From Halobellus litoreus (GTDB taxonomy: Archaea > Halobacteriota > Halobacteria > Halobacteriales > Haloferacaceae), in the NCBI RefSeq assembly GCF_024464595.1, contig NZ_JANHAW010000006.1, positions 1 to 34,150 on the forward strand: DNA of 34,150 nucleotides. The letters are read 5' to 3'. This document shows, one piece after another, positions 1 through 34,150 of this stretch. The notes under the pieces are model-generated. The model did no database searches, was not told the DNA's origin, and was given only the letters and a program-made list of their open reading frames with translations. The position numbers were made by a program, and so were the translations under genes. The first letter of the stretch is position 1, and the number at the start of each line of letters is the position of its first letter.

Positions 1-179
1 CACTTTGTATCACTGGTATTACAATAGCTGTCTGAGGAGATAACCGTGCCGCTAGTGCCGCCACTCGCCAATCATACTGTCCTCGTCCCTGTCCAGATGA
101 TCCAGATGAGCTCGTCATATTGCCCGGTAGTCGAGAAACAAAATTGTCCGCAGCCGACCAGGTGTGTCTGGGCTGTGGA

Positions 180-758
180 CTACCTGATCGGATTCCGACC
201 GAGCACTGTCGAAATCCTGGCGAGCACGCTCAAGAGGGGGCGCTGCAGCCACCATGGGACCACCGCGAGACGCACGTCCGCCCGGTATTGGGATAGCACC
301 GCCGCCACCGCGAGTAAGTCCGGTTCCCTGCCTGCACTGGCTTCATAGAGCGCCCGAATCGCGGCTTCGAATTCGCCTGGCGGGCGTAGCGTCGTCCGAA
401 CGACAAGCGTGTCGGTGCCGCTGTTCCGGATACTATGGGCCTCGCCGATCTCGATAGTCAGCGACTCGCCAGGAAGCAGCGTGTAGGTTTCGCCGCGTAC
501 CGTTAAGTCGGCCCGACTTGCTATGACCTCCGAGTGAGCCTCCGCTCGCGGGTGAAGACGGGCGGGCCCACTGTCTATTCCCGGTGGAAGAAGACCTTCC
601 ATCAGCAAGTACGCGCCCTGTTCGTCAACCCGGTGTTCAAGGAACGTGATAGACGCGCCCGTCGACACGTCCTCAATGGTATTCGGATACCCAGGTAGAT
701 CGTCGCTCCTAGATCCATCTGGTGCCATCGACTGTTGCGTATCTGCCCGAGATTCCAT
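180..758 (-). CDS. cupin-domain protein
   Basis: The protein has a single cupin beta-barrel. The stretch after PNTIEDVSTG has the usual order: strand, LHPRAEAHSEV metal-site-like segment, then a G-rich turn (LLPGESLTIEIGEAHSIRN) with a second histidine. The last 70 residues are helical and hydrophobic (VVPWWLQRPLLSVLARI), outside the cupin fold. Cupins of this layout are small-molecule binding or enzyme domains; the substrate cannot be told. The start is uncertain. In-frame ATGs lie at 800, 758 and 725, and conserved-looking sequence begins only after 725, so 758 is a compromise. It is divergent from the DUF4386 gene and lies in the lower-GC part of the window. Confidence 0.7.
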   Translation of the reverse strand: MESRADTQQSMAPDGSRSDDLPGYPNTIEDVSTGASITFLEHRVDEQGAYLLMEGLLPPGIDSGPARLHPRAEAHSEVIASRADLTVRGETYTLLPGESLTIEIGEAHSIRNSGTDTLVVRTTLRPPGEFEAAIRALYEASAGREPDLLAVAAVLSQYRADVRLAVVPWWLQRPLLSVLARISTVLGRNPIR

Positions 759-1080
759 CCGGTCTAGTAGCACTCCGGCAAGCCTAACCATTCCGCACAT
801 TCTGTCCCATACGTACTCATCTCAGTCCGTTTGATTTGGACGAGTCGCTCATTAGCGTCGTAACAAGTACCCGGAACCGACGATGGTAGCAACAAATCTC
901 TACCCGACGGTTATGCATATCTAATGCAACTACCAGCTGACACAAACGGTTATATCGTCTCACATCCTCCATCTCTAGCGATCCTTAGTAGACACACACA
1001 GTTGATTGGACTGCGATTCTCGTCATATCGCCACCCCAGTATCTGGTGTCGCTCAGGTAGGATTCCAAGAGGTACACCTA
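759..1080. other. intergenic region between divergent genes
   Basis: This is AT-richer than the flanking genes and must hold the promoters of the cupin gene (leftward) and the DUF4386 gene (rightward). Short open frames here show no coding signal. A ribosome-binding-site-like GAGGT at 1068-1072 precedes the ATG at 1081, and it lies inside a short inverted repeat (AGGT-AC-ACCT). No clear TATA box could be assigned. Confidence 0.5.
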
Positions 1081-1845
1081 ATGGCAACTACAACCGCAGA
1101 GCCCGTCGGTGTCGAGCAGACGCCGAACAAACGACCGATCTCAACCAAGACGATAGCCCGAATAACCGGGCTTCTCTATCTACTGATCTTCGTCACTGCT
1201 GGCTTCAGCGAGGGGTTCGTTCGCGCCTCGCTCATCGTCCCGGGCGATGCGACAGCGACTGCCGCAAACATCGTCGCTGCTGAGCAACTGTTTCGGCTCG
1301 GTATCGTCAGCGACTTGATCGCCTTTTCAGCTGACGCTGTCGTGGCTGTCCTGCTCTACATCCTCCTCAAGCCGGTGAGCCGAACGCTCGCACTGCTGGC
1401 CGCATCCTTACGCCTGATTGCCCACCCGGCGATAGCGAGCATCAATATGCTCAACCAGTACATGGCACTCCAGCTGCTGCGCGGGGAGGAGTACTTGACC
1501 GTCTTCAGTCCCGAACAAATTGACGCGCTCGTCTTGCTCTTCCTCACCGCACACGCATACGGCTACCTGATCGGTGGGATATTCTTCGGACTGCACCTCA
1601 TCGTCTTGGGATACCTGCTCTATAGATCCAGCCTGTTTCCAGCGATTCTCGGTGCGTTGGTAGCACTCGCGGCAGTCGGGTACCTGACGGAGAGCTTCAC
1701 ATTCTTCCTCGTCCCCGCCTACGAACCGGTCGCCGCCACGATTGTCATCGTGACTGCCGTCGTCGGTGAAATCGCGCTCGCCCTGTACCTCGTGGTCAAG
1801 GGCGTCAGGACGGAGCGGCCAGCTACCCAGGAGGCTGTCCAATGA
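1081..1845 (+). CDS. DUF4386-family integral membrane protein
   Basis: The product is 254 residues with about six hydrophobic segments. The first is ITGLLYLLIFVTAGFSEGF near residues 28-46, followed by blocks around DLIAFSADAVVAVLLYILL, a central pair and a C-terminal pair. The N-terminal GLLYL-x-x-F-x-T-AGFSE and the later LLRGEEYL and GYLIGGIFFGLHL patterns fit the DUF4386 family, which has no known biochemical role. The ATG at 1081 is chosen because a GAGGT sequence lies 8 nt before it; an upstream in-frame ATG at 1006 would add a non-hydrophobic, unlikely tail. The stop overlaps the next start by 4 nt (ATGA), so the two are probably co-translated. Confidence 0.8.
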   Translation: MATTTAEPVGVEQTPNKRPISTKTIARITGLLYLLIFVTAGFSEGFVRASLIVPGDATATAANIVAAEQLFRLGIVSDLIAFSADAVVAVLLYILLKPVSRTLALLAASLRLIAHPAIASINMLNQYMALQLLRGEEYLTVFSPEQIDALVLLFLTAHAYGYLIGGIFFGLHLIVLGYLLYRSSLFPAILGALVALAAVGYLTESFTFFLVPAYEPVAATIVIVTAVVGEIALALYLVVKGVRTERPATQEAVQ

Positions 1846-2873
1846 CGACCGCGAAACAGCGGCCCGAATCGCCCCACTCGACGACCGGTCACAAACCGAC
1901 CACGATGATGGCGGTCGTCTACTCGGAATACGGAGGCCCTGAGGTGCTCCGAGTGGACGAGGTGGAACTGCCCACGCCGGGCGACGATGATGTCCTGGTT
2001 CGCGTGATGGCTCGATCCGTTAACGCTGGTGACTGGCACCTGCTACGCGGAACGCCGTTCCTCGTCCGCCTCGTGTACGGCGGCTACCGCAAACCGAAGT
2101 TCCCCATCCTGGGCGTCGACGTCGTGGGACGGGTCGAAGCAGTCGGCAAGAACGTCGCTGACTTCCAGTCGGGTGACGAAGTCGTCGCCGATCTCTCCAA
2201 GAACGGGTTTGGCGGGTTCGCAGAGTACGTCAGTGTCCCGGCCAGCGCTATCGTACACAAGCCGGCCCCGGTCTCGTTCGAAGCGGCAGCGGCGACCCCA
2301 ACTGCAGGTGTTGCCGCCCTACAGGCGCTCCGGGGTGTCGGGAAGCTCCAATCGGGTGAAGCCGTCCTCGTCAACGGTGCGTCGGGAGGTGTGGGAACCT
2401 TCGCCGTGCAGATCGCCAAGTTCCTCGGCGCAGAGGTCACAGCGGTGTGTAGCACAGCGAAGATGAAGACTGTCCGCGCTATCGGGGCGGACCACGTCAT
2501 CGATTACACGCAGGAGGATGTCACCGAACGCGAGGCAGAATACGACCTCATCCTGGACGCGGCAGGGACCCATTCAATGCGAGCGTACGCACGCGTCCTT
2601 CGCCCGACGGGACGGTACGTCTTCGTTGGAGGACCCACGCGACGATTCGTGACCGCACTCCTCGCGGGCCCAATGCTCTCTATGACGGGCGAACAACGGT
2701 TCCGTACCTTCATGCTCAACCCCGCCCAGGACGATTTAGCATTCGTGATGGGGCTCCTCGAATCCGGTGATGTTGAGCCCGTTATCGACCGACAGTATCA
2801 CTTGGACGAGATACCAGCAGCCATTCAGTATCTTGAAGCAGGTCGTGCTACTGGTAAAGTCGTCATCGTGTAG
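1842..2873 (+). CDS. zinc-less medium-chain dehydrogenase/reductase, quinone reductase-like
   Basis: The 343-residue protein matches the NAD(P)H:quinone oxidoreductase branch of the MDR superfamily. It has the GroES-like N-terminal fold (YGGPEVLRVDEVELPTPGDDDVLV), SVNAGDWHLLRG, and the Rossmann nucleotide loop VNGASGGVGTFAVQIAK around residue 178. The cysteine/histidine set of zinc alcohol dehydrogenases is absent. The family reduces quinones or activated alkenes with NADPH, but the substrate is not readable here. Its start overlaps the DUF4386 stop by 4 nt. The first 20 or so residues before MMAVVYSEYGG are an acidic or polar extension; ATGs at 21-22 are alternative starts. Confidence 0.85.
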   Translation: MTTAKQRPESPHSTTGHKPTTMMAVVYSEYGGPEVLRVDEVELPTPGDDDVLVRVMARSVNAGDWHLLRGTPFLVRLVYGGYRKPKFPILGVDVVGRVEAVGKNVADFQSGDEVVADLSKNGFGGFAEYVSVPASAIVHKPAPVSFEAAAATPTAGVAALQALRGVGKLQSGEAVLVNGASGGVGTFAVQIAKFLGAEVTAVCSTAKMKTVRAIGADHVIDYTQEDVTEREAEYDLILDAAGTHSMRAYARVLRPTGRYVFVGGPTRRFVTALLAGPMLSMTGEQRFRTFMLNPAQDDLAFVMGLLESGDVEPVIDRQYHLDEIPAAIQYLEAGRATGKVVIV

Positions 2874-3180
2874 AAATTCGAGATATACGTAATAATTATC
2901 TCTGATGAGTTCGGAAATGAAACCGACTAGGAGAGCCGTTTAGATGCCAACAGAAACCGAGGTTGACAAACCCCTGAACCTCAGAGTCGATTACTGCATT
3001 GCGTGCATACAGAGCGCACGTCAGCTACTGTCGCTATGGCTTATCCGTTGAGCGATACCGGGTTCGTCAGCCTGAAAGCGGTCGCGCTTCTGTTCCTCCA
3101 GTCAGTTGTTCTCGGCCGAAGTAGCGGCCGTCTGGTGCCAATTCGTGAGGGCCAACCGGTCGCCTACTGTCGGTTGGTCT
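2874..3180. other. intergenic region, no gene recognised
   Basis: This lies between two convergent genes. Short frames are open on the plus strand but have no coding bias or family likeness. A 6-bp inverted repeat (GAGGTT at 2959-2964, AACCTC at 2977-2982) is present and is too short to interpret. The composition resembles decayed DNA in the lower-GC part of the window. Confidence 0.4.
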
Positions 3181-3750
3181 TCAGGCTGCTTCGACCGCCT
3201 CGCCTATTCGCTCCTCAACGAACACAGCGAACTCACCGGCAAACGACGCGACCGATTCCCAGTCGGTGAGTTCGGCGTCTCCTGCCTCATCCATCTCGAA
3301 TTCCTGGTTTCTCACGATGAATTTCAGCAGCGCTCGCTTGAGAAAGCCGTACTCTGAGAAGCGTAGCGCGCCGCCGAAGAGAGCGATTCTGTCGGGCTGC
3401 CAGTTCGTGTCGTCGATAAACTTGTCGAGATATCCCGTCGCCTCCGCGAGCCCCTCTTCATTCTTCGCTCCGGACGCACCGGAGACTTGGAAGAATCCGT
3501 TCGGCTTTCTCACCAGTACGTCGCGGTTCGTTTTGACCCACCTCCGAACTGACTTCTGTTGTCTCCCATAGTGGACTGACGCGCCGACCAAGACGGCGTC
3601 AAACTCGTCGAGATTGAGTTCGGAATCGATATCTATGACGTTCACCGTCGTCGCCTCGTGGCCGCGGGCTCTGAATTCCGCCGTGATGCTGTCGGCTATC
3701 TTCGCGGTCTGTCCCTCGCCAGTTCCAAACACAGTAATGATAGTGGCCAT
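3181..3750 (-). CDS. flavodoxin-domain protein, HemG/protoporphyrinogen IX dehydrogenase-like
   Basis: The 189-residue product begins with a flavodoxin fold: a first beta strand (TIITVFGTGEGQTAKIA) whose TGEGQT loop would bind FMN phosphate. It continues with DAVLVGASVHYGR and FGGALRFSEYGFLKRALLKFIV. The ASVHYGR and GFLKRALLKFI patterns resemble menaquinone-dependent protoporphyrinogen oxidase (HemG) and its archaeal relatives. The role may be haem-pathway oxidation or general electron transfer; no haem genes are nearby to decide. The start at 3750 is preferred over 3777 because it begins directly at the first strand and places the upstream TATA-like box at a leaderless distance. Confidence 0.8.
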   Translation of the reverse strand: MATIITVFGTGEGQTAKIADSITAEFRARGHEATTVNVIDIDSELNLDEFDAVLVGASVHYGRQQKSVRRWVKTNRDVLVRKPNGFFQVSGASGAKNEEGLAEATGYLDKFIDDTNWQPDRIALFGGALRFSEYGFLKRALLKFIVRNQEFEMDEAGDAELTDWESVASFAGEFAVFVEERIGEAVEAA

Positions 3751-4074
3751 ACCTGCAATAACGTCGTCATCAATCAAATACTAGCTCCAGATTCTCGTGG
3801 CCAAACAACCTGTCACTGATGCTCTACGCTGCGTAATTATTCTGATTTTTTATCGAGCGGAACTCTACAGTGGATCCTCTCACTCACTTCATCCTCTGTA
3901 CGCAGCAGTAGCTCGACAAAATACTCGGAGTCTGCCAGGAGGACGCGACCGACTCAGCACGCGTACTACACGACCATTCCCGGTGAGCAAAGCCGTGACC
4001 TCGTCCGTAATAGTGAGGAAATGGGACACGAGAAAAGAGAGTTCGTAAGAAACGGGTACCTCCGAAAGACCACA
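3751..4074. other. intergenic region, promoter only
   Basis: This holds the promoter of the flavodoxin gene at its left end and the 3' side of the YdeI-family gene at its right end. Short frames on both strands look non-coding. No repeats or RNA genes were seen. Confidence 0.4.
3772..3781 (-). promoter_or_regulatory. TATA-like box for flavodoxin gene
   Basis: Read on the minus strand this is GTATTTGATT, centred about 27 bp before the ATG at 3750. That spacing fits a leaderless or nearly leaderless haloarchaeal transcript. Confidence 0.4.
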
Positions 4075-4659
4075 TCACAGCCGCCGCTTGTTGTTCCCAT
4101 CGTATGCTCGGAGGTCCTGCGCCGCGAGTTTGACCGTTCGCTCGATCCGCTTTTGCCTGGTCTCGTCCGTCTTAGCCTCCTCGACGGCCGCGATGAAAGC
4201 ATACTGGTCCGTATTCGAGAAGTTCTGGAAGTTCTCCCAGGCGGTTTCGTCCGCACACAGCGCTGCCTCAAGTTCGGCCGGGACTTTGTGGTCGTCCCCG
4301 AGGCGATAGGCAGCCGCCCACTCGCCCGTTTCCTTCGCCACTTCGACGAGTTCCATTCCGGCCGGGGTCATCTTTCCCGCCTGGATCATCGCGCCGACCC
4401 GCTCCTTGTTCGCCTTCGACCACTTGCTGTCGGGGCTCCTGGGCGTGAACCGACGGGTGTACGTCTCATCGTTGATGCCTTTGACCAGGCCATCGACCCA
4501 CCCGAAGCAGAGCGCTTCCTCAACTGACTCGTCGTAGTCGATACCGACTCGCTCGGCATCGGCCTTGTAGTAGCCGACCCACAGCTCCTCTGCCGTGTCG
4601 TGGTGCTCTTCTAGCCAGGTACGGAACCCGTTCTGAGACTCGAAGAACAGTGGGTCCAT
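4075..4659 (-). CDS. YdeI/OmpD-associated family protein
   Basis: The 194-residue protein matches the YdeI/OmpD-associated family along its whole length. It shows the N-terminal FRTWLEEHHDTAEELWVGYYK, the family-typical EALCFGWVDGLVKGINDETYTRRFTPR, and WSKANKERVGAMIQAGKMTPAGM. The C-terminal helix has FSNTDQYAFIAAVEEAKTDETRQKRIERTV. Members have been linked to bacteriocin or polymyxin tolerance in bacteria, but the biochemical role is unknown and such a function in an archaeon is unproven. It ends in a basic tail (NNKRRL). It appears to be transcribed alone. Confidence 0.85.
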   Translation of the reverse strand: MDPLFFESQNGFRTWLEEHHDTAEELWVGYYKADAERVGIDYDESVEEALCFGWVDGLVKGINDETYTRRFTPRSPDSKWSKANKERVGAMIQAGKMTPAGMELVEVAKETGEWAAAYRLGDDHKVPAELEAALCADETAWENFQNFSNTDQYAFIAAVEEAKTDETRQKRIERTVKLAAQDLRAYDGNNKRRL

Positions 4660-5034
4660 ACAGTAAGAAAGGCATCATACATCAAGAACCCTACTCTTAA
4701 CGTGGGCGCTAATGGGGATTCATAGAGGATTCGTGGTGGGATAATGTCTACAGTAACACCGTCGCTACTACTGACCGCCCCGAACACGTCTTGGCATAGC
4801 GACCTCCCGTGCTGAATTCGCGCTGTGTATTCAGCAGATCGCTCTCAACACAATCCTATTTTGACAGAAACTTCAGCGGTCAACTCGCACGTACTATAGA
4901 CCGGATGATTCGTTCACAATCCAGTGGAAACAACACCTTACGAGAGGCCCTACGACACCTTCGGATCTATATTAAAATTCGTCTCCCCCTCCCACAAAAA
5001 TAGTTATCAATCCAAATCAGCCACCAGGAGGTCG
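4660..5034. other. intergenic AT-rich region with an 8-bp inverted repeat
   Basis: This lies between the YdeI-family start and the integrase stop. A 64-codon plus-strand frame (4809-5003) shows no coding signal. An inverted repeat TGCTGAAT/ATTCAGCA (4810-4817 and 4829-4836) flanks an 11-nt loop. The stretch is AT-rich, ending with TATATTAAAA near 4970. An attachment site for the integrase could lie here but no tRNA fragment was recognised. Confidence 0.4.
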
Positions 5035-6045
5035 TTATACCTTATCGAGATATCTCCTCCGTTGTTCCATCTTCTCCTTCTGTGATCGTTGGTCGTAGTG
5101 CTGGTCGATGATATCCTTCGTTACGTTTGCCCGATCACTGACCGCGGTCTCTGGCACGTCACTTTGTAGGAAGTGCGTGATCGCTCCACGGCGAAACGGG
5201 TGCGGGCTGACGCTTGAAGGGCACTTTGACGAGGAATTCAACTCTGCCGCCTCGCAGTCGCTTTCGTCGCGGCCGTGAGGGCATTCCTGTCCGTACTTAC
5301 AGGGACGGGTTATCTGGTAGCAGTACGTCCGTATCGTCGCCTTGCCAACCCGCCCGTGATTCGTCGAGAGGAGTGGCTCCCGGCCATAGTCGTCGGTCAC
5401 ATCGGGCCGCTTCTCGCGGATCCAGTCGTCGAGCACGAGACAGACCTCGTTTGAGACGGCGATGATGCGCTCTCCCTGGCGCTTGTTTTTGAGTGGCGTG
5501 TCGGTTTCGGGCTGGTGCCGAAGCGTCAGCGATTGCTCTTCCGGATCGTAGTCTTCGATATCAAGGGCACGGACGGACCCCATCCGGAGCATCGTATGCC
5601 AGAGGAGCGTCACGGTCACGTGCCGGAGAGAGGCGTGTTCGTACCGCTTGAGATACGTCAGTATCGCCTCGGCGTCATCCGCCTCAAGCATCACGTCGCG
5701 GCTGTTCTCCTCCGGCGTGACATCCGGCGAACGGACCTTCTTGTGGAGGTCCTGCTCCACGGCATCGATCGACTCCAGCCACTTGATGAAGACGCGGAGC
5801 GTATCCATCTGTGTCTTCTCGCTCACCTTCGTAAGGTCGCCGACGTTACGCCGCCAGAGCCTGAATTCCTGGAGCTTCCGGCCGGTCAGATTGTTTAGAT
5901 TCTCTATGTTGCGTTCTTCACACCAGTCAAGGAGGAAGCCTAAACGCGATCTGTGGGCGGCTAGCGTCGCGTCCGCAACCGATGTTTCTTTCTCTGCGAT
6001 GTACAGCTCGAACGCCGTGTCGGGATCGATTGGTTCGAGTTTCAT
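5035..6045 (-). CDS. tyrosine recombinase/integrase (haloarchaeal phage-integrase type)
   Basis: The 336-residue protein has an N-terminal SAM-like core-binding domain (about residues 8-105) and a C-terminal catalytic domain. Visible catalytic residues are R154 (MLRMGSVRALD), lysine in KNKRQGE (187-189), H282-x-x-R285 (SPHPFRRGAITH) and the nucleophile Y317 in DQHYD. The usual second histidine before the tyrosine is not obvious; the segment reads SDRANVTKDIIDQHYD. A cluster of cysteines (242, 249, 255, 264, 275) sits in an insertion before the HxxR box and could bind zinc. The ATG at 6045 is chosen because the core-binding domain starts right after it; the frame extends to 6105. It integrates or excises DNA. 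No partner excisionase was seen. Confidence 0.88.
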   Translation of the reverse strand: MKLEPIDPDTAFELYIAEKETSVADATLAAHRSRLGFLLDWCEERNIENLNNLTGRKLQEFRLWRRNVGDLTKVSEKTQMDTLRVFIKWLESIDAVEQDLHKKVRSPDVTPEENSRDVMLEADDAEAILTYLKRYEHASLRHVTVTLLWHTMLRMGSVRALDIEDYDPEEQSLTLRHQPETDTPLKNKRQGERIIAVSNEVCLVLDDWIREKRPDVTDDYGREPLLSTNHGRVGKATIRTYCYQITRPCKYGQECPHGRDESDCEAAELNSSSKCPSSVSPHPFRRGAITHFLQSDVPETAVSDRANVTKDIIDQHYDQRSQKEKMEQRRRYLDKV

Positions 6046-6223
6046 AGCTCGATCTCGAACCGCCCGAAGGCGCGGCCTTTGGACACCCGCGCAGCGAATC
6101 ACCAATTATTCAGCACTGTCTGTTGTATCCCGTCGGGTCCGTTCGGTTTCTGAACGGAGTAGAGTCAAGGGACGGCGTAGACTCGGGTGAGTTGCCAGCG
6201 CTGATGGGCTCCGTCGTACCCAG

Positions 6224-6841
6224 TCATCGTCGTCTGACGCCAACGAAGTACGCTGGATTGCTACTCCAGCGACGCTCGAACACCGTCCGAACGGCGAAGA
6301 CGGTTTCCCACCCGTCGGCGGCCCGGAATCGAGTTCTGAGTTCGTCGACCGAGATCCCGTACACTTGCCGGTCGTCGCTCCGGGCGTCACCGAGGACGCA
6401 GTACAGACCGCCGCTCGGGACGACCGCCGCCAGGCCGTCGACGAAGCGATCCCGTTCGCGGTCACCGAGAACGTGGAACATCGCCGAATCGACGACCGTC
6501 CGGAACGAGAACCCGATCTCCCCGAGTCCGTCGAGGTTCAGCGCGTCCCAGACCAGAAAGAAGGCGGGGATCCGCCGCCAGCGCGCCTTCTCGGTGGCCT
6601 GCTGAACGGCGAGCCGCGAGAGGTCGATCCCGAGTACCTCGTACCCCTGTCGCGCGAGAAACAGCGAGAGTTCGCCGGTGCCGCAACCGACGTCGAGGAC
6701 CGGACCGCGGACGAGTCCGGCTTCGACGAGGTCCACGAAGGCCCGCTGCGGCCGGCCGATGTCCCAGTTCGGAACGCCGGCGTAGGCCGCGTCATACACG
6801 TGAGCGACGGGTCGATCGGATGGGGTCCGAGCCGTCGTCAT
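6224..6841 (-). CDS. class I SAM-dependent methyltransferase
   Basis: The 205-residue protein has a Rossmann methyltransferase core. Motif I is VLDVGCGTGELSLFLA (residues 48-63), which binds S-adenosylmethionine. Next come the acidic end of strand 2 (VLGIDLS) and the strand-4 region (FRTVVDSAMFHVLGD), then VVPSGGLYCVLGD as the post-motif strand. The N-terminal YDAAYAGVPNWDIGRPQRAF is typical of small-molecule and thiopurine-like methyltransferases of the Methyltransf_25 type. The substrate is not known. It lies downstream of the ABC exporter gene on the same strand with a 197-bp gap, so co-transcription is uncertain. This is the first gene to the right of the lower-GC segment. Confidence 0.85.
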   Translation of the reverse strand: MTTARTPSDRPVAHVYDAAYAGVPNWDIGRPQRAFVDLVEAGLVRGPVLDVGCGTGELSLFLARQGYEVLGIDLSRLAVQQATEKARWRRIPAFFLVWDALNLDGLGEIGFSFRTVVDSAMFHVLGDRERDRFVDGLAAVVPSGGLYCVLGDARSDDRQVYGISVDELRTRFRAADGWETVFAVRTVFERRWSSNPAYFVGVRRR

Positions 6842-7038
6842 CTACCCGTCACCCGCCGGAGATTCCATAGTGAACTGTTGGGGCAGCGGTCACGTAGTGA
6901 TTCCGCCGCGCGAACCGCCAGTGCTCCGGTCCCGGCAGTCGGGTTCGCGGAGGGAGTCCCGAGCGCGACCTCCGTCCGGAAGTCGTCGCCCCCGCAGCCG
7001 AGAACCTCCCGTCCGACGAGGAGCGGTCGCGGGGCGAC

Positions 7039-8967
7039 TCAGTACGGGCGGCGATCCGAGTCGTCTTCGTCGCGCTGCCGAACAGCGTCCTGCCGCCGAC
7101 GGGCCCGGTCGAGGAACTCCTGCGGGAGGGATTCGATGTCGCCGGCCTGTACGCGCCAGAAATTAGCGTAGAGGCCGTCCGCAGCGAGCAGTTCCTCGTG
7201 CGTCCCGCGTTCGACGAGTCGCCCGTCGTCCAAGACGAGGATTCGATCGGCCCGACGCACCGTCGAGAGGCGGTGGGCGATGACGAACGTCGTTCGATCG
7301 CGGGCGAACTCGGCGAGGCTCTGCTGGATGAGCGCCTCGGTCTCGGTGTCGACGTGGCTGGTGGCCTCGTCCAGAACGAGGATCTCGGGATCCTTGAGAA
7401 TCGTCCGGGCGAGGGCGAGGCGTTGTCGCTGCCCGCCCGAGAGTTTGACCCCGCGCTCGCCGACCAGCGTGTCGTACCCGTCGGGGAGAGCCTCGATGAA
7501 TTCGTGGGCCCGGGCGCGCCGAGCCGCCTCCCGCATTTCGTCGTCGCTGGCGTCGAAGCTGCCGTATCTGATGTTTTCGGCCACCGACCCGTAGAAGAGC
7601 GTCGGCTCTTGACTGACGTATCCGATGGCCCGTCGGAGGCCGTCGAGCCGTACGGTTCGGACGTCTCGGCCGTCGATGCGGATCGATCCCGCGTCGACGT
7701 CGTAGAGCCGCGGGAGGAGTTTCAGCAGGGTCGATTTGCCCGCGCCGGTGGGGCCGACGATCCCGACCGTTTCGCCGCCCGCGGCGGTGAAGGACACGTC
7801 CGAAATGATCTCGTCGTCGCCGTAGCCGAACGAGACGGCATCGTACTCGACGCGGCCGTCGACGACGCTGAGCGGGTCTGCGTCCGCTGCGTCGCGTATC
7901 GCTGGGTCCAACCGCAGCAGCCGCGCCACGCGAGTGCCGGCGGCCTTCGCCCGCTCGTAGTCGTCGACGACGCTGCCGAACTGGACAATCGGCCAGAGAT
8001 ACTGTTGTGCGTAGATGACGAACGTGACGAACGCGCCGGGCGTCAGAGCGGCGGTCAACCCGAACGGCGGGCCGGTGAGCACCCAGAGCCCACCCGCGAG
8101 GAACGTGATCGCAAATCCGACCCCGGCGATGATCGTCAGCCCCGGGAAGTACGTGATCTGGACTCTGACCGCGGCCAGGTTGGCGCCCAGGTAGTCCCGT
8201 GACGCGGCTTCGACACGCGCCTCCTCGTACGCCTCCGCGCGCTCGGTCTTGATCGCCTCGATGCCGCTGATGTTGTTTTCGAACCGGGCGTTCAGGTCGC
8301 TGATCTCCCCGCGGATCTGGAGATACCGCGGTTCGATCACGCGCGTGAACACGAGCGTGAAGACGGCCAAGAACGGAATCGGCAGGAGCGTCACGAGAGC
8401 CAGCGGCAGGTTCAGCGAGACGAGGATCGCGCCGATACCGGTGAACGTCGCGGTGATCCAGAAGATCGAGCTCAACCCGTCTTCGAGAAACGTCTCCAGC
8501 GCGTTGACGTCGTTGTTGAGAATGCTCATCAGCTCACCGGTCCGTTGACCGGTGAAGTACGCGAGATCGAGTCGCTGCATTCGGGCGTAGGCGTCGACCC
8601 GCAGTTCGTGTTGGATGCGCTGGGCGAAGACGCTCCACCCCCAGTCCTCGAACCACGACGCGACCGCGCCGAGAAGCGTCGCCGCGAGCAACAGGCCGAT
8701 CGAGAACCAGAGTTGCTCCGCGGGCGAAGCCGGAATCCACGCCGACGGGACTCCGGGGAGCCGATACGGCCGTTGGTCGAGAAAGATCGCGTCGACGGCG
8801 AGGCCGATGACGAAGGCGGGGATCAGCCCGAGAGCTCGCCCGATGATCGTATTGCCGGCCCCGAGTAGCGCGAATCGGAGGTTTCCCCGGCCGTATCGGC
8901 CGTAGAGCTCCCACACGGGATTTCTCGTCGCAGCGGGAGCGAGATCCTCCCCGGCGTCGCTCGCCAT
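7039..8967 (-). CDS. ABC exporter, fused membrane and ATPase domains
   Basis: This is a half-size exporter of about 642 residues. The N-terminal half has about six transmembrane helices (ALGLIPAFVIGLAVDAIFL, LWFSIGLLLAATLLGAVASW and others) with the coupling helix RMQRLDLAYFTGQRTGELMS. The C-terminal ATPase has Walker A GPTGAGKST, Q-loop SQEPTLF, signature LSGGQRQR, Walker B ILVLDEATSHVD and H-loop IAHRLST. Such proteins dimerise and export lipids, drugs or peptides; the cargo is not readable. ATGs at 8976 and 8967 are both plausible; the frame continues to 9081 without family-like sequence. A charged tail (RARRRQDAVRQRDEDDSDRR) ends the protein. The histidine kinase gene lies 124 bp upstream on the same strand. 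Confidence 0.9.
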   Translation of the reverse strand: MASDAGEDLAPAATRNPVWELYGRYGRGNLRFALLGAGNTIIGRALGLIPAFVIGLAVDAIFLDQRPYRLPGVPSAWIPASPAEQLWFSIGLLLAATLLGAVASWFEDWGWSVFAQRIQHELRVDAYARMQRLDLAYFTGQRTGELMSILNNDVNALETFLEDGLSSIFWITATFTGIGAILVSLNLPLALVTLLPIPFLAVFTLVFTRVIEPRYLQIRGEISDLNARFENNISGIEAIKTERAEAYEEARVEAASRDYLGANLAAVRVQITYFPGLTIIAGVGFAITFLAGGLWVLTGPPFGLTAALTPGAFVTFVIYAQQYLWPIVQFGSVVDDYERAKAAGTRVARLLRLDPAIRDAADADPLSVVDGRVEYDAVSFGYGDDEIISDVSFTAAGGETVGIVGPTGAGKSTLLKLLPRLYDVDAGSIRIDGRDVRTVRLDGLRRAIGYVSQEPTLFYGSVAENIRYGSFDASDDEMREAARRARAHEFIEALPDGYDTLVGERGVKLSGGQRQRLALARTILKDPEILVLDEATSHVDTETEALIQQSLAEFARDRTTFVIAHRLSTVRRADRILVLDDGRLVERGTHEELLAADGLYANFWRVQAGDIESLPQEFLDRARRRQDAVRQRDEDDSDRRPY

Positions 8968-9099
8968 ACGCGTCATTCGGAGCGACACCACATCACTCTG
9001 TGGAGCGGTCCGGGAGGGGCAATCGCGCGGTGGCGTCGGCAAAGCGTGTCGTTCGACGAGGGACGTCGGGAGACCGCCCACTGCCGGTGACGGGCGAGG

Positions 9100-11991
9100 T
9101 CAGTGCGCGAACTCGACACCGCGAATTTCGAACCGCGCGCCGCCCGCGGACCCCGCCGTGAGATCGATCTCCCACCCGTGTTCCGCGACGATCTGCTCGA
9201 CGATGTTCAGTCCGAACCCGGTTCCGCGGTCGGCCGTCGAGTGACCCATCTCGAACACGTCCGAGCGGCGGTCCGGCGGAATACCCGGACCGTCGTCTTC
9301 GACGTAGAAGCCGTCGTCCAGGTCACCGACGGTGACCGCGACCCCCTCGCCGCCGTGTTCGACCGCGTTCCGAAAGAGGTTCTCGAACAGTTGCTGGAGG
9401 CGGCTCCGATCTCCCGTGATCGTCCGGCTCATCTCGGCCTGAAGCGTCGCGTCCGCGGTCGCGACGTTCCGCCAGCAGGTGTCGAGAAACGGCCGCAGAT
9501 CGACCGGTTCAGTCTCCGTCACGCTGGTCCCGTTGCGTGCGAGCGTGAGCAGGTCGTCGATCAGGGCGTTCATTCTCGTGTGCGTTCGCTCGACGGCGTC
9601 GAGGTGTTCGCTGTCGCACTCCTCCTGGGCGAGTTCCAGCCGCCCCTCCGCCACGTTGAGGGGGTTGCGGAGGTCGTGACTGACGACGGACGCGAACTCG
9701 GCCATCTGCCGCTCGCGCTGTTTGCGGTCGGAGATGTCGCGGGCGATACTCAACACCGCCGTCTCGCCCTGATAGGAGATCAGACTGGAGTTGATCTCGA
9801 CGGGGATCTGTTCGCCCGCGGCGGTCTCGTGAACCGTCTCGAAGACCTGCATCTCTTCGTCGGGCATCGCCTCGACGAGCGCCGTGATCTCGCCGTCCGC
9901 GAGGCTGGCGTCGATGTCGTGCGGCCCCATCGAGAGCAGCTCCGGTCGCGAGTAGCCGAGGGTGTCGACCGCGGCGTCGTTGACCGCGCGGAACTGTTCG
10001 TCGAGGCCGATGACCCAGGCGGAGTCGTTCATTCCGTTGAAGAGTTCCGAGGCGTCCTCGCGGGCCCGCCGGAGTTGCCGCTCGCGTCGCCGCTGCTCGG
10101 TGACGTCCTGGACGGCACCGCGGAGCGTCACGACCTCGCCGTCCGCGACCGTCGGGACGCCCTGGACGCGGAGCCAACGGGTCTCGTCGTCCCGGCTCCG
10201 AAACCGGACTTCGATGTCGAACGCCTCCCCGCTGTCGAGCGCCGTCTCGACGGCGTCGGCGACGGTCTGGCGATCGTCCTCGTGATAGACGTCGAGCGCC
10301 AGGTCCAGTGAAACCTCGGTCTCGCGGCTCACGCCGAACAGGTCGTAGAGCTGTTCGGTCCAGAACACCTCTCGCGTGTCGGGGTCGAGTTCCCAACCGC
10401 CGACGTCCGCGATGCGTTCGGTTCGTTCGAGCAGTTCGCGCATCCGCTCGAACTCGCGCTCGCGGTCGCGCCGGTCGGTGATGTCGCGGGTCACGCCGAC
10501 GATGCCCTCAGCCGGGTCGTCCGCGACGAGCGGGGTGAGTCGGTACTCGAGTACCGCGGGGCCGTACTCGCCGATCGGTACCTCGATCTCGCCGCGGAGT
10601 TCCGCCCGGTCGCCGTCGAGGAGTTCGCGGTAACGGTCCCCGTCCGGGCCGTCTCTGATCTCGGAGATGAGCGTGCTCTGCCGGCCTTCGAGTTCGTGCG
10701 TGGGCGAGCCGTAGAGTTCGGCCATCCGTTCGTTGACGAGCTCGAAGCGACCGTCAGAATCGTAGATACAGGCGGCCTCCTGCATCGTGTTCACCATCTG
10801 CTCGTAGCGTCGGAGCGTCCGCTCACGGGCGCGCCGCTCGCTGATGTCCCGTGAGATGACGATGAAGCGGTCCGCCTCGTCCTCGTCTGTCGGCAGTCGG
10901 GTGAGGTGGACCTTCACCGGGAAGCGCTCGCCGTCTGCGCGTCCGAACTCCGTTTCGACCTCGTGGCGCTCGCCGACCGCCATCCCGTCCCAAGTCTCAC
11001 GGAGTTCGTCGGGGTCGCTCTCCCGGTCGACGTCCCAGACCTTCGTTCCGAGCAGTTCCTCCCGGGACTGATCGAACACCTCACAAAACCGCTGGTTCAC
11101 GTCGATTATCGTCCCCTCGTCGGTGTGGACGTCGATCATATCCGGGGAGTTCTCGAACAGCGCTTCCAGTCGGGCGGTGGTCCGTTCGAGTCGTTCTTCG
11201 CGCTCCTTTCGCTCGGTGACGTCGGTGATGAACCCCTCCAGCGCGATCAGCGAGCCGTCGTCGTCGTAGACGCCGCCTCCCCGTTCCCACACCCACCTGG
11301 TGTCCCCGTCGTCGGTGACGATCCGATAGGTGATCTCGAACGCTCCGTCAGCCGCGAGTGCGTCCTGTACCGTCTCCCACACCCGCTCGCAGTCGTCGGG
11401 ATGGATGATCTCCGCGCCCCACTTCACCTCGTTCCGTTCCAGTTCGCCGGCGGTGTGACCGGTGAGCGACTGAACCTCGCCCTCGACGGTCTCCATCGGC
11501 CACGGCGGATCGTTCCGGCAGCGATAGACCATCCCCGGGAGGTTGCCGATGAGCGTCTCCAGGCGGCGGGTCCGTTCGGTCAGGAGCCGGTGGGACTCGT
11601 GCGCGTCGACGGCGTTGACGATCCTGTTGGCGAGCAGTTCGTACTGCTCGGAGCCGGTTCCCTTCTGGAGGTAGTCGGTCACGCCGGCGGAGATGGCGTC
11701 GCTGGCGACTTCCTCGGACCCCTTTCCCGTGTAGAGGATGAACGGGAGGTCCGGGTACTCCTCGCGGACGGCTTCGAGCAGTTCGATGCCGTCTGCCCCC
11801 GGCATATCGTAATCCGAGACGATACAGTCGACGTCGTGGTCGGCGAGAACGTCGCGTCCTTCGGCCGCGCTATCCGCTGCTCGCACGGCGATCCGGGAGT
11901 CGACGCGTTCGAGAAACGTCGCCGCCAGATCCGTGAAATCGGGATCGTCGTCGACGTGGAGGACGTCGATCGTATCGGAGCTGTCGGTCAT
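9100..11991 (-). CDS. receiver and multi-PAS sensor histidine kinase
   Basis: The 963-residue protein is a soluble hybrid sensor. Residues 8-125 form a receiver domain with acidic pocket D14/D15, phospho-acceptor D60 (VSDYDMPG), T88 and K110. Five PAS domains follow, starting near residues 150, 270, 395, 520 and 640, each ending in a D-[IV]-[ST]-[DE]-[QR] signature followed by a coiled linker. The HisKA helix has the phospho-acceptor H772 (SHDLRNP), and the HATPase has N-box NLFRNAVEHG (from 871), DDGPGIPP (899-906) and GTGFGLN. No transmembrane helix is seen, so it senses a cytoplasmic signal such as redox or light. No separate response regulator gene is adjacent. The phosphotransfer direction between receiver and kinase is unknown. 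Confidence 0.93.
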   Translation of the reverse strand: MTDSSDTIDVLHVDDDPDFTDLAATFLERVDSRIAVRAADSAAEGRDVLADHDVDCIVSDYDMPGADGIELLEAVREEYPDLPFILYTGKGSEEVASDAISAGVTDYLQKGTGSEQYELLANRIVNAVDAHESHRLLTERTRRLETLIGNLPGMVYRCRNDPPWPMETVEGEVQSLTGHTAGELERNEVKWGAEIIHPDDCERVWETVQDALAADGAFEITYRIVTDDGDTRWVWERGGGVYDDDGSLIALEGFITDVTERKEREERLERTTARLEALFENSPDMIDVHTDEGTIIDVNQRFCEVFDQSREELLGTKVWDVDRESDPDELRETWDGMAVGERHEVETEFGRADGERFPVKVHLTRLPTDEDEADRFIVISRDISERRARERTLRRYEQMVNTMQEAACIYDSDGRFELVNERMAELYGSPTHELEGRQSTLISEIRDGPDGDRYRELLDGDRAELRGEIEVPIGEYGPAVLEYRLTPLVADDPAEGIVGVTRDITDRRDREREFERMRELLERTERIADVGGWELDPDTREVFWTEQLYDLFGVSRETEVSLDLALDVYHEDDRQTVADAVETALDSGEAFDIEVRFRSRDDETRWLRVQGVPTVADGEVVTLRGAVQDVTEQRRRERQLRRAREDASELFNGMNDSAWVIGLDEQFRAVNDAAVDTLGYSRPELLSMGPHDIDASLADGEITALVEAMPDEEMQVFETVHETAAGEQIPVEINSSLISYQGETAVLSIARDISDRKQRERQMAEFASVVSHDLRNPLNVAEGRLELAQEECDSEHLDAVERTHTRMNALIDDLLTLARNGTSVTETEPVDLRPFLDTCWRNVATADATLQAEMSRTITGDRSRLQQLFENLFRNAVEHGGEGVAVTVGDLDDGFYVEDDGPGIPPDRRSDVFEMGHSTADRGTGFGLNIVEQIVAEHGWEIDLTAGSAGGARFEIRGVEFAH

Positions 11992-12028
11992 ACGTACATA
12001 CTCGTTGGGGCAGCCTCACGCGGCGGAA

Positions 12029-12037
12029 ACTTAAGCG
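12029..12037 (-). promoter_or_regulatory. candidate TATA box for the histidine kinase
   Basis: The minus strand reads CTTAAGTTT about 42 bp before the ATG at 11991. This would give a leader of about 15-20 nt. It faces away from the small membrane-protein promoter on the other strand. Confidence 0.35.
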
Positions 12038-12141
12038 GTCGTCTTCGTGAATGTCGAGTGACCAGTTTCGCTCGTCGCGCGCGGACGCGGGAGCCGGGGC
12101 GCGGTCCGTGGTCACGATGCGTTGTGTGAATTTCACGTGTG

Positions 12142-12148
12142 TTTATAT
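12142..12148 (+). promoter_or_regulatory. TATA box for 33-residue ORF
   Basis: TTTATAT is centred 28 bp before the GTG at 12173. That is the spacing expected for leaderless transcription in haloarchaea and is the main argument that the small ORF is real. Confidence 0.6.
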
Positions 12149-12172
12149 CCGGACCGTGGCTCGAACCCGAAC

Positions 12173-12274
12173 GTGACACAGGCCCTTTCGCTGCAGTTCG
12201 TCGTCGCGGTGCTTCTGTGGGTCGCGCTGGGGGTGTACGGCGTGTCCGCGCTCTGGTGGCTGATCGACGACTGA
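12173..12274 (+). CDS. 33-residue single-span membrane miniprotein
   Basis: A GTG-initiated frame encodes a peptide starting M-TQALSLQ, followed by one hydrophobic helix (FVVAVLLWVALGVYGVSALW) and ending WLIDD. Third codon positions are almost all G or C, as in real genes here. A TATA box lies at a leaderless distance. Small single-helix proteins like this are common in haloarchaea and often remain unannotated; no function is known. It is divergent from the histidine kinase and convergent with the polytopic membrane-protein gene. Confidence 0.6.
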   Translation: MTQALSLQFVVAVLLWVALGVYGVSALWWLIDD

Positions 12275-12344
12275 CGGTCGTCGCGATTCCCGACGGGGAG
12301 CGTCTCGTGCCGAAACCGGAGTGAGAGAACCAAGGGCCGACGGG

Positions 12345-13958
12345 TCAAAGACCGCGCCGCCGGACCAGCGCCAGCGCGAGGCCCCCGAAAATAGCCGCGC
12401 CGGCCAGCAGCCGCAACTGGAACCGAACCGGGTCGGTCGCGATCCGTGCGGTGAGGACGGCGAGCCCCGCGACCGCGAGCAGGAACCAGACGAGCGCGTA
12501 GCTTCGGCCCTTGACGTCCCGGTCCTCGTATCTGGAGACGTACGGGAGCAGCGTCGGGAACACGGTGATGAATCCCAGAACGATCGGAAGATTTGCGGAC
12601 TCGAAAAGCGCCCACACCGACGGCGACCCGCCCGCGGTCGCGACGGTGAGCGTCCGCGCGAGGAACCAGACCGACACGGTCTCGGCGTACAGGCCGACGG
12701 CGATCCAGAGATTCTCGTGCGTCAGCGGTTGGGACTCTCCGGAGTGGTTCGCGACCCACCAGCCGAGGCCGAGGAGCAGCGGCCAGCAGAGCGCGAACCC
12801 GTATTCGACCGGCGAGATCCCGGCAGCCGGGACGCCGAAGGCGTAGGCGGCCGACGCGACGACCGTGGCGAGCGGCAGGGCGACGAATCCGGCGGGGCGG
12901 GCGATCGGCTCGCCCTCGGCCGTCGCTCTGCCCTCCCAGACGTCGAGGAAGTGGGGCAACCGCTGGAGTTCGCGGACCCACAGCCAGAGGAAGAATCCCC
13001 CGGCGAACCCGAGCATCGCGACCAGGCCGACCAGGTTCCAGAGCGTGACCCACGCGTCGAGACCGAGTCCGAGTATCGGCCCGCCGAGGAGGGCGAGCGC
13101 CGGCCCCGCCACCTGCGATCCGAGCGTCACCGCGAAGAAGAGATACCCCGCCGCGATGAACGCGCCGAGGACGACGAACGTGGTCAGAAAGAGCCCCTGA
13201 ACGCTCCTGGAGGCGTTCTCCAGCGAGTCCAGTAAGTACCGCTCCAGGTCGAACTCGACGTCCAGCACCTGCCCGCGACTCGGGCCGATCGTCAGCCGTG
13301 GCGAGACGGCTGCCACCACCGCCCAGCCCAGAAACAGTAGGTCCGGAAGCGGATAGGCGTAGACGAACAGTTGCGACACGACGCCAGCGAGAAACACCGG
13401 GAAGACCAACAGGACGCCGAGCGCGGCGAGGTACGCCGCGCGGCCGGCGACGCCGACGAGACCCTCGCGGGCGAAGTCGGCGCGGAGTTCCGCGGAGACG
13501 TCCTGGTGGGGCGAGACGAGTTGGAGGACCTCGACGCCGCGCCCCTCCGGATCGAACAGCGACCAGCCGCGGACCCGACTCAGATACCACAACACCGCCC
13601 CCGCGCTCGCGATCATCAGCGCCCCGATGCCGGCCGTGAGCCGAGCGCCCTCGGCGAACTCGAAGAGGAGCCCCGCGCTCACCGCCGAGGCGGCGAAGAG
13701 CAGTCGGAACCCGCGTGCCTCGGACGGCAGCCAGTCGAGGTACGTGTAGACCAGCGGGGCGAACGTGTAGAACACCATCGCGAACAGCAGCCACGTCGTC
13801 GCCGCCGCGACAGACGCCGGGCCGACGGCACCGCCGACGAGCGAGATCAGCGGGACGAGAACGTCTTCGGGGAGCCGAGCCAGCAGATCAGTGACGGCCG
13901 CGCCGCCGATCCAGACTTTCGGCGACCGCAGGGCCGACGAACCGAACCCGGGAGCCAT
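12345..13958 (-). CDS. polytopic membrane protein, function unknown
   Basis: The 537-residue protein has about twelve or more hydrophobic segments spread over its length (for example TWLLFAMVFYTFAPLVYTYL, LAALGVLLVFPVFLAGVVSQLF, GFFLWLWVREL, FGLALALV near the end). The loops carry charged residues such as SPHQDVSAELRADF and the polar HSGESQPLTHENLW. I recognise no transporter or enzyme motif. It ends in RRRGL, a cytoplasmic-type basic tail. Transcription would run leftward from just after the 70-residue gene, 50 bp away. Very high GC leaves long overlapping frames in this gene on both strands; the frame chosen is the one with membrane-protein composition. Confidence 0.7.
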   Translation of the reverse strand: MAPGFGSSALRSPKVWIGGAAVTDLLARLPEDVLVPLISLVGGAVGPASVAAATTWLLFAMVFYTFAPLVYTYLDWLPSEARGFRLLFAASAVSAGLLFEFAEGARLTAGIGALMIASAGAVLWYLSRVRGWSLFDPEGRGVEVLQLVSPHQDVSAELRADFAREGLVGVAGRAAYLAALGVLLVFPVFLAGVVSQLFVYAYPLPDLLFLGWAVVAAVSPRLTIGPSRGQVLDVEFDLERYLLDSLENASRSVQGLFLTTFVVLGAFIAAGYLFFAVTLGSQVAGPALALLGGPILGLGLDAWVTLWNLVGLVAMLGFAGGFFLWLWVRELQRLPHFLDVWEGRATAEGEPIARPAGFVALPLATVVASAAYAFGVPAAGISPVEYGFALCWPLLLGLGWWVANHSGESQPLTHENLWIAVGLYAETVSVWFLARTLTVATAGGSPSVWALFESANLPIVLGFITVFPTLLPYVSRYEDRDVKGRSYALVWFLLAVAGLAVLTARIATDPVRFQLRLLAGAAIFGGLALALVRRRGL

Positions 13959-14008
13959 TGCGGTGGCGTTGACGGGTCCGGACCATCAATGTTGACTCGG
14001 CGGGGACG

Positions 14009-14221
14009 CTATTCGAGGTAGCCGAGGTCTTCGAGCCGGTTTTCGAGGTCCTCGTCGAGTTCGACCGCCGACAGGGTCTCGCTGACCTGTTCGTTGCGAA
14101 CGCGGACGACGTCGAGCAGTTGTAGCGCCGTCCGGATCTTGTAGTGGATCTCCTCGTCGTCCGTCCGCTCGATGACGCTTTCGAGCAGCGTGCGGATCGT
14201 CTCGGACGTTTCCTGTGTCAT
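14009..14221 (-). CDS. small acidic helical protein, function unknown
   Basis: The 70-residue product is acidic and probably all-helical: TSETIRTLLESVIERTDDEEIHYKIRTALQLLDVVRVRNEQ, then an acidic C-terminal helix (ELDEDLENRLEDLGYLE). No metal-binding cysteine or membrane segment is present. A TATA-like TTTTTAT at 14244-14250 lies about 26 bp before the ATG, consistent with a leaderless mRNA. I do not recognise the family. It lies between the zinc-binding membrane protein gene and the polytopic membrane protein gene, all on one strand. Confidence 0.65.
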   Translation of the reverse strand: MTQETSETIRTLLESVIERTDDEEIHYKIRTALQLLDVVRVRNEQVSETLSAVELDEDLENRLEDLGYLE

Positions 14222-14240
14222 TAAATCGAGTTCGTAGTCG

Positions 14241-14278
14241 ACGAATAAAAAGTGCCGTTAATCGGCACGAAAATTCGT
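14241..14278 (-). promoter_or_regulatory. nested inverted repeat overlapping TATA box (operator or terminator)
   Basis: The inner stem is GTGCCG (14252-14257) and CGGCAC (14263-14268) around a 5-nt loop. The outer arms are ACGAAT (14241-14246) and ATTCGT (14273-14278). On the minus strand the stem is followed by TTTTTAT, which could be read as a hairpin terminator for the gene at 14410-15237. The same T-run is the TATA-like box of the 70-residue gene, 26 bp before its ATG, so the palindrome could also be an operator. Confidence 0.5.
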
Positions 14279-14339
14279 CCCCACCACTCCGGGCGATGCG
14301 AGGGGGCCGAGTCCAGTCCACGGTGGTGCACAATGAGTT

Positions 14340-14400
14340 CTCTCGCATTTTACCGCCGAGCGCCACCCCGCTGACGACGCTCGGCGGTGAGAGACGAGAG
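14340..14400 (-). terminator. stem-loop after the zinc-protein gene
   Basis: An 11-bp perfect stem (ACCGCCGAGCG at 14352-14362, partner at 14378-14388) encloses a 15-nt loop, with an outer 6-bp pair CTCTCG/CGAGAG (14340-14345, 14395-14400). It begins 10 nt after the stop at 14410. There is no T-run directly after it, so it may be an mRNA 3'-end structure rather than a terminator. Confidence 0.4.
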
Positions 14401-14409
14401 TACGCAGTA

Positions 14410-15237
14410 TCAGTCGAACTCGTAGAAGACGACGCCGCAGGTCTCACACGCCAGTACCGCTGTCGCGCGTTCGACAGTTCCCGAGAGCGTGTGACCGCAG
14501 CAGTCCTCGGGCGTGGTCTCGACAATGTCGTCCGCACAGACCGGACACGTTTCGAGAAAGGCACAGAGGGCGCGCGCGGCCGGGGCCCGGAGTTCGGGCG
14601 GGAAGTCGGTGTCGGCGAGTGCGCGAACCGCCGCGACCTCCGCGACCGCGACCGGTCGCCGGAGCCACGTGGTCGACCCGTCGACGTCGGTGACGACCAG
14701 GAACGTCTCCGATCCCGTTCGCTCGATCCGCGCCGATTCGACGCGGCCGATCGCGTCACGGACGGCATCGGCGAGTTGGTCGTCGACCCCGGAGACCCGG
14801 TCGTCCGAGTCCGCAGCGAGCGCGTCCATCTCGCTCCGCCACGCCGACGCGAACGCTTCGGTCGGTTCTAGGCGTTCGCCATCGAACTCGACGACGCCGG
14901 CCGCGACGAGTTCGCGGAGGATTTCATCTCCGTCGACGCCGTCGACGTCGGTGCCGTCGAGTTCGCCGAGCGTCTCCGAGGGGGTCGCGTGCGCGAAGTA
15001 GTCGCCCGGGACCCACGAGACGAGTCGGGGCGCAAAGCGAGGCGTGTACGGAACGAGATACCCGCGCAGCCAGATGACGGCGAGGCCGACGATCGCGAGG
15101 GCGAGCGCGATCGCGGGCGCGACGAGCGCGACGGCCCCGACGAATACGGCCAGGATCATCACGTTGACGACCGTACACGGCCAGCAGCGGCTGTCGCCGG
15201 TGTGTTCGGGCCGACGGAGTCGGGAGAGCGGGGTCAT
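14410..15237 (-). CDS. membrane-anchored zinc-binding protein, function unknown
   Basis: The 275-residue protein has two hydrophobic helices near residues 24-60 (VNVMILAVFVGAVALVAPAIALALAIVGLAVIWL). A soluble acidic domain follows. The C-terminal end has cysteine pairs typical of a zinc ribbon: C231-P-V-C234, C246-C247-G-H249, and C264-E-T-C267. An aromatic tail (VVFYEFD) closes it. Two more cysteines lie at the N-terminus (SRCWPCTVV). I do not recognise a named family. The gene starts 22 bp after the phosphoglycolate phosphatase stop on the same strand, so the two are probably one operon. Confidence 0.7.
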   Translation of the reverse strand: MTPLSRLRRPEHTGDSRCWPCTVVNVMILAVFVGAVALVAPAIALALAIVGLAVIWLRGYLVPYTPRFAPRLVSWVPGDYFAHATPSETLGELDGTDVDGVDGDEILRELVAAGVVEFDGERLEPTEAFASAWRSEMDALAADSDDRVSGVDDQLADAVRDAIGRVESARIERTGSETFLVVTDVDGSTTWLRRPVAVAEVAAVRALADTDFPPELRAPAARALCAFLETCPVCADDIVETTPEDCCGHTLSGTVERATAVLACETCGVVFYEFD

Positions 15238-15259
15238 CGGCCGAAGCGGGGAGCCGCCC

Positions 15260-15931
15260 TCATTCCGCCGCCACCTCGTCGAGCGCTTCGAGCACGCCGT
15301 CGGCGAAGGCGCCCTCGGTTTGGACGTCGGCCCGTTCGGCGGCGGTCTCGTCGGCGTTGGCGACGGCGTAGGAGCGGCCGACGACGTCGAACAGCTCCGC
15401 GTCGTTCGCGGAGTCGCCGACCGCGACGAACGCGCCCGGATCCAGGTCCAGGCGGTCGCAGACCCGCCGAAGGCCCGTCGCCTTGCTCACCGACGGCGAC
15501 TTGACGTGATACGCGTACCCGGAATCGACGATAGTCTGTCCGTGCTCGGCCGCGAGGTCGTCGAGGAGTTCCAGCGGCACCGACCGCGTCACCGAGAGTT
15601 CCGTCTCCCGCCAGCGGTTGTGCATATCCGGTTCGGGCCACCCGCCGGGATAGCCCCCCTGGCGGAGTCGCTCGGCGACCTGTCGTGCCGCCGTCGCGTC
15701 GCCCGCGACGGTGAGATCGCCGTCGACGAGGATCACGCCGCCGTTCTCGGCGATCACCCGTTCTGGGATATCGAGAAACGTACACAGCGCGACGGGGTAA
15801 GCAAAGGACTTCCCGGTCGCCAACACGACCGGTGCGTCCCACCTTCGGAGCGGGGCGAACAGCCGTTCGTCGATCCCGCCCGCGGATCTGGTCATCGTCC
15901 CGTCGATGTCGATGGCGAGCGGACGACTCAT
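15260..15931 (-). CDS. phosphoglycolate phosphatase, archaeal HAD type
   Basis: The 223-residue protein is a HAD-superfamily phosphatase of the archaeal TA0175-like class. Motif I is AIDIDGT with D8 as nucleophile and D10 as acid/base. Motif II is VLATGKS, lysine motif III lies in HVKSPSVSKATGL, and motif IV is AVGDSANDAELF. Between them is a cap domain (IPERVIAENGGVILVDGD). The family dephosphorylates 2-phosphoglycolate, a DNA-repair or photorespiration by-product. The ATG at 15931 is chosen because the HAD core begins at once; the frame is open further upstream but reads as non-coding. The zinc-protein gene follows 22 bp downstream. Confidence 0.88.
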   Translation of the reverse strand: MSRPLAIDIDGTMTRSAGGIDERLFAPLRRWDAPVVLATGKSFAYPVALCTFLDIPERVIAENGGVILVDGDLTVAGDATAARQVAERLRQGGYPGGWPEPDMHNRWRETELSVTRSVPLELLDDLAAEHGQTIVDSGYAYHVKSPSVSKATGLRRVCDRLDLDPGAFVAVGDSANDAELFDVVGRSYAVANADETAAERADVQTEGAFADGVLEALDEVAAE

Positions 15932-16289
15932 CGGCCACCAGCCAGTGCCCGAGCCTTCGGCGACCGGTCGAGCGGGAGACCGGACGGCCCGGCGAGGGGC
16001 GTGCGCTGTCGGTACTGTGGCGGTCCTGCGGCAACCTCGCGAGGGTGCGTTTGTCGGTCGAATCGTGTCGGATTCATACTGTCGTGGGCGATGTACAACG
16101 GGCAGTGCGGATAAAGACGACGACGGTGGGGAGTTCGAGCCCGGCCGAGGGATCGGCCGATACCTCGGGACAGCCCCGGTATGTGACTGCGATCCCGGTA
16201 CCGTGCGCCACTGTACCACCCGTGAGAGGTCGTGAGCGCCTGAAATACCCCGACGGCAGTCATCGTCTTTAGTGATACTTTTATTTCCA

Positions 16290-16314
16290 CTTTGGGTGTA
16301 AGTAGTAACCAAAG
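16290..16314 (+). promoter_or_regulatory. inverted repeat upstream of phnD TATA
   Basis: CTTTGG (16290-16295) and CCAAAG (16309-16314) are 13 nt apart, just upstream of the TATA-like box. This is a plausible activator or repressor site. The right arm belongs to the octamer ACCAAAGA, which recurs upstream of the ugpB-like gene. Confidence 0.4.
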
Positions 16315-16320
16315 AGTTAA

Positions 16321-16328
16321 GTTTTATC
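16321..16328 (+). promoter_or_regulatory. TATA box for phnD
   Basis: GTTTTATC is centred about 22-24 bp before the ATG at 16347, fitting leaderless initiation. Confidence 0.55.
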
Positions 16329-16346
16329 ACTATCGATTCACGCAGT

Positions 16347-17576
16347 ATGCGTCAGGTGGATAGACGAAAATTCGTCAGTGGCATTGGTGCTGCAACGCTT
16401 GCGGGCGTCGCAGGGTGTAGCAGTGGAGGAAGTGGCGGCGACTCCGGAGGGGACTCCGGTGGCGACTCCGGAGGAGATTCCGGTGGCGACTCCGGAGGAG
16501 ATTCCGGCGGCGACAGTGGCGACGGCGACGGCGGCGACGATATGCCGGCCCATACGGACCCCTCGACGTATCCGGAGTTCGACCCGACGGACCCCGAGTT
16601 CCCGCAGTTGACCAGCACGCTGCTCGAAGCAGGGTTCGAGACCGGCGCGATGTCGGACCTCGAGCGGATGCAGGAGAACCCCCGAGACGAGCCCCGCTAC
16701 GGTCAGCCCGTCGCGGAAACCCCCGACGACGAGAGTGAGTGGCTCGACCCCGACACGCTCGAGTTCTCGCTGACGCCGACGGAGGACCCGACGGTCTACG
16801 AGGACACGCTCCGCCCGCTGCTCGACAACATCGAGGAGGAGACCGGGAAGGAAGTCAACTACGCCTCCCTCGACTCCTACGCGGCGCAGGTCGAGGCGAT
16901 GCGTTCAGAGCGCCTGCACCTCGCGGGCTTCTCGACGGGCGCGGTCCCGTACGCGGTGAACATCGCCAACGCGGTGCCGTTCAGCGTTCAGATCGACGGC
17001 AGCGGCGAGAACGGCTCGTTCGGCTACCGGCTCTGGCTGATCACGCAGGTCGACAATCCGGATATCGGCTCGCTCGAAGACCTGGCCGGCGACCCGATGC
17101 AGAACGTCGCGCACGCCGATCCGTCGTCGAACTCCGGCAACCTCGCGCCGCGAGCGCTCTTCGCGAACGAGGGCGTCGTTCCGGGCGAGGACTACGAAGT
17201 GAGCTACTCCGGGGGCCACCAGCAGAGTTCCCTCGGCGTCGCCAACGAGGACTACGAGGCCGCCCCGGTCTGTTCGACGTGTTACGCCCGCGTCGCACGC
17301 GACGACCAGCTTGACCCCACGCAGATCAAGGCCGTCTACGCGTCCGAGCCGTTCCCGACGACGGCGTTCTCGTACGTCAACACGCTCCACCCGGACATCC
17401 AGGAGGGCGTCCGCGCGGCGTTCCTCGATTACGACTACCAGGGCACCTCGATCTCCGAGGAGTTCGAGGGGCGCGGTACCTGGGTCGAAATCGACTACGC
17501 GACCGTGTGGGACATCATCCTCCAGATCCAGGAATCGCTCGAAGTCGAGTACGAGACGGGCAACCTCTCGGAGTAA
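16347..17576 (+). CDS. phnD: phosphonate-type ABC transporter substrate-binding lipoprotein
   Basis: The 409-residue protein begins with a Tat signal (RRKFVSGIGAATL) and a lipobox ending at C24 (LAGVAGC). A low-complexity linker of seven Gly-Gly-Asp-Ser units runs from residue 30 to 57, and the mature domain follows. That domain reads as the PhnD/phosphate-phosphite-phosphonate binding family: DPTVYEDTLRPLLDNIEEETGKEVNY, a SLDSYAAQVEAMRSERLHLAGFSTGA block, SFGYRLWLITQ, DPSSNSGNLAPRALF and SYSGGHQQSSLGVANEDYEAA. It captures ligand outside the membrane for PhnC and the two PhnE proteins. No phosphonate-degrading genes are nearby, so the ligand may be a phosphonate, phosphite or another small anion. 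It is divergent from the phosphatase gene. Confidence 0.88.
   Translation: MRQVDRRKFVSGIGAATLAGVAGCSSGGSGGDSGGDSGGDSGGDSGGDSGGDSGGDSGDGDGGDDMPAHTDPSTYPEFDPTDPEFPQLTSTLLEAGFETGAMSDLERMQENPRDEPRYGQPVAETPDDESEWLDPDTLEFSLTPTEDPTVYEDTLRPLLDNIEEETGKEVNYASLDSYAAQVEAMRSERLHLAGFSTGAVPYAVNIANAVPFSVQIDGSGENGSFGYRLWLITQVDNPDIGSLEDLAGDPMQNVAHADPSSNSGNLAPRALFANEGVVPGEDYEVSYSGGHQQSSLGVANEDYEAAPVCSTCYARVARDDQLDPTQIKAVYASEPFPTTAFSYVNTLHPDIQEGVRAAFLDYDYQGTSISEEFEGRGTWVEIDYATVWDIILQIQESLEVEYETGNLSE
16434..16517 (+). repeat. seven tandem 12-bp units in phnD linker
   Basis: Seven in-frame copies of a 12-bp unit (GGCGGCGACTCC and variants) encode Gly-Gly-Asp-Ser. The unit varies mainly at third positions, so the peptide is conserved more than the DNA. 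It forms a flexible acidic tether after the lipid anchor. Confidence 0.8.
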
Positions 17577-17626
17577 TCGACGGTTCTCCCCGTTCACTCG
17601 TTTAGTACAACAGTATTATCGTAGAT

Positions 17627-18457
17627 ATGCTCTCAGTAACTGACTTACAGAAGACGTACCCGTCCGGTGACGAGGCTCTCAAAGGCGTCTCGCTCGACGT
17701 AACGGGTAGCGAGACAGTGGCAATGATCGGGCCGAGCGGCGCCGGGAAGAGTACGTTCATCCGATGCGTGAACCGACTCACCGAACCGACCGGCGGCAGC
17801 GTCGAACTCGACGGGCTGGAACTCACGACGCTCTCCGGGAAGAAACTCAGGAACGCGCGTCGCGACATCGGGATGATCTTCCAGGAGTACAACCTCATCG
17901 AGCGACTCACCGTGATGGAGAACGTCCTCTCCGGCCGACTCGGCTACGTGAACACGTGGGACGCGTTCCGCCGGAAGTTCGCCGGCGACGACATCGAACG
18001 CGCCTATGAGGTCTTAGACCGTGTCGGACTCGAAGGCCACGAGAACAACCGGGCCGACGAACTCTCCGGCGGGCAGCGCCAGCGCGTCGGGATCGCACGG
18101 GCGATCCTCCAGCGACCGAAGATCCTGCTCGTCGACGAGCCGACGAGCAGCCTCGACCCCGAGTCCTCGCGGGCGGTGATGGACCTCCTCACCGAGATCG
18201 CCGACGAGGACGACATTCCGGTCCTGATCAACATCCACGAGGTCGACCTCGCGGAGGAGTACGCCGACCGGATCGTCGGCCTCCGCGACGGACAGAAGGT
18301 CTTCGAGGGCACGCCGGCCGATCTCGACGAGACCGCGCGGGGACAGATCTACCGAGGCGAAGAGATCCCCGAGGGGGCCGGCCCCACGGGCAAGGTAGTG
18401 GCAGAAGCCGAGGCCGGCGGCGCCGCCACCGAAGAAGGCGAAATCAGGCGAGGCTAA
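17627..18457 (+). CDS. phnC: phosphonate-type ABC transporter ATPase
   Basis: The 276-residue protein has all ATPase motifs: Walker A GPSGAGKS (35-42), Q86 in FQEYN, signature LSGGQ (146-150), Walker B ILLVDE (166-171) and H204. The stretch [22 protein letters not shown] is characteristic of PhnC. An acidic, alanine-rich tail of about 25 residues ([20 protein letters not shown]) follows the family core. It drives uptake through the two membrane subunits encoded downstream. It starts 50 bp after phnD; that gap has a TATA-like AGTATTAT, so an internal promoter is possible. The next gene begins 1 bp after its stop. Confidence 0.9.
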
Positions 18458-18458
18458 G

Positions 18459-19271
18459 ATGGCGACCAAAGAAACAGATCGTCGCTCGTGGTCGCGTCCG
18501 ACGGCGTTCTACAACCACTACGTGAAGTGGGCGGTCTACGTGATTATCGCGACCTTCCTCCTGTGGAGCGCCTGGAACATGCGGATCTCGATGGCCCGGG
18601 TGTTCGAGGGATGGAACGCCGCCGTCGGGCTGGTCCAGGGAATGGTCCCGCCGGAGTACACCACGCAGTTCAAGAACGACCTGCTGATCGAGGGCCTCGT
18701 CGAGAGCCTCGCGATGTCGGTCATCGCGACCATCGTCGGCGTCATCATCTCGATCCCGGTCGCGTTCATGGCCGCCGAGAACATCGCGCCGAAACCGGTC
18801 TACTGGGCCGGCCGCGGAATCATCACTGTCTCGCGCGCGTTCCACGAACTCATCATCGCCATCATCGCGGTCAAGGCGGTCGGGATCGGCGCGCTCGCCG
18901 GCGTGATCGCGCTCTCGTACAAGACGATCGGCTTCTTCGCGAAGCTGCTCGCCGAGGAGATCGAGGACATCGACAGCGGGCAGATGGAAGCCACCGAAGC
19001 CACCGGCGCAAACCGGATACAGACGATGCTGTTCGGCGTCGTCCCGCAGGTGATGCCGCGGATCGTCGGACTGACCATCTACCGCTGGGACATCAACATC
19101 CGCCACAGCACCATCGTCGGCATCGTCGGCGCTGGGGGGATCGGCGCGACGCTTTTGAACTCGTTCGACAAGTACGATTACGACTTCTTCCTGACGATCA
19201 TCCTCGCGATCATCGCGATCGTGATGCTCGGTGAGCTGATTAGCACCTACATCAGGGGGCGGATACAATGA
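18459..19271 (+). CDS. phnE: phosphonate-type ABC transporter permease (first)
   Basis: The 270-residue protein has about six membrane segments (WAVYVIIATFLLWSAWNM, VESLAMSVIATIVGVIISIPVAFMAAE, GIITVSRAFHELIIAIIAVKAVGIGALAGVIAL and C-terminal ones). The EAA coupling loop is MEATEATGANRIQTMLFGVVPQVMP, followed by TIYRWDINIRHSTIVGIVGAGGIG, which is diagnostic of PhnE. It overlaps the second permease gene by 4 nt. A heteromeric pair of PhnE proteins is expected to form the channel. Confidence 0.9.
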   Translation: MATKETDRRSWSRPTAFYNHYVKWAVYVIIATFLLWSAWNMRISMARVFEGWNAAVGLVQGMVPPEYTTQFKNDLLIEGLVESLAMSVIATIVGVIISIPVAFMAAENIAPKPVYWAGRGIITVSRAFHELIIAIIAVKAVGIGALAGVIALSYKTIGFFAKLLAEEIEDIDSGQMEATEATGANRIQTMLFGVVPQVMPRIVGLTIYRWDINIRHSTIVGIVGAGGIGATLLNSFDKYDYDFFLTIILAIIAIVMLGELISTYIRGRIQ

Positions 19272-20059
19272 CCGACTACCAGACCTGGGAGCGACGGACG
19301 CCCCGACAGCGGATCGTTCGCTACCTGATGATGCTGATCGTGCTGGTCGCCGCTGCGATCTCTTGGCAGCTGCTCCAGATCGAGTACAACTACCTCGGGA
19401 CCGCCCCGACGGAGTTCATGGATCTGGTCACTCGGATGTACCCGCCGAACGTCGGGTACTCCGGCGAGATCATCTCCCCGATGATCGAGACGATCCACAT
19501 CGCGATTCTCGGCACGGCGCTGGCGGTCCTGATGTCGATTCCGGTCGCGCTGATCGGCGCGGAGAACACGACGCCGAACCGGCTCACCTTCCTGCTCGGG
19601 AAGTTCATCATCTCCGCCTCGCGGTCGGTGAACGTGATCATCTGGGCGCTGGTCTTCGTCATCGTCTTCGGGTCGGGCGCGCTGGCGGGGACGCTCGCCA
19701 TCGCGGTCCGCTCGATCGGCTTCTGTTCGAAACTCATCGCCGAGGCCATCGAGGAGATCGATCCCGGACAGGTCGAAGCGATCCAAGCGACCGGCGCGAA
19801 CTCGGTCGAGGCCGCCATCTACGCCATCGTGCCGCAGGTGAAGCCGGCGCTCATCGGCGTCTCCACCTACCGATGGGACATCAACGTGCGCGCCTCGACG
19901 ATCATCGGGTTCGTCGGCGCGGGCGGGATCGGCGTCGAACTGAACACGTCGATCAACTTCTTCGCGTGGCAGCAAGTCCTCACGATCCTCCTGGCGATCC
20001 TCGCCATCGTCATCTTCAGCGAGGTCGTCTCGGCGTACCTACGCCGGAAGGTGCGCTGA
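19268..20059 (+). CDS. phnE: phosphonate-type ABC transporter permease (second)
   Basis: The 263-residue protein is a paralogue of the preceding gene. The EAA loop reads VEAIQATGANSVEAAIYAIVPQVKP and is followed by STYRWDINVRASTIIGFVGAGGIG. Shared blocks such as SIPVALIGAENTTPN and IISASRSVNVIIWALVFV align with the first permease. Overlap of 4 nt (ATGA) with the upstream gene suggests translational coupling. It ends the phn operon; no catabolic genes follow. Confidence 0.9.
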   Translation: MTDYQTWERRTPRQRIVRYLMMLIVLVAAAISWQLLQIEYNYLGTAPTEFMDLVTRMYPPNVGYSGEIISPMIETIHIAILGTALAVLMSIPVALIGAENTTPNRLTFLLGKFIISASRSVNVIIWALVFVIVFGSGALAGTLAIAVRSIGFCSKLIAEAIEEIDPGQVEAIQATGANSVEAAIYAIVPQVKPALIGVSTYRWDINVRASTIIGFVGAGGIGVELNTSINFFAWQQVLTILLAILAIVIFSEVVSAYLRRKVR

Positions 20060-20179
20060 CCACCGGCGCTCGTTTTCGCGTCGCTTTCGTCCCACGCCTC
20101 CGATTCTCTCCGATCCGTAACCGACGCAGATGCGACGGACGCTCAGTCGGTTCCACGTGGCCGATCGAGCAGCCATCGG

Positions 20180-20218
20180 CCCTCCCGCGTCGATAACGAG
20201 CCGTCAGCCACGGGAGGG
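20180..20218. terminator. GC-rich inverted repeat after phn operon
   Basis: CCCTCCCG (20180-20187) and CGGGAGGG (20211-20218) form an 8-bp stem around a 23-nt loop. Outer TCGG/CCGA bases could extend it with one bulge. It lies about 120 nt after the last phnE stop, so it could mark the 3' end of the operon mRNA; there is no following T-run. Confidence 0.3.
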
Positions 20219-20612
20219 ACCGAGCCGGCAGGACACCGGTGCGTATCCGGCGATCGGGCTTTGCGACAGGGAGGGCAAACAGAGACCGCAGAATACCACA
20301 TCAAATCACGAGCCTATCAGTATGAGGATCACCAGTACCGAACACGCATCCCCACATTCGCTACAGAGCGGGGGCGATACGTACCAGAAAAGAAGAATGT
20401 ATTATCGAGCGTCCGCTGTTCGGCTATATAGAACTAGCGGGAGCTTCGAAGAGCGAGATGTGGGACGAAAATCGGACCGATCGAGCCAGTGCGTCCGAAG
20501 TGAATTCGATCTGCTTTTCACGGGTTTCAGACCCGCTGTCGGTTGACGCCGTGTCGCGAGAGCGGACACGACCAGTCGGATCGCCGCCAGAGAGTAAATA
20601 CTGATTATACGA

Positions 20613-20635
20613 TGAGTTTCGTTTCTCGAAACTCA
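20613..20635. repeat. 9-bp perfect inverted repeat, 5-nt loop
   Basis: TGAGTTTCG (20613-20621) and CGAAACTCA (20627-20635) surround TTTCT. No gene begins or ends within 500 bp on the left or right side of it in a way that assigns a role. It could be a protein-binding site or RNA hairpin. Confidence 0.45.
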
Positions 20636-20848
20636 GAATTTCAAGTGTTGTTTTTCCTGGCCGGGTAAAGATTTAATCGTTTTATAAATTCTCGTCTTTG
20701 TACATCTAGTAGTGTTTCAGAAGGCCGCAATCTATCGACAGACTCAGACGGTGCACGAGATATCGATATTAGATTTCAGTTTCATATATTCAAACTTTTA
20801 ATTTAAAACGGTCACAGGCCGTCCCGGTCGGCTCGAAACGCGTCCGCG

Positions 20849-21010
20849 ATGACTGAAGCGGCTCCGAATACGAACGAGCAGAACCGCGCGTACTCGAGTG
20901 CGAACGCGACGACAGTGATCTAGGCGGAGAACGGCGAAATCAACGAGAACACGGGCTCGCCGGCGTACGGAGGGGAAGTCGAAGACGAGGTGTTTCACCC
21001 CACTATTGTC
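20849..21010 (+). pseudogene. possible decayed gene fragment
   Basis: In the frame of the ATG at 20849, codons are mostly G or C at position 3 and encode an acidic, halophile-like peptide (MTEAAPNTNEQNRAYSSANA). A TAG interrupts it after 24 codons, then the same frame resumes with EINENTGSPAYGGEVEDEVF. This pattern suggests a once-coding sequence with a nonsense mutation. No family was recognised, and the fragment is short, so chance cannot be excluded. Confidence 0.3.
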
Positions 21011-21163
21011 CGCTACTGTGAAATATGTTACCACGGTTATTCGGGCGTTCGTGTAACGAAACCGCTGAAAACCCGCATATTGAATCGTTTTACCGTCGTC
21101 GTAGCGAGCTGCCGCTCAGACACGCCGAAGTAGCGCACCTATACACCGATATATATAGAAAAT

Positions 21164-21190
21164 ACCAAAGAATTTTGTATGTAAAATGTA
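21164..21190 (+). promoter_or_regulatory. candidate ugpB promoter with ACCAAAGA box
   Basis: ACCAAAGA (21164-21171) is followed by a TATA-like stretch (TTGTATGTAAAAT, 21175-21187), which lies about 28 bp before the ATG at 21209. The arrangement parallels that upstream of phnD. Confidence 0.45.
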
Positions 21191-21208
21191 ATCATATAGC
21201 GAGTACAA

Positions 21209-22634
21209 ATGGTGCCAGAAAAAACCAGACGGAAGTTCCTCAAAGGTGCAGGCGCAGCGACCGTCGCGGGACTCGCAGGGTGTTCGAGTCAGAACGGCGG
21301 CGGCGACTCGGGCGGCGATTCCGGGGGCGATTCGGGTGGAGACTCGGGTGGAGACTCCAGCGGAACGACGATGGGGTCGGGTCAGAGCGAATCCGTCACG
21401 ATTCAGTTCTGGCACGCGATGGGGGGCGACCTCGCGCAGCGCATCGACGACATCGTGAACAACTTCGAGGAGCAGAGCGACGGGATCACCGTCGAAACGA
21501 CGTCCCGAAACAGTTACCGGGACAACCTCAACGCGACGACGTCGGCGGTGAGTTCCGGGAACCCGCCGGCGCTCTCGCAGATCTTCGAGATCGGAACGCA
21601 ACTGGCGATCGACAGCCAGGCGTTCGTCCCGGTCGAGGACATCATTCCGAGCGATCGCATCAACTTCGACAACTTCCTCGACCCGGTGCTGGACTTCTAC
21701 CGCGTCGACGGGAAGTTGAATTCGATGCCGTTCAACTCCAGTAACGCGATTATGATGTACAACCGGGACGCCTTCGAGGAGGCCGGACTGGATCCGGACT
21801 CCCCGCCCACGACGTATCAGGGCATCACGGACGCCGCGAACACGCTCACCAGCGAGGGCGTCGTCGACCAGGGGATGACGTTCCCGAACCACTCGTGGTT
21901 CGTCGAGTCCTGGTTCGGACAGCAGAACACGACGCTCGTGAACAACGAGAACGGGCGGAGCGGACGCGCGACGGAGTCGAACCTCGACAGCGAGGCCGCC
22001 CAGAACATCTTCGAGTGGTGGGTCGACCTCTACGACCAGGATCAATACCTCAATCCGGGAATCGAGGCGTGGGGGCGAGGCCCAGCAGGCGTTCCTGACC
22101 CAGCAGACGGGGATGATCATCTACTCGACGTCGAGCATCGCGCCGATGAAGCAGGGCGCCGCCGACAACGGGTTCGAACTCGACACCGCGTACCTGCCCG
22201 CGCCCGGCGGCGATCGGACGGGGATCCCCATCGGCGGGGCGTCGCTGTGGGTCCCGCAGGGGCTCTCGGACGCGCAACAGCAGGCCGCCGCGGAACTGCT
22301 CCTGTTCATGACGCAGCCGGAGCAGCAGGCGCAGTGGCACACGGGGACGGGTTACTTCCCCGTCCGGGAGGAGTCGATCACGCAACTCGAAGACGACGGC
22401 TTCTACGAGGAGAACCCGGCGTTCCGGACGGCGATCGACCAGCTCAACGAGACCGAGAGCAGCCCGGCGACGAGCGGGGCCCTGATGGGGCCGTTCCCGG
22501 AGGTCCGCACCATCATCGAAGAGGGCTACGTGAGTATGATCCAGGACGGCGGCCCGAGCGTCTCCGACGGACTCTCACAAGTCAAAAGCGACGTCGACAG
22601 CGCGCTGCAGAGCTACAACGACCGGGTCTCGTAA
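21209..22634 (+). pseudogene. ugpB-like ABC substrate-binding lipoprotein, frameshifted
   Basis: The sequence encodes a family-1 extracellular solute-binding protein in two frames. Frame one begins with a Tat signal (TRRKFLKGAGAATVAGLAGC, lipid Cys at 25), a Gly-Gly-Asp-Ser linker, and SVTIQFWHAMGG. It continues to NPGIEAWG. From there the family-like sequence resumes in the +1 frame (EAQQAFLTQQTG, then MIIYSTSSIAPMKQ, WVPQGLSDAQQQAAAELLLFM, TGYFPV) to the stop at 22634. Removing one G from the GGGGG at 22071-22075 restores a 474-residue protein of normal length. It binds the substrate for the downstream permeases, likely glycerol-3-phosphate or its diesters by analogy with UgpB; a sugar is possible. 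The frameshift may be real or a sequencing error. Confidence 0.85.
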
Positions 22635-22656
22635 TCGACTCACCCTCTCTGAGAGA

Positions 22657-23547
22657 ATGCCAGAATTTACCAAACCGTACGAGTCGCGGTGGCAGGCGTT
22701 TCTGCTGCTGCTGCCGACGTTCGCGGTCCTGATCGCGTTTCTGTACTATCCGGGAGTCGAGACCTTTCGGTTGAGTCTCCAACAGACGATTCTCCTGGGC
22801 ACCCGAAAGACGTTCGTGGGGCTGGAGAACTACGCGACGCTGTTGACCTCCTCGACGTACCACTGGAGTTTCGCGATCTCGGTCGCCTTCGCCGCGGTCG
22901 TCGTCATCGGCACGCTCGTGGCGTCGCTGGTCGTCGCGTATCTCCTCTTCCAGGTCGACATCGGATCGTCGACGTACCTGATCGCGGCGATATGGCCGTA
23001 CGCGCTGCCGACGGCCGTCGCCGCGTCGGTGCTGCTGTTCCTGCTGCATCCGTCCCTGGGGATCATCACCTACGTGCTGGAGAGCCTCACCGGGACCTCG
23101 CTGGACTGGTTCACGAGCGGCCCGCAGGCGTTCGCGGTCGTCGCCGTCGTGGCCATCTGGAAGCAGTTGGGGTACAACATCATCTTCATGGTGGCGGCGC
23201 TGAACAACATACCCGAGACGCTGACCGAATCGGCCAAACTGGACGGTGTCGGCCACCTGAAGATGCTCTATCGGGTTTACGTCCCCCTGATGTCGCCGAC
23301 GCTGGTCTTCCTCGTGGTGATAAACACCATCTACGCGTTCTTCCAGACGTTCCCACTCGTCGACCTGATGACGAGCGGCGGACCGAACGAGGCCACGAAC
23401 CTGCTGATCTTCAAACTGTACCGCGACGCGTTCGAGTTCAGTAACCTCGGACTCGCGTCCGCGGAGTCGGTCGTCCTGTTCGCCATCGTGGCGATACTGA
23501 TGTACGTCCAGTTGCGGCTGTCGGAGAGCTACACTACCTATGCGTGA
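22657..23547 (+). CDS. ABC permease, UgpA/MalF type
   Basis: The 296-residue protein has six membrane segments, starting WQAFLLLLPTFAVLIAFLYYP. The EAA loop is ETLTESAKLDGVGHLKMLYRVYVPLMSP. The segment LVDLMTSGGPNEATNLLIFKLYRDAF is typical of carbohydrate and glycerol-phosphate permeases (UgpA/MalF family). It forms a heterodimer channel with the next permease. It starts 22 bp after the binding-protein stop, on the same strand. The order matches bacterial ugpBAECQ. Confidence 0.88.
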   Translation: MPEFTKPYESRWQAFLLLLPTFAVLIAFLYYPGVETFRLSLQQTILLGTRKTFVGLENYATLLTSSTYHWSFAISVAFAAVVVIGTLVASLVVAYLLFQVDIGSSTYLIAAIWPYALPTAVAASVLLFLLHPSLGIITYVLESLTGTSLDWFTSGPQAFAVVAVVAIWKQLGYNIIFMVAALNNIPETLTESAKLDGVGHLKMLYRVYVPLMSPTLVFLVVINTIYAFFQTFPLVDLMTSGGPNEATNLLIFKLYRDAFEFSNLGLASAESVVLFAIVAILMYVQLRLSESYTTYA

Positions 23548-23647
23548 TACGATGTGCGAAACCCACCAGTTGAGCCGACGGCGCGAGCCCCGCTCGTCGC
23601 GACGAACCGATGCACCGAGGACCGCCCGTCCCGGAGGAGTCTGACAG

Positions 23648-24517
23648 ATGGCAACACGGTCATCTTCCGAGTCGGCGCTCGCTCGGTTGCTACCCGGGGA
23701 CGTCGACGCCGAGCAGGCGCTCATTCACGGCGGGCTCGCGGTGTCGATTTTCCTGATGGGGCTGCCGCTGCTCCTGGCGCTGATTATGAGCACGCAGAAC
23801 ACGACGGAGGTGTATCAGATCACCAACGTCGGAATCGGGAGTCAGGGGCTCTCGAACTACGGGACCGTGCTCGGCGAGTACAACTTCGGACAGTACATGA
23901 TCAACTCGGTCGTGATGTCGGTGATCATCGTCGTCGGGAAGGTGACGCTCTCGCTGTTCGCGGCGCTGGCGCTCGTCTACTACCGGTTCCCCTACGAGCG
24001 CGCCGTGTTTATGTTCATCCTGCTCACGCTCCTGTTGCCGGTCCCGGTCCGGATCGTGCCGCTGTTCGACCTGATGGCGCGGCTCGGCTGGGGGAACACC
24101 CTGATGGCGATCACCGGGCCGTACATCGCGAGCGCGACGGCGGTGTTCCTGTTCCGACAGCACTTCATGTCGATTCCCGCCTCGCTGGTCGAGAACGCAC
24201 ACCTCGACGGCGTCGGGCCGCTGACGTTCCTCTGGAAGGTGCTGATCCCGATGTCGAGAGGGATGATCGCCGGCGTCTCGGTGATCACCTTCATCTACGC
24301 GTGGAACCAGTACCTCTGGCCGCTCATCATCATGAGCGATCAGAACAAGCAGGTGGTGCAGGTCGGGCTTCGGTTCCTCCAGGCGGCCTCGCAGTCGGGG
24401 CTCACGCGGTGGGGAATCATCATGGCCGGCGCGGTGATCGCGCTCCTGCCACCGCTCTTGGTACTCATCATCATGCACCGCCCGCTCCTCAAGACGCTGG
24501 CGATCCAACAGAAGTGA
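23648..24517 (+). CDS. ABC permease, UgpE/MalG type
   Basis: The 289-residue protein has six membrane segments, beginning AVSIFLMGLPLLLALIMS-like sequence after a polar N-terminus. Family marks are the YYRFPYERAVFMFILLTLLLPVPVRIVPLFDLM block and the EAA loop SLVENAHLDGVGPLTFLWKVLIPMSRG. WNQYLWPLIIMSDQNKQVVQVGL follows, as in UgpE/MalG proteins. It is separated from the previous permease by 100 bp, with a 30-codon frame from 23552 that looks non-coding. The ATPase gene follows 6 bp downstream. Confidence 0.88.
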   Translation: MATRSSSESALARLLPGDVDAEQALIHGGLAVSIFLMGLPLLLALIMSTQNTTEVYQITNVGIGSQGLSNYGTVLGEYNFGQYMINSVVMSVIIVVGKVTLSLFAALALVYYRFPYERAVFMFILLTLLLPVPVRIVPLFDLMARLGWGNTLMAITGPYIASATAVFLFRQHFMSIPASLVENAHLDGVGPLTFLWKVLIPMSRGMIAGVSVITFIYAWNQYLWPLIIMSDQNKQVVQVGLRFLQAASQSGLTRWGIIMAGAVIALLPPLLVLIIMHRPLLKTLAIQQK

Positions 24518-24523
24518 TCACAC

Positions 24524-25663
24524 ATGTCTGATATCAATATCCGTGATTTGACGAAGGAGTTCGACGACGTAACGGCAGTCGACAACATCGATCTCGACGT
24601 GAAAAACGGGGAGTTCCTCGTGCTGGTCGGTCCCTCGGGGTGCGGAAAGTCGACCACGCTCCGGATGATCGCCGGGCTGGAGGACATCACGAGCGGCGAA
24701 CTTCGCATCGGCGACCGCCGCGTGAACGATCTGGAACCGAAGGAACGGAGCATCGCGATGGTGTTCCAGAACTACGCGCTGTATCCGCACATGACCGGGG
24801 CGGAGAACATGAAGTTCGGGATGAAGTCGGTCAGCGACTACACCAGCGAGGAGATCGACCAGCGCGTCAGAGACGCCGCCGACATCCTCGACATCCCGGA
24901 GTTGCTCGAGCGCCGACCGAGCGAACTCTCGGGCGGGGAGCGACAGCGGGTCGCCATCGGCCGAGCGATCGTCCGCGAGCCCGACGTGTTCCTCCTGGAC
25001 GAACCGCTGAGCAACCTCGACGCGAAGCTCCGGGTGCAGATGCGCGCGGAGCTGTTGCAACTGCATCGGGAACTCGACGCCACGACCCTCTACGTGACCC
25101 ACGATCAGACCGAGGCGATGACGCTCGGCGATCGGGTCGCGGTCCTGAACGACGGAGAGATCGAGCAGGTAGATCCCCCGCAGATGCTCTATGACTTCCC
25201 CGACACGCGGTTCGTCGCGGAGTTCATCGGCAGCCCCGCGATGAACATCGTCCCGGTCGAACTCACGGGGGGCGACGAGCCCTACGCTCGACACGAGCAC
25301 TTCGAGCTATCGCTGCCGAACCCGGAGCTGTTCACCGAGCGACCGGACTCGGCGTACTTCGGCGTCCGTCCGGAAGACATCTCGCTCGCGGACAACGTGG
25401 CGGGCGAGGCCGAGACCTTCGAGGCCGAAGTGAGCGTCACCGAGCCGCTCGGGGAGTCGCTCCTCATCCACTGTCTGCTCGGCGACGACGAACTCCACGT
25501 GAAGGCCGAAGCGCGGAGCGAGATCGATCCCGGCGACACGATCGAGCTCCAGGTCGACGAGGAACGACTGCACGTCTTCAACGACGCCGGCGACGCGATC
25601 TATCACTCCTCGCCGCGAGGAGCGTCGACGTCCGACACCGTCGAGACGCAGGTCGAACCTTGA
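24524..25663 (+). CDS. ABC ATPase, UgpC/MalK type
   Basis: The 379-residue protein has an ATPase domain with Walker A GPSGCGKS (36-43), FQNYALYPHMT, signature LSGGE (135-139), Walker B VFLLDE (155-160), D-loop SNLDAKLR and H193. The last 140 residues form the MalK-type regulatory (TOBE/OB) domain, with the family feature FIGSPAMN and VRPEDISL. This pairs with the two permeases to power uptake. GTGATCA-like sequence just before the ATG can serve as a ribosome-binding site and includes the upstream stop. The glycerophosphodiesterase gene follows 114 bp later. Confidence 0.92.
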   Translation: MSDINIRDLTKEFDDVTAVDNIDLDVKNGEFLVLVGPSGCGKSTTLRMIAGLEDITSGELRIGDRRVNDLEPKERSIAMVFQNYALYPHMTGAENMKFGMKSVSDYTSEEIDQRVRDAADILDIPELLERRPSELSGGERQRVAIGRAIVREPDVFLLDEPLSNLDAKLRVQMRAELLQLHRELDATTLYVTHDQTEAMTLGDRVAVLNDGEIEQVDPPQMLYDFPDTRFVAEFIGSPAMNIVPVELTGGDEPYARHEHFELSLPNPELFTERPDSAYFGVRPEDISLADNVAGEAETFEAEVSVTEPLGESLLIHCLLGDDELHVKAEARSEIDPGDTIELQVDEERLHVFNDAGDAIYHSSPRGASTSDTVETQVEP

Positions 25664-25777
25664 TGCGCGGGAGGACGGACGTCGCAGGGTTCGACTGGGC
25701 GTCTATCAGCACGCCGTCGCCCCTGGCCGTGACGGCGCGTGAGCCAGCATCCCGGAACTCGGCAGGGGGGCGCTGAG

Positions 25778-26476
25778 ATGCGCCCGATCGCCCACCGCGG
25801 GTGTATGGCGCAGTACCCGGAGAACACCCTGGAGGCGTTTCGGCGCTCAGCCGCGGTCGTGGAGATGATCGAGACCGACGTCCAGCGGTGCGGCTCCGGC
25901 GAACTGGTCGTCTTCCACGACGAGACCCTCGATCGGGTGACCGACGCGACCGGCGAGGTGGCGTCGACGCCGCTCTCGACGCTCAGAGCCGCCTCGGTCC
26001 TCGGAACCGACGAGTCGATTCCGCTCCTGACCGAGGTGTTCGAGGCCGTTCCCCCGAGCGTCGGGCTGAATCTCGAACTGAAGGGAACGGACGTCGCGGC
26101 CGACGCCGTCGAGATCGCCGGGCGGTACGACCACGAGGTGATCGTCTCCTCGTTCCGGCCCGACGACGTCGCGGACGCTCGCGACGCGGGCGCGGCGGCG
26201 GTCGCGTTCCTGCTCTACGCCGACGCCGACGCGACTGCCGAGTTCGACGTTTCCGGCGCGCTCGACGTCGGCGAGGACCTGGACTGTTCGTACGTCCACC
26301 CGCACGTGCATCTCTGTCTCGACACCGACGTCGTCGAGCGAGCGCACGCCAGGGGGTTCGGTGTCAACGCCTGGACCGCCGAGCAGCGCGAAACGATCGG
26401 CGAACTCCGCGCGCGCGGCGTCGACGGCGTCGTGATCGACGACTGCGGGTTGGCGGACGACTGTCGGGACGGGTGA
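25778..26476 (+). CDS. glycerophosphodiester phosphodiesterase
   Basis: The 232-residue protein is a GDPD-family TIM barrel. Catalytic residues are visible: H6-R7 (AHRG), E15 in PENT, E32 and D34 (IETDVQ), H47 (VVFHDETLDR) and the later glutamate in LNLELKG. The C-terminal GFGVNAWTA and GVDGVVIDD strands complete the barrel. It hydrolyses glycerophosphodiesters to glycerol phosphate and an alcohol. No signal peptide is present, so it acts on imported diesters in the cytoplasm, as UgpQ does in bacteria. The ATG at 25778 is preferred over a GTG at 25739 because the fold begins immediately. It ends the cluster. Confidence 0.9.
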   Translation: MRPIAHRGCMAQYPENTLEAFRRSAAVVEMIETDVQRCGSGELVVFHDETLDRVTDATGEVASTPLSTLRAASVLGTDESIPLLTEVFEAVPPSVGLNLELKGTDVAADAVEIAGRYDHEVIVSSFRPDDVADARDAGAAAVAFLLYADADATAEFDVSGALDVGEDLDCSYVHPHVHLCLDTDVVERAHARGFGVNAWTAEQRETIGELRARGVDGVVIDDCGLADDCRDG

Positions 26477-26504
26477 GGCTTCTCTCGGGCGTCACGCTTC
26501 TCGG

Positions 26505-27773
26505 TCACAGAATCTGGACCGCGCCGACGCCGACGAGACCGAGCAGCGCGAGATACGCCGAGCGGGTGGTGACGGGAACGAGCAGGTTCCGGTTGATACC
26601 GACCGCGAGCCAGACCTTGACGAAGATGCTCGCGAGCGTGCCGGCCAGGACGCCCTGGGCGGCGACGGCCGGCGTGACCTGACCGGTGCTCGCGAGCGAG
26701 ACGGCCGTCGTCGTGGTCGTCCCGCTGGACAGGAGTCCGCTGAGGAAGCTCGTGAGGAGGAAGCCGGCCGTGCCGAACATCTGCTGCGCGCCGGCGGTGA
26801 GCACGAGGACGAGGAGGAACAGTCCGCCGAACGTCAGCGCGTTCGCGCTGCTGAACGGCGAGTCGAGGTCGAGTTCCATATCGCCGGTCCAGTTGCGTTC
26901 GTAGCCGGTCAGCGCGATGCCGCCGACGGCAATCAGTCCGAGCGGCAGGCCGACGCTGAACGCGGACTCCGGCACGAACGCGACGACGATGATGATGTTC
27001 CGGACGGCCATCGCGGCGTCGGCGACGAGGATCGTCGCCACCGCGAGGTTGAGGATCCCCGTGTTGGTCTTCGCCCGGTTCGCGATCTCGCCGATCACGG
27101 CCGTCGAGTTGACGAGGCCCCCGAAGAAGCCGGTGATCAGCATCCCGCGACCCCCGTATCGCTGCATAATCGCGTAGTTCACGAACCCGATCGCGCTGAC
27201 GGCGATCACCAGCAGCCAGATGAGTTGCGGATCGATCGCGCCCCACGGGCCGTAGGTGCCGGTGGGCAAGAGCGGGTAGACGACGAAGGCGATGATCGCG
27301 AACTCGGCCGCGCCGCGGACCTCCTGGTGTGAGAGCTGATTCGCGAACTGATGGAGCTCCCGGCGGAGGACCAGGAGGAACGAGGACGTGATCGCGATGA
27401 CGACGCCGACGAGGAGGTAGTCCATTCCGATGAGGACCCCGACGACGTACGCGACGAGTAGCGACGTCGACGTCGTCAGCGCGAGTCCGCCCTCCTCGGT
27501 CTCCTCCTCGCGCGCGTCGATAAGTAGCCCGCGGGTACCGAGCAGGATGCCCTGGACGAGCACCAGCGCGCCGCCGAGCGCCAGGAGGATCGTCTGCCCG
27601 AGGGTCGCGGCCGCGACGCCGACGAGACTGGTAAGCGTGAACGTTCGGATCCCCGCGGACTTGTTCGACCACTCGCGCTCCAGTCCGAGGAGCATACCCA
27701 GCGCTCCCGCCACGAAGAGGTTGAGCACGTCCGCGTTGATCGGAACGGCATCCGGTCCAAACTGCAGCAGCAT
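26505..27773 (-). CDS. MgtC/SapB-DUF4010 membrane protein
   Basis: The 422-residue protein has an N-terminal MgtC/SapB-like region (FVAGALGMLLGLEREWSNKSAGIRTFTLTSLVGVAAA) of about four helices and a C-terminal DUF4010 region (LLVIAVSAIGFVNYAIMQRYGGRG through GLLSSGTTTTTAVSLA). The MgtC-like part has the usual GLERE and GIRT motifs. Members are membrane proteins of uncertain transport role. GTG at 27776 and ATG at 27773 are both possible starts; GGTGA just upstream may be a ribosome-binding site. It is convergent with the phosphodiesterase gene, 28 bp apart. Confidence 0.85.
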   Translation of the reverse strand: MLLQFGPDAVPINADVLNLFVAGALGMLLGLEREWSNKSAGIRTFTLTSLVGVAAATLGQTILLALGGALVLVQGILLGTRGLLIDAREEETEEGGLALTTSTSLLVAYVVGVLIGMDYLLVGVVIAITSSFLLVLRRELHQFANQLSHQEVRGAAEFAIIAFVVYPLLPTGTYGPWGAIDPQLIWLLVIAVSAIGFVNYAIMQRYGGRGMLITGFFGGLVNSTAVIGEIANRAKTNTGILNLAVATILVADAAMAVRNIIIVVAFVPESAFSVGLPLGLIAVGGIALTGYERNWTGDMELDLDSPFSSANALTFGGLFLLVLVLTAGAQQMFGTAGFLLTSFLSGLLSSGTTTTTAVSLASTGQVTPAVAAQGVLAGTLASIFVKVWLAVGINRNLLVPVTTRSAYLALLGLVGVGAVQIL

Positions 27774-28104
27774 CACCGTTCACCCGTGGTGTGTCGTCGA
27801 AGGAGGTAGAACATATTGATATATACCAGTATTTTCTCTATTTAGGCTATATAGTCCGGGCGCTTAGTTCTTTCGCAGCGCTTCGTAGTAGCCACGATCA
27901 CACTCCGAGAGTGACCCGGTCTTGTAGGGTATCCTATCGTAGCGTCCGCAACTGAGTACTCGTCCGATCGCACCCGGTCGTGCGATCGAGTGAGCGAAGA
28001 CGCGCAACCGGTACGATAAACCGCACGGCGAGCGGCAGCGGTTCGACCGACGGCGAGTGGCGGATAACGTATTTGAATCGGTCGGAGGAAAATCCGGAAG
28101 CGTC

Positions 28105-28118
28105 CGGGGATATCCCCG
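28105..28118. promoter_or_regulatory. 14-bp perfect palindrome upstream of TATA
   Basis: CGGGGATATCCCCG is a perfect palindrome ending 11 bp upstream of the TATA-like box of the 83-residue gene. It could be a dimeric regulator site. Confidence 0.4.
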
Positions 28119-28129
28119 AAACCGTGCCG

Positions 28130-28137
28130 TTAAGTTT
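28130..28137 (+). promoter_or_regulatory. TATA-like box for 83-residue gene
   Basis: TTAAGTTT is centred 26 bp before the ATG at 28160, the spacing for leaderless initiation. Confidence 0.5.
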
Positions 28138-28159
28138 GTTCCACGGGAGAGAGACACCA

Positions 28160-28411
28160 ATGGTCGAGAAGCGTGCGACGGTGACCTGCCCCGAGTGCGC
28201 GCGGACGGAGGCCTTCGGAAAACTCGGGCGCGCGCGGTCGTTCATCGAAACACATCGGTCCGAGACCGGACACGACGCGACGTGGGAACTCCATCGGCTC
28301 GCGGCGGGCGTCGAGCGTGCCGGCGACGACGCCGGCGTCTGTGGTCGCGCCGAGTGCACCGCCACGAAGTCGCCGCTCTACCTGGGCGACGACGCAAGCG
28401 ACCGCGACTGA
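28160..28411 (+). CDS. small putative zinc-binding protein
   Basis: The 83-residue protein has C10-P-E-C13, H32, H38, C61 and C66, a likely zinc-binding set, with a helical segment KLGRARSFIETHRSETGHDATWELHRLA. It looks like other small haloarchaeal zinc proteins; the role is unknown. The ATG at 28160 is chosen from the TATA spacing and because the sequence before it reads as non-coding. It is convergent with the next gene. Confidence 0.7.
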   Translation: MVEKRATVTCPECARTEAFGKLGRARSFIETHRSETGHDATWELHRLAAGVERAGDDAGVCGRAECTATKSPLYLGDDASDRD

Positions 28412-28476
28412 CCGGATTTCGGATTGCTGTCAGTTCCATCGAACGAGCGCGAGGCCGCGCCCGACGCGGTCGCGCC

Positions 28477-28518
28477 CGAGTAGAGTGACCGGACATCGGA
28501 AACGTCCGGGACTACTCG
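28477..28518. terminator. two-part inverted repeat between convergent genes
   Basis: Outer arms CGAGTAG (28477-28483) and CTACTCG (28512-28518) and inner arms CCGGAC (28489-28494) and GTCCGG (28504-28509) form one long hairpin. The right outer arm contains the TAG stop of the minus-strand gene. It could act as a 3' structure for both convergent transcripts. Confidence 0.4.
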
Positions 28519-29303
28519 TCGGCGAGGGCGTCGTCGAGCGCGTCTCGCCGCCGCCGACACTCCCGGGCCCCACACAGGAGCGCATCCAGCGCCGGATACG
28601 TCGTGTCGCGGTCGCCGAAGAGGTACTCCACGACCGTGTCGTGTCGAATGCCCGCCTTCACGTCCGACGCCGTCACCGACTCCAGCGTCGACTGTCGGGT
28701 CTCGATCGCGTCCTCGAGGTCGGTCTCTAACGCGGCCGACTGACGGCGACGCCCCCACAGTTCGGCGTCGTCGCACAGCAGGAGAGCGGACTGCTCGACC
28801 GACGGGAGCGACGACGCGACGGTTTTCAACGCCTCGATCGCGTCGTCGAGCGACGACAGCTCCCGCTCCAGCACGCGGAGCATCACCCGACTCTCGGCGA
28901 GGCGCTGATCGACGCAGTCGAGGACCGCGCGTTGGAGCGGTTCAGTGTACCGGTTTCCCCCGCCCCCGGACGCGAGCGCGACGGCGACTTCGCCGCTCAA
29001 CTCCGCCGCGATGGCGGCGTGGACGTCGCGCGAGGCGTCGTCGACGTGCGGGAGGACCAACTCCTCGAACGCCGCGCGGACGCGACGGCATCCTCCCGCA
29101 GTCGTCGACGCGCTCGTCGTCCACCCGGCCGAAGACGGGTGAGTTCCCGCGTCGACGCCGCCGAGGTCAGTCGTCTCCGTCTCGGCGGCCACGCGACGGA
29201 ACCCGTCGAACCCGCCCTGCAGGCGCTCCGTTCGACGGCGCTCGTCGCGGGCGATACGACGGGCCGCGGTCAGTTCGTCGACGGCGTCGCCGACGTCCGG
29301 CAC
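28512..29303 (-). CDS. hypothetical haloarchaeal helical protein
   Basis: The 263-residue protein starts at a GTG (29303) with GGTGA 9 nt upstream as a possible ribosome-binding site. The N-terminal helix is Arg-rich (ARRIARDERRRTERLQ). The rest looks helical and acidic, with SLDDAIEALKTVASSLPSVEQSALLLCDD and a C-terminal ALLCGARECRRRRDALDDALADE. It resembles a haloarchaea-restricted family of unknown function, possibly with coiled coils. No enzyme motif or membrane segment is seen. It is divergent from the alcohol dehydrogenase. Confidence 0.65.
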   Translation of the reverse strand: MPDVGDAVDELTAARRIARDERRRTERLQGGFDGFRRVAAETETTDLGGVDAGTHPSSAGWTTSASTTAGGCRRVRAAFEELVLPHVDDASRDVHAAIAAELSGEVAVALASGGGGNRYTEPLQRAVLDCVDQRLAESRVMLRVLERELSSLDDAIEALKTVASSLPSVEQSALLLCDDAELWGRRRQSAALETDLEDAIETRQSTLESVTASDVKAGIRHDTVVEYLFGDRDTTYPALDALLCGARECRRRRDALDDALADE

Positions 29304-29396
29304 GGTCCTTCACCTCCGTTCCGCATCGACACCGGGCGGGCGGTTCCAATCGAGTCGAAGACGTGGGCGCGAGCGGCGGTCGCGTTCCTGCGCATA

Positions 29397-29428
29397 TTTT
29401 TTGGTATACCTAAAATCGTATAACGGTT
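29397..29428 (+). promoter_or_regulatory. AT-rich promoter block with GGTATACC palindrome
   Basis: The palindrome GGTATACC (29403-29410) is flanked by a T-run on the left and TAAAAT on the right. CGTATAACGGTT (29417-29428) follows. If the latter holds the TATA box, the dehydrogenase mRNA would have a leader of about 50 nt. Confidence 0.4.
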
Positions 29429-29439
29429 GCGTCCGGCGG

Positions 29440-29476
29440 CGAGGAATCGACCCAATGGGGGAATCCTCGGCTTTTT
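29440..29476 (+). promoter_or_regulatory. leader hairpin with T-run before alcohol dehydrogenase
   Basis: CGAGGA (29440-29445) and TCCTCG (29464-29469) can pair, with an inner CCC/GGG contact, and TTTTT follows at 29472-29476. This lies in the probable 5' leader, so it could be an attenuator, or the 3' end of an upstream RNA. Confidence 0.35.
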
Positions 29477-29500
29477 CCTCGCGCTGGACGCAGGTCGCGT

Positions 29501-30538
29501 ATGCGCGCAGCAGTCTATCACGGTCCGCGAGACGTCCGGGTCGAAGACGTGCCCGAACCCGAACTCGAAGCGTCCACCGACGCCGTCGTCCGCGTGACCC
29601 ACACCGCGGTCTGCGGCTCCGACCTGTGGTTCTACCGCGGCGACAGCGACCGCGACGTAGGCTCGACAGTCGGCCACGAGCCGATGGGAATCGTCGAGGC
29701 CGTCGGCGACGACGTCCGCTCGGTGGAACCAGGCGACCGCGTGTTCGCGCCGTTCAAGATCAGCTGCGGCTCCTGTGAGTTCTGTTGGAAGGGCCTGCAC
29801 ACCTCCTGTGTGCACGGCGACGGCTGGGGCGGCGACAACGGCGGCGCGCAGGGCGAGAAGATCCGCTGCCCGCACGCCGACGGGACGCTCCTTCGAGTGC
29901 CGGACCGCTACGCCGACGACGAGGACGCCCTGCGCTCGCTGCTCCCGCTGACCGACGTGATGGGAACAGGCCACCACGCCGCGGTGAGCGCGGGCGTCGA
30001 CGCGGGCGAAACCTGCGTCGTCGTCGGCGACGGGGCGGTCGGACTCTGCGGCGTCCTCGCCGCGCGCCGTCTCGGCGCGGAGCGCATCGTCGCCGTCGGC
30101 CACCACGAGGATCGGCTCGAACTGGCCGCGGCGTTCGGCGCGACAGACGTCGTCGCTGCGCGCGGCGAGGAGGCGATCGAACGGGTCCGCGACCTGACGA
30201 ACGGCGGCGCGAACCACGTGATGGAGTGCGTCGGCGCGGCGTCGTCGATGGAGACGGCGGTGGACGTCTGCCGACCCGGCGGCACCGTCGGCTACGTCGG
30301 CGTGCCGCACGGTCTCGACGGCGGCCTGGATCTCTTCTCCTTTTTCGGCGACAACGTCACGCTCCGGGGCGGCGTCGCGCCCGTGCGCGCCTACGCCGAG
30401 GAGTTGATGGCCGACGTCCTGCAGGGGACGCTCGATCCCGCGCCGGTGTTCACGAAGACCGTCGACCTGGAGAACGTCGCCGAGGGCTACCGAGCGATGG
30501 ACGAGCGCGAGGCGATCAAAGTGCTCGTCGAGGTCTGA
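29501..30538 (+). CDS. zinc-dependent alcohol dehydrogenase (MDR family)
   Basis: The 345-residue protein keeps the complete zinc set: catalytic C38, H59 and E60 (GHEPMG) and structural C89, C92, C95 and C103. The NAD(P) loop is VVGDGAVGL near residue 173. The stretch TDVMGTGHHAAVSAGV is typical of the family. It oxidises an alcohol or reduces an aldehyde; the substrate is unknown. The N-terminus MRAAVYHGPRDVRVEDVPEPE fits the family start exactly. The mRNA leader is probably longer than usual for haloarchaea and has a hairpin. It is convergent with the VOC gene, 12 bp apart. Confidence 0.9.
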   Translation: MRAAVYHGPRDVRVEDVPEPELEASTDAVVRVTHTAVCGSDLWFYRGDSDRDVGSTVGHEPMGIVEAVGDDVRSVEPGDRVFAPFKISCGSCEFCWKGLHTSCVHGDGWGGDNGGAQGEKIRCPHADGTLLRVPDRYADDEDALRSLLPLTDVMGTGHHAAVSAGVDAGETCVVVGDGAVGLCGVLAARRLGAERIVAVGHHEDRLELAAAFGATDVVAARGEEAIERVRDLTNGGANHVMECVGAASSMETAVDVCRPGGTVGYVGVPHGLDGGLDLFSFFGDNVTLRGGVAPVRAYAEELMADVLQGTLDPAPVFTKTVDLENVAEGYRAMDEREAIKVLVEV

Positions 30539-30550
30539 CGGCGGTCCCCC

Positions 30551-31165
30551 TCACTGCACGCCGCCGACGCCCGACGCCGCGTCGGGCAGGTCGTGCGGGT
30601 CGGCGTCGAGGCCGAGCGCTTCGAGTGCGGCCGCGAGGTGCTCGTCCTTCGCGTACTCCGCGCCGTCCTCGACGCGCAGCTCCTGGGCCTTCGCGAGCAC
30701 CTCACCGCGGCGGTCGTCGGGGATGTCGTACTTGTCGGTCGAGAGTTCGATCACGAGGCCGTTGTTGTCGTGCGTGTAGAGCGAGAAGAAGATGCCGCGG
30801 TCGAAGACGTTGTAGTTGCGTCCGTCGTCGTCGAGCGCCGCCGCGACGTCCTCGAAGTCCTCGGGCGCGATGCTGAAACAGAGGTGATGGACCGAGCCGG
30901 TGCCGCCGCGCTGCGGGCCGCGGTTCGAGGCGCGATCGCCGACGAACACCGTCAGGATGCGGCCGTCGCCGGTGTCGAAGAACAGGTGCGTCTGCGAGGG
31001 GTCGTCGAGATTCGGCTGTCTGAGAACCAGCGGCATTCCCAGCAGGTCCCGGTAGAAGGCGAGGGTGTCCTCCTCGTTGCTCCCCCAGATGGTGATGTGG
31101 TCGGTCCCGGTGGTCTGAAACGGGCTGTCCGGTCGGTCCGCGGTGACGGACGGTTCGTCGCTCAT
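30551..31165 (-). CDS. VOC-fold protein (glyoxalase/dioxygenase superfamily)
   Basis: The 204-residue protein has two vicinal-oxygen-chelate modules: TDHITIWGSNEEDTLAFYRDLLGMPLV and VHHLCFSIAPEDFEDVAAAL. Likely metal ligands are H23, H93 and E140 (GLVIELSTD), as in ring-cleaving dioxygenases and glyoxalases. A helical tail with acidic residues follows (EHLAAALEALGLDADPHDL). The substrate is unknown. It is transcribed toward the alcohol dehydrogenase. A strong palindrome and a TATA-like box lie just upstream. Confidence 0.85.
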   Translation of the reverse strand: MSDEPSVTADRPDSPFQTTGTDHITIWGSNEEDTLAFYRDLLGMPLVLRQPNLDDPSQTHLFFDTGDGRILTVFVGDRASNRGPQRGGTGSVHHLCFSIAPEDFEDVAAALDDDGRNYNVFDRGIFFSLYTHDNNGLVIELSTDKYDIPDDRRGEVLAKAQELRVEDGAEYAKDEHLAAALEALGLDADPHDLPDAASGVGGVQ

Positions 31166-31188
31166 ACCCGCCGTAGCACGGCCACCGG

Positions 31189-31196
31189 CATAAGTT
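31189..31196 (-). promoter_or_regulatory. TATA-like box for VOC gene
   Basis: On the minus strand AACTTATG is centred about 27 bp before the ATG at 31165, fitting a leaderless transcript. Confidence 0.45.
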
Positions 31197-31200
31197 CCGG

Positions 31201-31218
31201 AGTGACACCGGTGTCACT
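31201..31218. promoter_or_regulatory. 18-bp perfect palindrome, putative operator
   Basis: AGTGACACCGGTGTCACT is perfectly palindromic and begins 5 bp upstream of the VOC TATA-like box, where a bound dimer would compete with or assist the basal factors. No matching second copy was noticed elsewhere in the window. Confidence 0.6.
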
Positions 31219-31250
31219 GGTGAGCGTCGAACCGGCCGGGTCGGCGCAGG

Positions 31251-31412
31251 CTACGCCTCCGAGTCCTGGCCGACGAACGTGTCCCGTCGGTACCGACACT
31301 GCTCACAGAAGAACTGCGCGTAGCCGGCCGGCTGTAGTCCGTTGAACGACATTTCCTCACCACAATCTGGACACCACTTTGCTTCGACGCTCGACGGCCG
31401 CTGGATGGACAT
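31251..31412 (-). CDS. 53-residue zinc-ribbon protein
   Basis: The protein has two CxxC knuckles, C14-P-D-C17 and C36-E-Q-C39, separated by 18 residues: a small zinc ribbon. The ATG at 31412 is chosen because a TATA-like GATATACGAT (31431-31440, minus strand) is about 24 bp upstream and the earlier part of the frame looks non-coding. Function unknown; such proteins are common in haloarchaea and some bind nucleic acid or act in regulation. Confidence 0.65.
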   Translation of the reverse strand: MSIQRPSSVEAKWCPDCGEEMSFNGLQPAGYAQFFCEQCRYRRDTFVGQDSEA

Positions 31413-31507
31413 ACTCCCACGGAGTGTGTGATCGTATATCAACGTTCCGGATATATAATGATCGATGAATGAGAGGACGCGAAGAAAGGCTGGCTCGCCG
31501 CCGTCGC

Positions 31508-32314
31508 TCAGTACCGCGAGGGGAGGTACGCGAAGCCGATCATAAAGACCGCCGTGAGGAACGAGACGATGCTGATCCCCCACAGTCCGTTGACGTGCGT
31601 CTGGAAGCGGTCGATGTCGGCGACCTGGCTGTTGTAGCTCTCGAAGTCCTGGGTCAGTTGCATCGTCGACTCGTCGGGGAAGTGCGCGAGGTACGTCTGG
31701 TCACTCAGCGTGACGTTTGCCTCGTCGCCGACGCTGATCGTGTTCGTCCGCGGGGCCGTCCACGTCAACTCGACTGCGTCGGTCGTCACCGAGTCGACGG
31801 TGGTCGTGTTGCCCTCGTACTGGATCGTCTCTCCCTCGGCGTACGACTGGGTTTCGGGTTCCGGGAAGTACTCCTCGGCCGCGACGAGTTCGGAACCGTT
31901 GAGCACGACGTAGCGCGTGCCGTTCTGTTCCACCGTCTCCTCGCTCGCGGCGGGGTCCTCCTGGAGGATGGCCGTCTCGTTTATCTCCTCGCGGAGGGTG
32001 AACTCGGAGGGGTCGTCGCCGTCGCCGACGAGCACTCGCCACTCGTCGCCGTCGACGCTCTGTGTCGAGTCGTTCTCCCACGTGACCGTGTACTCTGCGG
32101 ACTCCTCCGTGTACTGGAGTTCACCGCTGCCCTCGGAGACGCTCGAAACCGTGTAAGTCTGCGCTCCGACCTGGAACTGGTCGCCCTGTGCGAGTTCGTA
32201 CTCGGGGTTCTCGAACTCGACGGTCGGCGTCTGCGCGGTCGCGATGAGCGAGTACGAAGCCGCACCGATAACGATGAAGAGTGCGACGTAAATCGCCGCG
32301 GCGCGTCGTTGCAT
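31508..32314 (-). CDS. membrane-anchored extracellular protein, function unknown
   Basis: The 268-residue protein has an N-terminal hydrophobic helix (AAIYVALFIVIGAASYSLIATA), an acidic beta-rich domain with several N-x-S/T sites (ENDSTQS, LNGSELV, GNTTTV), and a C-terminal helix (WGISIVSFLTAVFMIGFAYLP). This predicts an outside domain anchored at both ends. No enzyme motif was recognised. The ATG at 32314 is preferred because the TATA box and palindrome upstream fit it; the frame extends to 32461 without meaning. Confidence 0.7.
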   Translation of the reverse strand: MQRRAAAIYVALFIVIGAASYSLIATAQTPTVEFENPEYELAQGDQFQVGAQTYTVSSVSEGSGELQYTEESAEYTVTWENDSTQSVDGDEWRVLVGDGDDPSEFTLREEINETAILQEDPAASEETVEQNGTRYVVLNGSELVAAEEYFPEPETQSYAEGETIQYEGNTTTVDSVTTDAVELTWTAPRTNTISVGDEANVTLSDQTYLAHFPDESTMQLTQDFESYNSQVADIDRFQTHVNGLWGISIVSFLTAVFMIGFAYLPSRY

Positions 32315-32336
32315 ATCTCCGGATTTGATCACGTGG

Positions 32337-32354
32337 CGTATAACGGTTACCGTT
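32337..32354 (-). promoter_or_regulatory. TATA box with adjacent AACGGT-T-ACCGTT palindrome
   Basis: AACGGT (32342-32347) and ACCGTT (32349-32354) are an inverted repeat with one central base. On the minus strand it is directly joined to TTATACG (32337-32343), about 26 bp before the ATG at 32314. A regulator bound here would meet the BRE/TATA region. Confidence 0.45.
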
Positions 32355-32493
32355 TTCTCGAACGCACGAGCCGAGGTGCGAGCTACTCCGAGAGCGCGGT
32401 GCCACTGGTGCGGGGGCGGCGGTTGACCGTGGTGGAGCCCGTCAACACGACCAGAGAACAAAACGACCCCGGGTCCGTAGTACGCCTCGACGG

Positions 32494-33294
32494 ATGACCA
32501 TCGACGAAACGACCATCCGAAACCTGTGTACTGATGCCGTGTTCGAGCGAGGGCAGAGGTACCGCAAGGAGGGACGCATCCAGCGCCTCGAACGGTTCGA
32601 CGACGTCGTCACCGCCGTCGTGCAGGGATCGTCTCGATACGACGTGACCGTCGAACGGGACGGGAAGGCTATCGACGCCCGGTGTACGTGTCCCTACGAC
32701 GGCGCAGGCGAGTGCAAACACGTTGTCGCGGTGTTGCTGGACGTCGCCGTCGACCCGCCCCGAGACGAGAGCGAGCGTGTCGGGTCAACACTCGAAGACG
32801 TCTCGGCCGACGACCTCCGGGCATTCGTACGCGACGTGCTCGCGGACCGAACGGAGCTCCGTGATCAGTTTCTCGCGCGCTTCGGCGACACCGGCAGACC
32901 TGTCGAAGCGTATCGCACCGAAATCGAGGACCGGTTCGACCGGCACACCCAACACTATCCGGTCGTCACCGACGCCATCGACTTCTCGCATTTCTTCGAG
33001 TTGGCCGAGCAGTACCGCGAACGCGGGCGCTACTCGGACGCCGCGGCCGTCTATCGCGCGCTGTTCGAGGAGATCGACGACAACGAGATTCGGATCGACG
33101 CCGCGTACGATCACTACGCCAAAGCTTTGCAGTCTGCGCTCGACGGGTACGTCGAGTGCGTGCTCGCGGCCGATCCTGACCAAGACGAGTTCGAAAAGTA
33201 CGTCGGGGCGCTAGCGGACCAAGCGGCGTCGGAGCATACAGCGAACACCGAGCAGTTCTACCAAGCGATCGACGACCTCGAAGAGCAACGGTGA
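32494..33294 (+). CDS. SWIM zinc-finger protein
   Basis: The 266-residue protein has a SWIM domain, C64-x-C66-x7-C74-x-H76 (ARCTCPYDGAGECKHVVAVLL), after an N-terminal part (FERGQRYRKEGRIQRLERFDDVVTAVVQGSSRYDVTVE) that is standard for this family. The remainder is acidic and helical with a TPR-like EQYRERGRYSDAAAVYRALFEEI. SWIM domains bind nucleic acid or protein partners; in archaea the partners are mostly unknown. No SNF2 helicase gene is nearby. It is followed by a hairpin. Confidence 0.85.
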   Translation: MTIDETTIRNLCTDAVFERGQRYRKEGRIQRLERFDDVVTAVVQGSSRYDVTVERDGKAIDARCTCPYDGAGECKHVVAVLLDVAVDPPRDESERVGSTLEDVSADDLRAFVRDVLADRTELRDQFLARFGDTGRPVEAYRTEIEDRFDRHTQHYPVVTDAIDFSHFFELAEQYRERGRYSDAAAVYRALFEEIDDNEIRIDAAYDHYAKALQSALDGYVECVLAADPDQDEFEKYVGALADQAASEHTANTEQFYQAIDDLEEQR

Positions 33295-33301
33295 CGGTCG
33301 A

Positions 33302-33318
33302 GTCCCCCGCTCGGGGAC
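33302..33318 (+). terminator. hairpin after SWIM gene
   Basis: GTCCCC (33302-33307) and GGGGAC (33313-33318) form a 6-bp stem with a 5-nt loop, 7 nt after the stop. No T-run follows. Confidence 0.35.
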
Positions 33319-33651
33319 GAATCCGGTCACTCTGTATCGAACGATCCCTGGGCAGGGAGCCAACCCTCAGCACGTGTACATCCCGGGGCACGTTTCCATC
33401 CTCACAGGGCGGGTGCGCTCTACTGGGGACGTCGACGTCCTCACCGAACAGAGCGACGAGGAGACTGCCTACTCGCAGAGACGCCGGAAAAGAAGGGCGA
33501 CCGGCACTGCCGCTCACCTCGGTGTACGAGTTGCTCGACAGCGGAGATTCTCGAACCGAGTGACGAGTCTGACGACGGTTCGAGAGAGACGAACCCCTCT
33601 CAGGAGATTCATCTCAGCGATCACACATCGTCTCTCGAACTGAGAGGCGTT

Positions 33652-33674
33652 GCCGAGACGGAGTCGTCTTCGGC
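33652..33674 (-). terminator. hairpin after tRNA-Cys
   Basis: GCCG-AGACG (33652-33660) pairs with CGTCT (33665-33669) and CGGC (33671-33674), with one bulged base. It lies 9 nt beyond the tRNA 3' end on the minus strand and could end or process the rRNA operon transcript. No T-run follows. Confidence 0.35.
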
Positions 33675-33682
33675 TTCAGTAG

Positions 33683-33758
33683 AGCCAAGGGCCGGATTTG
33701 AACCGGCGATGGGCGGCTCTGCAGGCCGCTGCGTTAGGCCGGACTCTGCCACCTTGGC
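33683..33758 (-). tRNA. tRNA-Cys (GCA anticodon)
   Basis: The minus strand folds as a cloverleaf: acceptor stem GCCAAGG/CCTTGGC, anticodon stem GCGGC/GCCGC with loop CTGCAGA (anticodon GCA), and T-arm GCCGG-TTCAAAT-CCGGC. The discriminator base is U, as expected for cysteine tRNAs. CCA is not encoded. It lies 123 bp after the 5S rRNA, the usual haloarchaeal rRNA-operon position. Confidence 0.95.
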
Positions 33759-33881
33759 GCATCTCTCACTATTGCGTTTCAGCGTTTAAGCCTAGCGGTA
33801 CGGTGTGGTGACGTCCTGGTTCGAAATGAAGCGCGCCCACGAGACGCGGTGTCTCGCGGGCGCGAGTGTGTGGTATGAGTG

Positions 33882-34003
33882 GGAGGCGGCGAGCCAGTGT
33901 TCCCAGAGGATCGCTCACTCCAGTACTTGCTGACACGCTGGCAGGCTTAACTTCCGTGTTCGGGATGGGTACGGGTGGAACCCTGCCGCTCTGGCCGCCT
34001 TAA
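33882..34003 (-). rRNA. 5S ribosomal RNA
   Basis: The minus strand shows archaeal 5S sequence: TTAAGGCGGCC at the 5' end, the conserved CCCGTACCCATCCCGAACAC and GGAAGTTAAGCC, then GTACTGGAGTG and a 3' end CGCCGCC pairing with the 5' GGCGGC. Length is about 122 nt. Ends are inferred from pairing. The 23S gene should lie past the right edge. Confidence 0.93.
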
Positions 34004-34005
34004 CG

Positions 34006-34065
34006 CCGACTGGGGGACTCGAACCCCCACTCTCCGTCTTTCGACGTGAGAGTGACCGTCGTCGG
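34006..34065 (-). ncRNA. tRNA-like leader element before 5S rRNA
   Basis: On the minus strand CCGAC (34065-34061) pairs with GTCGG (34010-34006), closing two arms. One is a long hairpin ACTCTC/GAGAGT plus CGTC-GAAA-GACG. The other is a T-arm mimic, GGGGG-TTCGAGT-CCCCC (34028-34012). There is no D-arm. The 5S RNA starts 2-3 nt later. In Haloferax volcanii tRNase Z has been shown in vitro to cut 5S precursor at a tRNA-like leader, and this element fits that role. Confidence 0.75.
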
Positions 34066-34150
34066 TTCCGGCTTCCGTGACGTACGGTAACCATTGAAAC
34101 GCGCGCAATCCAGTTTCCGCCTGAACCCGTCCATCGAGTGGACTGTAGTG
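34066..34150 (-). other. 23S-5S spacer, left part
   Basis: This is the transcribed spacer of the rRNA operon between 23S and 5S. I could not recognise 23S sequence with certainty before the window ends. Confidence 0.4.

Follow-up and report, generated by a model that had tools for sequence, protein, structure and literature searches.

A five-G frameshift in the ugpB-like gene of a Halobellus importer cluster, most likely a recent loss of function

What has happened to the ugpB-like gene at the head of an importer cluster in a Halobellus genome, where the coding sequence changes frame within a run of five G? The window, i.e., the whole stretch of DNA analyzed here, is one complete contig (C6) of 34,150 bases, and the genome to which it belongs comprises 3.86 Mb in 10 contigs. 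The first-pass annotation had reported a frameshift splitting the gene, and had offered four explanations for it: a recent inactivation, a reversible slippage switch, a programmed frameshift or a sequencing error. The cluster has the gene order ugpB-A-E-C, followed by a gene for a glycerophosphodiester phosphodiesterase (GDPD) (Table 1). A literature search found no report on this ugpB gene or on the strain.

Table 1. Features of the ugp cluster in the window
Feature	Coordinates	Strand	Evidence
ugpB-like gene, Tat lipoprotein substrate-binding protein, frameshifted	21209..22634	+	Pfam SBP_bac_8, both halves
GGGGG run with the extra base, point of the frame break	22071..22075	+	alignment, codon-usage HMM
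Reading frame starting at the ATG: 289 native and ~218 out-of-frame residues	21209..22732	+	
ugpB C-terminal remainder, +1 frame, 173 aa from the first ATG	22113..22634	+	Pfam SBP_bac_8
ugpA-like permease, intact	22657..23547	+	296 aa, 97% to H. rarus, full length
ugpE-like permease, intact	23648..24517	+	289 aa, 96%, full length
ugpC-like ATPase, intact	24524..25663	+	379 aa, full length; exceeds NCBIfam UgpC cutoff
Glycerophosphodiester phosphodiesterase (GDPD), intact	25739..26476	+	Pfam GDPD 1.1e-32

The frame that opens with the ATG at 21209 encodes a family-like protein as far as ...GIEAWG (residue 289), and breaks at the GGGGG run. The native sequence then resumes in the +1 frame (...GEAQQAFLTQQTGMII...), in which the peptide TIIEEGYVSMIQDGGPSVSDGLSQVK lies after the break, and continues to a stop at 22634, as the first-pass annotation had described. 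Removal of one G in silico yielded a protein of normal length, ~474 residues, again in line with that annotation. A codon-usage HMM, applied without prior knowledge of the site, placed a frameshift at 22073. The initial description can be refined in one respect: the family-like sequence does end at the GGGGG run, but the frame itself does not stop there. For about 220 codons further it encodes arginine-rich, out-of-frame sequence, running into ugpA by 76 bases and terminating at 22732, which gives a product of 507 aa in total.

The two halves of the ugpB-like gene match consecutive parts of the Pfam SBP_bac_8 profile, and the N-terminal part of the protein is of the Tat lipoprotein type (RRKFLK...LAGC). 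The closest solved relative of the intact orthologue is the E. coli UgpB structure 4aq4 (E 8e-55), while its score with the NCBIfam UgpB model is 217 bits against an equivalog cutoff of 411. UgpC exceeds its NCBIfam cutoff, and UgpA and UgpE are the best-matching models for the permeases, with scores below the equivalog cutoffs. Two permeases and a MalK-type ATPase thus lie in one cluster, and the ugpB-A-E-C gene set with its GDPD gene resembles the UgpBAEC importer of E. coli, from which the system in the window differs in having a haloarchaeal Tat lipoprotein and a broken binding protein. Judged by these matches, the cluster is predicted to encode a UgpBAEC-type importer that would bind and import glycerol-3-phosphate. 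The four genes downstream of ugpB were rightly annotated as intact, being full length in comparison with two relatives. Directly upstream of the ugp cluster lies a phosphonate-type ABC importer cluster (16347-20059) with genes for a PhnD-like binding protein, an ATPase and two permeases, PhnE scoring above its NCBIfam cutoff. The two clusters likely form a phosphorus-scavenging island.

The window gene was aligned with 14 relatives (n = 15), namely nine orthologues from the same genus (82-92% DNA identity), the nearest being that of H. rarus YC21, and five more distant sequences. All 14 relatives have one continuous frame and one base fewer at the column corresponding to 22071, the extra base being present in the window genome only. 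In the close set, this base is the sole frame-breaking indel within the gene. The G run at this site comprises four G in nearly all relatives, and six G, in frame, in one of them (G004). A frame that is disrupted in one genome and whole in its relatives is the pattern of a frameshift pseudogene. No close paralogue of UgpB that might compensate for the break was found in the window genome, in which the next best protein is 29% identical. Plasmids were also searched for a second, independent version of the locus; the pieces retrieved were all more distant, and each covered less than 80% of the gene. In a protein search of 16 other Halobellus genomes at a threshold of E 1e-40, four lacked any match, and the matches in a further three were all distant (37-54% identity). 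The ugpB locus is therefore dispensable in the genus.

The age of the break was assessed by counting, in the restored frame, the changes that arose in this lineage since its split from H. rarus. Upstream of the break, 22 of the 25 lineage-specific substitutions are at third codon positions, and downstream of it 15 of 17. Under neutral drift about one third of changes are expected at third positions. The downstream excess (p ~4e-6 versus equal use of the three positions) indicates that selection acted on this part of the gene along most of the branch, and the constraint extends up to the recent past. The break is therefore either very young or an artefact; taken roughly, the counts would put it no earlier than the final quarter of the branch.

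The protein with the break loses the last 187 native residues. At each of the seven glycerol-3-phosphate contact positions of E. coli UgpB, the H. rarus orthologue has an identical residue. Three of these positions precede the break in the window gene and four follow it, the latter corresponding to Ser270, Gly307, Tyr346 and Arg397 (E. coli precursor numbering). The 507-residue hybrid should not bind the ligand.

Of the four explanations offered at the outset, we consider it most likely that the sequenced isolate has recently lost the function of the gene through a frameshift. According to this scenario, a single G would have been inserted very recently into a short G run, and ribosomes would pass through the run into the wrong frame, producing the hybrid. 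Since the last 187 native residues are missing, the hybrid would be unable to form a closed ligand-binding cleft. The substrate-binding protein of the UgpBAEC-type glycerol-3-phosphate importer would thus be knocked out, and the intact permeases, ATPase and GDPD would be left without a dedicated binding protein. The extra base would then be present in the DNA of the living strain, and transport would be lost. What counts against a mutation is that the gene shows no decay beyond the one base, which is equally expected from a consensus error.

An isolated consensus or assembly error, in which case the G run of the strain is four long and its ugpB normal, is the second most likely explanation, possible though clearly less probable than a mutation. 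It would account for the intact form in all relatives and for the codons downstream of the break that are still constrained. There is also a precedent, as single-base differences in poly-G and poly-C tracts of haloarchaeal reference sequences have been attributed to sequencing error (PMC11834397). Such homopolymer differences and ordinary haloarchaeal frameshift pseudogenes resemble the present case in that a G or C tract has changed by one base. The present case stands alone within a sample of 1.19 Mb and affects a gene that is otherwise constrained.

This sample was analyzed with the codon-usage HMM, which allows frameshifts at a penalty and recovered 138 of 150 planted single-base indels (~92%). 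It was used in place of a comparison of the longest ORFs of the relatives, which was muddled by antisense ORFs. In the 1.19 Mb of the window genome covered, ~1.16 Mb of which was sampled as stretches, the HMM made two internal calls, one of them at the window site. The other, on contig C2 near 934.9-935.2 kb, proved spurious: the locus encodes a DnaJ-like protein with a low-complexity linker in one open frame. No further genuine internal frameshift was found in the 1.19 Mb, and this argues against an error, given that the 0.96 Mb of predicted coding sequence sampled contains 1,261 homopolymer runs of G or C with a length of five bases (1,070 runs) or more (191 runs). Because so many runs were sampled and many breaks were not seen, a systematic or platform-wide homopolymer problem is excluded. 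A single stray error is compatible with the clean sample, and one event per 1.19 Mb could occur in a good draft assembly. In another Halobellus genome, an assembly of four contigs, the HMM made six internal frameshift calls in 234 kb (G009 contig C1; L024, L066-L075), all of the fs-1 type, which suggests residual indel errors in the assembly, pseudogenes or false HMM calls.

The position of the site within the assembly also speaks against an error. The right end of the contig carries a tRNA-Cys and a 5S rRNA gene (33683-34150), and the assembly break there is probably caused by the rRNA operon repeat, since contigs C2 and C9 carry the final 338 bases at their ends too. The frameshift site is located in single-copy DNA, ~12 kb from this repeat-bounded end.

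A +1 ribosomal frameshift, be it programmed or fortuitous, or slippage during transcription, by which some full-length UgpB would still be made, is very improbable. The zero frame is open past the run, where GGG is followed by CGA, a rare codon in the genus (log-odds -1.37), and frameshifting is used by haloarchaeal viruses (PMC5009743). However, all 14 relatives have a continuous frame, and a shift site is neither needed nor conserved in any of them. As for the transcript, the cases of slippage by bacterial RNA polymerase cited in a review involve runs of nine A or T (PMC5009743), compared to five G here. A trace of accidental +1 shifting may occur at the rare CGA, and nothing points to selection for shifting.

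Least probable of all is phase variation, with ugpB being turned on and off through replication slippage at this tract: the run is a homopolymer, and its G count varies among relatives (either four G with another base or, in G004, six), but both of these forms are in frame, the off state occurs in no relative, five G is a short and common tract rather than a long hypermutable one, and the binding protein of a nutrient importer is not a usual contingency gene. It is likewise highly unlikely, if marginally less so than either of these mechanisms, that a population containing both four-G and five-G forms, or +1 shifting at GGG CGA, provides tunable uptake of phosphate esters. The phenomenon is an ordinary one: either a mutation that has recently broken the gene or a lone sequencing error, and in all probability no switch.

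The case provides a usable way of telling, without reads, a systematic assembly error from a lone event, and is otherwise of little importance beyond the strain. If the extra base is an error, one base of the record is to be corrected. If it is real, the annotation of ugpB should be changed to pseudogene, and uptake of glycerol-3-phosphate through the ugp system should not be taken for granted in this strain.
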